NCBI GenBank assembly: GCA_030156255.1
Contig: JASGMV010000028.1
Coordinates: 1-48,268 of the forward strand
From: Desulfovibrionales bacterium
Lineage (GTDB): Bacteria; Desulfobacterota; Desulfovibrionia; Desulfovibrionales; Desulfovibrionaceae
DNA: 48,268 nt
Direction of reading: 5' to 3'
A program made the translations under genes and the position numbers. The notes below the pieces were generated by a model that had not been told where the DNA came from, ran no database searches, and saw nothing but the letters and a program-made list of their open reading frames with translations. Every line of letters begins with the position of its first letter. Positions within the stretch are counted from its first letter, which is position 1. Shown here in pieces: positions 1 through 48,268 of the stretch.

Positions 1-20
1 GGAGGGGGACGTCCCCCTCC
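1..20. repeat. perfect 20-bp palindrome at contig start
   Basis: The first 20 bases are their own reverse complement, a G-rich arm followed by its C-rich partner. They lie inside or next to the probable insertion-sequence end that follows. It could be a real hairpin or an assembly fold-back at the contig edge; the sequence alone cannot decide. Confidence 0.6.
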
Positions 21-45
21 CTGAACCTGGTGAGGATCGTGTGAA

Positions 46-95
46 TGTGTTACCTATGTCCCCGGTCTAAACTGTTACCCATGTCCCCGGTCACA
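46..95. mobile_element. probable insertion-sequence terminus with two tandem repeats
   Basis: A 20-base unit (TGTTACCTATGTCCCCGGTC) at 48-67 recurs at 73-92 with one mismatch, a period of 25 bases. Tandem copies of a GTTACC-ATGTCCCCGG-like unit are typical of transposase-binding ends of IS21/IS481-type elements. Read on the minus strand the end would begin TGTGACCGGGGACA and the element body would lie to the left, off the contig. No transposase is visible, so the family is uncertain. Confidence 0.5.
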
Positions 96-96
96 C

Positions 97-122
97 AAAA
101 CCACTTTTGGAAAAGTGGTTTT
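97..122. terminator. 12-bp perfect hairpin, bidirectional terminator downstream of amrS
   Basis: AAAACCACTTTT (97-108), loop GG, AAAAGTGGTTTT (111-122). The stem is perfect and ends in four T on either strand. On the minus strand it lies 32 bases after the amrS stop. The right arm and following C-rich tract are nearly identical to 41203-41225, so this is one copy of a repeated hairpin family. Confidence 0.6.
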
Positions 123-153
123 CCCTTCCCCCCAGTTTGCAGCCCTCCCCAGC

Positions 154-1305
154 TCAAACGAAGACGCCGGGAATTTCCCGGCCGCAGCGGCCGCAGCGGC
201 CGTCCTTCAGGTCCACGATCCGGGTCGAATAGCCGCGGCGCTTGATGAGCAAGGCGCCGCATTGGGGGCAGGAGGTGTTCTCGGCCTCGGCCGAGGGGAC
301 GTTGCCGACGTAGACGAACTCCAGCCCTTCGGACCGGGCCGTCTCCCGCAGCCGCAGCAGGGTCTCCACGGGCGTCGGCGGCAGGGACTTGAGCTTGTAG
401 CGCGGATAGAACCTGGTCAGATGCAGCGGGACGCCGGGCGATAATTCGGAGGCGATCCAGTGCGCCATGGCCTTGGTCTCATCCGGCGCGTCGTTGCGCC
501 CCGGCACGACCAGCGTCACCAGTTCGGTGAACACGCCATGCGCCTTGAGCCGCTTGATGGAGTCCAGCACCGGCTGCAGCCCGCCGCCCGTCATCGTTTT
601 GTAATACTCTTCCGTAAAGCCTTTGAGGTCGATGCACGCCGCATCCAGGACCTTGCACAGGTCGGACAGCGGTTTTTCGTTCACGAACCCGCAGGAGTGC
701 ATGACGTTCAGCAGGCCCGCCCTTTTGGCGCGTCGGCCCAGCTCCAACATGTATTCGATGAAAATCGTCGGCTCGACGTAGGTTGAGGCGACGGACTTGC
801 AGCCGTAGGCCGTTGCGATCTCCACGGCGGTCTTCGCCGGCAGGTCGTAGTTCAGGGTTTGCTCAGGCTCGGCTTGGGAAATCTCCCAGTTCTGGCAGAA
901 CTTGCAGTGCAGATTGCAACCGGCCGTGGCCAGGGAAAAGGAACCGGTTCCGGGCGCCACGTGGAAAAACGGCTTTTTTTCGATGGGGTCCACGTTGACG
1001 GCGCACGGGTTTGCATGGGCCAAAGACATCAGCGTCCCGCCTTGATTCATCCGCACGCCGCAAGCCCCTCGATCGCCGTCTTCCAGTTCGCAGCCGTGCG
1101 GACACAGCGTGCAGCGTACGCCGCCTCCCGCCAACGATTCATAATAGGGAGATGGGAACGGGCGGATGAATCCCTGGCGCGGAACGATCCTCCCTTCTTC
1201 CGCCTTGAGGTCTGGCGGACGTTGCGGCGCAAGCGCCGGCGCCTGGATCGCCGCCAGGCAAACCGCACAGCGGCCGCACAGCTTCACGAACTCCCGTCGG
1301 TCCAT
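154..1305 (-). CDS. amrS: AmmeMemoRadiSam system radical SAM enzyme with Tat signal
   Basis: Radical SAM protein of 383 residues, the partner of Memo and AMMECR1 proteins in the AmmeMemoRadiSam system; its substrate is unknown. The cluster-binding motif CxxxCxxC is C130, C134, C137 in TAGCNLHCKFCQNWE. A further Cys group (C65, C68, C72, C82) precedes it, and a zinc-ribbon-like tail has C346, C349, C371, C374. The N-terminus MDRREFVK followed by a hydrophobic stretch ending ALA fits a twin-arginine signal, so the folded Fe-S protein may be exported. The start is chosen because ATG overlaps the TGA of the upstream Memo-AMMECR1 gene by one base (TGATG), which implies translational coupling. An open frame continues further upstream but would lie wholly inside the neighbour. 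The family call is firm; periplasmic location is inferred. Confidence 0.9.
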   Translation of the reverse strand: MDRREFVKLCGRCAVCLAAIQAPALAPQRPPDLKAEEGRIVPRQGFIRPFPSPYYESLAGGGVRCTLCPHGCELEDGDRGACGVRMNQGGTLMSLAHANPCAVNVDPIEKKPFFHVAPGTGSFSLATAGCNLHCKFCQNWEISQAEPEQTLNYDLPAKTAVEIATAYGCKSVASTYVEPTIFIEYMLELGRRAKRAGLLNVMHSCGFVNEKPLSDLCKVLDAACIDLKGFTEEYYKTMTGGGLQPVLDSIKRLKAHGVFTELVTLVVPGRNDAPDETKAMAHWIASELSPGVPLHLTRFYPRYKLKSLPPTPVETLLRLRETARSEGLEFVYVGNVPSAEAENTSCPQCGALLIKRRGYSTRIVDLKDGRCGRCGREIPGVFV

Positions 1306-2765
1306 CAGAAGACCTCGGCGGTGAACAAGTAGATCTCCGTTTGCGGGTCTTTCCAACAGTCGGGGCGTAAGCCAGCCTTGACGCACGTTTGCGAAAGGAA
1401 CATTTCGCGGTCCCAGCTCCACTCCGTGGCGACCTGCGGCAGAAGCAGGCCGGAATACCGCCCGCGCCGGATAAAAATGCCATCGCGGCCGACGATGACC
1501 TCCTCCGGCTTGGCTCTGTGCAAGAGCGACAGCACGGAGATTTCGATATCGATATTCTGAAACTCCTCCACGGTTAACGGAGGAAACCTGGGGTCGTCGA
1601 AAGCCGCGGCCCGGGCGCATTGGGCCACGGTCTGCGCCAGGGAGCCGCGGGGCAGGACGTGGCCGATGCAGCCGCGCAGATCGCCTTCCAGTTTGATCGT
1701 CACAAAAGCGCCGGACGGCGTCTGGAGGGCGGGAGGCAAGTCGTCGGAAGGGATGTAGGCCGCGTCCGTCAGTCCCGCGTGGATGGCCTCCTTGGCGATA
1801 TCCCGCAGCATGTCGCGCTCCGCGTCCTGGAGGCTTTGCCTGGAGGCCGTGGGCGCAAAATCCAGCTTTCGGCCCGACCCGTCGTCCGACAACGCCGCGG
1901 AGAGATAGCCCACCACCCGGTTGTTGTCGCCCGTAATGCGTCCCGAATGGGTCAACTCCAAAATTTTCGCCTCGTTGGCGCCCAGTTTCGCCGCGGCGTA
2001 CATGACGGTGAGAAGCGGTGCTGCGCCGCAGGCCTCGCACTCTCCGGAGCCGAGCTTGGCCGCCAGGCAAGCCGGGTCAAAAAGTTCGACGCATTTGGCG
2101 AGGGTTGCGTCCATTTTTTCCGCAACGGCGGCCTCGTGGTAATGGGACAGGTCCGTGGAGGCGATCAGCAGCACGGAGCGGCCTGCGGAGCACCGGACCA
2201 GCGCTTCGGCCAGCGCTCGGCATTGCACGACGCCGGCTGCGCCGATCACTAGAGGAACCAGCTTGAAGTCTTTGAGCGTGCTTTGAAGAAACGGCAGCTG
2301 AATTTCCAGGGAGTGCTCCCTGGCGTGGGCTCCGGGCTCATAACGGACCGACGCGTTCGCCTGCTTCAATTTTTCGATGAAGTCCGCGTCCAGGGGAACG
2401 TCGCCCAAGGGTGTGCGGAACGGCCCATGATCGTAAACGGAGAAGCCCTCGAACGGGTACTGGTGGCTGGGGCCGAGAATCACGACGGTGTCGTAATGGC
2501 GGCCCTTGAGCAACGTGTACGCCGCGGCGGCCGTGGGGCCGGAATAGGCGTATCCGGCGTGGGGACTGACCAAGGCGACGATGCGTCCTTTGACCTCTGC
2601 GGCTTTTGCGTGGTCCATCATGCCCTTGACGGTCGAACTCAGTTCGATGGGATCGGCCGGATACCAGGTCCCGGCCAGGATCGGCGCCCGAACCTGGGCC
2701 GTCGCCGGTGAAGAGCAGACCAGCAGCGCCGCAGCAAATACCGCGAGGACGGTCAATTTGGGCAT
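1305..2765 (-). CDS. amrB: Memo-AMMECR1 fusion protein (AmmeMemoRadiSam B and A), exported
   Basis: 486 residues. An N-terminal Sec signal peptide (MPKLTVLAVFAAALLV, cleavage near ATA-QV) is followed by a Memo-like domain at about 27-290. Memo metal-site residues are visible: H69 in SPHAGY, H101 in GPSHQY, and a Cys in ACGAAP at 245-250. The AMMECR1 domain at about 310-486 carries its signature LRGCIG at 363-368. Memo and AMMECR1 are often separate genes; here they are fused. The start is the second in-frame ATG because AAGGAG sits seven bases before it. The gene is divergent from pgl across 71 bases and coupled to amrS downstream. Biochemical function in bacteria is unknown. Confidence 0.9.
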   Translation of the reverse strand: MPKLTVLAVFAAALLVCSSPATAQVRAPILAGTWYPADPIELSSTVKGMMDHAKAAEVKGRIVALVSPHAGYAYSGPTAAAAYTLLKGRHYDTVVILGPSHQYPFEGFSVYDHGPFRTPLGDVPLDADFIEKLKQANASVRYEPGAHAREHSLEIQLPFLQSTLKDFKLVPLVIGAAGVVQCRALAEALVRCSAGRSVLLIASTDLSHYHEAAVAEKMDATLAKCVELFDPACLAAKLGSGECEACGAAPLLTVMYAAAKLGANEAKILELTHSGRITGDNNRVVGYLSAALSDDGSGRKLDFAPTASRQSLQDAERDMLRDIAKEAIHAGLTDAAYIPSDDLPPALQTPSGAFVTIKLEGDLRGCIGHVLPRGSLAQTVAQCARAAAFDDPRFPPLTVEEFQNIDIEISVLSLLHRAKPEEVIVGRDGIFIRRGRYSGLLLPQVATEWSWDREMFLSQTCVKAGLRPDCWKDPQTEIYLFTAEVF

Positions 2766-2836
2766 GGCTGACTCCTTCATTCGGTTATGATACGAAACCT
2801 CCCGGCCGCGGGCAAGACGCCGGAAAAGGAGACCTC

Positions 2837-3556
2837 ATGCCTTGCATCCCGCAACATTTTGAATTTATTGACGCCAGGTCTATGAGTGCAGCCTTGGCCG
2901 ACGCCATCGAGCAGGAGGCGAAATCGGCCTTACTACGTCGCGGAGTCTTTACGCTGTGCCTCGCAGGCGGCTCCTCGCCGCGCCAAGCCTACGAGATGCT
3001 GGCCGGCAAAGACCTGCCGTGGCGCGACATCCATCTTTTTTTCGGAGACGAGCGGCTGGTTTTTCCCTGCCACGGCTGGAGCAATTTTCGCATGGCCAGG
3101 AAAGCCTTGATCGACCGCATCGAGATTCCCAGCGCCAACGTGCGCCGCATGCGCGGGGAAATGAACTCCGCCGCGGCCGCGGCGCGGGATTACGAGCGCA
3201 GGCTGCGCGCTTTTTTCGGGCCTGGCGCCAGTCTTCCGGAATTCGACGTCTGTCTGCTGGGACTCGGACCGGACGGGCACACGGCGTCGCTCTTCCCCGG
3301 ACACGCCGTGCTTGAGGAGACCGAAGCATGGGTCGTCGGGGTGGAGGAACCCACCCTGCCGCCCGCCGTCCGCCGCATCAGCCTGAGCCTGCCGGCCCTC
3401 AACGCATCCAAGAAAATCTTTTTCGCGACTTCCGACTGTGGCAAGCAGCCGCTTGTCGAGACTATTCTGACGAACCGCACGGCGGTCACCCGGCGCTATC
3501 CGGCGGCGAGGGTGCAGGCGCGCGACGTCGTGTGGTTCACGACGCAGCAGCTATAA
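2837..3556 (+). CDS. pgl: 6-phosphogluconolactonase
   Basis: Cytoplasmic enzyme that hydrolyses 6-phosphogluconolactone to 6-phosphogluconate in the oxidative pentose phosphate pathway. The 239 residues match the family length. Visible motifs are LAGGSSPRQAYEML (phosphate-binding loop, about 42-55), FFGDER (about 69-74) and LGLGPDGHTASLFPG (about 139-153), all diagnostic of the glucosamine-6-phosphate isomerase/6PGL fold in its 6PGL form. An AAGGAG sequence lies six bases before the ATG. It is divergent from the Memo-AMMECR1 gene and convergent with the following membrane-protein gene. No zwf or gnd is in the window. Confidence 0.9.
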   Translation: MPCIPQHFEFIDARSMSAALADAIEQEAKSALLRRGVFTLCLAGGSSPRQAYEMLAGKDLPWRDIHLFFGDERLVFPCHGWSNFRMARKALIDRIEIPSANVRRMRGEMNSAAAAARDYERRLRAFFGPGASLPEFDVCLLGLGPDGHTASLFPGHAVLEETEAWVVGVEEPTLPPAVRRISLSLPALNASKKIFFATSDCGKQPLVETILTNRTAVTRRYPAARVQARDVVWFTTQQL

Positions 3557-3601
3557 TCACCCAGTATTCCTAGCGAATACTTCGCCTCATTACGCGATTT
3601 T

Positions 3602-4570
3602 TCAACCCAGGAGAACATAGCCGGCGCAGACCACGGCGATGCTCAACGCGCGCAAGGTCTGATTGTAAACCATGAGCCGCATCGCCAGGGCCGGCTTGTA
3701 AATGCCCGCATAGTAAGGAAACTGGTGGCGAAAAGCGCGCATGGGGGAGGACAGCACGTTGCCCGCCAACAGGGCGACCACCACCTCTTTCACCCCCAAA
3801 ACCCCGTTGTCCAGCATGGCGCCGGCGGACGCGAGCCCCGCCGAAAACTCCGCCGCGACCTGCATCACCACGATGCTGATGGCTTGGGGGTTCAACCACG
3901 ACAGCACCTGCACCCGCCCGCCCAACTCCTGCTCCAGCCACTGAAAAATTCCGTAACGTTGTAGCAGGAATACAGCCACATAAATCGGAACCGTGATGTA
4001 CAGAATTTTCGGCAGCCGCCGCTTGAAGCGCTTCCACGTCTTGCGCAACGCATCCCGAAGACCTCTGTTTTCCGACTCCGTCAACAGGCACGCTACGCAG
4101 CCCTCGGGCAATGGCGGCAGCGTCCAATGCCCCAGCAACACGATGAACGCCGTGCGCAACACGGCGGATGTCAACGTCAGCCCCACATAGACAAATGCGG
4201 CCGAGCCCAAAAAGGGCGCGCTGATGAAAAAAACCGTGGGTAAATGCAAAAAATAGGTCGGCAGGCTGTTGAAAAGATTCGACAGCACCAGCTCGCTACG
4301 GGAAATCCTTCCTTGGTCATAGGCCTCGGCGAGCATGGTGTTGGCGGATACGCCCGAAAAAAAGGCCATGGAGAAGCTGGCGCCCGACACGTCCTTGAGC
4401 CGGCCTAAGCGAACCAGAGGCGCGGCAAGACGCGCCACGGATTTGGTCCAGTCCAGCGCTTCAATGAGATTACCGATAAGCAACCCGACACTGATGAACA
4501 ACGTCAACCGGCCGAGCGGCCAGACCAATTTCTGCAGTAATACGTTGTAATCAATCGCAATACTTGTCAT
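3602..4570 (-). CDS. nucleoside-recognition (Gate) domain membrane protein
   Basis: 322-residue integral membrane protein with about seven or eight hydrophobic segments. The N-terminal half (LTLFISVGLLIGNLIEALDW, then SFSMAFFSGVSANTMLAEAY and NLFNSLPTYFLHLPTVFF) resembles the Gate/nucleoside-recognition domain shared by concentrative nucleoside transporters, the FeoB C-terminus and spore-maturation proteins. A charged cytoplasmic linker (ESENRGLRDALRKTWKRFKRR) separates the two halves. The second half ends in AFRHQFPYYAGIYKPALAMRLMVYNQTLRALS. The start is ATG with only a weak ribosome site; longer in-frame extensions upstream are low-complexity Arg/Ala and look non-coding. The transported substrate cannot be told. 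Confidence 0.75.
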   Translation of the reverse strand: MTSIAIDYNVLLQKLVWPLGRLTLFISVGLLIGNLIEALDWTKSVARLAAPLVRLGRLKDVSGASFSMAFFSGVSANTMLAEAYDQGRISRSELVLSNLFNSLPTYFLHLPTVFFISAPFLGSAAFVYVGLTLTSAVLRTAFIVLLGHWTLPPLPEGCVACLLTESENRGLRDALRKTWKRFKRRLPKILYITVPIYVAVFLLQRYGIFQWLEQELGGRVQVLSWLNPQAISIVVMQVAAEFSAGLASAGAMLDNGVLGVKEVVVALLAGNVLSSPMRAFRHQFPYYAGIYKPALAMRLMVYNQTLRALSIAVVCAGYVLLG

Positions 4571-4917
4571 AATCGCCACTCGGGTCCGCAACGCCGCTCT
4601 CCGTCGGGACCGGCAAGCCTCGTGAAAACACACCGCGGAGCAATCCGCCGACTCGGCGTGCAGACCGAAGGCGTGGCGCCCCGGAAGAACTCCGCCAACG
4701 CCACCCAAGCCGTGGGAGCCCAGAGCATTTCAAGCGTAAACCGCCCTCAGGACGCGACCACCGCAAGGCCGAAACCTGCGGCGGCGCGATCCATCCACGG
4801 AACAAAAATCTTCATGGGAAGCAAAAGCTTTGCGTTTAAAAAACGCACAATACAACGCAGAAATGGCCGCCGAAAGCGCACACCAAAGCACAGCCGCCGA
4901 ATTTGGCCTGGACTCGC
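4571..4917. other. 347-bp intergenic region without a convincing gene
   Basis: Between two minus-strand genes. Several open frames cross it. One overlaps the panB stop (GTG at 4921) and encodes one possible membrane segment before running into Arg-rich sequence. None has domain similarity or a good ribosome site. It may be a decayed short gene. No tRNA or strong hairpin seen. Confidence 0.4.
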
Positions 4918-5766
4918 TCACGCCTGCCCAAGCAACCGGCGGACTCGCTCCAACTCTTCGGGGGTCATATGATGCGTCTGGTCTTCGCCCGGGAACACGC
5001 CCGTCGCCACCTCATCCCTGTAAGATTCGAGCGCCTTCAGGGCTTGCGGCCAAAACTCGGCGTAGGACTTGACGAAGCGGGGCTTGAACCGGTCGAACAA
5101 ACCGATCATGTCGTGGACCACCAGCACCTGCCCGTCGCAATGCGGCCCGGCGCCGATGCCGATGACCGGAATGTCCACGGCGTCCGCGATGGCCTGCGCC
5201 GTCTCGGCCGGCACGCACTCCACCACCAGAGAGAAAGCGCCCGCCGCGGAAAGGGCTTTGGCGTCCTCGACGAGAATCCGGGCCGCCTCTACGGTCTTTC
5301 CCTGGTAGCGGAATCCTCCCAGCTGAATCTGGCGCTGAGGCGTGAGCCCCACATGGCCCATGACAGGTATGCCTGCATCGGTCAAAGCGCGAACCGTTTG
5401 CGAGGTCTCGGCGCCGCCCTCGATTTTCACCGCCTGGGCGCGTCCTTCCTTGATAAGCCGGCCAGCGTTGCGCAAGGCCTGCTCAACGCTCTCCTGATAG
5501 GACATGAACGGCATGTCGCTGACCAGCAAGGCGCGTTCAACTCCGCGGGAAGCGGCTTTGGTGTGATGGATCATCTCCTCCATGGTCACGGACAGGGTGT
5601 CCTCGCGGCCAAGCACGACCATAGCCAGCGAATCTCCCACGAGAACCATGTCCATACCCGCCAAGTCGGCCAGCCGCCCCGTAGGGTAATCGTAGGCCGT
5701 GATCATGGAAAGCTTGCGCTCCCCTTTGGCCTCCATGATGTCCGGAACAGTCACTCGCTTCAACAT
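4918..5766 (-). CDS. panB: 3-methyl-2-oxobutanoate hydroxymethyltransferase
   Basis: Ketopantoate hydroxymethyltransferase, the first step of pantothenate and coenzyme A synthesis: it transfers a hydroxymethyl group from methylene-tetrahydrofolate to 2-oxoisovalerate. The 282 residues are full length. Family motifs are TAYDYPTGRLADLAGMDMVLVGDS at the N-terminus (Mg2+-binding Asp in VGDS), PVMGHVGLTPQ, and IGIGAGPHCDGQVLVVHDM near residue 200. The start ATG is preceded by GAGGAGC at six bases; a TTG six codons upstream is less likely. A promoter-like pair lies just upstream. No panC or panD neighbour is present. Confidence 0.95.
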   Translation of the reverse strand: MLKRVTVPDIMEAKGERKLSMITAYDYPTGRLADLAGMDMVLVGDSLAMVVLGREDTLSVTMEEMIHHTKAASRGVERALLVSDMPFMSYQESVEQALRNAGRLIKEGRAQAVKIEGGAETSQTVRALTDAGIPVMGHVGLTPQRQIQLGGFRYQGKTVEAARILVEDAKALSAAGAFSLVVECVPAETAQAIADAVDIPVIGIGAGPHCDGQVLVVHDMIGLFDRFKPRFVKSYAEFWPQALKALESYRDEVATGVFPGEDQTHHMTPEELERVRRLLGQA

Positions 5767-5803
5767 GCAAAAGCTCCTCTGCAAACCGCCGTTGGAAGGT
5801 CCT

Positions 5804-5831
5804 AGTGTAAACCTTCACGGCTGCGCGTCAA
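5804..5831 (-). promoter_or_regulatory. candidate sigma70 promoter of panB
   Basis: On the minus strand TTGACG (5831-5826), a 16-base spacer and TACACT (5809-5804) lie about 40 bases before the panB start, in the 136-base gap after the repressor gene. The match is moderate. Confidence 0.4.
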
Positions 5832-5902
5832 GCGATCAAATTTTCCGCCATCATGGGCTTGCGGACAACGTGCGAGCAGGGAGGCGCAAACGCCCCCCTG
5901 GC

Positions 5903-6646
5903 TCAAAGCTGCTGGAGAATCCAGACCACGCGGCCGACGGTCTTTCCTTCTTGCTGGTCGATAGGAATGTACTGCTCCGGATGGTTGGGGTTTTCGGAGC
6001 GAAGGATAAAACGGCCGTTTTCCGGGTCGGAATACACGCGCTTCAACATGAGGCCCTGATGAGGCGCCTGAATTGCGTAAAGTTCGCCAGGAATAAGCCG
6101 CTTCTGGTTGCGATCAATGCCCACAAAGGCCCCCCGTCGAATGAGCGGCTCCATTCCTGCATCCTCAACCTTGACCACTGACAACGCATCGGCATAAAAA
6201 GATTCAGGAATGTTGAGTTCCTCGATGACCATCGGAATCCAACCGGCGCTGCTGTCGTCAGATCCAGCCATGTTGGACACCGGAACGATGCGGCCGCGGG
6301 ACAGGGGCCTGGGTTGACCGTAACTACCAAGACTTTCCAGACTTTTTGCTGGGATCTGGCCTTCGATGGATTTGAGGTAGACGGGATCGCTGCCAAACTC
6401 CAGCCAGTCCGGGTTCAATCCAAACTTGCGGAAGAGTTTCAGGAACCACTCGGCCGGCACGGAGCTCCGCCGCTTAGCGTCGGAAATACTCGATTGCCTG
6501 ATGCCGAGGATCTCGGCAAGCTGCACCTGAGTCCGCGCGCCCGTGGCCTTTTTAATACGCTCAAAGGCCTGCTCGAACTGAAGGCGCTTGTCGTCGGACT
6601 CGGTGGCGGGCAAAGATCCGCCCGTCGCGTTGCCTTCGTAGGTCAT
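5903..6646 (-). CDS. phage-type CI/S24 repressor lacking the catalytic serine
   Basis: 247-residue transcription regulator. An N-terminal phage-CI-type helix-turn-helix (TQVQLAEILGIRQSSISDAKRR, about 40-61) is joined to a C-terminal S24/LexA-like peptidase fold (about 130-247). In cleavable members the nucleophile lies in GDSMEP; here the corresponding stretch reads EDAGMEPLIRRGAFVGIDR, so Ser appears replaced by Gly, while a Lys is kept in LMLKRVY. The protein probably keeps the dimer fold without RecA-stimulated self-cleavage. The start ATG has AAGGAGG ten bases upstream; an upstream in-frame start is unsupported. It is divergent from a small HTH gene, like a prophage lysogeny switch, but no phage structural genes follow. 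Confidence 0.8.
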   Translation of the reverse strand: MTYEGNATGGSLPATESDDKRLQFEQAFERIKKATGARTQVQLAEILGIRQSSISDAKRRSSVPAEWFLKLFRKFGLNPDWLEFGSDPVYLKSIEGQIPAKSLESLGSYGQPRPLSRGRIVPVSNMAGSDDSSAGWIPMVIEELNIPESFYADALSVVKVEDAGMEPLIRRGAFVGIDRNQKRLIPGELYAIQAPHQGLMLKRVYSDPENGRFILRSENPNHPEQYIPIDQQEGKTVGRVVWILQQL

Positions 6647-6686
6647 ATGGGAATGCCTCCTTCCTGCAAATTTAAAGTGTAGCCCG

Positions 6687-6701
6687 AGTAACATATTTAC
6701 T
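6687..6701. promoter_or_regulatory. candidate operator in the divergent repressor region
   Basis: AGTAA-CATAT-TTACT is a perfect 5-bp inverted repeat with a 5-base centre, about 40 bases upstream of the repressor start in the AT-rich divergent region. It is a plausible autoregulatory site for the CI-type protein; binding is inferred. Confidence 0.35.
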
Positions 6702-6784
6702 TGGAACCATATTGCCACCAAAAATAAGTTGACACCAGATATAGCTCAGCTTAATTATATTTCTGTTTGACTTAACCTACCCAA

Positions 6785-7042
6785 ATGACTGGCATGGAAA
6801 CTTCATACGAATTCAAGCATCAAAATCGCAAGAACGCCTTGCGGGCATGGCTGGCCGGGCAAGGCATTTCAAAGGTGCAGCTTGCGAGGTCGTTAGGAGT
6901 CTCTCCTTCTTGGATCACAAGAATACTCGGGAGCGATCACGCGCCGCTGAAGCGAATCCAGCAGCTTGAGGATTATGGCATCCCAAAAGAATTACTTCCT
7001 CAACCAAGTGCGCGTCCGGGACGGCCAAGAAAAAAAAGTTGA
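6785..7042 (+). CDS. small helix-turn-helix DNA-binding protein
   Basis: 85 residues. The central segment ISKVQLARSLGVSPSWITRI (about 28-47) reads as an XRE/Cro-like helix-turn-helix, and the C-terminus is basic and proline-rich (PSARPGRPRKKS). It is divergent from the CI-type repressor, the position of a Cro- or Ner-like regulator in a prophage switch. A TTGACA hexamer at 6729 lies upstream, though no good -10 box follows at standard spacing. Neither ATG (first codon or codon 4) has a clear ribosome site, so the start is uncertain. Base composition is more AT-rich than the flanks, in keeping with transfer. Confidence 0.65.
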   Translation: MTGMETSYEFKHQNRKNALRAWLAGQGISKVQLARSLGVSPSWITRILGSDHAPLKRIQQLEDYGIPKELLPQPSARPGRPRKKS

Positions 7043-7641
7043 ACTGTATCTGAAACAAGCAAGACCAAGTTATACCAAAACTGTAAATGATTATTCACTG
7101 CCTTTTGACTCAATTGCATATCAGATACGCATCGCCAAATGCTAACGATGCGCATCCAGCATGTTGTTCTACATTCCAACGTTGTATTCTACAAGTTTTG
7201 CGCCCGCTTTATTACATCCCCACCCCTGATAGCATCCCCTGAACGGCCGCCACGTTGTCCGGCAAGCAATAACTCAACAAATTGCTTAATTTTCGAAAAA
7301 AATCAAGCCCGGATATCCAAGTGAATTAACGGGCGAAATTCCTCCATCCTTTTCACACCGATGGCGCGCAACCCTAATGCGTTGCAGCCGGTCTGGCAAA
7401 TCCAACCGGCGGCCTGCGCAACATTCATTTCCCCTCCACTCCCGGACTCCTCCTCGCTTTTCCTCAGACATTGGCGCCGTTCCTTCTTGCTTCGGCGACC
7501 AGGACCGGATACCAAGAAGTCTACTGCAGCCGGAAGCAATAGACGCGAGACTCTCCGGTCCGCTCTTTTCCAAGCGCCGCCGCAAACAGACTGTTGCTCG
7601 CCGCCGCCAGCGGCGCAATCGTCTCTGAAACAGTGAAGAAC
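7043..7641. other. 599-bp gene-poor AT-richer region
   Basis: Follows the small HTH gene. I see no frame with recognisable domains. It holds an imperfect repeat, TTGTTCTACA then TTGTATTCTACA near 7160-7195 (the second contains the inverted repeat TGTA-TTC-TACA), and a short hairpin GCCCG...CGGGC near 7309-7337. It probably marks the edge of a decayed mobile island. Confidence 0.4.
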
Positions 7642-8883
7642 ATGCCGGAATCAACGAGCACATACGAAACAGTCTTTGTCGCAAGGCAACCCGTGTTCGA
7701 TACCGAATTACGGGTTTGGGGATATGAACTGCTCTACCGCGACCAGCCGCACGCGCCCCGTGCGGAGTTCTCGGACGAAGTCAACGCCATCATCAAGATC
7801 ATGGCCAACGTCGCCCTTTGCCCGGACGCGGACTTTCGCCCGGCGAAAATCATGATCAACTTCCCGGCCAAAGCGTTGACCAACGACATACCACGCACCT
7901 TCCTTCCGGAGAGGACCGTGGCGGGCATGCAGGAGTATCTGGCGCCGAGCAAAGATCTGATAGAAGCCGTCGCCAAGCTCAGGAAAGACGGTTACTCGAT
8001 AGCCGTGGACAAGGCGTCTCCAGCCCCGTGCGCTCCAGAGTTCGCCGGCCTGCTGGATATCATCGCCATAGACGTCAGCCAGGAAATCGGCGTAGCGGAA
8101 GCGTTGGCGGCCGCAGCCAGAAATTGTCCGGGCGGACCCGCCCTGCTGGCCAAAAAGGTGGAGAGCCTTGCTCTGCTGGACCGCGCCCGCCGGTTGGGAT
8201 GTTCACTGTTCCAGGGCTTCTTCTTCCAAGAGCCTACGACGATAAGCAGCAAAAAAATTTCTTCAAGCGAGCTGGTCCGACTCAAACTCTTCGACATTAT
8301 CGAGCAGCAGGACCCTGATTTCCAGGCTCTGGCCGCAGCCATCGAATCGGACGTGGCGCTGAGCTACCGGTTGCTGACTTTTCTCAACTCAGCCGCCTTC
8401 GCCTTCACCCAGAAAATCACCTCCATCCACCAGGCCGTGGTGCTGACCGGTTGGCGACAACTGCGCGGCTGGCTCCGGCTTGTGCTCCTGACGGACATGG
8501 CCCCACCGGCCAAAACCCAGGAACTCGCCTTTCTATCGGCCCAGCGCGCCAAATTCCTCGAACTGGCCGGCCAGGACCACGGCAAAACGGAGCTGGCGGA
8601 CACACTGTTCCTGCTCGGGCTGTTCTCTCTGCTCGAACCCATGCTCGACGCCCCCATGCGAGAGATCGTCGCCTATCTGCCTCTGGCGGACGAGTTGAAA
8701 AGCGCCTTATGCCAGCGGCAGGGCGCACTCGCCCCCTGGCTGGCGCTGGCCGAGACCATCGAAAAATCTCGCTGGGACGAAGTCGACGCCGTCATGACCA
8801 GCCTCGGCCTGGACGCCGACAAGCTCGCGGAGGCCTATCACCGCTCCATCGAATGGACCAACACGTTTTTCGGGTCGCTGTAA
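7642..8883 (+). CDS. EAL-HDOD (YuxH-type) signalling protein with degenerate EAL domain
   Basis: 413 residues. The N-terminal part (about 10-195) has the EAL fold of c-di-GMP phosphodiesterases: VFVARQPVFDTELRVWGYELLYR, then MINFP and LGCSLFQGFFFQEP. The catalytic residues are not kept: ELL replaces EAL, DKAS stands where DDFG is expected, and AIDVSQ replaces the KxD motif. Hydrolysis is therefore unlikely and a binding or scaffolding role more likely. The C-terminal HDOD domain (about 200-400) begins LKLFDIIEQQDPDFQALAA. The start ATG follows GTGAAGAAC. The gene faces the HD-GYP gene, so both partners of a possible c-di-GMP module adjoin. Confidence 0.8.
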   Translation: MPESTSTYETVFVARQPVFDTELRVWGYELLYRDQPHAPRAEFSDEVNAIIKIMANVALCPDADFRPAKIMINFPAKALTNDIPRTFLPERTVAGMQEYLAPSKDLIEAVAKLRKDGYSIAVDKASPAPCAPEFAGLLDIIAIDVSQEIGVAEALAAAARNCPGGPALLAKKVESLALLDRARRLGCSLFQGFFFQEPTTISSKKISSSELVRLKLFDIIEQQDPDFQALAAAIESDVALSYRLLTFLNSAAFAFTQKITSIHQAVVLTGWRQLRGWLRLVLLTDMAPPAKTQELAFLSAQRAKFLELAGQDHGKTELADTLFLLGLFSLLEPMLDAPMREIVAYLPLADELKSALCQRQGALAPWLALAETIEKSRWDEVDAVMTSLGLDADKLAEAYHRSIEWTNTFFGSL

Positions 8884-8902
8884 GAGAGAGGCGCCCGAAC
8901 CA

Positions 8903-8918
8903 CGCCGCCGAGGCGGCG
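8903..8918. terminator. GC-rich hairpin between convergent EAL-HDOD and HD-GYP genes
   Basis: CGCCGCC-GA-GGCGGCG, a 7-bp stem just after the EAL-HDOD stop. No U-tract follows, so it is a weak terminator candidate. Confidence 0.3.
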
Positions 8919-9030
8919 CAGCCGGGCATTTGTCCAGCTTAGGATGCGCCCATCAATTCGTCATGCAATTGAGGGGCTCGCCTGTCATACGGATTGGCGC
9001 CACAAGGCGAAACAACAACCGGCGGTCGGG

Positions 9031-10107
9031 CTATCTCTTCGCCCAGACGCGGGCTCGCGCCCGCAGCTCCGCCACCTTGTCCTTGTCCTGGAAAACCTGC
9101 TGCAGCTGCGGGCTCGCCTTGATCAAAAAACTCAACAAGTGCTGGCAGCAACCGATGTCGTACTTCTCCGGGCTTTCCAGCAGGATCAACGCAGCCTGCA
9201 GGGGATTTTGGGCTTCCTGATAGTACCTGCGCGCCACCATGGCGCAAAAAGAATCCCCAACGGCGCAAACCTTCGCCAAGTCCGAAAGCGCATCGCCCCG
9301 TATCCCTTTGGGGTATCCGGAGCCGTCCAGCCGTTCGTGGTGGTCGCGCATGCAGGCGATGATCGCCTCGTCCTCCACGCGAAGCCGGTGCATCATCTTG
9401 AGTCCGACCTCGACATGATCCTTGATCTTGGCCTTTTCCCGATAGACCAGAGGCGTGTCCTTCTCCAGCACCGGCTTGGGCATTTGCGACATCCCCAAAT
9501 CGTGGATCAGCAGCCCCATGGCTATTTTGTTCAGAACCAGTTGGGCGGGCGGGGTTTTGGTCATTTGAAGATACACGGCCATGCCGACGAACAAAGAGCT
9601 CGCCCCGTGGTCCGCCAAACCGTTCTCACGGCTCAAGGCGTGAAAAAAATGCATCCAGCGAGCGGGATCGGCCCACAGATATTCGCAGAACACCGCCATA
9701 TCCTGCTCCAGAGCCTCGTATCCCGTTCTTGCTGGATTCTCTAGAAATTCCTGATACTTGTCACGAACCCCCATAAAAAAAACGCCCGCAGCGTCGCTTT
9801 CGTCCAGGTCGTGCTCCGTGAGCAACGCCCCCAAGTTCCGGCTCAAATGGCGGGCGAAAACCGTGTACTCGTTTCTGGCCAAGAAAAGGTTGCCGGCGTC
9901 GCAAAGCTCCGTGACCCGTTGTTTCTTGGCCCGGGAAAGCAAGGTCTCGGCGTTGAAGATCTTCACCGTACGGTTGAGTTCGGGGTCCTCTTCGTACAGA
10001 GAGACAGGCGTTCTGGCCGGAAAGGTGGCCAAGATATTCGGGCTGATTTGGAGAAACTCTTCAACCGACCCGTCAGCCGGTCCAGAGCGGTGATCATCGT
10101 CTGCCAT
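9031..10107 (-). CDS. HD-GYP domain protein, putative c-di-GMP phosphodiesterase
   Basis: 358 residues. The C-terminal HD-GYP domain (about 165-320) is intact: IHDLGM supplies the HD pair, DHVEVG and MRDHHERLDGSGYPKGI give the later His residues and the GYP triad. Such proteins hydrolyse c-di-GMP to pGpG or GMP. The N-terminal 150 residues (SPNILATFPARTPVSLYEED...) are a less conserved sensory or DUF3391-like region with no membrane segment, so the protein is cytoplasmic. The ATG has no strong ribosome site. It is convergent with the degenerate EAL-HDOD gene. The catalytic prediction is good; the input signal is unknown. Confidence 0.85.
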   Translation of the reverse strand: MADDDHRSGPADGSVEEFLQISPNILATFPARTPVSLYEEDPELNRTVKIFNAETLLSRAKKQRVTELCDAGNLFLARNEYTVFARHLSRNLGALLTEHDLDESDAAGVFFMGVRDKYQEFLENPARTGYEALEQDMAVFCEYLWADPARWMHFFHALSRENGLADHGASSLFVGMAVYLQMTKTPPAQLVLNKIAMGLLIHDLGMSQMPKPVLEKDTPLVYREKAKIKDHVEVGLKMMHRLRVEDEAIIACMRDHHERLDGSGYPKGIRGDALSDLAKVCAVGDSFCAMVARRYYQEAQNPLQAALILLESPEKYDIGCCQHLLSFLIKASPQLQQVFQDKDKVAELRARARVWAKR

Positions 10108-10296
10108 CGGAACAAAACCTTTGGCCGGCTTTTTGGGTTACGAAACCATCCGATATCACAATAACATATTCTATTTATTGTATGTTCGCAACAATCGGAA
10201 GGCGCCGATATCTCTAAACGCTCCTTCTACGCCTCTTGCTCCGGCCCGCTTCTTGCTATCTTAGCATAACCGGTAACTTTTGCCCAAGGAGCAGTC

Positions 10297-10497
10297 ATGC
10301 CCAAAGTTGTTTGCCACCGCTGCCGGAAATCCGTCCAGGACCATGACTTTTATATCGAGTCCCGCGGCGGGCCCATATGCAGCTCCTGCATCCTGGCCGC
10401 GGAGGAGCGATCCGTTCAACCAGCGACCCTCCAGAAAAACAACACGGAAACTCAAATTTTCGGCCCTCTCGCCGCCTGGGCCGATGCGTCCAAGTGA
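10297..10497 (+). CDS. small zinc-ribbon-like protein
   Basis: 66 residues, with CHRC at 6-9 and CSSC at 28-31, two CxxC pairs 18 residues apart that should bind one zinc ion. The remainder is hydrophilic and uncharacterised. An AAGGAG site lies seven bases before the ATG. It stands alone, convergent with hflC and sharing its terminator. It could be an accessory or nucleic-acid-binding protein; no function can be assigned. Confidence 0.7.
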   Translation: MPKVVCHRCRKSVQDHDFYIESRGGPICSSCILAAEERSVQPATLQKNNTETQIFGPLAAWADASK

Positions 10498-10505
10498 TTT
10501 CCGGT

Positions 10506-10529
10506 CGGAGGCGGCGAAAGCCGCCTCCG
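10506..10529. terminator. bidirectional terminator between zinc-ribbon gene and hflC
   Basis: CGGAGGCGGC-GAAA-GCCGCCTCCG, a perfect 10-bp stem capped by a GNRA tetraloop, then a T/A-rich run. It lies between two convergent genes. Confidence 0.75.
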
Positions 10530-10542
10530 TGCTGCCTTATTA

Positions 10543-11394
10543 TTATTTGAGAAAACGCAGGAAGTTATCGTCCGGCGTCAGGACCATCTTGGCGTTGTCT
10601 TTGAACGACCGCTCATAGGCGTCCAGACTTCGCTTGAAAGCGTAAAACTCCGGCGACTGCTGAATGGCCTGGGCGTAAATGGCTATGGACTGGGCGTCGC
10701 CTTCTCCGCGCGTCATGTCGGAGGTCTTTCCCGCTTCAGCCAAGAGAATAGCCCGCTCCTTATTGGCTTGGGCCTTGATCTTGGCGCCCTCCTCTCGGCC
10801 TTCCGACCGGTACTGCTTGGCGATGCGTTCGCGTTCGGCCCGCATCCGTCCGAAGATGGCCCGCTCGTTTTCCGGAGGAAGATCGGTGCGCTTGATGCGC
10901 ACGTCCACGACCTCGATGCCGAAGCTGTCCGCCGTTTGGTTGGATTCGCGGGTCACCCGGCTCATGATCTCCACCCGCTTGGTGGACACCACTTCGACCA
11001 GCGTATACTGGCCCAAGGCCTCACGCATTTTCGAATAGATGATGTCGTCCAACTTGGCCTGGGCGCTGGCGATGGTGCGTACGGTCTTGTAGAACTGCAA
11101 CGGCCGCACGATCCTCCATTTGGAGTAGTTGTCCACCACCATATTTTTCTTGTCTTTGGTCAAAATCTCCGCCGGATGGGCGTCGTAATCCAACAGGCGG
11201 GCGTCGAAGTTGATGCTGGTCTGCACAAAGGGCAGCTTGAAGTGCAAGCCCGGCTGCAACGGGCCGGCCACGGGCTTGCCCAACTGGACCACGATAGCCC
11301 GCTCGATCTGGCTCACCACGAAAACGCTTTGATAGACGACCAGCAAGACAACGAAAAGGCCGACGACAACGGCGATGGGAGTGGTCTTCTTCAT
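10543..11394 (-). CDS. hflC: HflC, membrane protease modulator subunit
   Basis: 283-residue SPFH/band-7 protein. One N-terminal membrane segment (IAVVVGLFVVLLVVYQSVFVV, about 7-27) is followed by the SPFH domain (QIERAIVVQLGKPV onward) and a coiled-coil rich in Glu/Arg/Ala (about 180-235). With HflK it forms the ring complex that surrounds FtsH protease. The ATG overlaps the hflK stop by four bases (ATGA), as is usual for this operon. The C-terminus ends YAFKRSLDAYERSF...FLRFLK, a typical HflC ending. Confidence 0.95.
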   Translation of the reverse strand: MKKTTPIAVVVGLFVVLLVVYQSVFVVSQIERAIVVQLGKPVAGPLQPGLHFKLPFVQTSINFDARLLDYDAHPAEILTKDKKNMVVDNYSKWRIVRPLQFYKTVRTIASAQAKLDDIIYSKMREALGQYTLVEVVSTKRVEIMSRVTRESNQTADSFGIEVVDVRIKRTDLPPENERAIFGRMRAERERIAKQYRSEGREEGAKIKAQANKERAILLAEAGKTSDMTRGEGDAQSIAIYAQAIQQSPEFYAFKRSLDAYERSFKDNAKMVLTPDDNFLRFLK

Positions 11395-12461
11395 TGCTTC
11401 GCCCCCCCCGCCTGCGTGGCTGCAGGCAACCGGTCCAGCGGCAAGTACGGTACGGCCCGGGACATGGCCTCCTCGCCCAGGATCAGCTTCTCCAGCTTCG
11501 GATTGGCCAGGATGCGCTCCATGGACTCGATGAACAACCGCGTACGGGTCACATCTTTGGCCTTGTTGTACTCGGCCAGAATTTTCAAGAATCGGCTCGC
11601 TTCGCCCTGGGCGGTCAAAATTTCGCTTTCTTTGTAAGCCTGGGCCTGATTCACGATCATGGCCGCCTCGCCCCGGGTCTTGGGTAGAATGTCGTTTCGA
11701 TAGGCCTCGGCCTCGTTGATGAACCGGCTTTTGTCCTCTCGGGCGCTGGCCACGTCCTTGAATGCGTCGATGACCTCCGCCGGCGGATGCACATCCTGCA
11801 GTTGCACCACCATAACGTCAACCCCGGCCTGATAGTTGTCCAGAATCCGCTGCATCAGATCCAAGGTCTGGTTTTGGATCTCCACCTTGCCCGAGGTCAA
11901 GGCCGCATCGATCCGACTGTGGCCGATGACCTCGCGCATGGCCGCTTCCGCCGCGTTCTTGATGGTCTCCGCCTGTTGGCTGATGTTGAACAAGTAATGC
12001 ACGGCGTCTTTGATTTTGTATTGCACAATAAACTGCACATCGACAATGTTTTCGTCGCCGGTGAGCATCAACGACTCTTCCGGCACCGGTCGGATCTGCC
12101 CCTGCTGGAAGTTCCGCTCTCCGCCGAACGACCTGAATCCGACCTCAACCCGGCGAACCACCGTGACTTTCGGGGTCAACACGCTTTCCACCGGGTAAGG
12201 AATGTGGTAGTGGGGCCCAGACGTGGTTATCCGGTTGAAAGCGCCGAAACGGGTCACCACGCCGACTTCGTCAGGCTCCACAATATAGATACCGGATAGT
12301 ATCCAAATCAGGATGACGATCAACGCAATGAGCTTGCCGCTTGGCGCCCGAAAGCCTTTGAACTTGTTCAGATGCTTGTTAAACTCTTCAACCCCCGACG
12401 GAAATTGCCCACCGGAGCGCCGCTGCCTTTGTTCGGTTAATTTTTCCCAGTCCCAGTTCAT
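11391..12461 (-). CDS. hflK: HflK, membrane protease modulator subunit
   Basis: 356 residues. The N-terminal cytosolic arm is Gly/Arg-rich (MNWDWEKLTEQRQRRSGGQF), then a membrane segment (KLIALIVILIWILSGIYIV, about 43-61) and an SPFH domain starting VEPDEVGVVTRFGAF. The long coiled coil (about 235-310) contains SRFINEAEAYRNDILPKTRGEA, which is well conserved in HflK. It partners HflC to control FtsH. First gene of the hflKC pair, divergent from the phosphomannomutase gene over 84 bases. Confidence 0.95.
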   Translation of the reverse strand: MNWDWEKLTEQRQRRSGGQFPSGVEEFNKHLNKFKGFRAPSGKLIALIVILIWILSGIYIVEPDEVGVVTRFGAFNRITTSGPHYHIPYPVESVLTPKVTVVRRVEVGFRSFGGERNFQQGQIRPVPEESLMLTGDENIVDVQFIVQYKIKDAVHYLFNISQQAETIKNAAEAAMREVIGHSRIDAALTSGKVEIQNQTLDLMQRILDNYQAGVDVMVVQLQDVHPPAEVIDAFKDVASAREDKSRFINEAEAYRNDILPKTRGEAAMIVNQAQAYKESEILTAQGEASRFLKILAEYNKAKDVTRTRLFIESMERILANPKLEKLILGEEAMSRAVPYLPLDRLPAATQAGGAKQ

Positions 12462-12517
12462 AATGAGTTCTGATAGGCTAGCCGACTTGCAAGGTCAAGA
12501 GAAGCTCGGCCAAAGGG

Positions 12518-12536
12518 CCATATCTTTATATGGAGG
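12518..12536 (+). promoter_or_regulatory. hairpin touching the phosphomannomutase ribosome site
   Basis: CCATAT-CTTT-ATATGG (12518-12533) overlaps the first bases of the GGAGG ribosome site (12532-12536), nine bases before the start codon. It could modulate initiation; the stem is short and AT-rich, so this is a weak inference. Confidence 0.3.
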
Positions 12537-12545
12537 AAGCAGTTC

Positions 12546-13919
12546 ATGACGGCCTTCGCCGGCGACGTTTTTCGCGCATACGACATTCGCGGCGTGGTGG
12601 GAAAAGACTTTGACGAATCCTGGGTGGAGCGGCTGGGGCTTGCGGTCGGCGCCCATTTCCGGAAGCATGGCCTCGGCAGGGCCGTGGTGGGCCGGGACGT
12701 GCGGCCCAGCTCCGAGTCGTTCGAGTCCGCATTGGCCAAAGGCCTTCTCTCCGCCGGCGTGGACGTCATTCTCCTCGGCGAAGTCCCCACGCCCGTCTTC
12801 TACTTTGCGGCCTTGCAGCTGAACACCCGGGCGGGCGTCGTGGTGACCGCCAGCCATAACCCCCCCCAGTACAACGGGTTCAAGATCTGGCGCGGACCGA
12901 CCACCATCCATGGTGAAGAAATCCAGCAAATACGGCGCATCTTCGAGACCGGGCCAACGCCAGCCGGCGCGCCCGGCCTGCTCTCCCGCCATGACATCCT
13001 GCCGGCGTATTACGACGACGCCCTCTCCGAAATTCGCCTTCGGAACCCCGTCAAAGTGGTTCTGGACGGAGGCAACGGCGTGGCCGGACCGGTCTGCCTG
13101 GAGCTGTTGCGCCGGGCCGGCGCGGACGTCGTCCCCCTGTATTGCGACCCGGACGGCCGGTTTCCCAACCACCATCCCGACCCCATGGTGGAAGCCAATC
13201 TTGCGGCCCTGAAAGACAAGGTCCTGGCCGAAGGCGCCCACCTCGGCGTAGCGATGGACGGCGACGGAGACCGCTTGGGAGCGGTGGACGAAACCGGCGC
13301 GTTCATGGCCGCGGACAGGTTGCTCGCCCTCTTCGCCCGGGACGTGCTGGAGGAGCGCCCAGGCGCCCAGATCATTGGAGACGTCAAGTGCACCCAGCTG
13401 CTGTTCGACGACATCGAGACCCACGGGGGAAAGGCGATCATGGCCGCCACGGGGCATTCGCTGATGAAGGCCAAAATCCTGGAGACCGGCGCGCCCCTGG
13501 CCGGGGAGCTCAGCGGGCATCTTTTCTTCAATGACCGCCACCACGGCTACGACGACGCCGCCTACGCCGCCCTGCGCCTCGTGGAAATCCTGGCCAAGGA
13601 CCCGGCGAGGCCCCTGTCCGGACGCCTGGCGGACTGGCCGGCCACGGCCGCCACGCCCGAGCAGCGGATACATTGTCCGGACGCCATCAAATTCAAGGTT
13701 GTCCAAATCGTGCGCGACCGGTTGGCCGAAGACCGGCCCGTCGTGGACATCGACGGCGTGCGGGCGGTGTTCCCTGACGGATGGGGCCTGCTCCGGGCCT
13801 CGAACACGGAGCCCGATCTCGTCCTGCGCTTCGAGGCCTCCAGCAAGGAGGGCGCCTGCGCAATCAAGAAAACGGTCATGGAGGCCCTGAACGAGGCGCT
13901 CCGAAAAATCGGCGGGTAA
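12546..13919 (+). CDS. manB: phosphomannomutase/phosphoglucomutase
   Basis: 457-residue alpha-D-phosphohexomutase that interconverts mannose- or glucose-6-phosphate and the 1-phosphate, feeding nucleotide-sugar and envelope polysaccharide synthesis. The catalytic phosphoserine is S103 in VTASHNPPQYNGFK. The Mg2+ loop is DGDGDR (about 238-243), the substrate-specificity loop reads GELSGH (about 320-325), and the C-terminal phosphate-binding loop is RASNTEPDLVLRF. The length and loop suit the AlgC/ManB subfamily with dual specificity. GGAGGAAGC precedes the ATG. It heads a run with the TPM-like gene and rnhA on the same strand. Confidence 0.93.
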   Translation: MTAFAGDVFRAYDIRGVVGKDFDESWVERLGLAVGAHFRKHGLGRAVVGRDVRPSSESFESALAKGLLSAGVDVILLGEVPTPVFYFAALQLNTRAGVVVTASHNPPQYNGFKIWRGPTTIHGEEIQQIRRIFETGPTPAGAPGLLSRHDILPAYYDDALSEIRLRNPVKVVLDGGNGVAGPVCLELLRRAGADVVPLYCDPDGRFPNHHPDPMVEANLAALKDKVLAEGAHLGVAMDGDGDRLGAVDETGAFMAADRLLALFARDVLEERPGAQIIGDVKCTQLLFDDIETHGGKAIMAATGHSLMKAKILETGAPLAGELSGHLFFNDRHHGYDDAAYAALRLVEILAKDPARPLSGRLADWPATAATPEQRIHCPDAIKFKVVQIVRDRLAEDRPVVDIDGVRAVFPDGWGLLRASNTEPDLVLRFEASSKEGACAIKKTVMEALNEALRKIGG

Positions 13920-13936
13920 CCCGCCAAGGAGGCCGC

Positions 13937-14458
13937 ATGGGATTGTTTTCCACCAGGGGAAGGAGCCCGGCCGAACACATGATCCGCATGCTGCTGCTGC
14001 TTTTGGTGTTCTTGGGCGTGGTCTGGGCCTTCTGGAAAAACAACGAGCGGGTCATCACCCGTTTGGAGTCCAAACAGACGGTCTGGGACGAGACGGGACA
14101 AATGAGCGAACGCGACCAAGCCTATGCGGCCAGTTTCGCCGAAGCCCTGCGCGACCGCTACGGGGTGACGCTCAAACTGCAGATACGCAACGGTCCCGTG
14201 GAGGCGCCCAAACTGGACGCCAAGACCCTTTTTATCGGCGTCTCCCCCCAGAACGGGCAGGCCGTGGTGGTGTTTCCCCCCCTGCTCCGCTCCGGGCTCG
14301 GCGAATCCTTTGTCCGGTACATCACGGGCCCCCATTTCGAGGAATACTTCCGCAAAGGCGAATGGGAGGAGGGCTTGAGAAATATGTTCGATCTCACCTG
14401 GGGGCAGCTTTTGCGCCTGGAAAAAGAAAACGCCCCGCAGGAGGAAACCGGTGGCTGA
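13937..14458 (+). CDS. membrane-anchored TPM-like domain protein
   Basis: 173 residues. A single membrane segment ([16 protein letters not shown], about 17-32) is followed by a soluble domain. The stretch [21 protein letters not shown]...[17 protein letters not shown] (about 95-155) resembles the TPM fold (Psb32/YgcG-like), in which a similar HF-x-F-xxGD/EW-xxG pattern closes the domain. The resemblance is by eye and moderate. AAGGAGG stands six bases before the ATG. It lies 17 bases after the mutase gene and overlaps rnhA by eight bases, so the three are probably cotranscribed. Role unknown; possibly envelope assembly or stress. Confidence 0.6.
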
Positions 14459-14921
14459 ACAAAAAAAGGTGGTCGCCTACACGGACGGCGCTTGCCTGGG
14501 CAATCCCGGCCCCGGGGGCTACGGCGCGGTGCTTCTGTTCGGCGAGGAGCGCAAGGAGCTGTCCGGCGGGTTCCGACCGACGACCAACAACCGCATGGAG
14601 TTGCTGGCGGTTCTGGAGGCGCTGGGCGCCCTGAAGGAGCCTTGCCGGGTGGATCTGTATACGGACTCCAAATACGTTCGGGACGCCATCGAGAAAGGAT
14701 GGCTTCGGTCGTGGACGCGCAACGGCTGGCGCACCGCAGCGAAAAAGCCGGTCAAGAACAAGGACTTGTGGCTGCGGCTCTCTCCCTTGCTCAGCGCTCA
14801 TGACGTCGCGTTTCATTGGGTGCCGGGGCACAGCGGCGTGCCTGAAAACGAACGCTGCGACGAGTTGGCCTCCGCGGCCGCCCGCCGGACGGGGCTCCCC
14901 AAAGATCCGGGGTATCCTTAA
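14451..14921 (+). CDS. rnhA: ribonuclease HI
   Basis: 156 residues. Cleaves RNA in RNA-DNA hybrids in the cytoplasm. The acidic active site is visible: D12 in YTDGAC, E50 in NNRMELL, D72 in YTDSKY, and the last Asp in NERCDELA, with the catalytic His in WVPGHSG. The basic handle ([25 protein letters not shown]) is present, as in E. coli RNase HI. Start is GTG with GGAGGAAACC just upstream, overlapping the end of the TPM-like gene in another frame. Full length. Confidence 0.95.
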
Positions 14922-15043
14922 ATCGCCCTATAAAGTGATTTCCTCCTTCATCCGATAAAACGTTTGGTCGTTAAACGATAGGGGCGGCGATCCAGAAACC
15001 ACCCCTCGCGCCGCAAAGTTGGGCGCAGATGAAGGAGAACGCC

Positions 15044-16162
15044 ATGAATACGTCTTTGCCTTTCGGCGTTGTGCTCAAATCCGGAAAAATCATCGGACGC
15101 GGGCGCCCGTGTTTTCTGGTCGCTGAAATCGGCAACAACCACCAGGGCGACATGGGCATGGCCAAGGAGATGGTGGCCCGCGCAGCCGAAGCCGGAGCGG
15201 ACGCCGTCAAGCTCCAAAAGCGCGACATCGAAAGCCTGTTGACCGCCGAAGGCCGCGCCCGACCCTATACGGGACGCAACAGCTTCGGCGCCACCTACGG
15301 AGAACACCGCCGGGCGTTGGAGCTGTCCACGGACCAGATGGCCGAATTGAAGCATTTGGCCGAGCTGCTGGGTCTCGTCTTTTTCGCCTCCGTCTGGGAC
15401 GCCGTCAGCTTGAAGCAAATGGCGGATCTGGACATGGAGCTGCTCAAAATCGCCTCGGCCGACTTGACCACGCTTCCCTTGCTGCGCATGGCGGCGAGCA
15501 CGGGCGTTCCCCTGGTGCTCTCCACGGGCATGAGCGCCTGGCCGGAAATCGACGCGGCCGTGGCCTGCGTCCAGGAATACGAAACGCCGACAATCCTGCT
15601 GCATTGCAACTCCAGCTATCCGTGCCCGGACCATGAAACGGGCGTCATGGTGATGGAGGCGCTTCGCAGGCGCTACGGGCTTCCCGTCGGCTACTCCGGC
15701 CACGAGTCGGGCCTGGGGCCGAGCATCGCCGCGGCGGTGATGTCGGCGTGCATGGTGGAGCGGCACGTCACTTTGGACAAAAGCCTGCCCGGGACGGACC
15801 ACGCCGCCTCCTTGACCCTTGACGAGTTCGGACAGATGGCCCGATTGATCCGCGAAGCCGAGGCCGCTCTTTCCCTTCGGGAGAAACGGGTGAGCGAAAC
15901 GGAGCGCAACTGCGCGGCAAAGCTTAGAAAGAGCATCGTCTTTTCCCGGGACATGCCGGCCGGCCGCCGCATCGCCGAGACGGACCTGGCTGCGAAGTGC
16001 CCTGGAGACGGGGTTTCCTGCCTGTTTTGGGACAAAGTGGTCGGACGCAGACTGCTGCGGCCGGTTCGATGCGAAGAGCCCTTCGCCTGGAGCATGGTGG
16101 CCGAAGACGCCGCACCGGACCTGGAGGAAGAGCCTCGACGGATTGCGGCGTCCAAGGCTTAG
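15044..16162 (+). CDS. neuB: N-acetylneuraminate synthase family protein (NeuB-like)
   Basis: 372 residues. NeuB enzymes condense phosphoenolpyruvate with an N-acetylated hexosamine to give a nonulosonic (sialic-type) acid. Family marks: FLVAEIGNNHQGDMGMAKEM at the N-terminus, DAVKLQKRDIESL, LKIASADLTTLPLLRMAAS, LLHCNSSYPCPDHETGVMVM and GYSGHESGLGPSIAAAVMSA. A C-terminal SAF/antifreeze-like domain (about 285-350) begins RKSIVFSRDMPAGRRI. ATG preceded by AAGGAGAACGCC. It stands alone: no neuA, neuC, pse or leg genes are in the window, so which nonulosonic acid is made cannot be told. Confidence 0.85.
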   Translation: MNTSLPFGVVLKSGKIIGRGRPCFLVAEIGNNHQGDMGMAKEMVARAAEAGADAVKLQKRDIESLLTAEGRARPYTGRNSFGATYGEHRRALELSTDQMAELKHLAELLGLVFFASVWDAVSLKQMADLDMELLKIASADLTTLPLLRMAASTGVPLVLSTGMSAWPEIDAAVACVQEYETPTILLHCNSSYPCPDHETGVMVMEALRRRYGLPVGYSGHESGLGPSIAAAVMSACMVERHVTLDKSLPGTDHAASLTLDEFGQMARLIREAEAALSLREKRVSETERNCAAKLRKSIVFSRDMPAGRRIAETDLAAKCPGDGVSCLFWDKVVGRRLLRPVRCEEPFAWSMVAEDAAPDLEEEPRRIAASKA

Positions 16163-16181
16163 CCGGTCGCGAGGCGCCTCC

Positions 16182-17819
16182 TCAAAAGGCCTCCACCAGA
16201 TTGGAGAACTTGACGACGCTCTTCTTCAGAATGTGGCGGTGCTGCAGGGCGATCTGGCCGAGGATCCAGGCGGCGCGTTCATACAGACCGGTCACCTGCA
16301 GAGCGGCGACGCGCTCCTTGGGGTCCATGCCTTGGTCCCGCGACAGGTAGTTTCGCCGAAGCCGCTGCATGCCGGCCCGCTTGTCGTCCGTCATCACCAG
16401 CAACGCGTCGAGGTTGTCCGGATCTTGAGATTCGGACGCCTCGCAGGCCTCGAGCAAAATGAGTTCAAGCCCCTCCACAAGCACGTCCTTGAGCTGAGCG
16501 CCGGCCGAGTCCGGAGACATGTTGTCAAAGGCCCGGGTCATGTCCTCCAAAACGTCATCCAGAGACTCCAGCAAACTCTGGCGATTCAAACAACTCAAGG
16601 CCTGCTCCGTAATCCCGTGACCGTGCCGCATTTCCAGCAACGAGCCGATAAACCTGCGCACCTCCTGGGAAACGGATAAAAACGCCTCGCGGATGGTGCG
16701 CAAAGCGTCCTCAAGATCCTGGGTCTTGCCTGCGCGCATGTAATGGAAATAATGCGTTAATTGCCGCAGCAGGCGAGCCTGCTCCTGCTCGACGAGTTCA
16801 ATGGCGATTTCCGGCGTGTCGAGCGTCTTGTAGCGCAAGTGCACGACCTGGGACCATTGCTCCTCGGGCGTGGGGGGCCAAAAACGCTTCAGCACGCGGA
16901 CGTATTGCCGCGAAACCAGGCTCAGCGGAACAATAGGCGCCAGATTGAGCAGGAAAAACACGCTGGCCAGATTGAGCTCCAGGTTATGGCTCACCCTCAT
17001 CGCCAGCGACAACACCAGGGGCGTGTCCAGATAGGTTTCAACAAAGAACAGCGGTACGAAAATAAGCAACGCGCTCATGGTGATCAGAATATTGGCCATG
17101 ACCATCTGCTTGGAGGTTCCCTGGAACTGCTGCGCCGAAAACAGCGTGGAGGCCGTGCCGCCCAAGGCGCCGCCATAGATGAAGATGACGGCCTGCTCGG
17201 GCGTGCAGACGCCGTTGCTCGCCAGCGTGATCCCCAAAATGGTCGCCGCGGGAAAGGAATTGCACAAGGCGGCCGTCAACGCCCCGATGAAAAACGCGGC
17301 GATGTAGGACTCCAGGCCCATGGTTGCGATGCTCGCGACCCAGTGGATGCGCAGGAGGTCGTCGCAGCCGTTCCTGACCATGGCGAGCCCCAGGTACAAC
17401 AACGCCAGTCCGAAAACGGCCAGAGACACGGTTCGGCGTTTCTGGTTCTTGTCGAACGCGTAGATCAGACCGGCCAGCCCCATGAGCAGAATGATGCCGG
17501 AATTCAGGTTGACCAGGGCCAGAAGAACGATCAGGCATGTCCCGATGTGCCCCCAGAACGTCACGATCAACGCTTCGCGCACATCGATGGTGCCGACGGA
17601 GACGTGGCTCGCCAGAATCTGGGAAAGAACGGAAATGGATTGGCAAACGGCGCCGGCGAAAATGCTGATGCCGGCCGTTTTGGTGCGCACGCCGGCCCAT
17701 CGCGCCAGCAAAACGCGGAACTTGTCGGACAGCAAGCCGCTCAGACTGGAGGACAGCATGGTCATACCGGCGAAAAACACGCCGATCCCGCCGAGAAAAT
17801 AAGCAACAGTTTGAATCAA
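16182..17819 (-). CDS. Na/Pi-cotransporter family membrane protein with PhoU-like tail
   Basis: 545 residues. The N-terminal half carries about eight to ten membrane segments in two inverted parts typical of the NptA/YjbB family; the C-terminal 200 residues are helical and PhoU-like (EQEQARLLRQLTHYFHYM onward). The family's QSSSA motifs are altered: AVCQSISVLSQ in the first repeat and ALCNSFPAATIL in the second, so ion coupling and substrate are uncertain. Start is TTG with AGGAGG five bases upstream. Convergent with the NeuB-like gene over 19 bases and divergent from lepA. Confidence 0.8.
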   Translation of the reverse strand: MIQTVAYFLGGIGVFFAGMTMLSSSLSGLLSDKFRVLLARWAGVRTKTAGISIFAGAVCQSISVLSQILASHVSVGTIDVREALIVTFWGHIGTCLIVLLALVNLNSGIILLMGLAGLIYAFDKNQKRRTVSLAVFGLALLYLGLAMVRNGCDDLLRIHWVASIATMGLESYIAAFFIGALTAALCNSFPAATILGITLASNGVCTPEQAVIFIYGGALGGTASTLFSAQQFQGTSKQMVMANILITMSALLIFVPLFFVETYLDTPLVLSLAMRVSHNLELNLASVFFLLNLAPIVPLSLVSRQYVRVLKRFWPPTPEEQWSQVVHLRYKTLDTPEIAIELVEQEQARLLRQLTHYFHYMRAGKTQDLEDALRTIREAFLSVSQEVRRFIGSLLEMRHGHGITEQALSCLNRQSLLESLDDVLEDMTRAFDNMSPDSAGAQLKDVLVEGLELILLEACEASESQDPDNLDALLVMTDDKRAGMQRLRRNYLSRDQGMDPKERVAALQVTGLYERAAWILGQIALQHRHILKKSVVKFSNLVEAF

Positions 17820-17985
17820 CGGGGCCTCCTGTCATGTGCTCGGATAGCACGGAGCCACTGATTGAGCAACGGCGTCCGCAGTCTCCCGGAAAGTTTGCCC
17901 GGCGCGCCATGGACACTCCAGGGGAAATGCCGTACAAGTGCTTCGCCTCTGCAAGTCTCACTGCAGCGCGCACTCCATATGACAA

Positions 17986-18000
17986 AAAGGCAGCGCCTTT
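17986..18000 (+). promoter_or_regulatory. hairpin directly before an SD-less lepA start
   Basis: AAAGGC-AGC-GCCTTT ends three bases before the lepA ATG. No purine-rich ribosome site is evident between it and the start. The arrangement may affect initiation; function inferred only from position. Confidence 0.3.
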
Positions 18001-18003
18001 GCC

Positions 18004-19809
18004 ATGACGCGTAAGGAACAAATCCGTAACTTCAGTATTATCGCCCACATCGACCACGGCAAATCCACCCTGGCGGACCGGATTCTTGAACTGACCGGCC
18101 TGGTCTCCGAACGCGAACGGCGGGAGCAATACCTGGACCGGATGGAGCTGGAGCGCGAACGGGGCATCACCATCAAGGCGCAAACCGTTCGAATCCCGTA
18201 CAAGACCTCCAGCGGCGAATACATCCTCAACCTCATCGACACCCCGGGGCACGTGGACTTTTCCTACGAAGTCTCCCGCAGCCTTGCGGCCTGCGAAGGC
18301 GCGCTCCTGGTCGTGGACGCGACCCAAGGCGTGGAGGCCCAGACCCTCGCCAACGTCTTCCTGGCCTTGGACCACGACTTGGTGGTGGTTCCCGTCCTGA
18401 ACAAGATCGACCTGCCGAGCGCCGACCCGATCCGGGTTCTGGAGGAGATCGAGGACATCATCGGCCTCGACTGCGAAAACGCCCTGATGGTCAGCGCCAA
18501 GACCGGCGAAAACGTGGACAAGGTGCTGGAGCGCATCGTCACCGACCTGCCGGCGCCCCAAGGCGATGAAAACGCCCCGCTGCGGGCGCTCATTTTCGAC
18601 TCCTGGTACGACTCCTACCAAGGCGTCGTGGTCCTTTTCCGTGTCCTGGACGGCTCGCTCTCCTTAGGCGAAAAATTCATGGTCCACTCCACGAAGGATG
18701 TCTTCGAGGTCACCAAGCTGGGTGTCTTCTCTCCGGACGCCAAGGACATCAAACGGCTCGGCCCCGGCGAGGTGGGTTTTTTGTGCGCCTCCATGAAGGA
18801 CCTGGACGACGCGCCCGTGGGCGACACCCTCACCAAGCCGGACCGGCCGACGGACAAGCCGTTTCCCGGCTTCAAAAAGATCAAACCCATGGTGTTCTGC
18901 GGGCTGTACCCTTCGGAGCCTGCGGAATACGAGCCGCTGAAGGCCGCCCTCGAACGGCTGAACCTCAACGACGCGGCCTTCACCTTCGACCCCGAGACCT
19001 CCATGGCTCTGGGCTTCGGCTTCCGTTGCGGCTTTCTCGGCCTGTTGCACATGGAGATCATCCAGGAGCGGCTGGAGCGCGAATTCCAGGCCAACCTCAT
19101 CGCCACGGCCCCGTCCGTGGTTTATCAGGTCGAATTGCTGGACGGCTCGACCGTGTTCGTGGACAACCCGCACAAGCTGCCGGACACCCAGGAAACGGCG
19201 GCCGTTCTGGAGCCTTTCGTGCGCATGGAGATCCACGTGCCCAATGAATACGTGGGCGCGGTGCTGGCCCTGTGCGAGGAAAAGCGGGGCATCCAGAAAA
19301 ACATCGCCTACCACGGCGTCAGCCGCGTCATCATCACCTACGAGTTGCCGTTTTCGGAAGTCATGTACGACTTCTTCAACAAGCTCAAATCCCAGACCAG
19401 GGGCTACGCCTCCCTGGACTACGAAGTCATCGACTACCGGCCGGCCGACTTGGTCAAGCTGGACATTTTGATCAACGGCGACCCGGTGGACGCATTCTCC
19501 ATCATCTGCCACCGGGACAACGCCTACCGGATGGGGCGCAGCCTCGCGCTCAGGCTCAAACGGGCCATCCCGCGCCAGATGTTCGAAGTGATCATCCAGG
19601 CGGCGCACGGCCGCAAGATCATCGCCAAGGAGCGCGTCCCCCCCTTCCGCAAGAACGTCATCGCCAAATGCTACGGCGGCGACATCACACGAAAACGCAA
19701 GCTGCTGGAAAAGCAAAAAGAAGGCAAGCGCCGCATGAAGCGAATGGGCAATGTGGAGATTCCGCAGGAGGCCTTTATGGCCGTGCTCAAAACCTCGGAG
19801 GAGGACTGA
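18004..19809 (+). CDS. lepA: elongation factor 4
   Basis: 601-residue translational GTPase that back-translocates stalled ribosomes. G domain at the N-terminus with AHIDHGKST (G1), RGITI (G2), DTPGHVDF (G3) and NKIDLPSA (G4). Domains II, III and V follow, and the LepA-specific C-terminal domain includes [19 protein letters not shown]. Length is standard. A typical Shine-Dalgarno is not visible before the ATG; a small hairpin stands there instead. It is followed at 30 bases by lepB, the usual lepA-lepB order. Confidence 0.97.
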
Positions 19810-19839
19810 GGCCGCGCGGCGCGACCCAAGGACCACGCT

Positions 19840-20439
19840 ATGACTCCCAATGCATTGAAAACTTTAAAGGAATACGGCGAAGCCCTGTTTATCGCCCTGA
19901 TTCTGGCCTTTGTCATCCGTTCTTTCGTTGTCCAGGCGTTCAAAATTCCGTCGGGCTCCATGCTCCAGACGCTTCAGATCGGCGACCACTTGCTGGTGAA
20001 CAAATTCATTTACGGGCTGAAACTTCCGTTCACCGACATCATCATGGTTCCGGTGAGCGACCCGAAATTCCAGGACATCATCGTCTTCGAGTATCCGGAA
20101 GATCCCTCCAAGGACTTCATCAAGCGGGTGATCGGAACGCCCGGCGACACCATCTCCATCAAGGACAAGGTGGTGTACCGCAACGGCAAGTCCCTCAACG
20201 AACCCTATACGCAGCACACCTCGTCCAACATCATCCCCATCCGCGACAATATGGCGGAAATCACCGTGCCGACCGGAAAATACTTCGTCATGGGCGACAA
20301 CCGCGACAACTCCCACGACTCCAGATTCTGGGGATTCGTGGACCGTGACACGATCAAAGGCAAAGCCTGGATCATTTACTGGTCATGGACCAGCCCATTC
20401 GATATCCGTTGGGGCAATATAGGAAAGCTAATCCACTGA
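19840..20439 (+). CDS. lepB: signal peptidase I
   Basis: 199 residues. Cleaves signal peptides of Sec- and Tat-exported proteins at the outer face of the inner membrane. One N-terminal membrane segment (ALFIALILAFVIRSFVVQAF, about 15-34), then catalytic S40 in IPSGSM and K95 in KDFIKRVIG. The conserved box GDNRDNSHDSRFWGFV is present near 150-165. Short form of the family. Downstream of lepA, and closed by a strong terminator. Confidence 0.96.
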   Translation: MTPNALKTLKEYGEALFIALILAFVIRSFVVQAFKIPSGSMLQTLQIGDHLLVNKFIYGLKLPFTDIIMVPVSDPKFQDIIVFEYPEDPSKDFIKRVIGTPGDTISIKDKVVYRNGKSLNEPYTQHTSSNIIPIRDNMAEITVPTGKYFVMGDNRDNSHDSRFWGFVDRDTIKGKAWIIYWSWTSPFDIRWGNIGKLIH

Positions 20440-20490
20440 CCCCATTGAACGCTTCCGGTAAAAGCCTCCGTCTCCACCAGCCTTCTTATC

Positions 20491-20530
20491 AGGGCCGAAC
20501 GCAACCTTCCGTTCGGCCCTTTGCATTTTT
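20491..20530 (+). terminator. Rho-independent terminator after lepB
   Basis: AGGGCCGAACG (20491-20501), 8-base loop, CGTTCGGCCCT (20510-20520), then TTGCATTTTT. An 11-bp perfect stem with a T-rich tail. Confidence 0.9.
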
Positions 20531-20591
20531 CGAACGATGTGCCATAAGCAAACGGACAAACGAGAACAACGCAACCCGTAAGGACAACGGC

Positions 20592-20939
20592 GTGCTCCGG
20601 TGTTTGCTGCGATCCGCTATCGTGCTTTGCCTTTTCTCTTGCAGCCCCGCCCTTCCGGTTCTCGCTCAAAGCAACACGAAAGCGGTCATAGAAATCCATC
20701 GCGCCATCTACGGCTCCCTGGAAGACGCTTCGCAACGACGCAGTTTTTGCGACGCCTCTGCGCACGTACAAAGGATATGCCAGGGCGTCCGAAGGTGCCG
20801 CCTGAAAGTGGACGACAAGATGTGCGGCGACCCAGCGCCCTCGCAAAACAAATATCTTGACGTGGAGTACTCGTGCGGCGCCGGCCACAGGATCCTCCGC
20901 GTGAACAAGGGCGGCGTGCTGATTCTGGAATGTCCCTAG
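20592..20939 (+). CDS. secreted SUEL-type (rhamnose/galactose-binding) lectin-like protein
   Basis: 115 residues with a signal peptide (MLRCLLRSAIVLCLFS... cleavage near VLA-QS). The mature part has the SUEL/galactose-binding lectin pattern: HRAIYGS, FCDASAHVQRICQGVRRCRL, KMCGDPAPSQNKYLDVEYSC. The order of Cys residues, the AxYG start, the xGDP turn and the KYLxVxYxC end all fit. These domains bind L-rhamnose or D-galactose; in bacteria they are uncommon and uncharacterised. GTG start with AAGGA nine bases upstream. The IS5-type element sits exactly in its stop codon: TAG now, TAA before insertion, so the protein is intact. Identification is by pattern, not alignment. Confidence 0.65.
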   Translation: MLRCLLRSAIVLCLFSCSPALPVLAQSNTKAVIEIHRAIYGSLEDASQRRSFCDASAHVQRICQGVRRCRLKVDDKMCGDPAPSQNKYLDVEYSCGAGHRILRVNKGGVLILECP

Positions 20940-20956
20940 ATAGTGTAGTCACGAGA
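20937..20956 (+). repeat. terminal inverted repeat of the IS5-family element, left copy with TA
   Basis: TAGATAGTGTAGTCACGAGA is the exact reverse complement of 21776-21795. The outermost TA is the target duplication. Confidence 0.9.
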
Positions 20957-21434
20957 TAGAGGCCCATAAAAATATACATCTGATTTGGACAGCGGCCAGG
21001 AACGATGATGTGTTTTTAGCGTACCGAGTTGCGATACCGCACCATCGCTTGAGATGAAGGAAGGCATTTTCGACCAAGTGTCGTATTTTATAAAGATATT
21101 CATCGTAATCACGAGGTGTCTTCCTGTTCTTTTTGGGAGGTATAACGGGCTCCATCCCTTGCGAGAAGGCCTTCTGGATTATGCCTTCGGCGTCGTATCC
21201 TCTGTCAGCCAATAGATACTGTGCCTCAATGCCGTCGATCAACGCAATTGCCTGCGTACAATCTGCTGTTGTACCTTGTGTAATAACAACCCTGACCGGC
21301 ATACCATGCGCGTCCACGGCCAAATGTATTTTTGTGTTGAGCCCCCTTTTGTGCGGCTCATGTCCTGGTTCCCGCCCTTTGCGCCAGCTGCATGCGGGTG
21401 AACTTTGCAATGGCTGGCGTCGATCATAAGCCAT
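20949..21434 (-). CDS. IS5-family transposase, OrfB part
   Basis: C-terminal part of the DDE transposase, made as a fusion with OrfA through a -1 frameshift at the AAAAGGGGG run. The coherent sequence starts around GLNTKIHLAVDAHGMPVRVV; residues before it are read out of the coding frame. The second catalytic Asp is in YLLADRGYDAEGI, the Glu in HLVENAFLHLKRW, and the conserved RYxK follows (IATRYAK). The stop lies within the inverted repeat. The listed start at 21434 is the first in-frame ATG and may not be used. Confidence 0.8.
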   Translation of the reverse strand: MAYDRRQPLQSSPACSWRKGREPGHEPHKRGLNTKIHLAVDAHGMPVRVVITQGTTADCTQAIALIDGIEAQYLLADRGYDAEGIIQKAFSQGMEPVIPPKKNRKTPRDYDEYLYKIRHLVENAFLHLKRWCGIATRYAKNTSSFLAAVQIRCIFLWASIS

Positions 21435-21715
21435 TCATAGTCAGGTTCATCTATCAAAATTTCCAGCAATTTTTCCCAAATTCCCGCGTCGCGCCATCGG
21501 ATGAAACGACGATGAGTGTTGCTCCATCCTCCATAATCAGGAGGGAGATCACGCCAGGGAGCCCCAGTGCGCATGATCCAAAAGACTGCGTTGATAAATT
21601 GCCTGTTGTCCTGAGCTATTCCCCCCCAACTGCCTTTTCTTCCAGGCAAATGTGGCTCAAGTTTTTCCCAAACTTCGTCAGAGATGTCGTGCCTTCTGTG
21701 GGCTGGTCCTGACAT
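21239..21715 (-). CDS. IS5-family transposase, OrfA part
   Basis: N-terminal part of the transposase. MSGPAHRRHDISDEVWEKLEPHLPGR opens with the helix-turn-helix region of the IS427 group. The first catalytic Asp is in WLMIDASHCKVHPHAAGAKGG. After SRTKGG the zero frame no longer resembles transposases, which is where the shift to orfB occurs. GCGAGGTTGCC precedes the ATG; a further in-frame ATG nine codons upstream lacks a ribosome site. Confidence 0.85.
   Translation of the reverse strand: MSGPAHRRHDISDEVWEKLEPHLPGRKGSWGGIAQDNRQFINAVFWIMRTGAPWRDLPPDYGGWSNTHRRFIRWRDAGIWEKLLEILIDEPDYEWLMIDASHCKVHPHAAGAKGGNQDMSRTKGGSTQKYIWPWTRMVCRSGLLLHKVQQQIVRRQLR
21342..21350 (-). other. programmed -1 frameshift (slippery) site of the IS
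   Basis: On the minus strand ACAAAAGGGGGCTC is read ACA-AAA-GGG-GGC in orfA and AAA-AGG-GGG-CTC in orfB. The A4-G5 run permits slippage by one base and joins the two halves at TKGG/RGLNTK, which restores the family sequence. Confidence 0.7.
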
Positions 21716-21818
21716 GGCAACCTCGCTTTGTTTGAAGGGCAAGCGAAGTATGCCACAAAATCAAACTCTAGACAATCTCGTGACTACACTATCTAAAGCA
21801 ATTTTGGATTGATAAAAA

Positions 21819-21848
21819 CTGGGGAAAGAGAAAAAAACCTTTCCCCAG
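21819..21848. repeat. hairpin upstream of comM, former 3' flank of the lectin gene
   Basis: CTGGGGAAAG (21819-21828) and CTTTCCCCAG (21839-21848), a 10-bp perfect stem followed by a pyrimidine-rich run. Before the IS insertion it lay about 25 bases after the lectin stop, so it may be that gene's terminator. Confidence 0.45.
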
Positions 21849-21991
21849 CCCCTATCTCTTTTCCCCAAAACATTTCTGAAAGAGAGGACCCACCGGCCGG
21901 GAAGCGAGCCTTTCTCCCCAGGGTTGCTTCAAGCCTGCGACGCGGGAGCCCGCGCCTTTACACGCAGGCCTGGAGCCGATATGCCCAGACC

Positions 21992-23533
21992 ATGCTTGCG
22001 AAAACTCGCTGCGCCGCATTATTCGGCGTCGACGCCTGCACCGTGGTCCTGGAGGTGGACTTCTCCCGCTCCGGCATGCCGGCGTTCACCATGGTGGGAC
22101 TGCCCGAAGCCGCGGTGCGGGAGAGCAAGGAGCGCGTGTTTTCCGCTTTGCGCAACGCCGGACTCAAGCTCCCCCCGGCCCGCATCACCGTGAACCTGGC
22201 CCCGGCGGACATTCGCAAGGAAGGCAGCGCCTTCGATCTGCCCCTGGCCGTCGGCCTGCTCGCCGCGGCGGGACACCTGGATCCGGCTCAGACCGAAGGC
22301 TATTTTTTCGCGGGCGAACTTTCCCTCACCGGCGCCGTCAAGCCCATCCCCGGCGCCTTGCCTATCGCCCTGCGAGCCAGGGACGAAAAAGCTCGGGGAC
22401 TGATCCTGGCGACGGACAACGCCCCCGAGGCCGCGGTTGCGCAAGGCTTGCCGGTCTTGGGCGCCGGGTCTCTCAGTCAGGTCGTCGCGCATCTGTCGGG
22501 TCTGGAGCCCTTGGAGCCGGCGAGCGTCGATATCGACGCATTATGGGAGCAGGAGCAGCGCCACGGCCTGGATTTCTCCGAGGTCAAGGGGCAGGAGCAC
22601 GCTTTGCGGGCCATAGAAATCGCCGCAGCCGGGGCGCACAATCTCCTGTTCATCGGCCCGCCGGGCAGCGGCAAGACCATGCTCGCCCGCCGCATTCCAA
22701 CGGTGTTGCCGCCTCTGAGCTTCGACGAGGCGCTGGAGGTGACCAAAATCTACAGCGTGGCAGGCCGGCTGCGCCGCGACAAGGCGTTGCTGGCCGTCCG
22801 TCCCTTTCGCGCTCCCCACCACACCATTTCCGACGCCGGCCTCATCGGCGGAGGCCAACATCCCAAGCCCGGGGAAGTCTCCCTAGCCCATTGCGGCGTG
22901 CTCTTCCTGGACGAACTGCCCGAATTCAAAAAGCACGTCCTGGAGGTTTTGCGCCAACCCTTGGAGGACGGGCAGGTCACCATCGCCCGGGCGGCCATGT
23001 CCCTGAGCTACCCCGCCGGATTCATGCTTGTGGCGGCCATGAACCCCTGCCCCTGCGGTTACTATACGGACGACAACCATCCCTGCACCTGTTCGCCGGC
23101 GGCCAGACAGCGCTACCAGTCCCGGCTGTCCGGGCCGCTGCTCGACCGCATCGACCTCCAGGTGGAGGTCCCGGCCGTGCCGTACAAAGACCTGAAACAG
23201 ACGCGGGGAAGCACGGACTCGGCGACCATGCGGGCCCGCATCCAGCAGGCCAGAAAGATCCAGGCAAAACGCTACGCAGGGGAAGGGATTCTGACCAACC
23301 ACCAACTCTCCGGCGGGCTGGAGGAGCGCCACTGTCCCCTGACCAGCGCGGAGCACGACTTCCTGGAGCGGGCCGTGCGCACCTTGGGACTGTCGGCGCG
23401 GGCGTTCTCACGCATCCGGCGCATCGCCCGGACCATCGCCGACCTCCAGGGCGTCGAGCGCATCGAGGTCCCCCACTTGGCCGAGGCCGTCAATTATCGA
23501 ATCATGGACCGCCGCCGCGGAGGCGACGCCTGA
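21992..23533 (+). CDS. comM: YifB/ComM family Mg-chelatase-like AAA+ ATPase
   Basis: 513 residues. ComM/YifB is a hexameric helicase that promotes branch migration during natural transformation and recombination. The N-terminal ChlI-type domain (about 1-170) has [16 protein letters not shown] and [15 protein letters not shown]. The AAA+ core has Walker A at 222-229 (GPPGSGKT) and Walker B in [12 protein letters not shown] four-Cys zinc site is seen in [20 protein letters not shown]. Start ATG chosen at [15 protein letters not shown], where family similarity begins; upstream in-frame codons look non-coding. The IS5 element lies 198 bases upstream. Confidence 0.93.
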
Positions 23534-23571
23534 GCGTCCTCTCCGCAACCGAAAGGACAAGGAGCAACACG

Positions 23572-24171
23572 ATGCACATCGCCCGATACAGCCGCGCCTT
23601 CTGCGCCCTCGCCTTCGCCGCGGTTCTGCTGCTGGCCCTCGCCGCCCCGGCCGCCGCAGCACAGAGCCAGCTTCCCATGGTCACACTGCAAACCACCATG
23701 GGAGACATCGAAATCGAACTCTTCCCGGACAAGGCCCCCAAAACCGTGGACAACTTTCTCCAATACGTTCGCGACGGTTTCTACGACGGGACCATCTTCC
23801 ATCGCGTCATCGACGGCTTCATGATCCAGGGTGGCGGACTGGGTCAGGACATGCGCCCCAAACCCGCCCGGGCGCCCATTCCCAACGAAGCGGACAACGG
23901 CCTGCGCAACACGGCCTACTCTGTGGCCATGGCCCGCACGTCCGCGCCGCATTCCGCGGCCTCGCAATTTTTCATCAACCTGAAGGACAACGATTTTCTC
24001 AATTTCCGGTCCCGCACCGCGGCCGGTTACGGCTACGCCGTGTTCGGCCGGGTCGTGCAAGGCCAAGACGTGGTGGACCGCATCGCCACAGTCGATACGG
24101 GAAGGCTGGGCGCCCGCCAAAACGTCCCGGTGCAACCCGTGGTTATTCTGAAAGCCGTTACGACGCCTTGA
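23572..24171 (+). CDS. ppiA: exported cyclophilin-type peptidyl-prolyl isomerase
   Basis: 199 residues. Catalyses cis-trans isomerisation of proline bonds in periplasmic proteins. A Sec signal peptide (about 1-30, ending AAAAQS) precedes the cyclophilin domain. Active-site features: [13 protein letters not shown] with the catalytic Arg and the QGG loop, and [15 protein letters not shown]. The bacterial short form lacks the eukaryotic insertion. AAGGAG eight bases before the ATG. It follows comM at 38 bases and may be cotranscribed. Confidence 0.93.
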
Positions 24172-24278
24172 CGTTTCGCCTATATGGGGATGTTGTTCCG
24201 TTTCGACTTTCCGTTTAACGACTGACAAGCTGCAGCATATCGCCGTCGGCTTCAGCATTTCTAGCACAGGGGGAAAAC

Positions 24279-25490
24279 ATGGCCGATAAGTCCGGACAAA
24301 CCATTCTCGTCGTTGAAAACAGCACCGTGCAGGCGAGAATCATCAGCGAGCACATCCAAAGCTGCACCAGCTTCCCAACCCGGATATGCGCATCTCTCGC
24401 CGATCTTCAAACCATTTTGGAAAACGGCGAAGAAAGCGTTTTTCTGGCGGTCCTGAACCTCAGCCTCAAAGACGCGCCCAACGGCGAAGCCGTGGACTAC
24501 ATCCTGTCCAAAGGCGTTCCGTGCATCGTGCTCACCGCCACGTTCAACACCGAACTGCGCAATCGCTTTCTGGAGAAAAACGTCCTCGACTACTTCGACA
24601 AGTCCAACCGGGAAGACATGGACAACATGGTGGACCTGATCGAACGGCTCTGGAGCAACCGAAACTGCAAGGTCGTCATCGCCGAGGACAGCTCCACGGC
24701 CAGACGCGTCATGCTCCGGCTGCTGCAACAACACAACTTCACCGTGCTGGAGGCGGCCAACGGCAAGGAAGCCTTGGAGCAATTGGAGCGACACCCCGAC
24801 GTGAAACTGCTCATCACGGACTATGAAATGGGAGAAATGGACGGCTTCGAGCTGGTCTCCCTCGTTCGTGAAACGCACTCCAAAGAGACCTTGGCCATCA
24901 TCGGGGTTTCGGCCCACAGCTCCGGCGCTCTGACCGCCAAATTTCTGAAAAACGGCGCCAACGACTTTTTGAACAAGCCCTTCGAAGTGGAGGAGTTCAA
25001 TTGCCGCGTGTCAAAAAATCTTAACGAAATAGATAGAATACACGCAATCAAAGAGGCGCACCAACGGGACTTCCTGGCCCCGGTCTTCAACAGAAAATAC
25101 TTCATCGAAACCGGACGCGAGCTGCACAATCAGGCCAAAGCCCAAGGGGCGAGTCTCGGCTTGGCCTTGTTCTCCATCGACGGGCTGGGCGCCGTCAACG
25201 CGCAATACGGCCTGGACGCCGGCGACGCGGCGCTCCTCCGACTGGCTGTCTGTCTGGACCACCATGCCGGCAATTGGGATATCGTGGCGAGAAACGCCAA
25301 TAAGTTTTACGTGTTGACCATTCGGCAGGGCACGGAAGACTTCGTGCAGTCCCTGGAGGCGGTCCGGGACGAGTTCGCCGCCTCGCCCGTGAGGCGCCAC
25401 CAGACGGCGTTCACGGTTCAGGCGTCTTTCGTGTACTCCGCCAAGCCCTACGAGTCCCTGGACGCCATGCTTGCGGCCCTTGAGGGGTAG
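24279..25490 (+). CDS. two-receiver response regulator with inactive GGDEF domain
   Basis: 403 residues. REC1 (about 7-125) has Asn where the phospho-acceptor Asp should be (FLAVLNLSLKDAP), so it is a pseudo-receiver. REC2 (about 130-250) is complete: acidic pair in VVIAEDS, acceptor Asp in LLITDYEMGEMDG, and Lys in LNKPFEVEE. The C-terminal domain (about 260-400) has the GGDEF fold, but the signature reads NANKF in IVARNANKFYVL, so diguanylate cyclase activity is ruled out on sequence grounds. It resembles PleD in layout. GGGGGAAAAC ribosome site. Likely a phosphorylation-dependent binding or scaffold protein. Monocistronic. Confidence 0.85.
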   Translation: MADKSGQTILVVENSTVQARIISEHIQSCTSFPTRICASLADLQTILENGEESVFLAVLNLSLKDAPNGEAVDYILSKGVPCIVLTATFNTELRNRFLEKNVLDYFDKSNREDMDNMVDLIERLWSNRNCKVVIAEDSSTARRVMLRLLQQHNFTVLEAANGKEALEQLERHPDVKLLITDYEMGEMDGFELVSLVRETHSKETLAIIGVSAHSSGALTAKFLKNGANDFLNKPFEVEEFNCRVSKNLNEIDRIHAIKEAHQRDFLAPVFNRKYFIETGRELHNQAKAQGASLGLALFSIDGLGAVNAQYGLDAGDAALLRLAVCLDHHAGNWDIVARNANKFYVLTIRQGTEDFVQSLEAVRDEFAASPVRRHQTAFTVQASFVYSAKPYESLDAMLAALEG

Positions 25491-25505
25491 CTGACTGTTG
25501 AAAAT

Positions 25506-27710
25506 TCAACGGCCAGGGTAGAGCCGCAACGTCAGTCCCGGAACAGCGGACAGGCACAAGGCCGCCTGGACGAACAACGCCTCCTGCACGCCGTACAGGG
25601 GCATGACCGCCAGCGACGACGCGACGGCCATGACCATAGCGCCGGCGAGGTCCAGGGCGTACAGGCCGGCGCCGGGGCCCGGAGCGCGCCCGCGCGCCAG
25701 ACTCGCAACGGAGGCGGCGTAATGCCCCCCTCCCAGGCATCCCCCAAGCAGCGCCAGCAGGTAAAAAGTCCAGCCCGGGGCCGAAGCCCGGACCAAACCG
25801 GGCAAGCCCGCGGCCAAGCCCAAAAGTCCCAGGCAAAGCGCCAGATGGATGGCCCACAGCCGGACGTTCGGCCGGCGCCGTCCCAGGACGCTTACGGCCG
25901 CGGCGCCGACGGCCAACCCGGCCATGAAGGCTCCCACGAGCAAGGCCAAGCGGCTGTACAGCGAACCCAAGGCGGCCTGGCAGCCCGCCAGCAACGCCAG
26001 CTCGAACACCATCAGCCCTCCGCCGGCCGTAGCTGTCGCCACGGCCGCAGGCCTGGCGCCCGTGGGCGCAGCCATCGCAAAAACCGCCAAACCAAAAGCC
26101 AACACCCCCGCCCCGAGCCGAAAAATCCGGCGGGGCGTTTGCATGAGTTGCTGCAACAAGGCGGCCGCCCGGGGGGAGGCGGCCTGGGCCTGGAGCGTCA
26201 AGGCGTGAAGAAAAGCCCATGGGTGAAGCAGCGTGCTGGGCTGGCCGGACGGCTGCTCCAAAACCTGGTCCAGATAGCGGCGCGCAAAAGGACTCATGAG
26301 GTCTTGCAACGAATCCGGGCGAACGTAGTCGAGAGCGAGCCCGCGCCGAGCCAACCGGTCGGCAAGCAGCCCGGCGTCGGCGCTCAAACGCGCCGCCTGG
26401 CCGCCGGCCAGAAAAAGGGCGTTGTCCCCGGGGAGGACCAAAACCTTCGGGAACGCCAGGCGCAACGTGTCGGACAACGCCTTGAGCTGGGCCAATTTGA
26501 TCGGACCGGGCCCCCTGGACGGGCCGGAAATCGAAAAGGCCAACACCCCTCCGCGCGCCAGACGTTTTTTCAGGTCCTGAAAAAATTCGACGCTGTAAAG
26601 CCTGCTCGCCTCCATGGAAACAGGATCGCCGCCGCCCAGCAAAATGACGTCGTAACGCCTCCCGGTGGACCGGACGAACACGGCGGGGTCCTCGACGTGG
26701 ACGAAAAGCCGGGGATCGCCGGCGAGACGGTCCGGGGCGATGCGAAGCACGGCCGCATCCAGCAGGACGCAGTCCAGGCGCTCTACGGAAGGGTGCTTGA
26801 GGATTTCCGGAGGCAAGCCGAAGGGGTCGCCCATGAGCAGAAGGACGTTTTTGGGGTCCGGATGCTCCAACATCGGCGTATGCGCGGCCGGTTCGCTCGT
26901 CCGAGGATCGGGCAGGCTGAAAGCCCAGGCGCCGTTTGCGAACAGGGACAACTGGCCCTCCCGGCTCAAGAGCGCGAGATTCTGGTAGGGCGTGTCTTCG
27001 ATTCGCACCGCGTCGCGCCCCCATTGCCAGACCCGGCTGGCGCGGTCCAGGGGACCCGCGGCGTAAAGCCCGACGGCCAGAAGGCCGGCGCACGCAAGCC
27101 ACGCCGCGGCGGCGAGGCGTTTTTTGTCCACGCATTCGATGCATAGCAATCCGGCGGCGAGGGGCGCCAGGGATGCAAGCAGGCAGCCCCGCAAGGCGCC
27201 GGCGCCGGGCAGCAGGACGAAAGCCAGCAGCAGACCGCCGGCGGCTGCGCCAAAAGCCTCCAGCAAATAAACCCGGATAGGCCTGGACGCCTCGCCCGCG
27301 GAAGCCTCGGACCAGGCCGCGGCGTAGAGGAGTCCCGACGCAGCCGCGGCCGGCGCCGGAGCGGCGAGGCCCGCGGCCAGCAGAACGCCGAGGCCGGGCA
27401 ATTCGCCCGGGCCGAGGTCGGCGATAGGCCTGACGGCGCGCAACAACAAAAGCGTTGCGGGCAGAGCCAGGGACAACAGCGGCGCCCCAAAGGCCAGGAC
27501 CCGGCGCCCGCGGTCCGACCGCCTGGGCAACGCCCCGCCCGCCGCGGCGGCCAAGCCGGCGAAAAGCAGCCAGGAAGCGAGAATCAGGCCGGCGGCCAGC
27601 TCGAACCCGGACCACAAGACCAAGGCCTCGCGGACGGCGAGCACCTGGCCCGTGGTCGAGGCGAACCCCGCGGCGCCGGCGACGAGCAATGCGGCGCGCT
27701 CATGACGCAT
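25506..27710 (-). CDS. polytopic membrane protein with spermidine-synthase-like domain
   Basis: 734 residues, Ala/Leu-rich. Two membrane regions (about 5-215 and 500-734, together some 13-15 segments) flank a soluble Rossmann-like domain (about 280-430) of the spermidine-synthase type. In that domain the SAM-binding glycine motif is replaced by LLLMGDPFG, the acidic residue after strand 2 is kept as LLDAAVL, and the catalytic DxxD-type motif reads LLGGGDPVS, so aminopropyl transfer is doubtful. The C-terminal DPxxLYSVEFFQDLKKRLARGGVLAF portion is well kept. The ATG start lacks a clear ribosome site. Probably a transporter-like protein; substrate unknown. Confidence 0.7.
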   Translation of the reverse strand: MRHERAALLVAGAAGFASTTGQVLAVREALVLWSGFELAAGLILASWLLFAGLAAAAGGALPRRSDRGRRVLAFGAPLLSLALPATLLLLRAVRPIADLGPGELPGLGVLLAAGLAAPAPAAAASGLLYAAAWSEASAGEASRPIRVYLLEAFGAAAGGLLLAFVLLPGAGALRGCLLASLAPLAAGLLCIECVDKKRLAAAAWLACAGLLAVGLYAAGPLDRASRVWQWGRDAVRIEDTPYQNLALLSREGQLSLFANGAWAFSLPDPRTSEPAAHTPMLEHPDPKNVLLLMGDPFGLPPEILKHPSVERLDCVLLDAAVLRIAPDRLAGDPRLFVHVEDPAVFVRSTGRRYDVILLGGGDPVSMEASRLYSVEFFQDLKKRLARGGVLAFSISGPSRGPGPIKLAQLKALSDTLRLAFPKVLVLPGDNALFLAGGQAARLSADAGLLADRLARRGLALDYVRPDSLQDLMSPFARRYLDQVLEQPSGQPSTLLHPWAFLHALTLQAQAASPRAAALLQQLMQTPRRIFRLGAGVLAFGLAVFAMAAPTGARPAAVATATAGGGLMVFELALLAGCQAALGSLYSRLALLVGAFMAGLAVGAAAVSVLGRRRPNVRLWAIHLALCLGLLGLAAGLPGLVRASAPGWTFYLLALLGGCLGGGHYAASVASLARGRAPGPGAGLYALDLAGAMVMAVASSLAVMPLYGVQEALFVQAALCLSAVPGLTLRLYPGR

Positions 27711-27970
27711 GGCCAAGGTCTATCACGCCAAGCGCCCCGCTCAAAGCTGCTTCACGGCGCCATCCCAACCGTCGCCCCCAATCGTCACGAGAGCGCAATG
27801 AAATCGTCACAGAACGACGATATTCAAAAAAGAATTCTCCTTTTGTATTGCCCTATTGTTATCCAATCTCGACGCCGGCCGCGTTGTAGGGAAGAGCGCC
27901 TTGCATAGGGCGGACAAGGCGCCCTATAATATTAAGTACTGACGCAAACCACCTAGGAAGGAGATGACGC
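27711..27970. promoter_or_regulatory. 260-bp divergent regulatory region before the GAK cassette
   Basis: Holds the GAK promoter/operator, and a direct repeat ATCGTCAC at 27781-27788 and 27803-27810 whose copies start 22 bases apart, about two helical turns. The repeat may be an activator site; no protein can be named. Confidence 0.4.
27901..27930 (+). promoter_or_regulatory. sigma70 promoter of the GAK cassette with internal operator
   Basis: TTGCAT (27901-27906), 18-base spacer, TATAAT (27925-27930). Between and across the boxes lies a perfect inverted repeat, ATAGGGCG (27905-27912), 7 bases, CGCCCTAT (27920-27927). A dimeric repressor bound there would block polymerase. The first ATG is 40 bases after the -10 box with AAGGAG before it. 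Promoter match is seen; repression is inferred. Confidence 0.7.
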
Positions 27971-28528
27971 ATGGCGTCCAACGAGCGCAAAATTCAGGCT
28001 TACATGACCCGCGAACAAACCGCGGACTACTTCAGGTCCCTGGCGAAAGTCATGGAGGGAGGGCCCGCCGAGGCCATGGTTCCGGAGCTGGCCGGCGTCA
28101 GGAAATTCAAATTGACGTTGACGCCGGAAGGTGATCGATTTTCCCTGAAGTGCACCGTCAAGCATCCCAAGCCGGAAACCGTTGCGACGACAGACGCCGA
28201 TGAATCCCCCGAAGCGGACGAATCCGTCTCGGACGCAGGCCGTCCCAAGTACAAGCAGCTCAAGAAGCGAATGAAGAAAGACTTCAAACTGATCCTGGAG
28301 ACCGCTCGGCAAGGCGCGCTTCCGGCGGCCGGGGTTGTTCAGGCTTTTCTGGACGATTGTGAATTGATGGTTACCTACCCCGGCAAGGGCGATCCCTATT
28401 ACGACGTGTTCGCCAAAGCCACCCAGGAAATGTCCCAGGCCTATCGAGCGGAGGACCTTGGCGCCTTCGCCAAATCCTGCGATAAAATGGACCACATCAA
28501 ACTCGAATGCCACAACAGGTACAAATAG
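27971..28528 (+). CDS. GAK system XXXCH protein
   Basis: 185 residues, first gene of the cassette. The N-terminal part (about 10-66: MTREQTADYFRSLAKVMEGG..., KFKLTLTPEGDRFSLKCTVK) resembles the amphi-Trp domain seen again two genes later. A charged acidic linker follows, then a helical C-terminal domain ending DHIKLECHNRYK, the Cys-His signature that names the XXXCH family. The single C-H pair near the C-terminus suggests a covalent attachment or metal-ligand site; this is inference. AAGGAG site seven bases before the ATG. The next gene starts one base after this stop. Confidence 0.85.
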   Translation: MASNERKIQAYMTREQTADYFRSLAKVMEGGPAEAMVPELAGVRKFKLTLTPEGDRFSLKCTVKHPKPETVATTDADESPEADESVSDAGRPKYKQLKKRMKKDFKLILETARQGALPAAGVVQAFLDDCELMVTYPGKGDPYYDVFAKATQEMSQAYRAEDLGAFAKSCDKMDHIKLECHNRYK

Positions 28529-28529
28529 C

Positions 28530-29714
28530 ATGCCCCAAACCTTAGAGTCCCCTGCAGTCAGCGTCGTAAAGAAAATGCAGGAACACTTCCCGACAGCGTC
28601 TCCCGACACGGCGTGTGAGGAGATCACCGAGCAGGACACCGAAATATTCTTCCGCGTCATCTCCACGGATTTGAACGACGAACAGGTCAAGGCGGTGGTC
28701 ACTCCGAAGCGGACCTACTCCTACCGCACCGTCATGGCCGTGCACTGGCACCCCGAGTTCATTCCCATGGACCTCATCCGCCAGCGCATCGCCGCCTCCT
28801 ACCCTCACAAGGAGGGGGATCTCATCATCCCCACGCAGCACAACCAGATTCTGGAGTACGACGACTACGCCGGCGTGGAGGTGGACTGCTACTCCCGCGG
28901 ATTCAATCAGAAGGTCCAACTGCTGCTGCACTTCGAGAAGAGCCGGCAAGACAAGGCCGAGGTGCTCAAATCCATGTGCGCCCACACCTTCACCTACCGC
29001 TCCTCGCAGCTCTTCGACTTCATGCACACCATTATCCGCCCGGACGAAAAACGCATTGAAGCCGCCGTGGCGCAGACCGGGGCGGATGCGGTTCTGGTCA
29101 AGTTCGTGGCGACCTACGTCAAGAAAATCGAAGAGCTGCTCATGCAGCACGAATCCGAGGTTCCGCCCGACGCCATCAAAAACAAACTGCTCCGCAATTT
29201 CTTCGACGAACTCCGGCCGATCTACGGCGCCACGGTGATCAACCGGGTCCAGAACTATCTCAAGGCGGTCAAGGCCATCGTCAAGCAGCATTTCTCGCTG
29301 CAGTACTTCTACCGGACCTCGGAGATCATCGAGGAGGCCCGGGCCATCGGCGCCGGAATCATCATTCCCCATCCCGAGCAGTTTTGGCCCATCCTGCTGG
29401 CCGAGTACGACGTGGACGGCTACGAAGTCTGGAATCCCCAGTCCCAGCGATACACCGACTTCCTCATTTCCGTGCTGAACGACAAGAACAAAAGCCTGGC
29501 CGGAAAACGCCGGCCGCTGCTCATCTTCATGGGCGACGACACCCACATGGGCGAGAAGGTCAAAAAACCCGAGCACCAGGACAAAGCCAAGGCCTCGCGG
29601 GAAATCGGATACCAGCCGGCTTGGGACGACCTGTGCATACGCAAAAAGCTGATCACCGCAAATCTGTGCAAAGAACAAGTCATCCAGGAATACCGCAGCC
29701 GGCTGGCCGGCTGA
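28530..29714 (+). CDS. PHP-like metal-dependent phosphoesterase in the GAK cassette
   Basis: 394 residues. The motif pattern fits the PHP fold: HWHPEF (about 72-77, HxH motif), AGVEVDCYS, a distant IIIPHPEQFW (motif III-like), GYEVWNPQSQRY, and MGDDTHMGEK (DxH motif IV) near 350. These give the His/Asp/Glu ligands for two or three metal ions, as in histidinol phosphatase and polymerase-associated PHP domains. No signal peptide. Its overlap-free one-base junction with the XXXCH gene implies cotranscription. Assigned by motif reading; a PHP-like protein of unknown function is the safe call. Confidence 0.6.
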   Translation: MPQTLESPAVSVVKKMQEHFPTASPDTACEEITEQDTEIFFRVISTDLNDEQVKAVVTPKRTYSYRTVMAVHWHPEFIPMDLIRQRIAASYPHKEGDLIIPTQHNQILEYDDYAGVEVDCYSRGFNQKVQLLLHFEKSRQDKAEVLKSMCAHTFTYRSSQLFDFMHTIIRPDEKRIEAAVAQTGADAVLVKFVATYVKKIEELLMQHESEVPPDAIKNKLLRNFFDELRPIYGATVINRVQNYLKAVKAIVKQHFSLQYFYRTSEIIEEARAIGAGIIIPHPEQFWPILLAEYDVDGYEVWNPQSQRYTDFLISVLNDKNKSLAGKRRPLLIFMGDDTHMGEKVKKPEHQDKAKASREIGYQPAWDDLCIRKKLITANLCKEQVIQEYRSRLAG

Positions 29715-29758
29715 GACGCCAACCCGGGCGGCCGCGCCCACGACGAAAGAGAGGGACC

Positions 29759-30028
29759 ATGAGCGACGAACGGTTTGAATATGAATCCTTCCAGGACAGC
29801 GAATCCATCAAGGCCTATTTCCAATCTCTCGTGGAGGGCTTGGAGAACGGCCGGATCATCCTCAGCTCCGAGGGCAAGGAAATCATGCTGCGCCCCGGCC
29901 CCTTGCTGAAATTCTCGGTCAAAGCAAAAAAGAAAGATGATAGTTGCAAATTCTCCGTGAAAATCACTTGGAAAGAGAAGAAAAAAGAAAAGCTCGCGGT
30001 GGGCGAGCCCATGAACATCTCCTCATAG
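29759..30028 (+). CDS. amphi-Trp domain protein of the GAK cassette
   Basis: 89 residues. Typical amphi-Trp layout: FEYESFQDSESIKAYFQSLVEGL helix, the central GRIILSSEGKEIMLRPG, then alternating polar/hydrophobic strands ending FSVKITWKEKKKEK, with the Trp that names the family. Small basic protein with no catalytic residues; probably a carrier, tether or adaptor. GAGAGGGACC before the ATG. The similar N-terminus of the XXXCH protein suggests the two share a partner or were derived by duplication. Confidence 0.85.
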   Translation: MSDERFEYESFQDSESIKAYFQSLVEGLENGRIILSSEGKEIMLRPGPLLKFSVKAKKKDDSCKFSVKITWKEKKKEKLAVGEPMNISS

Positions 30029-30061
30029 ATATCCACTTTAACCGGTTACGCTGGTCGTCCT

Positions 30062-31693
30062 ATGCTCACTTTTGAAGGAATGAATGAAAACTTCAAGTTT
30101 CTGGACATTGAAGTTCAGAACCAGCTCAAAGCCACGCTGGACTTTCTCAACAACCCCACACCCAAGAAGTACGACAAGATCGTCTCCCGGGACGACTACA
30201 TTGACAACCTGAAAAACATCATAGAAAATAAGTGCTTCTCTCGCATCCACTCGGATACGTCGCTGGACAAGCGATCCATCGACGCCATCAGGTCGCTGCA
30301 CATCTCCTGTGTCAACCTGGAGCGCATCGCCGACTTCTGCGTCAACGTCACCCAGCAGATCGATCACTTGTCCAGTCCGGAGGCCCTGGCGGGCTACGAC
30401 TACAAGGAGCTCTTCGAAGAAATTCTTTCGGCCGCCCGCAAGGTCCGGCCGGCCATGGAGAAGCAGGACCTCACGTTGGCCCTGGCCATTTGCCGCGCCG
30501 AGAACCAGCTGGACAAGCTGTACAAGCAACGCTTCGACCGCGTCATGTCCGAGATGCACGGCGGCGACGTGGTCCAGGACTTGGTCACCATCCTGTTCAT
30601 CTTCCGCTATCTGGAGCGCATCGGCGACTCCCTGCTCAACATCGGCGAGGCCATCATCTTCTCCATCCTCGGAGAGCGGATCAAGATCCACCAATTCCAG
30701 GCCTTGCAGCAAACCCTCCACCGAACCGGCTTCGACGGCCCGCTTTCGGACGTCGACTTCCAGGCCATTTGGGGCTCCCGCTCGGGTTGCCGCATCGGAG
30801 CGGTGGAGCAGCAGGCGCAGGGCAGCGTGTTCAAAGAGGGGGCTCTGGAGAAAATCCGCGCGGAGAAGTGCAACATCGATCGGTGGGGCCGGATATTCCC
30901 CGGCCTGGGCCCGCGGATCTTCAGCTTCTACGAAGACGAAGAGTCCGGGACGGCCTCCATGCTGGTGGAGTTTCTGCCGGGCTGCACCCTGGATGAAGGC
31001 CTCCTCACCACGGACGAGGAAATTCTGCGCAACGCCTTCTTCACGTTCAAACAGACCGTGCGGGAAGTCTGGGAATCCACGCGCAAATTGGAGCCCATGG
31101 CCACGGACTACATGGACCAGGCCCTTGAACGGTTGGGCGCGGTGCGCCAAGTCCATCCGGCCCTCTACCGCAACGCCATGTCGCTCGGAGCCTGGACAGT
31201 GGAGTCCACGGAGGACCTGCTACACCACGCCAAGCGCCTGGAGGCCGAGATACCGGCGCCTTTCAGCGTTTTCATCCACGGCGACCTCAACGTCAACAAC
31301 GTGGTCTACAACCACGAGGCCCAACGCGTTCACTACGTGGACGTGCACCGTTCCCGGCAGGCCGACTACGTGCAGGATGTCGCCATCTTTCTGGTCTCCA
31401 ACTTCAGGCTGCCGATCTTCGAGTCCCGCCTCAGGGCGCGCATCGACCGGGTCATCGACGACTTCCTCAACTACGCCCGTGAGTTGGCCAGCCAATGGAA
31501 AGACGACACCTTCGAGGCTCGATTGACCCTCGGCCTGGCCCGATCGCTGTTGACCTCGACCCGGTTTGAACTCAACGAAGATTTCGCCAAGGACATGTTC
31601 CTGCGCTCGCATTTTCTCCTGGAAAAGCTGACCGGCGGCGAAGGACCGCCGTGGGAGAACTTCCGGTTGCCCCCGGGCGTGCTGATGTATTGA
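30062..31693 (+). CDS. PhoU-APH fusion protein of the GAK cassette
   Basis: 543 residues. The N-terminal 220 residues form a PhoU-type helical bundle with both metal-binding signatures: LERIADFCVNV (about 81-91) and LERIGDSLLNI (about 183-193). The C-terminal part (about 280-520) is an aminoglycoside phosphotransferase/choline-kinase-like domain with the catalytic loop H406-G-D408-LNVNN and the metal Asp D427 in YVDVHRS. Kinase substrates of this fold are small alcohols or sugars. The fusion of a phosphate-signalling module to a small-molecule kinase is unusual. 33 bases after the amphi-Trp gene, same strand. Confidence 0.8.
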   Translation: MLTFEGMNENFKFLDIEVQNQLKATLDFLNNPTPKKYDKIVSRDDYIDNLKNIIENKCFSRIHSDTSLDKRSIDAIRSLHISCVNLERIADFCVNVTQQIDHLSSPEALAGYDYKELFEEILSAARKVRPAMEKQDLTLALAICRAENQLDKLYKQRFDRVMSEMHGGDVVQDLVTILFIFRYLERIGDSLLNIGEAIIFSILGERIKIHQFQALQQTLHRTGFDGPLSDVDFQAIWGSRSGCRIGAVEQQAQGSVFKEGALEKIRAEKCNIDRWGRIFPGLGPRIFSFYEDEESGTASMLVEFLPGCTLDEGLLTTDEEILRNAFFTFKQTVREVWESTRKLEPMATDYMDQALERLGAVRQVHPALYRNAMSLGAWTVESTEDLLHHAKRLEAEIPAPFSVFIHGDLNVNNVVYNHEAQRVHYVDVHRSRQADYVQDVAIFLVSNFRLPIFESRLRARIDRVIDDFLNYARELASQWKDDTFEARLTLGLARSLLTSTRFELNEDFAKDMFLRSHFLLEKLTGGEGPPWENFRLPPGVLMY

Positions 31694-31722
31694 CGCCTCA
31701 AACCGAAGCTCAAGGATTAGCC

Positions 31723-32598
31723 ATGATCAAAATTGCCGTGGTGGGCGCCGCCGGGGGCTGGTCTTCCGAGACCCTGGCCGACGCCGTGGAGCGCAAAACC
31801 GGTTTCAGATTGTTGGTGGAAATGGACCAGGTGCGTCTGGATCTGCCGTCGGGCCGGGCGTTCTACAAGGGCCATGACCTCTCGGAGATGGACGCGATCC
31901 TGGTCAAAAAGGTCGGAGCCCGCTACTCCCCGGATCTTTTGGACCGGCTTGAAGTGTTGCGGTTGATTGCGGAAAAGGGAGCGCCCATTCTTTCGGACCC
32001 CTGCCGCATCATGCGCGTGCTGGACCGCTTGAGCTGCACCGTGACCCTGCAGTTGAGCGGCATCCCCATGCCGCCCACCACCATCACGGAAGACGTGGAC
32101 GAAGCGCTGGCCGCCGTCGAGCGGTACGGCGAAACCGTGTTCAAACCCTTGTACAGCAACAAGGCCAAGGGCATGATCATGCTCACCCCCGCCCCCGGCG
32201 TGCGGGAAAAAATCTCCGAATACCACGCCGAGCACCCCATCATGTATCTCCAACAGAAGATAGAACTCGGCAACGAGGACCTCGGTTTGGTGTTCCTGGG
32301 CGGCGAATACCTCTGCTGCTACACCCGGCTCAAAAAAGGCGGCCCGCTGTCCGACCTGCGCAGCGGCGGAGGCAAGTATGAGCTGTACAAGCCGACCAAG
32401 GAAATTCTCGACCTGGCCGATAAAGCCCAAAAGCCTTTCGGGCTGGACTTCACCTGCGTGGATGTGGCCCTGACCCCGGACGGACCGGTGATTTTCGAAG
32501 TCTCCGCGTTCGGGGGGTTCCGCGGCGTTACGGAGACCACCGGCATCGACGCCGCCGAACGATTCGTGGACCTCGCACTGTCGAGAATCGAACAATGA
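31723..32598 (+). CDS. GAK system ATP-grasp ligase
   Basis: 291 residues, RimK-like ATP-grasp fold that joins a carboxylate to an amine or thiol through an acyl phosphate. N-terminal domain IKIAVVGAAGGWSSETLADA; ATP-binding Lys in TVFKPLYSNKAKGM (about 140-150); second basic residue in MYLQQKIEL; metal site in DGPVIFEVSAFGGFRG, where Ser stands for the Asn found in most ATP-grasp enzymes. The ligase substrate is unknown. Start ATG has AAGGATTAGCC upstream, 29 bases after the PhoU-APH stop; overlaps the HprK-like gene by four bases. Confidence 0.88.
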   Translation: MIKIAVVGAAGGWSSETLADAVERKTGFRLLVEMDQVRLDLPSGRAFYKGHDLSEMDAILVKKVGARYSPDLLDRLEVLRLIAEKGAPILSDPCRIMRVLDRLSCTVTLQLSGIPMPPTTITEDVDEALAAVERYGETVFKPLYSNKAKGMIMLTPAPGVREKISEYHAEHPIMYLQQKIELGNEDLGLVFLGGEYLCCYTRLKKGGPLSDLRSGGGKYELYKPTKEILDLADKAQKPFGLDFTCVDVALTPDGPVIFEVSAFGGFRGVTETTGIDAAERFVDLALSRIEQ

Positions 32599-33686
32599 GC
32601 GAACCGTCGGTCAGCCGCGCCGATCTGATCAGCAACCTGACGTCCCGATACGCTCTCCGCCACCGGATCTATCTGGATTTAGGCGGGGTGTGCGTGGAGA
32701 TCGGCGTGAATGAACCGGCCCTGGGCCTGGCGTTGGAGAAATATTTCGCCGAGTTCCGAACGCAGGAGGCCTGCGCCGATCTTTCCATCACCGCCCTGGA
32801 GGCCCCGCCTCAGACGCCGCCGATGGAGCTTACCGTCAAGCAAAGAGCGCCGGGCAAAAAACCGCATGAGGCCTACGCCGACCTGCCGGACGGCCGGGTC
32901 GTGCAAAAATTCGGCACGGACATGCTTTTCGTGTTCGGCCACGGCGATAATCTGGTCATCGGCCCCTGCTTGAGGTGGCTCAACCAAGTGGTCAACTTCG
33001 TCGGCAACCGGCTCATCGAGTGGCTCATGCACCAGGGAGGACTGCCCGTGCACGTAGCGGCCGGGTCCCTGGGCGGGCAGGCCGCAGCCTTCATCGGTAA
33101 GGCCGGGAAAGGCAAGTCCACTCTGGCCTTGCACATGACGGCCCGCGGCGCGAACTTCGTGACCAACGACCGCGCGGTGCTGCTCGAGCGCAACGGAGAA
33201 GTCCGCATCCACGGAGAGCCCAAGACGGCTCGCGTCAACCCGGGCACGGCGCTGAACGTGCCGGGGCTCGACGGGGTCATGCCGGCCGACGACCGGGAGC
33301 GGTTCCGGGCTTTGCCGACTTCCGAGCTTTGGTCCGTCGAGCGCAAGTACACGGCGTCCATCACGGAACTCTACGGTCCCGGCCGCTTCCGGTTGAGCGC
33401 CGCGCTCAGGGGATTGCTGTTCCTTGAGTGGAGCGGGTTTGACTCCCCGTGCCGCATCGAGCCGGCCCGGGACGAGGAGCGCGAGGAGATGATGTCCTTG
33501 CTGAGAAAATCGCCGGGGTTGTTTTATGTTCCGATCCCGGGAGGCGTCCCGGCAACGCCGCCTCGCTCGGCCTATCTGGAATTGCTTTCACGGATTCCGA
33601 TCTACACGGCTCGCGGCGGCGTGGACTTCGATACGGCGGCGAACTTCTGCCTTGGAATGCTGGAAAACTGCAGGAAAACGACGTAA
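32595..33686 (+). CDS. HprK-related kinase B (GAK system)
   Basis: 363 residues. Related to HPr kinase/phosphorylase: Walker A G168-KAGKGKST-176 in AAFIGKAGKGKSTLALHM, then FVTNDRAVLLERNGEVRIHG, matching the second HprK segment (D of the TNDR). The HPr-kinase substrate-loop region is shorter and different, so the target is not HPr; family B of the HprK-related group is defined by the GAK context. ATGA overlap with the ATP-grasp stop gives translational coupling. No PTS genes are in the window. Confidence 0.88.
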   Translation: MSEPSVSRADLISNLTSRYALRHRIYLDLGGVCVEIGVNEPALGLALEKYFAEFRTQEACADLSITALEAPPQTPPMELTVKQRAPGKKPHEAYADLPDGRVVQKFGTDMLFVFGHGDNLVIGPCLRWLNQVVNFVGNRLIEWLMHQGGLPVHVAAGSLGGQAAAFIGKAGKGKSTLALHMTARGANFVTNDRAVLLERNGEVRIHGEPKTARVNPGTALNVPGLDGVMPADDRERFRALPTSELWSVERKYTASITELYGPGRFRLSAALRGLLFLEWSGFDSPCRIEPARDEEREEMMSLLRKSPGLFYVPIPGGVPATPPRSAYLELLSRIPIYTARGGVDFDTAANFCLGMLENCRKTT

Positions 33687-33696
33687 CAATGAGCGC

Positions 33697-34884
33697 ATGC
33701 GCATTCGGCTGACCCGCGAAGCAATCATACCGGACCAGCTGCGCCTGGCCCGCTACGAAAGGCTGCCGGAGCTGGGGCCAAGAATTCTGTTCTTCAGCGG
33801 AGGGACCGCCCTGCGAGACTTGTCCCGGGAGATCATCCGCTATTCGCACAACACCATCCACCTGATCACGCCCTTTGATTCGGGCGGCAGCTCGGCCAAA
33901 CTCCGGCAAGCCTTCCACATGCCGGCCGTGGGCGACATCCGCAATCGCCTCATGGCCTTGGCCGACACCTCGCTGACCGGCAATCCGGCCATCTTCAATT
34001 TCTTCGCCCACCGTTTCCCGAAAGACGCGGAAAACGACCGCCTTCGTTCGGAGCTCGAACTCATCATCCGGGGGCGGCATCGTCTGGTGCAACGGATTCC
34101 CGACCCCATGCGGAAGATCGTCCGCAACAACATCCGATTCTTTCAGGACTACATGCCGGAGCATTTCGATCTGCGCGGAGCGTCCATCGGCAACCTGGCG
34201 CTTACCGGCGGCTATCTCAACAACAGGCGCCAGCTCGATCCGGTCATTTACCTTTTCTCCAAGCTGGTGCAGGTGCGCGGCGAGGTCCGCCCCGTGGTCA
34301 ACAACGACCTGCATCTGGCGGTCACATTGGCCAACGGCGAGACCGTCGTGGGACAGCATATGATCACCGGCAAGGAATCCGCCCCGCTCCCATCGCCTAT
34401 CCGCCGGATGTATCTGGTGAAAAGCCTGGAGGACCCCCAGCCGGCCAGGGCCAAAATTCGCAAAAAGCGGGCGGAGCTCATCCGCTCGGCCGACCTGATA
34501 TGCTACCCCATGGGCAGTTTTTTCTCCAGCATTCTCGCCAACCTGCTGCCTGAAGGCGTGGGGAGGGCCGTGGCCGAAAACCCCTGCCCAAAAATCTTCG
34601 TTCCAAACGGCGGGGAGGATCCCGAAAGCATCGGGTTGAGCTTGCAGGACCGGCTCGATTTCTTGATTCGAGGACTGACAAGCGACGCTCCGGACCGAAT
34701 CTCGCCCGGAGACGTCCTCACGCACGTGCTGCTGGATGCCCACGACAAGTCGCTTCACGGCGGCAAACTCCAAAGCGCGGACGGCTCGGAGTTCGCCCTC
34801 ATCGCAACCCGGCTGGCGAACAAGCAGTCCCGGCCGCTCTTGGACCCGAGGTTGTTGGCCCGCGCCCTTCTCTCCTTGGTCTAG
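33697..34884 (+). CDS. GAK system CofD-like protein
   Basis: 395 residues. N-terminal Rossmann motif ILFFSGGTALRDLSREI (about 29-45), then ITPFDSGGSSAKLRQAF and MPAVGDIRNRLMALAD, the signature of the CofD/YvcK family. CofD makes coenzyme F420 by 2-phospholactate transfer; YvcK (GlmR) binds UDP-sugars. The GAK branch is distinct: no other F420 genes are here, and residues 200-395 differ. Likely a transferase or a nucleotide-sugar binder acting on the cassette's product. ATG chosen after the HprK-like stop with a weak GAGCGC upstream. Confidence 0.87.
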   Translation: MRIRLTREAIIPDQLRLARYERLPELGPRILFFSGGTALRDLSREIIRYSHNTIHLITPFDSGGSSAKLRQAFHMPAVGDIRNRLMALADTSLTGNPAIFNFFAHRFPKDAENDRLRSELELIIRGRHRLVQRIPDPMRKIVRNNIRFFQDYMPEHFDLRGASIGNLALTGGYLNNRRQLDPVIYLFSKLVQVRGEVRPVVNNDLHLAVTLANGETVVGQHMITGKESAPLPSPIRRMYLVKSLEDPQPARAKIRKKRAELIRSADLICYPMGSFFSSILANLLPEGVGRAVAENPCPKIFVPNGGEDPESIGLSLQDRLDFLIRGLTSDAPDRISPGDVLTHVLLDAHDKSLHGGKLQSADGSEFALIATRLANKQSRPLLDPRLLARALLSLV

Positions 34885-34923
34885 GGCGCTTTTCATCCGT
34901 TCAACTTTCGCGAGAAGAGGATT

Positions 34924-36117
34924 ATGGCTGAAAAGACCTATGTTCTCGACACCAACGTGCTGATTGAAAACCCCAAGTGCATTGTGCAATTCCGCAACGG
35001 AGAACAAAACCGCATCGTCATCCCCTACGCCGTCATTCTCGAACTGGACAAACTCAAAAAGGACCAGCGGCTGGGATACGTTGTCAACCAGGCGATCGCC
35101 GTCATCCAATCCGACCAGCTCCTGTCCATTCTGCCGCCGTACCCCATCAGCGAGGAGGCCCTCAAAAAAAACTGCGACGGCTTGATTCTCGAGGAAATCA
35201 AAAACAGTCATCTGGACGATCCCATTTTCGTCACCAACGACCGCATCCTGCAGATCAAGGCCCAGCTTTACTCCATCCGATGCGAAGGCTACCGCGACGC
35301 CAACCCCTTCAAGAGCGAATCCGAGCGCTTCACAGGTTTTGTGGAGCCCGGCGACAACCCGATTCCCAACTCTTTCCGATGGGAGAGCGGACACCCGTAC
35401 TTCCTTGGATTCAATGAAGAAAAAAGCATCGACTACTCCCACAAAGTTTGGGGCGTGAAACCGCGCAGCGTCTATCAGAATCTGGCCATGGAGCTGATGC
35501 TCAACCAGGACATCGACTTGGTCTCCATCCAGTCCGAGGCGGGTTTCGGCAAAACCTATCTGGCTCTCGCCTGCGCTTTGTATCTGGTGCTGGAGGCGAA
35601 GAACAATCCCTTCAACAAGATTTTCGTCGTCAAGCCCGTGGTGGAGATCGGCGCCAAGATGGGCTTTTTGCCCGGGGACATCGAAGAAAAGATGGCGCCC
35701 TACATCCGCTACATTCGCGACCTGGTCGTCAAGCTGCACGAGGGCCGCCAAGCCAACCGGATATTCCTGGACGCCGAGGCCCAGTACGTACGCTTCAACC
35801 CCAACAAGTTCGAAATTCTGCCCATCGCCTACGTCCGCGGCATGAACATCGAAAACGCCGTGGTCATCATCGACGAAATGCAAAACCTGTCGCGCACCGA
35901 GACCCGGGCGCTATTGACCCGCATGTGCGAAGGCGTCAAATGTTTCTGTCTTGGCGACAGCCGCCAGGTGGACAACCCCTATCTCAACGAGACCAACAAC
36001 GGCCTGAACTGGGTGGTGAAAAAGTTCCTGGGCATGCGCAACTACGCCCACATCGTGCTCAAGGGCGAGCGCTCCCGCGGCCCCATCACGGACATGGTGC
36101 TGCGCTCCGGGCTCTGA
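34924..36117 (+). CDS. phoH: PIN-PhoH (PhoH2-type) ATPase
   Basis: 397 residues. N-terminal PIN nuclease-like domain (about 5-130) with D9 in VLDTNVLIENP and acidic residues in LDDPIFVTNDR. C-terminal PhoH ATPase: Walker A with K210 in SEAGFGKTYLA, Walker B D317-E318 in VVIIDEMQN, sensor region in CLGDSRQVDNPYL. PhoH2 proteins are ATP-dependent RNA-unwinding ribonucleases. It lies 39 bases after the CofD-like gene with AGAAGAGG before the ATG and ahead of the cassette terminator, so it probably belongs to the GAK operon. Whether its role is functional or incidental is unknown. Confidence 0.9.
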   Translation: MAEKTYVLDTNVLIENPKCIVQFRNGEQNRIVIPYAVILELDKLKKDQRLGYVVNQAIAVIQSDQLLSILPPYPISEEALKKNCDGLILEEIKNSHLDDPIFVTNDRILQIKAQLYSIRCEGYRDANPFKSESERFTGFVEPGDNPIPNSFRWESGHPYFLGFNEEKSIDYSHKVWGVKPRSVYQNLAMELMLNQDIDLVSIQSEAGFGKTYLALACALYLVLEAKNNPFNKIFVVKPVVEIGAKMGFLPGDIEEKMAPYIRYIRDLVVKLHEGRQANRIFLDAEAQYVRFNPNKFEILPIAYVRGMNIENAVVIIDEMQNLSRTETRALLTRMCEGVKCFCLGDSRQVDNPYLNETNNGLNWVVKKFLGMRNYAHIVLKGERSRGPITDMVLRSGL

Positions 36118-36157
36118 GGCCGCCTGCGCCGCCCTTGCTCTCTCCCTACGCACCTTC

Positions 36158-36203
36158 AAAAGGACCAGCCGGAGGCGCGACAATGTCCGGCTGGTCCTTT
36201 TTT
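36158..36203 (+). terminator. strong Rho-independent terminator ending the GAK-phoH operon
   Basis: AAAAGGACCAGCCGGA (36158-36173), 12-base loop, TCCGGCTGGTCCTTTT (36186-36201), then TT. A 16-bp perfect stem with six T. Usable in both directions between convergent genes. Confidence 0.93.
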
Positions 36204-36245
36204 GTCCCAGCGCATCCAGCCGTGGCTGACCCCAGTCTCTTCCGC

Positions 36246-36722
36246 TCAAAAATTCGCCCAGCTTCCCGATGTCGTTTCCCAATCCGACGGTTCGATTGCC
36301 ATATGCAGCAAAGGAAAAGGCTTTCCCGCTCCATCCACCGGAGACCGGCTCAGCGTCTTGAAGCCCATATGTTCGTAGAATCCGACGGCCGCCGGATTCT
36401 GCTCGTTGACGTCGACCTTGTTTGCGCCAAGCTCGGCGATGGCGAACTCCAGCAGCATCCTGCCGATTCCCTTGCCGCGACTTTGTGGGGCAAGGAAAAG
36501 CATCTCGATTTTTCGTTCGGCCACGCCCAAAAAACCATGCATTCCATCCGACGCATCCACCAGGCAATACAAATCAACAGCCGCAAGATATTCATGCAGG
36601 ATCAACGGCTTGAAAAACTGAATGTCCTCTTCCGACAAGAAATCATGAGTGGCTCGAACGGAAGCCTCCCAAATTTCAACTAGTTGTAGATAATCATTTT
36701 TCTCGGCAGCGACGATACGCAT
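36246..36722 (-). CDS. GNAT family N-acetyltransferase
   Basis: 158 residues. Acetyl-CoA-binding motif A is IEMLFLAPQSRGKGIGRMLLEF (Q-x-x-G-x-G at PQSRGKGIG, about 80-90), followed by VDVNEQNPAAVGFYEHMGFKTLSRSPVD, the motif B Tyr region. Opens IVAAEKNDYLQLVEIWEASVRATHDFL as in the ElaA/YjaB-like GNATs. GGAGGTGTG lies directly before the ATG. Substrate unknown. Convergent with phoH, sharing the terminator, and divergent from the WG-repeat gene. Confidence 0.85.
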   Translation of the reverse strand: MRIVAAEKNDYLQLVEIWEASVRATHDFLSEEDIQFFKPLILHEYLAAVDLYCLVDASDGMHGFLGVAERKIEMLFLAPQSRGKGIGRMLLEFAIAELGANKVDVNEQNPAAVGFYEHMGFKTLSRSPVDGAGKPFPLLHMAIEPSDWETTSGSWANF

Positions 36723-36917
36723 CACACCTCCAAAGGCTTTCCTGCAACAGGAAGCGGCATACACAACGCAGACAGCCCTTACAACCGGGACCGCTCTTCC
36801 CGAGGAAACCAGCCGGCCTCGCCGCCTCAGGCTTCCGCTTGACGGCGCAGCCCCTTGCTTAAAAAGCCATGATCCGACACAATCTTTGACAGCAACAGCC
36901 TTATGACGGGAGCCCTC

Positions 36918-38222
36918 ATGAATGCACACTGGCCCATGACCACGGTGGTCATCGCATTGATCATCATTCTCATAGCCGTGGGCGCCGTGCTCATCCTGTC
37001 TATTCCGGGGGGCCGAAAGGCTTCCCCAAAGAAAACTCCCGCGGCGAAACCCAGCGAAAAAAAGCAGAAAACGACGCAACCGCCGCCCAAGCCGAAAGCC
37101 GCGCCTCCCGCTCCCCGCCTGCAACCAAAAGAACCTGTTCCGGAAACGCCTCCGCTTGACCTGCCGCCGTGGCTGGAGAGGGACGAGGAGGAAGAATCCC
37201 TGGCCCGCCAGGAACTGATTCCTTTTGAGGAAAACGGCTTGTACGGCTACCGGAACTATCGCGGCGAGACGGCCATCCCGCCGGAGTACGAATTCGCCGA
37301 AGAATTCTCCGAAGGCCTGGCCGTTGTGGCCAAGGGCGGAAGCTTCGGCTACATCGACACTGCCGGCGAGACGGCGATCCCCTTGAGCTACGGCGACGCC
37401 CGGGCCTTTTCCGAAGGGCTCGCCGCCGTAATGGAGGATGGCCGCTACGGCTACATCACCAGGAACGCCGACATGGTCATCGCCCCGGAATTCCTTGACG
37501 CCCGGGATTTCTCCGAAGGACTCGCCGCCGCTTCGGATAGTTCCGGCGACTACGGCTATATCGACAAAAGCGGGCACTGGGCCGCGCTCCCCCGCTTCGA
37601 TTATGCAGGCCGGCACCGCCACGGCGTCGCGCCGGTCATGGTCAACGGAAGATTCACCTACGTCAACGCCTTCGGGGCCGAATTGGACCCGCCGGCCGAC
37701 GCCTCCAAAAACGACTTCAACAGGGCCCTGGCTCCCATCCGCAAAAACGGGCTCTACGGCTACGCCACCCGGACCGGAAGGGAGATCATCGACTGCACAT
37801 ACGAGTTCGCCGAACCCTTTTCCGAAGGGCTCGGGCTCATCAAGAAAGACGGGCTCTATGGATTCATCGATCCCACGGGCGCCGTGGCCATTTCGCCGCA
37901 ATACCCCATGGCCAGAGCCTTTTCCGAGAGCCTTTCCTGCGTGGAAATCGACGGCCGGTACGGCTACATCGACGACCACGGGCGGATAATCATCCCGGCG
38001 ACGTTGGAGATGGCCTGGGGCTTCAGCGAAGGTTTGGCCCGTTTCATGGACCAGGAGCGCTACGGATTCATCGACAAGGCCGGCGTCGTGGCGATTCCCG
38101 CGGAATACGAACGCGCCGAAGACTTCCAGCATGGCCTGGCCAAGGTTCGGAAGGACGGGCGGACCATGTACGTGGACGCAGAGGGAGTCAGCGTCTGGGA
38201 GGTCAGGAAGGATTCAGACTGA
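36918..38222 (+). CDS. membrane-anchored WG-repeat protein
   Basis: 434 residues. One N-terminal membrane segment (TTVVIALIIILIAVGAVLIL, about 8-27), a Lys/Pro-rich linker (about 30-85), then ten WG-type repeats of about 35 residues to the C-terminus. The unit is YGYID.TG...IP.EYE.A..FSEGLA.V...G (Phe/Tyr-Gly-Tyr/Phe cores at LYGYRN, FGYID, YGYIT, YGYID and so on). WG repeats form extracytoplasmic beta-sheet arrays of unknown ligand. ATG chosen with GGGAG six bases upstream, five codons after another ATG. The 3' end overlaps motB, which reads the other way, by 20 bases. Confidence 0.82.
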   Translation: MNAHWPMTTVVIALIIILIAVGAVLILSIPGGRKASPKKTPAAKPSEKKQKTTQPPPKPKAAPPAPRLQPKEPVPETPPLDLPPWLERDEEEESLARQELIPFEENGLYGYRNYRGETAIPPEYEFAEEFSEGLAVVAKGGSFGYIDTAGETAIPLSYGDARAFSEGLAAVMEDGRYGYITRNADMVIAPEFLDARDFSEGLAAASDSSGDYGYIDKSGHWAALPRFDYAGRHRHGVAPVMVNGRFTYVNAFGAELDPPADASKNDFNRALAPIRKNGLYGYATRTGREIIDCTYEFAEPFSEGLGLIKKDGLYGFIDPTGAVAISPQYPMARAFSESLSCVEIDGRYGYIDDHGRIIIPATLEMAWGFSEGLARFMDQERYGFIDKAGVVAIPAEYERAEDFQHGLAKVRKDGRTMYVDAEGVSVWEVRKDSD

Positions 38223-38937
38223 AGCTCTTGCTCTGAGGAATGTCCGTGATCTTGGGATGAACAAGGATGGTGATGCGTCGGTTCTGGGCCTGGTTCTTCG
38301 GGATGGCCTGGCCCTGGGCGTCCCGGTTGGGCAGCACGGGTCGCGTGTCCGCCATGCCCAAGATGCTGATCTTGCCGTGAGGAAAACCCAAGTCCTCCAG
38401 ATACCGCGCCACGGCGGCGGCGCGGGCCGCGGAGAGCTCCCAGTTGGAGGGAAACCTCCCGGTGCTGATGGGGATGTCGTCCGTATGCCCTTCGATGGTC
38501 ATGGGATACCCGGCTTTGAGCAGAGGCGCGGCGATGTCGCGCATCAACACCCGGGCTCGCGGCGTCAAATCGGCCTCCCCGGAATCGAAAAACACCGCGC
38601 CCTTGAGCACCACGGCCACGGAGTCGGGCCGCAGCTGCAACTGGACATCCTTGTTGTCTTTGCCCACGCTTTCCGCCAAGGCCAACCGTAGACTCAACAG
38701 CTCGGCCTGCAACGGGTCCACCTTGAACCTGGCCTGGGGCGACGACGCCGGCTTGGCCTTCTCTCCGCCCATGGCGTCGGAAAGATGTTCGGCCACGGCG
38801 TTGTACTTCTCGGGATTGATGTCCGCGATGGACATGATGAGGATGAAAAAGCACAGCAGCAGCGTCATCATGTCCGCGAAGGTCAACGCCCAGTCCCCGG
38901 CCTCCTCTTCAGGCTTTTTCTTCAGCTGCAGGCTCAT
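38203..38937 (-). CDS. motB: flagellar motor protein MotB
   Basis: 244 residues. Stator subunit of the flagellar motor. A short cytoplasmic N-terminus is followed by the single membrane helix with the proton-relay Asp in WALTFADMMTLLLCFF (about D22), then a plug/linker and the OmpA-like peptidoglycan-binding domain (about 130-240) with IEGHTDDIPI and SNWELSAARAAAVARYLED. It follows motA at nine bases and closes the operon. Confidence 0.95.
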   Translation of the reverse strand: MSLQLKKKPEEEAGDWALTFADMMTLLLCFFILIMSIADINPEKYNAVAEHLSDAMGGEKAKPASSPQARFKVDPLQAELLSLRLALAESVGKDNKDVQLQLRPDSVAVVLKGAVFFDSGEADLTPRARVLMRDIAAPLLKAGYPMTIEGHTDDIPISTGRFPSNWELSAARAAAVARYLEDLGFPHGKISILGMADTRPVLPNRDAQGQAIPKNQAQNRRITILVHPKITDIPQSKSFSLNPS

Positions 38938-38946
38938 GGCTCGAAA

Positions 38947-39750
38947 TTATTTCCTGGACGCAACCGGCTTGCCTCCCTGGTCGGCCTTGAACGAGGCCCA
39001 CTTCCTCGGCGGCAGATAGCCTTGAAGCTTGTCCTTTGCGATGGCGGCGGGCGTCTTGTCCTTGATGAACAGGATGCCGTCCCGCACGACGCACATCAGG
39101 TTGACGATGTCGTCGATGCGCCGCTCCACCTTGATCGCTATGGGCCTGAAGAGCATGTTGGCGAACAGAGCGCCGTAGAGGGTGGTCGTCAAAGCCGTGG
39201 CCATGGCCGGCCCGAGCCCGGCGATGTCCGAGCCCATGGCCTGCATCATGGCGATGAGGCCGATGAGCGTGCCGATGATTCCAAAGGCCGGAGACAACCC
39301 GGCCATGGTCTTGTAAATGCCCGCGGCCGCGATTTCCTTTTCATGGTATTGCTGGATGCGATTATCCAAAATCTCCCGAATTTCCTCGCTGGAATATCCG
39401 TCGATAACCATTTGCAACCCCTGGCGCATGAAGTCGTTTTCGATCTTCGGCAGCCGCTTCTCCAGGCTCGCCTCGCCGCCGCGCGTCACTTCCTTGTTCA
39501 GGTCGACCAGAGCGGTGATGTAGGACTGCACGGGCAACTCCTCGGCCTTGAACGCCGTGACGAACACGCCGAGCACGCGCATGACCTCGCGCATCGGATA
39601 GCAGATGAAGGTCGCGGCGATGGTGCCGCCGCCTACGATAGCCAGCCCCGGCAGGTTGATGAACACATCCACCGAGTCCGTGGACGTGTAGGTCGCCACG
39701 GCCAGAATGGCGACGCCGCACAGGATGCCGATAATGGTTGCGATGTTCAT
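38947..39750 (-). CDS. motA: flagellar motor protein MotA
   Basis: 267 residues. Four membrane helices (about 3-20, 31-50, 147-168, 178-200). Key sites: conserved prolines region GLSPAFGIIGTLIGLIAMM, the cytoplasmic loop with charged residues KENDFMRQGL that interact with FliG, and IVNLMCVVRDGILF. Together with MotB it forms the proton-driven stator. Its ATG overlaps the stop of the upstream cNMP-binding/FliG-like gene by four bases, so the three genes are translationally coupled. Confidence 0.95.
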   Translation of the reverse strand: MNIATIIGILCGVAILAVATYTSTDSVDVFINLPGLAIVGGGTIAATFICYPMREVMRVLGVFVTAFKAEELPVQSYITALVDLNKEVTRGGEASLEKRLPKIENDFMRQGLQMVIDGYSSEEIREILDNRIQQYHEKEIAAAGIYKTMAGLSPAFGIIGTLIGLIAMMQAMGSDIAGLGPAMATALTTTLYGALFANMLFRPIAIKVERRIDDIVNLMCVVRDGILFIKDKTPAAIAKDKLQGYLPPRKWASFKADQGGKPVASRK

Positions 39751-40913
39751 GCGACCGAGCCCTTGCTCTCTTTAATCATCTCGATCAGCTCCATCTGGAC
39801 GTCCTCGGCCTCCGCGTCGCTGACGTGTCGTCCGCCGGATTCTTCTTCGATGGCGGCGGCGATTTTCTTGGAAAGATTGGCCGTGATCTTGCTCTTCGCG
39901 TGCTCCTCCGCAATGGCCAGGAGCACGCCGATTTTGTAGTAGCCGAGCTTTCCGAAAACCTCCTTGAGGGTGGCGTTGTCCAGAAACACGATATCGTTGA
40001 CGTCCTCGAAATCTTCCGGCTTTTTCTTCTTTTTCTGGACTTTCTTGAAGAAGTCCCGGCCCTGCTCGTCGGCCCAGGCGAACGCCCTGGTTTTGTGAAA
40101 GAAAAACAACGTCTCCGGGATGTCCTGGTTGCCGATCTTCTTGTAAATCACTTCCGGTTCGGCTTCGACGTAGTTGGCGAAGGTCGGAATGTCCACATAT
40201 TGCAATTCGCTGGTCAGGCTGAAGTCGGTCTTTTGCAATTCGCTGTGCAAGCTCTCGGCGACCTGGATGAAGTTGTCCGGCGTATTGATCTTCACGTATT
40301 TTTCAGAAAACGTTTTGGAGCTTTTCAGGCTGGTCAGCTCTACGATGTTCAGTTTGCTCAGGCGATTGAGCACGTCTTCAATCTCCAGGTCCGTGCTCAG
40401 GATGATGTCTTTCACCACCTTTGAAAAGTGGTTGACGTTGACGCCCAACCCATGGTTGGCGACCTTTCTTGCGTCCTTTTGCGGCATGTTGATGTGGTTG
40501 CGAAACTCCAGGTCCAGAATGCGGCAGATGGAAAGAAAGGTGGATTTGTGGCCTTTTTCGGGGACCATGGTGTCCGCCTTCTGCAGACGGCGGATCAGCA
40601 GCTTGGTCAGAAATTGTATGGTGCGCGGACATTGGTTGAGCAGGCTCGACAGCAATTGCTCGGTCAGGATCACCAGATCGCAATATTCCGCGGCTTCGGC
40701 GTCGGCCGTGCGTTGGGATTTGTTGATGACCCCCATCTCTCCGAAGATCTCTCCCTCCCGCAGTTTGGCCAGGATAATTTTTTTATTGTTGATATTCTTG
40801 CATATATTCACCGACCCTTTCTTGATCATATATGCAACATTGCTGGGCTGTCCTTCCTTGAAGATTGTCTGGCCCTTGTAAAAAGATTTAATGTTGGCAA
40901 CCATGGACTTCAT
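39747..40913 (-). CDS. cNMP-binding regulator with FliG-C-like tail, coupled to motAB
   Basis: 388 residues. N-terminal cyclic-nucleotide-binding fold (about 7-110: FYKGQTIFKEGQPSNVAYMI, GEIFGEMGVINKSQRTADAEA). A Crp-like helical/winged region follows (about 110-215; FSKVVKDIIL...VLNRLSKLNIVEL). The last 90 residues (299-388) match the FliG middle/C-terminal pattern: DIVFLDNATLKEVFGKL, GVLLAIAEEHAKSKITANLSKK, VSDAEAEDVQMELIEMIKE. The section between (about 225-295) also reads as FliG-like helices. FliG is the rotor protein that MotA acts on, and this gene shares ATGA with motA. The match is by eye; role in motor control is inference. Start may also be three codons later (MVANIKSF). Confidence 0.72.
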   Translation of the reverse strand: MKSMVANIKSFYKGQTIFKEGQPSNVAYMIKKGSVNICKNINNKKIILAKLREGEIFGEMGVINKSQRTADAEAAEYCDLVILTEQLLSSLLNQCPRTIQFLTKLLIRRLQKADTMVPEKGHKSTFLSICRILDLEFRNHINMPQKDARKVANHGLGVNVNHFSKVVKDIILSTDLEIEDVLNRLSKLNIVELTSLKSSKTFSEKYVKINTPDNFIQVAESLHSELQKTDFSLTSELQYVDIPTFANYVEAEPEVIYKKIGNQDIPETLFFFHKTRAFAWADEQGRDFFKKVQKKKKKPEDFEDVNDIVFLDNATLKEVFGKLGYYKIGVLLAIAEEHAKSKITANLSKKIAAAIEEESGGRHVSDAEAEDVQMELIEMIKESKGSVA

Positions 40914-41053
40914 CGCCTCACCTTGGGTGTCGTTATCGTCGCGTGGGGGAGAATCCCGCAGGAAGAACTCACAGTTTGTTGAACATCCTACAAGATTTGT
41001 TGCCTATATACAACCACAAGGGAAAGCCTCCTGGACCTTTTAACGGAGATTCC

Positions 41054-41245
41054 ATGACGTCCAAAACTCCTTTGGCTTCACTGAACTCCGTGTTCTTCCG
41101 ATTGGGTTGTACAGCGTTCGACGGCCCGGCCATGACTCTCTACATCAGGGAGGCCCATGCAAGCTGGCGAAAGCTGGGGAAGGGGAAAACCGCTTTCCGC
41201 GCAAAAGTGGTTTTCCCCTTCCCCCAAAACTTTTATCGACGATGA
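41054..41245 (+). pseudogene. truncated chromate transporter (ChrA) N-terminus
   Basis: An ATG with GGAG upstream opens a frame of 63 codons. Residues 7-37 (LASLNSVFFRLGCTAFDGPAMTLYIREAH) follow the ChrA start pattern FLRLGxTAFGGPAMxxYIRE, with Asp in place of the first Gly. Similarity stops at about residue 42, exactly where the repeat hairpin begins; the remaining residues (GKGKTAFRAKVVFPFPQNFYRR) are encoded by the hairpin. Full-length ChrA is about 190 or 400 residues, so nearly all of the gene is missing. Confidence 0.6.
41176..41224. repeat. 16-bp-arm hairpin, second copy of the repeat at contig start
   Basis: Left arm 41176-41191 and right arm 41209-41224 are perfect complements (GGGGAAGGGGAAAACC type), with extra pairing inside. 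AAAAGTGGTTTTCCCC... is shared with 111-133. It lies 59 bases downstream of the serB stop and could terminate serB; it also ends the ChrA similarity. Confidence 0.7.
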
Positions 41246-41282
41246 TCAAAGTTGCGGCGCAAAAGGTCGGGACGGCGCGCCG

Positions 41283-42506
41283 TTAGCCGTCGTCCGCGAC
41301 CATCTCGCGGTCGCGCATGCCCAACAGATAGAGAATGGAGTCCAGCCCCAGGGTGGAGATGGACTGTTTGGCGCCTTGCTTGACCTTGGGCTTGGCGTGG
41401 AAGGCGATGCCGAGCCCCGCTAGGGACAGCATGGCGAGGTCGTTGGCGCCGTCGCCCACGGCGATGATCTGTTGCAGGCTCAGTCCCTCCCGTTCGGCGA
41501 TTTCCCGCAAGATCTGCGCCTTGCGCTCCGCATCCACGACCTCGCCCTTGACCCGTCCGGTCAAGGCTCCGTTCTCGATCTCCAGCTCGTTGGCGTAAAG
41601 ATAGTCCACGCCGAGCTTACGCCGCAGCACTTCGCCGAAGTAGGTGAACCCGCCGGAGATGATGGCGATCTTGTACCCCACCCGCTTCAGGTTGGCGATA
41701 AGCCGCTCCGCGCCTTCGGTCATGGGCAGGGACGCCGCAATCTCCTGCATGGCGCATTCGGGCAGGCCCTTGAGTTTGGCGACCCGCCGCCTCAAACTCT
41801 CCTTGAAGTCCAGCTCCCCGCGCATGGCCGCTTCGGTCACGGCCCGTACTTCCGCTCCGGCGCCGCAGCGGGCGGCCAATTCGTCGATCGCCTCGGTCTG
41901 GATCAGGGTGGAGTCCATATCCAGGGCCACCAGCCGGCGGTTGCGGCGAAAGACATTGTCTTCCTGGAAGGCAAGGTCCACGTCCATGCCGTGGGAGATA
42001 TCCATCAGCGATTGGCGCAGGCCGACCAGGTCCGAGGGGTCGCCGCGCAGCGATATCTCCACGCAGGCCCGTTTGGCGGCTCCGGGTCCATTGAGCGGGG
42101 TCCGTCCCGACAGTCTGGTGATGATGTCGATGTTCAAGTCATGGTCCGCAACCAACTGCGACAAGCGGGAGATGTGGTCCGCGGTGATGAATCTCCCCAG
42201 CACCGTAAGAATATACCGGGGCTTGCCTTGAGCCCGCACCCACTCCGAGTAGTGGTCTTCGCCGATGGGATCGAACTTCACGCTCAGTTCGAGCTCATAG
42301 GCTTTGTAGAGCACGTCCTTCAGGATAGGCTCCGAGACGGCGCCTTGGGGAATCTCGATCAGCATCCCCAAGGTGAGATGGTTGTGGATGACGGACTGGC
42401 CGATGTCCAGAATCCGTACGCCGTAGCCCGCCAACAGGCCGGTAAGGGAGGACGTCAGGCCCTTGCGGTCCTGACCCGAAACCGTGACCAATATGATTTC
42501 ATGCAT
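41283..42506 (-). CDS. serB: phosphoserine phosphatase with N-terminal ACT domains
   Basis: 407 residues. Last step of serine synthesis: phosphoserine to serine. Two N-terminal ACT-type domains (about 1-85 and 95-180; EIILVTVSGQDRKGL, RYILTVLGRFITADHI) sense amino acids. The HAD phosphatase core follows: nucleophile in VALDMDSTLIQTEAIDELA, motif II SGG in AIISGGFTYF, and motif IV GDGANDLAML. The ATG follows AAGGTCGTCTC. Length is that of the actinobacterial/delta-type SerB with double ACT. Confidence 0.95.
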   Translation of the reverse strand: MHEIILVTVSGQDRKGLTSSLTGLLAGYGVRILDIGQSVIHNHLTLGMLIEIPQGAVSEPILKDVLYKAYELELSVKFDPIGEDHYSEWVRAQGKPRYILTVLGRFITADHISRLSQLVADHDLNIDIITRLSGRTPLNGPGAAKRACVEISLRGDPSDLVGLRQSLMDISHGMDVDLAFQEDNVFRRNRRLVALDMDSTLIQTEAIDELAARCGAGAEVRAVTEAAMRGELDFKESLRRRVAKLKGLPECAMQEIAASLPMTEGAERLIANLKRVGYKIAIISGGFTYFGEVLRRKLGVDYLYANELEIENGALTGRVKGEVVDAERKAQILREIAEREGLSLQQIIAVGDGANDLAMLSLAGLGIAFHAKPKVKQGAKQSISTLGLDSILYLLGMRDREMVADDG

Positions 42507-42528
42507 GAGACGACCTTGATTCGATAGA

Positions 42529-43557
42529 CTACGCCGCTTCGCCGGCCTGGAGATGAGACGCCCAAACGCTGTCCAGCAGCACCTGGAGAATAGCGAAAAC
42601 CACCGGCGGAAAAATCGCCAGCGGGTAAGACTTCGCAAAAGAAAGCGACCAAAGGGCCACGGCCAGGCTCAGAGGCTTTTCCGAGCACACCACGGCCACT
42701 GCGCGGTTGACCCGCGGCTCCAGATTGAGGACGCGCCGGCCGACCCCGTACGACAGGGCCAAAGCCGAGGCGTGCAGCAGCACGGAAGGGATGGCCACGA
42801 GTATGATATCTTCAACGGACTGGGCGGCGATGAGCCGCGACTCCTTGGAGCACCATGCGTAAATGATAAGGCCGATGCACACTGCCGGAATGTAGCGCAG
42901 CGCCGGGCGAATGCGCCGAACGAAGCCGGGCGCCGCGCGTTTGAGAAGTTGTCCGGCCGTCATGGGAGCGAACAGGTACAAGACAAGTTTGAGCATGATA
43001 TCCACGTCGTCGACGTGCACCGAGCCTCCCAGCCAAAGCTGGAGGCACTCCGGAACGGCGACGAGCCCGATAATGTTCAAGGACAGCAGCAGGCACAAGG
43101 CCGCTACGCTGTCGCCGCCGGCGTTGGAGGCAATGACCATGGCGCTTGCAAGGGAGCAAGGCAGGCAGCTGATCAATACCAGGCCCACCATATAAGAAGG
43201 CGACAAGGCGAAGACCTGGGCCAAAAGATACGCGCCCGCGGGGAAAAATCCGAACGCCACCACCGCCCCGAGAACAACCGGCTTCGCGTATCGCCTCGGA
43301 GAGGCCAGCCTGGAGAGATCAAGCTTGACGCCTTCGCCCAGAAAAATCAACGCCACCAGCCAGCCCGTGAGATGGAGCCTGGAAAGCGCGACCCCCGGGC
43401 CGGACGCATGGAGAGACAGAGCCAGCGCCGCCAAAATGCATAACGGCAGCAGGTTTCTTTCCAGCGCATGCTCCAACCGGGCCAGTTCGCCAAGAGCCGG
43501 GTTCACCGGGCCGGATGGAGGCGCTTGTTCTCCGTGGCGCGTCTCGACCTTGTCCAT
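42529..43557 (-). CDS. SBF-like (bile acid:Na symporter, YfeH-type) transporter
   Basis: 342 residues with nine to ten membrane helices. Family signs: LVALIFLGEGVKLDL (about 62-76), GLVLISCLPCSLASAMVIASNAGGDSVAALCL (the crossover region, about 125-155) and VVCSEKPLSLAVALW near 290. The PCSxxSA and SEK-PLxLA motifs match the YfeH/SBF-like group (distant to bile acid and arsenite carriers). ATG with AAGGACAGGC upstream; a long upstream in-frame extension has no coding look. Follows on the same strand with serB next, 22 bases apart, so probably cotranscribed. Substrate unknown. Confidence 0.8.
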   Translation of the reverse strand: MDKVETRHGEQAPPSGPVNPALGELARLEHALERNLLPLCILAALALSLHASGPGVALSRLHLTGWLVALIFLGEGVKLDLSRLASPRRYAKPVVLGAVVAFGFFPAGAYLLAQVFALSPSYMVGLVLISCLPCSLASAMVIASNAGGDSVAALCLLLSLNIIGLVAVPECLQLWLGGSVHVDDVDIMLKLVLYLFAPMTAGQLLKRAAPGFVRRIRPALRYIPAVCIGLIIYAWCSKESRLIAAQSVEDIILVAIPSVLLHASALALSYGVGRRVLNLEPRVNRAVAVVCSEKPLSLAVALWSLSFAKSYPLAIFPPVVFAILQVLLDSVWASHLQAGEAA

Positions 43558-43765
43558 GCCTGTCCTTATGTCGGCCGGCTTGACGGCTATGGGTTTTTCA
43601 CCGGAGGGAATCCTAAAGAACAAGGCGCCGCTTGGCAAGAAGCCGGCTTCTTGACACCCTGTTGGGGTTCTCCTACATTTGCATAAAGGCTGCGTCCCAC
43701 TTTCACGCGGAAACTCCACGGCTCGATGAACACGCCTGTCATCCACCGGGGTGCAAGGGGGATTC

Positions 43766-45199
43766 ATGGACGGAACAGACGGCAAGCTCCACGGTTATCC
43801 CCAGGTCGACGAACCGTTGCGCCCCCGTCGCATCCGGGCCGACGAAGATCAGGAGCGAACCCGGACCATTTCGCGCCGGCTGCATGAAAAAATCCAAGAC
43901 TACAACGACTACAACTTCACCAGCCTGGAGCGCACGGCGCTCAACATCTTCTTCGACCTGGCCCAGGAATACCCTTCCCTCGACGATCTTTACGCCATCG
44001 TCACGACCATGCCCCAGGTCCTTTTCGATCTGCGCTGCAACCTGTATTTGCTGCGCAAGGACCTGACCTTCGCGCCAGCCCGGCTGACGTGCGAGCCGCT
44101 CTTTCCCTCCGGTGAAGCGATCCGCCTTGAAGACGTCCAGTCCTGCCGGCCTCAATGCATCCGCGACCATCTTTTTCTGCCCATCAAGGCGAATCTCGAA
44201 CTCATCGGGGAGCTTTCGTTCCAGCCCGAGCACGGCGTCCTCGGCGCCCTTGAAGTCTCTCCCGCCGACAACCTAAGCGGGCACCAACGACTTTTTTTCC
44301 AAAAATTCGCAAACCGCATCGGTTTCCAACTGCACAACAAATTCACGGTGCTCAAAAACCAGGAGCACATCTGCTTCATCCGAAGCCTCGTCCAGGACAT
44401 CGGCCACAACGTCATTGTCCCCAACATGTACTTCAAGCTCTTCTTCTCCAGACTGAAGTCACGGGTCCAAAAACTGGACCGCATTCAGAAGCAGGCGCAG
44501 CAAACCGCAGAGCAAAACGAACAGTCGCCTTTCATTTCCGAATTGAGTCGCGACCTTGCGGATTTGCACACCGAATTCGACAGCCTGTTCAAGGAAATCC
44601 TCAGCCACTACGAACAAACCAGCATGTTTCTTGAAACTCTGCTCCGGCGCAGCCATTTCGAGCAGGGCCGCTACGTGCTGGAGCCTCGGGAATGCAACCT
44701 GCTCAAACAGATCATCCAGCCCCAACTGGAGCGCTTTCTGCCGCGCTTCCGCGAGGCGGGCATCGAACTGGACCTAACGCTAGGAGGCGTTCCGGACCAG
44801 CAGATCTGCATGGTGGCCGACGTAGGCCTGCTTTCGCAGGTGTACGCCAATCTTTTCTCCAACGCGGAAAAATACACCGAGTCCGTGCAACGCCCCAACG
44901 AAGAACGGCGGCGCTTCGTGTCCTTCGGATGGGAGATGCTGGACAATCCTTTCCAGGACGGCCGGCGCGGGATCAAGCTGAACGTCTTCAGCAGCGGCCG
45001 GCCTCTACCGGCCGAAGACGCGGCCCAGCTATACACGGCGGGCTTCCGAGGCGGGAACTCCTCCAATCGCCAAGGCTCCGGGCACGGTCTGGCCTTTGTC
45101 AAACAGGTCGTGGAGCTCCACGGCGGACTGACAGGCTTCGAGGCCACGGAGAACGGCAACAATTTTTACTTTATCCTCCCTTTTGAATCAGCGCGTTGA
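43766..45199 (+). CDS. soluble sensor histidine kinase
   Basis: 477 residues, no membrane segment. A GAF-like sensory region (about 50-195) precedes a dimerisation segment with the putative phospho-acceptor His in VQDIGHNVIVPNMYFK (about 210-225) and a coiled coil (about 235-275). The ATPase domain has N box LFSNAEKYTE, a D/F region FSSGRPLPAEDAAQLY, and G2 box SGHGLAFVKQVVELHGG. The G1 box DxGxG is absent and reads VFSSG, so ATP binding may be altered. Start ATG has AAGGGGG four bases upstream. Divergent from the SBF-like gene; no response regulator adjoins. Confidence 0.82.
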   Translation: MDGTDGKLHGYPQVDEPLRPRRIRADEDQERTRTISRRLHEKIQDYNDYNFTSLERTALNIFFDLAQEYPSLDDLYAIVTTMPQVLFDLRCNLYLLRKDLTFAPARLTCEPLFPSGEAIRLEDVQSCRPQCIRDHLFLPIKANLELIGELSFQPEHGVLGALEVSPADNLSGHQRLFFQKFANRIGFQLHNKFTVLKNQEHICFIRSLVQDIGHNVIVPNMYFKLFFSRLKSRVQKLDRIQKQAQQTAEQNEQSPFISELSRDLADLHTEFDSLFKEILSHYEQTSMFLETLLRRSHFEQGRYVLEPRECNLLKQIIQPQLERFLPRFREAGIELDLTLGGVPDQQICMVADVGLLSQVYANLFSNAEKYTESVQRPNEERRRFVSFGWEMLDNPFQDGRRGIKLNVFSSGRPLPAEDAAQLYTAGFRGGNSSNRQGSGHGLAFVKQVVELHGGLTGFEATENGNNFYFILPFESAR

Positions 45200-45566
45200 A
45201 GCCGTATCCTGCTTGCCGCAGAAACAAAGTAAGCGCTTATTGACATCCCTTGATTTTCCAGTCATGATTTGATTCCTGCATTTTTTGGATGGGGTCGAGG
45301 GGGACAACAGCTCTGCTTGCGCGCCGCTTGCAGATGGAGTCGGCGCGTGAAAAGAGCGCCGAAATTATTGCGTAGCAGACCCATCGACGTCGCGTTCGCT
45401 CGTTGCACGCGCGGAAGCGACACGGTGTTACGTATTCGAAGGGAGGCCGTGCTGCGATCGCAGCCGCGAATTCTGCTGCAAGGCGCGGCTTTCAAGCAAG
45501 GCAATCTCGCGCAAAAGCATAAACAGGCATGTTGCGCGAACGCCCGCCAGACGAGAGTGGAGAATC
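45200..45566. other. 367-bp non-coding region upstream of the TetR gene
   Basis: No convincing frame. It holds a promoter-like pair TTGACA (45240-45245), 17-base spacer, CATGAT (45263-45268) on the plus strand, which would give an unusually long leader of about 290 bases before the TetR start, or a small RNA. Otherwise nothing seen. Confidence 0.4.
45240..45268 (+). promoter_or_regulatory. candidate sigma70 promoter, long leader before TetR gene
   Basis: A consensus -35 TTGACA with 17-base spacing to CATGAT, in the gap after the histidine-kinase gene. It could serve the TetR gene or an unrecognised RNA. Confidence 0.4.
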
Positions 45567-46160
45567 ATGACCGGCAAGGATCGCATTTTAAAAGCGGCTC
45601 TGCGTCTTTTCGCCGAGCAAGGCTACACCGAAACCAGGACCTCCGAGATCGCGCGCCACGCTGAAATCTCGGAGCCTATGATCTTCAAGCACTTTCAAAG
45701 CAAAAAGAATCTGCTGCGCACGCTCATCGTCGAAAGCCATCAGCTCCATGACGAAATGGTGCGCAACGCGACCGAGCAGGCTGTCGACGAACTCGCCGCC
45801 ATCGAAGACATCGTGGTCGGCATCGTTGACTTCGCCCTCAAGAACCGCCATCATTTTCTCATCCTGTCGAGGGTCTGCGCCTTCAAGCGCGACGACCCCG
45901 AACTGCCTTGCCAGAGCCTCGTTGAGAAAAGCACGACTCTGGAGCTCAACACCCTGGAGCGCGCCATCGAGTCCGGCCAAGCCAGCGGACGTTTCCAGCC
46001 GGTGGATTCCAGAGCCGCGGCCAAGTCGTTCATGGCCATGGCTTACGGCGTGGTTCGCCTGCACCTGCTGGGAATTGATGGACATCATGAGACCAAGGAA
46101 GCGGTTCTCCAATGCATCCGCGCCCGGCTGCTTCAACCGGCGGAAGCCTGCTCGATCTAG
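45567..46160 (+). CDS. TetR/AcrR family transcriptional regulator
   Basis: 197 residues. N-terminal HTH: DRILKAALRLFAEQGYTETRTSEIARHAEISEPMIFKHFQSKKNLL (about 5-50), the standard TetR DNA-binding domain. The C-terminal part is an all-helical ligand and dimer domain (FALKNRHHFLILSRVCAFKRDD...). Ligand not predictable. GTGGAGAATC before the ATG. The next gene on the strand begins 243 bases on, so the target may be itself or a distant locus. Confidence 0.88.
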   Translation: MTGKDRILKAALRLFAEQGYTETRTSEIARHAEISEPMIFKHFQSKKNLLRTLIVESHQLHDEMVRNATEQAVDELAAIEDIVVGIVDFALKNRHHFLILSRVCAFKRDDPELPCQSLVEKSTTLELNTLERAIESGQASGRFQPVDSRAAAKSFMAMAYGVVRLHLLGIDGHHETKEAVLQCIRARLLQPAEACSI

Positions 46161-46403
46161 CCGGGTGGGGAAGCGAAGCCCCCTCGCCGCCGTTGAACAG
46201 CGGGCTCGCCCAGCAGTCGTTTCGCGCGGCGGCGCCGACAAGTTTCCCGAAGTGATCGTCCTCCAGGGCCTTTCGCAAAAACGGGCCGATGTTGCGGCCG
46301 CGCCGCCCGCGCAGGCCGAAAGCGCCCGCCTCCACTCGCCGCGCGCCCGGCGCTCGGTCTCCGTCACCACACCACCGCCGCTCGCCGCACGGGAGAACGC
46401 AAC

Positions 46404-47162
46404 GTGAAGGCGACCGTGATCGTGGCCATGGCGGTTGAAGCCAAGGCCGCCTGCGGCGGTCTCGACTGGAGGCGAGGCCGGGAGTTCCCCCATGCGGAGA
46501 CGCGTCTTGCGGGCGGGGCGTCAGTCCGGTGGATTCAATCCGGCGTCGGACCGGCCAGAGCGGCGAGGGCCGCAGCCCGGGCCGCGGCCGAAGGCGCCGA
46601 GCTGTTAATCAACCTGGGAGTCTCGGGAGGGCTGGACCCGACGCTGCTTCCGGGCGATCTGGTCGTTGCGGGCGAAATCCTCGACCGCTCCGGCGCCCGT
46701 TTCGAACCCTCGCCGACTTCGATCCGCGCCGCAGAAGCTTTGCTCGGCCTCTTCGGCGAAGAAGCGGCGCCCGTACGCAAGGGGCTCATACTCGCATCGC
46801 CCGTCCCCGTTCTGTCCAGCGACGGCAAGGCCGAGCTGTTCAGCGCGTCGGGCGCCCTGTGCGTGGACATGGAAAGCGCGGCCGCGGCCTGCGCCGCCGA
46901 GAAGGCGGGGCTGCCCTTCTTATGCGTTCGCGCCGTCAGCGATCCGGCGAGCCGAAACCTGCCGCGCTTGGCCGTGGAGGCCGCGACTGAAGACGGCGGC
47001 GTGTCCATCGCCCGCCTTGCCCGGAGAATTCTCGCCAAGCCTTGGGATATCTGGAGATTGGCCCAGACGGGCCGGGAGTTCGGCGCGGCCAAGCGGTCCC
47101 TGGCTTTGGCCGGAAAAGTCCTGCAGCGCCTTGCCATGCTTCCGGTCGGAAGCCTCGTCTAG
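46404..47162 (+). CDS. HpnG-like nucleoside phosphorylase
   Basis: 252 residues, PNP/UDP phosphorylase fold. Pattern MKATVIVAMAVEAKAA at the N-terminus, INLGVSGGLDPTLLPGDLVVAG (about 72-92), LCVDMESAAAACAAEKAGLPFLCVRAVSDPA (about 152-182, catalytic VDMES) and the C-terminal ...AKPWDIWRLAQTGREFGAAKRSLA that resembles the hopanoid-associated phosphorylase HpnG, which removes adenine from adenosylhopane. No other hopanoid gene is in view, so MTA/SAH-nucleosidase-like or general nucleosidase activity remains possible. GTG start with GGGAGAACGC upstream. Confidence 0.65.
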   Translation: MKATVIVAMAVEAKAACGGLDWRRGREFPHAETRLAGGASVRWIQSGVGPARAARAAARAAAEGAELLINLGVSGGLDPTLLPGDLVVAGEILDRSGARFEPSPTSIRAAEALLGLFGEEAAPVRKGLILASPVPVLSSDGKAELFSASGALCVDMESAAAACAAEKAGLPFLCVRAVSDPASRNLPRLAVEAATEDGGVSIARLARRILAKPWDIWRLAQTGREFGAAKRSLALAGKVLQRLAMLPVGSLV

Positions 47163-47200
47163 CACAGGCCGCCCCAAAACAGCGATCTGCTTCGTCAGCG

Positions 47201-47254
47201 AAAAAATCCAGACCGCTTATGTATACGCAACACACTGCGCGCCCTGGATTTTTT
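47201..47254. terminator. bidirectional terminator after the phosphorylase gene
   Basis: AAAAAATCCAG (47201-47211) and CTGGATTTTTT (47244-47254), an 11-bp perfect stem with a 32-base loop and A/T tracts serving both strands. Confidence 0.6.
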
Positions 47255-47387
47255 CACTTCCTCGCATCTCACCATTTTGAACGGCCTGCGTTCGATAAAT
47301 TTTTCGACAGCCAGCCAGAGCAAGCAATCCATAAGAAGAGGAAAAAATCCTGTTCCCAAGTTTATGGAGCGCTCCCCAATAAAAATT

Positions 47388-47406
47388 GGCTATTGACTAG
47401 ATTAGC
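47388..47406 (+). repeat. left terminal inverted repeat of IS1595 element
   Basis: Shares the core TTGACTAGAT with the right end; 16 of 19 bases match. Confidence 0.8.
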
Positions 47407-47433
47407 CTCTTAAGAAGAGGTAGAAATCTAGTT

Positions 47434-48117
47434 ATGCCAAATGGTAATAAGTACATTTTTCGTTCAAAACTTTCGGAGGCGAAATTCAGGGAGTTGGCAA
47501 GGTATTTTGCCCTTGATTTAGACGCATTGAAGATCACGGCGCTAACGAACCTTGACCGCAATACCGTGAACAGATACCTCCGTCTGCTCCGGGAGCGTAT
47601 TGCCCAAGTTTGTGAAGAGGATTCGCCGCTGAAAGGCTTGATCGAGGTGGACGAGTCATACTTTGGGCCTCGCCGCCAACGAGGGATCAGAGGGCGAGGC
47701 GCTCGAAAGAAGACACCTGTTTTCGGTATATTACAGCGCCAAGGGCGCGTGTATACGCAGATCGTACCGAATTGCTCAAGAATGGTGCTTCAAGGAATAT
47801 TAGAGGGAAAGGTTAAGAAAGAAAGCACGATCCACTCGGACTGCTTTTCAGGGTATGACGGCCTTGTGGATCTCGGCTATAAAAAGCACTATCGCATTCG
47901 ACACGGCCAAAACGAGTTTGCACTAAAAGATAACCATATAAACGGGATAGAGTCGTTTTGGTCTTTTGCTAAACGTCGGTTGATGAAGTTCCAGGGGGTG
48001 CCGAAATCCACTTTCTATTTGCACCTTAAAGAGTGTGAGTTTCGGTTTAACCACCGAAATGATAACATTTACAGGTTATTATTGAAGATTTGCAGGGAGA
48101 AGCCACTGGGAACGTAA
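47434..48117 (+). CDS. IS1595-family transposase
   Basis: 227 residues. DDE transposase of the ISXO2/IS1016-like group: first Asp in LIEVDESYFG, then GILQRQGRVYTQIVP, second Asp in IHSDCFSGYDGL, and the final Glu in NHINGIESFWSFAKRRLMKF, an ending typical of the family. The N-terminal part is a short HTH (ITALTNLDRNTVNRYLRLLRER). Intact. The ATG has only a distant AAGAGG upstream. Confidence 0.92.
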   Translation: MPNGNKYIFRSKLSEAKFRELARYFALDLDALKITALTNLDRNTVNRYLRLLRERIAQVCEEDSPLKGLIEVDESYFGPRRQRGIRGRGARKKTPVFGILQRQGRVYTQIVPNCSRMVLQGILEGKVKKESTIHSDCFSGYDGLVDLGYKKHYRIRHGQNEFALKDNHINGIESFWSFAKRRLMKFQGVPKSTFYLHLKECEFRFNHRNDNIYRLLLKICREKPLGT

Positions 48118-48126
48118 GGGTTGGAG

Positions 48127-48213
48127 CGCCGGGTAGGCTTGTCATGATTCTTGATCTTGCGGGTTTCCCGTGAGGGACCCACACTACAAGAATCCCGCCA
48201 AGCCCACCCGGCG
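48127..48213 (+). repeat. three-tier imperfect palindrome inside the IS1595 element
   Basis: Outer arms 48127-48141 and 48199-48213 pair at 14 of 15 positions. Middle arms GATTCTTG (48146-48153) and CAAGAATC (48187-48194) pair perfectly. Inner GGGT and ACCC (48161-48164, 48177-48180) pair too. It sits between the transposase stop and the right terminal repeat. Confidence 0.8.
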
Positions 48214-48220
48214 ACAGAAA

Positions 48221-48239
48221 GCTGATCTAGTCAACACCC
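48221..48239 (-). repeat. right terminal inverted repeat of IS1595 element
   Basis: GCTGATCTAGTCAACACCC, the complement of the left end with three differences. Confidence 0.8.
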
Positions 48240-48254
48240 TTTGCAAAAGCGGTT

Positions 48255-48268
48255 AGATCGGAAGAGCG
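48255..48268 (+). other. Illumina adapter residue at contig end
   Basis: AGATCGGAAGAGCG is the start of the standard TruSeq adapter. It is the last sequence in the window and should be trimmed; it is not genomic. Confidence 0.9.

Follow-up and report, generated by a model that had tools for sequence, protein, structure and literature searches.

What do the GAK proteins do, and which genes belong with them? The NCBIfam descriptions of the GAK system which we have examined correspond to models without an assigned function, and mention no linkage to phosphate. A limited literature search found no link between GAK and phosphate either, and its matches for "XXXCH" were unrelated strings. We have studied these questions in a contig of 48,268 nt from a Desulfovibrionales bacterium (the window), together with related loci. 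A named core and a tie to phosphate turn this orphan set of families into a directly testable hypothesis.

The cassette and its signals

The cassette occupies positions 27971–36117 and consists of eight tightly spaced genes, all on the + strand (Table 1). Intergenic distances, in gene order, are 1, 44, 33, 29, −4, 10 and 39 bases. Gene order, common strand and short gaps or overlap are as described in the first-pass annotation, and this arrangement supports its proposal of one likely operon. Five families exceed the curated cut-offs of the GAK system within one cluster, and their order is conserved across loci.

Table 1. Features of the cassette. Start codons are those chosen by us; NCBIfam scores are followed by the cut-off of the model, in bits.
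Feature	Position	Strand	Evidence
Candidate promoter, TTGCAT, 18-base spacer, TATAAT	27901–27930	+	Read from the sequence
XXXCH protein, 185 aa	27971–28528	+	TIGR04358, 90.6/40
PHP-fold phosphoesterase (predicted), 394 aa	28530–29714	+	Predicted fold; without Pfam or NCBIfam match
Amphi-Trp protein 1	29759–30028	+	TIGR04354, 70.3/31
PhoU-APH (PhoU domain and APH-fold kinase)	30062–31693	+	Pfam PhoU 1.3e-24, APH 1.4e-6
GAK ATP-grasp enzyme, RimK/MptN-like	31723–32598	+	TIGR04356 (grasp_GAK), 422.5/300
HprK-related kinase B (HprK_B)	32595–33686	+	TIGR04355 (HprK_rel_B), 354.5/200
GAK CofD-like protein, YvcK/CofD superfamily	33697–34884	+	TIGR04357 (CofD_rel_GAK), 530/340; Pfam CofD 2.9e-38
PIN-PhoH protein, co-directional neighbour	34924–36117	+	Pfam PhoH 1e-40, PIN_4 7.4e-18
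Intrinsic terminator	36158–36201	+	Fold energy, U run

The candidate promoter has a perfect −10 box (27925–27930) and a poor −35 box, so it is absent from the output of a consensus scan, whose promoter-like sites are at chance level (2 observed, 2.1 expected). A terminator scan of the + strand between 27300 and 36500 lists none. It overlooks the hairpin after PhoH because the loop is too long for the scan. This long hairpin, a strong terminator, is followed by six U, and the region 36118–36206 folds with −36.8 kcal/mol (z −3.6).

Core members and their distribution

The GAK ATP-grasp enzyme, the PHP-like protein and PhoU-APH are found in an identical set of 73 of the 149 genomes of this class (phi 1.0). 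This holds even where PHP and ATP-grasp are far apart, for example in genome G021. The PHP-like protein and PhoU-APH are therefore core members in the class. They are also adjacent to the other families, PHP-like in 61 and PhoU-APH in 76 of 80 loci (the locus set holds some places twice, for example L093 and L094), and their conservation with the GAK families, claimed in the first-pass annotation, is thus borne out. HprK_B is found in 69 of the 73 cassette genomes, and not found in 4. XXXCH and CofD also form a separate pair in genomes without the cassette. This division into a core of PHP, PhoU-APH and ATP-grasp and a separable XXXCH/CofD pair is absent from the earlier annotation. It also differs from the NCBIfam system: PHP and PhoU-APH belong to the core, yet are not named GAK (they have no NCBIfam model under their name), while CofD and XXXCH also occur outside it.

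In a sample of 247 genomes of the phylum, ATP-grasp exceeds the cut-off in 16, PHP is found in 17 and both in 14. PHP is present without ATP-grasp in genomes G359, G360 and G381, with PhoU-APH adjoining only in G360. Sequence distances of PHP, PhoU-APH, ATP-grasp, HprK_B and CofD correlate (r 0.62–0.84, in the 61 loci left from 71 after removal of near-duplicates), a result compatible with both co-function and common descent. Among 55 pattern matches to PhoU-APH in the viral contigs scanned, no relative was confirmed. Plasmid matches comprise 5 records, all from Rhodobacterales genera.

Linkage to phosphate uptake genes

The cassette, or parts of it, extends a pst-phoU phosphate-uptake operon in several lineages, although not in the copy in the window. 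This linkage is new, it was missing from the first-pass annotation. Co-directional pst genes precede the locus in 8 of the 141 stretches (L062, L065, L101, L114, L126, L133, L145 and L159), a tally which leaves out L063, with a PhoU match of 28% identity inside the locus, and L166, with a standalone PhoU inside the cassette. At most a PhoU or one small gene is seen between pst and the cassette in L062, L065, L126, L133, L145 and L159, while two genes intervene in L101 and a gene on the opposite strand in L114. For example, the order in L145 is PstSCAB-PhoU-XXXCH-PHP-amphiTrp-PhoUAPH-grasp-HprKB-CofD, and PstB-PhoU lead straight into the cassette in L062. In L195, PstB-PhoU immediately precede HprK_B-CofD. 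The same arrangement is found in 8 of the 9 genomes of genus g7, according to the coordinates of PstB, HprK_B and CofD. L196 and L197 present PhoB-like, PstB and PhoU genes, followed by a weakly XXXCH-like frame (26 and 36 bits, respectively, by our own profile; not found by TIGR04358) and CofD. Continuity of the operon is found in L065, L126, L133, L145, L159 and L195.

PstC, PstA, PstB and PhoU of L101, PstB of L114 and PhoU of L145 exceed the NCBIfam cut-offs. The remaining Pst and PhoU labels are based on similarity with these genes, and PstS was named by reading. We use PhoB-like throughout, the L114 copy being under the cut-off (236/296.2).

PstB lies within 4 kb upstream in 5 of the 111 loci whose upstream sequence spans that distance, when 0.07 would be expected (Poisson p 1.5e-8); this estimate counts related loci as independent, and its limit was chosen after the distances had been seen (3996 in L114). 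Without L114, 4 loci remain (p 1e-6). L101 and L133, with too little counted upstream sequence, drop out of this test; L159, with PstB on the other strand, is not in the list. Pho-box-like sites upstream reach a top score of 11/14 in 7 of 106 cases, compared to about 2.6% of random windows; controls are mixed and none is convincing, so we do not count this weak excess as support.

In the window no pst or PhoU gene adjoins the cassette, and the PstB-PhoU pair of the same genome is on another contig (C92).

The PHP-like protein and its replacements

The PHP-like protein has no match in Pfam or NCBIfam up to E 1. Nevertheless, its label was correct, judging by the predicted structure (pLDDT 88), a PHP fold with a helical insert. 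Its matches by fold include RNase AM (9etk, E 6.8e-5) and BAD_1165 (3e0f, E 1.9e-4). HxH, a further His and DxH are invariant in 35 sequences, and these metal-ligand motifs, together with the model, point to a PHP phosphoesterase. The likeness to the TrpH/RNase AM-type enzymes (9etk, 7ug9, 3e0f, 2yb1) covers 178–241 residues of the predicted fold, with Z 14–15.5 and both HxH and DxH. The cassette protein differs from them in its large insert and lack of a family match, and identity is only 15–16%.

In the alphaproteobacterial and gammaproteobacterial loci examined, NUDIX, histidine-phosphatase and calcineurin-like genes occupy the place of PHP in the operon; PHP is not found in these stretches, which cover the surroundings of the cassette. 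A GT4 protein present near some cassettes has a start which reads like a second PHP domain.

Kinases, ATP-grasp enzyme and small proteins

Catalytic residues are conserved: Lys, HGDxNxxN and Asp in PhoU-APH, EVSxFGGF in the ATP-grasp enzyme, Walker A (GxxGxGKST) and FvxNDR in HprK_B. The idea that this mix of enzymes corresponds to phosphoryl chemistry is supported, and strengthened by the other phosphatases in alphaproteobacterial and gammaproteobacterial loci. HprK_B is far under the cut-off of the HPr kinase family TIGR00679 (15.2 vs 240 bits). The ATP-grasp enzyme is under those of RimK (80.8/143.4 bits) and MptN (125.7/350 bits); its nearest relatives are amino-acid ligases, which suggests the formation of an amide rather than a phosphate bond. 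The statement that HPr or PTS genes are absent fails at genome level: An HPr gene is found on contig C62 (9032–9268). It adjoins a protein which reads like PTS enzyme I (L204), a name given by reading, not by search.

XXXCH has an amphi-Trp-like N-terminal domain, followed by a predicted four-helix bundle like that of cytochrome c', with KxxCH (model pLDDT 89). Cytochrome c' is among the matches both by profile and by fold, a resemblance absent from the first-pass annotation. The comparison of XXXCH with amphi-Trp by hhalign gives E 3e-4 with a probability of only 39%. The bundle and the C-terminal CH register are shared with cytochrome c'; on the other hand, the first haem cysteine is replaced (KxxCH in 27 of 30 sequences, CxxCH in none of the 30) and the N-terminal domain is additional. 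The first-pass annotation regards the amphi-Trp-like proteins as possible carriers. Amphi-Trp 1 contains an S-x-Q-D segment, which recurs in 65 of the 75 relatives in the corresponding position and in none of 46 amphi-Trp 2 proteins. A carrier tail like that of LysW was not seen in the amphi-Trp proteins, whose ends are poorly conserved.

Proposed function

The phosphate link of the cassette is well supported. Since the cassette is continuous with phosphate-uptake genes in some relatives, it probably has a role in phosphate management, making and breaking a phosphate-rich compound or a phosphorylated protein. Our main reading, to which we give a probability of about 0.45, is a phosphate-homeostasis system which phosphorylates and dephosphorylates a soluble substrate. 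Its core would be the PhoU-APH kinase, the ATP-grasp enzyme and a dedicated phosphoesterase, nearly always with HprK_B. The phosphoesterase would be PHP in Desulfovibrio relatives, and a calcineurin-like, histidine-phosphatase or NUDIX enzyme in alphaproteobacterial and gammaproteobacterial loci. In the direction we infer, the kinases and the ATP-grasp enzyme would use ATP to form a phosphorylated, possibly pyrophosphorylated, soluble compound, presumably a metabolite rather than a protein, from which the phosphoesterase would free phosphate again. The PhoU domain might act as a sensor, linking this cycle to the state of Pst/PhoU in the cell. XXXCH, CofD and amphi-Trp may be a separable accessory module which binds or processes the product. 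Against this reading, most cassettes, including that of the window, are not beside pst genes, the ATP-grasp enzyme has amino-acid ligases as its nearest relatives, and three genomes have PHP without ATP-grasp. The cassette resembles Pst-PhoU systems in the operons shared in several lineages and in the PhoU domain of PhoU-APH; it differs in that the window copy has no transporter, sensor kinase, regulator or adjoining pst genes.

The two kinases and the CofD-like protein also fit protein phosphorylation. HprK phosphorylates HPr and Crh, and the B. subtilis cluster yvcI(NUDIX)-yvcJ-yvcK-whiA-crh offers a model: HprK_B and PhoU-APH would phosphorylate amphi-Trp and XXXCH, phosphatases would reset them and the YvcK-like CofD protein would be the effector. 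Walker A and FvxNDR are retained in HprK_B, S-x-Q-D distinguishes amphi-Trp 1 from amphi-Trp 2, and NUDIX, HprK-like and CofD-like genes recur together. We find this relay doubtful, given the low score of HprK_B as an HPr kinase and the 4 cassette genomes where it is not found; it also leaves the ATP-grasp enzyme and several different phosphatases without explanation. The resemblance of the ATP-grasp enzyme to RimK, LysX and MptN, and the small proteins encoded in the same operon, would suit a peptide tailoring, by analogy with LysW-type carriers, where the ATP-grasp enzyme extends amphi-Trp or XXXCH proteins with amino acids at their carboxyl ends and the kinases activate them. This is very unlikely: LysW has a conserved end, unlike amphi-Trp, and the ATP-grasp metal site, usually E-x-N, is E-x-S in our alignments.

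A low-phosphate envelope or lipid system seems quite unlikely. CofD-like and GT4 proteins would act on sugar nucleotides, while the rest would supply or recycle a phosphorylated precursor. The GT4 protein is found in 27 of 141 stretches (28 matches, two of them GT4 by Pfam), once beside PstB-PhoU-HprK_B-CofD (L195). The majority of stretches show no GT4 protein, and where there is one, it usually lies on the opposite strand (same strand 0.11). The three Rhodobacterales stretches have no GT4 beside the cassette (in one of them a glycosyltransferase lies at a distance of 8 kb), and no membrane or lipid enzyme is recognised in the core. In favour of this system, according to PMC5193443, D. alaskensis replaces phospholipids with glycolipids under phosphate limitation, a change that depends on Pst, PhoR and a homologue of Agt. 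ATP-grasp, PHP, PhoH and CofD are absent from the main text of that paper.

A more specific form of the phosphate-homeostasis reading, unlikely as it stands, is that the cassette makes and mobilises a soluble pyrophosphate-rich phosphate store or messenger, sensed through the PhoU domain, with a logic like that of inositol pyrophosphates. The latter, too, belong to phosphate homeostasis and involve a comparable set of folds (the ATP-grasp kinases PPIP5K and ITPK, DIPP NUDIX enzymes and histidine phosphatases); however, the cassette ATP-grasp is nearer to ligases, and nothing in our data points to inositol phosphates. One specific compound to consider is glucose pentakis(diphosphate), reportedly described by Hensgens et al. 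in 1996 from granules of Desulfovibrio gigas; we know of no description of its biosynthetic genes. Presence of the cassette in D. gigas would by itself be weak evidence, because roughly half the genomes sampled from the class carry it. Should the cassette make a store or messenger of this kind, sulfate reducers and some Rhodobacterales would possess a new branch of phosphate homeostasis.

The PhoH neighbour

The PhoH gene, included in the cassette by the first-pass annotation, is better considered a neighbour. It accompanies the cassette in 7 of 61 stretches and 5 of 80 loci, and its distribution is different: With a threshold of E 1e-60, it is found in 60 of the 73 cassette genomes (13 without a match) and in 19 of the 76 others, a moderate co-occurrence (phi 0.57). 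On this distribution we reject it as a GAK member, though it is sometimes near cassette genes. The protein has PIN and PhoH domains and is under the cut-off of the PhoH2 model NF053827 (140.9 vs 680 bits). In L202, PhoH comes after PstA and lies some 5.5 kb ahead of an XXXCH-PHP-amphiTrp-PhoUAPH locus, and L198 presents a PhoH-HprK_B pair.

The probable eight-gene operon

The eight genes which run from XXXCH to PIN-PhoH lie on the same strand of the window, with intergenic gaps of at most 44 bases (see Table). Five of them score above the curated cut-offs of NCBIfam, for the GAK families and for amphi-Trp. Pfam finds PhoU and APH domains in the PhoU-APH protein, PIN and PhoH domains in the final one. 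Upstream of the first gene is a TATAAT box, and the eighth is followed by a strong terminator, detected by folding; the terminator scan lists no + strand terminator between them. The eight genes are likely to be a single operon.

Table. Position of the features discussed; those without a contig or locus are in the window.
Feature	Position	Strand	Remarks
Spermine-synthase-domain protein	25506-27716	-	Flanking gene, no evident link to cassette
XXXCH to PIN-PhoH (eight genes)	27971-36117	+	
amphi-Trp 1	29759-30028	+	Before PhoU-APH
GNAT-domain protein	36246-38132	-	Flanking gene, no evident link to cassette
Second ATP-grasp-HprK_B-CofD, window's genome	C67:95183-98349 (L034)		At contig end
Second PhoU-APH, window's genome	C80:55-1662 (L193)		At another contig's end
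HprK_B copy	G011 C21:56100-57200		One in-frame stop; apparently decaying or mis-sequenced
PHP copy	G193 C113:6353-7444		Two in-frame stops; apparently decaying or mis-sequenced
GT4 glycosyltransferase adjoining PstB-PhoU-HprK_B-CofD	L195:7996-10461		
PhoH, then directly HprK_B	L198:5699-8214		Apart from other cassette genes

The second gene has no Pfam or NCBIfam family match up to E 1, and a PDB sequence search gives nothing below E 0.94. An AlphaFold model (mean pLDDT 88) predicts a PHP fold for its product. Foldseek matches this model to RNase AM (E 6.8e-5) and to the phosphoesterase BAD_1165 (E 1.9e-4). The top nine VIA-align rows (Z 8.3 to 15.5; the next row has 4.4) are all PHP proteins, named as such in their titles except for Pol III alpha, EndoQ and 2yb1. 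HxH, several further histidines and DxH are all invariant among 35 aligned relatives.

Distribution of the cassette

The order XXXCH-PHP-amphiTrp-PhoUAPH-grasp-HprKB-CofD, sometimes followed by a second amphi-Trp, recurs with some variants and gaps in 60 stretches and the window. We have also compared the best 80 of 518 further loci from named genomes, some of them clipped by contig ends: ATP-grasp is found in 80, PhoU-APH in 76, HprK_B in 73, amphi-Trp in 71, PHP in 61, CofD in 57, XXXCH in 41 and PhoH in 5.

The same 73 of 149 genomes of the class contain ATP-grasp (counted above its cut-off), PHP (at E 1e-3 or lower) and PhoU-APH (at E 1e-40 or lower). HprK_B is found in 69 of these 73 and in none of the other 76, PhoH (at E 1e-60 or lower) in 60 and 19, respectively. 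The p-values of such co-occurrence are not probabilities, since the genomes are related. All 73 also have XXXCH, as do 16 further genomes; CofD is over cut-off in 133 of the 149, so it is not a marker of the system. Among 247 genomes of the phylum, 16 have ATP-grasp over cut-off, 17 PHP and 14 both. The two with only ATP-grasp (G189, G335) are each under 90% complete. PHP is found without ATP-grasp in three: PhoU-APH adjoins it in G360, and no cassette partner lies beside it in the stretches examined of G359 and G381.

The two incomplete sets at contig ends of the window's own genome are probably one second cassette locus, split by assembly.

There are two modules: away from the cassette, XXXCH and CofD also occur as a unit of two genes. 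They adjoin in six loci of cassette-less genomes (L178 to L183), and a second copy of the pair is found within a cassette-bearing genome (L194). XXXCH appears without CofD in L184 and L185. A similar membrane-protein-like gene lies 5' of the unit in L179, L182 and L183.

The model of XXXCH (pLDDT 89) shows a protein in two parts: a strand, a helix and two strands at the N-terminus, then four helices at the C-terminus. By sequence, the N-terminus is probably a relative of amphi-Trp: the NCBIfam E is 0.011, below cut-off, and hhalign gives E 3e-4, with a probability of only 39%. The C-terminus resembles cytochrome c', which takes Foldseek ranks 1-13, yet with E 0.02 or weaker, and nothing matches at E 0.001. 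In a profile search of PDB sequences four designed helix-bundle proteins lead (E 0.003 to 0.02); cytochrome c' comes next (E 0.024 to 0.27), with an alignment that reaches the haem site. VIA-align gives a Z of about 11, a level that helix bundles in general attain, and two unrelated rows rank above. The fold match alone is therefore weak, and the matching CH end, common to both proteins, is the better argument. CxxCH is found in none of 30 XXXCH sequences, 27 of which have KxxCH.

Phosphate linkage and possible function

In 8 of 141 stretches the cassette is preceded, on its own strand, by phosphate-uptake (pst) genes. The order in L145 is PstS-PstC-PstA-PstB-PhoU-XXXCH-PHP-amphiTrp-PhoUAPH-grasp-HprKB-CofD. 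L133 has PhoB-like-PstB-PhoU-XXXCH and L159 PstS-PstC-PstA-PHP, each followed by the rest of the cassette. The gene separating PstB from XXXCH in L126 is not recognisable as PhoU, two same-strand genes separate PhoU from XXXCH in L101, and an opposite-strand gene intervenes between pst genes and cassette in L114. Parts of the cassette are also contained in pst operons (PstB was examined in 78 genomes): PstB-PhoU-HprKB-CofD in L195, PstB-HprKB-CofD, by coordinates, in eight of nine genomes of genus g7 (in the remaining one, G047, PstB matches are only partial), and, in L196 and L197, PstB-PhoU, a frame that weakly resembles XXXCH, and CofD. PstB-PhoU of the window's genome is located away from the cassette (L203). 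Low-molecular-weight phosphatase/arsenate reductase-like genes were read in 12 stretches; Pfam LMWPc confirms the L101 copy, the only one checked.

Eight alpha-/gammaproteobacterial loci contain PhoU-APH, ATP-grasp and HprK_B; PHP and XXXCH are absent from the stretches examined, several of which are short contigs. Varying sets of NUDIX, histidine phosphatase fused to NUDIX, histidine phosphatase and calcineurin-like phosphoesterase are found there (named by Pfam on selected proteins). NCBI annotation of Rhodobacterales plasmids gives the same block: CofD, NUDIX, phosphotransferase, GAK ATP-grasp, HprK-related B, histidine phosphatase, metallophosphoesterase and amphi-Trp in Qingshengfaniella. 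Pseudooceanicola has it without NUDIX, and Tritonibacter, in the part of the plasmid displayed, with neither NUDIX nor CofD. L130 has both PHP and a NUDIX-domain gene, the latter between PhoU-APH and ATP-grasp.

The partners that recur are two kinases, an ATP-grasp enzyme and a phosphoesterase of one kind or another. That phosphatases of different folds occupy the same place, that a PhoU domain is present and that the cassette belongs to pst operons in relatives all point to phosphoryl turnover linked to phosphate status. The catalytic residues of PhoU-APH and HprK_B are conserved, which argues for activity of both. The substrate may be a metabolite or the small co-encoded proteins; we favour the former, given the recurrence of several enzymes of pyrophosphatase type.

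In D. alaskensis G20, polyphosphate granules are lost under phosphate limitation, and Pst, PhoR, an Agt homologue and OlsF become important (PMC5193443); ATP-grasp, PHP, PhoH and CofD do not occur in the main text of that article.

S-x-Q-D is present in 65 of 75 sequences of amphi-Trp 1 and in none of 46 of amphi-Trp 2, which follows CofD. Its serine is a candidate phosphorylation site.

A GT4 glycosyltransferase is a recurring neighbour (27 of 141 stretches, including L040 and L107), with about 820-1000 aa where complete. Its start reads PHP-like, with no match to Pfam PHP. Another contig of the window's genome (C62, L204) has an HPr gene, and the adjoining gene reads like PTS enzyme I.
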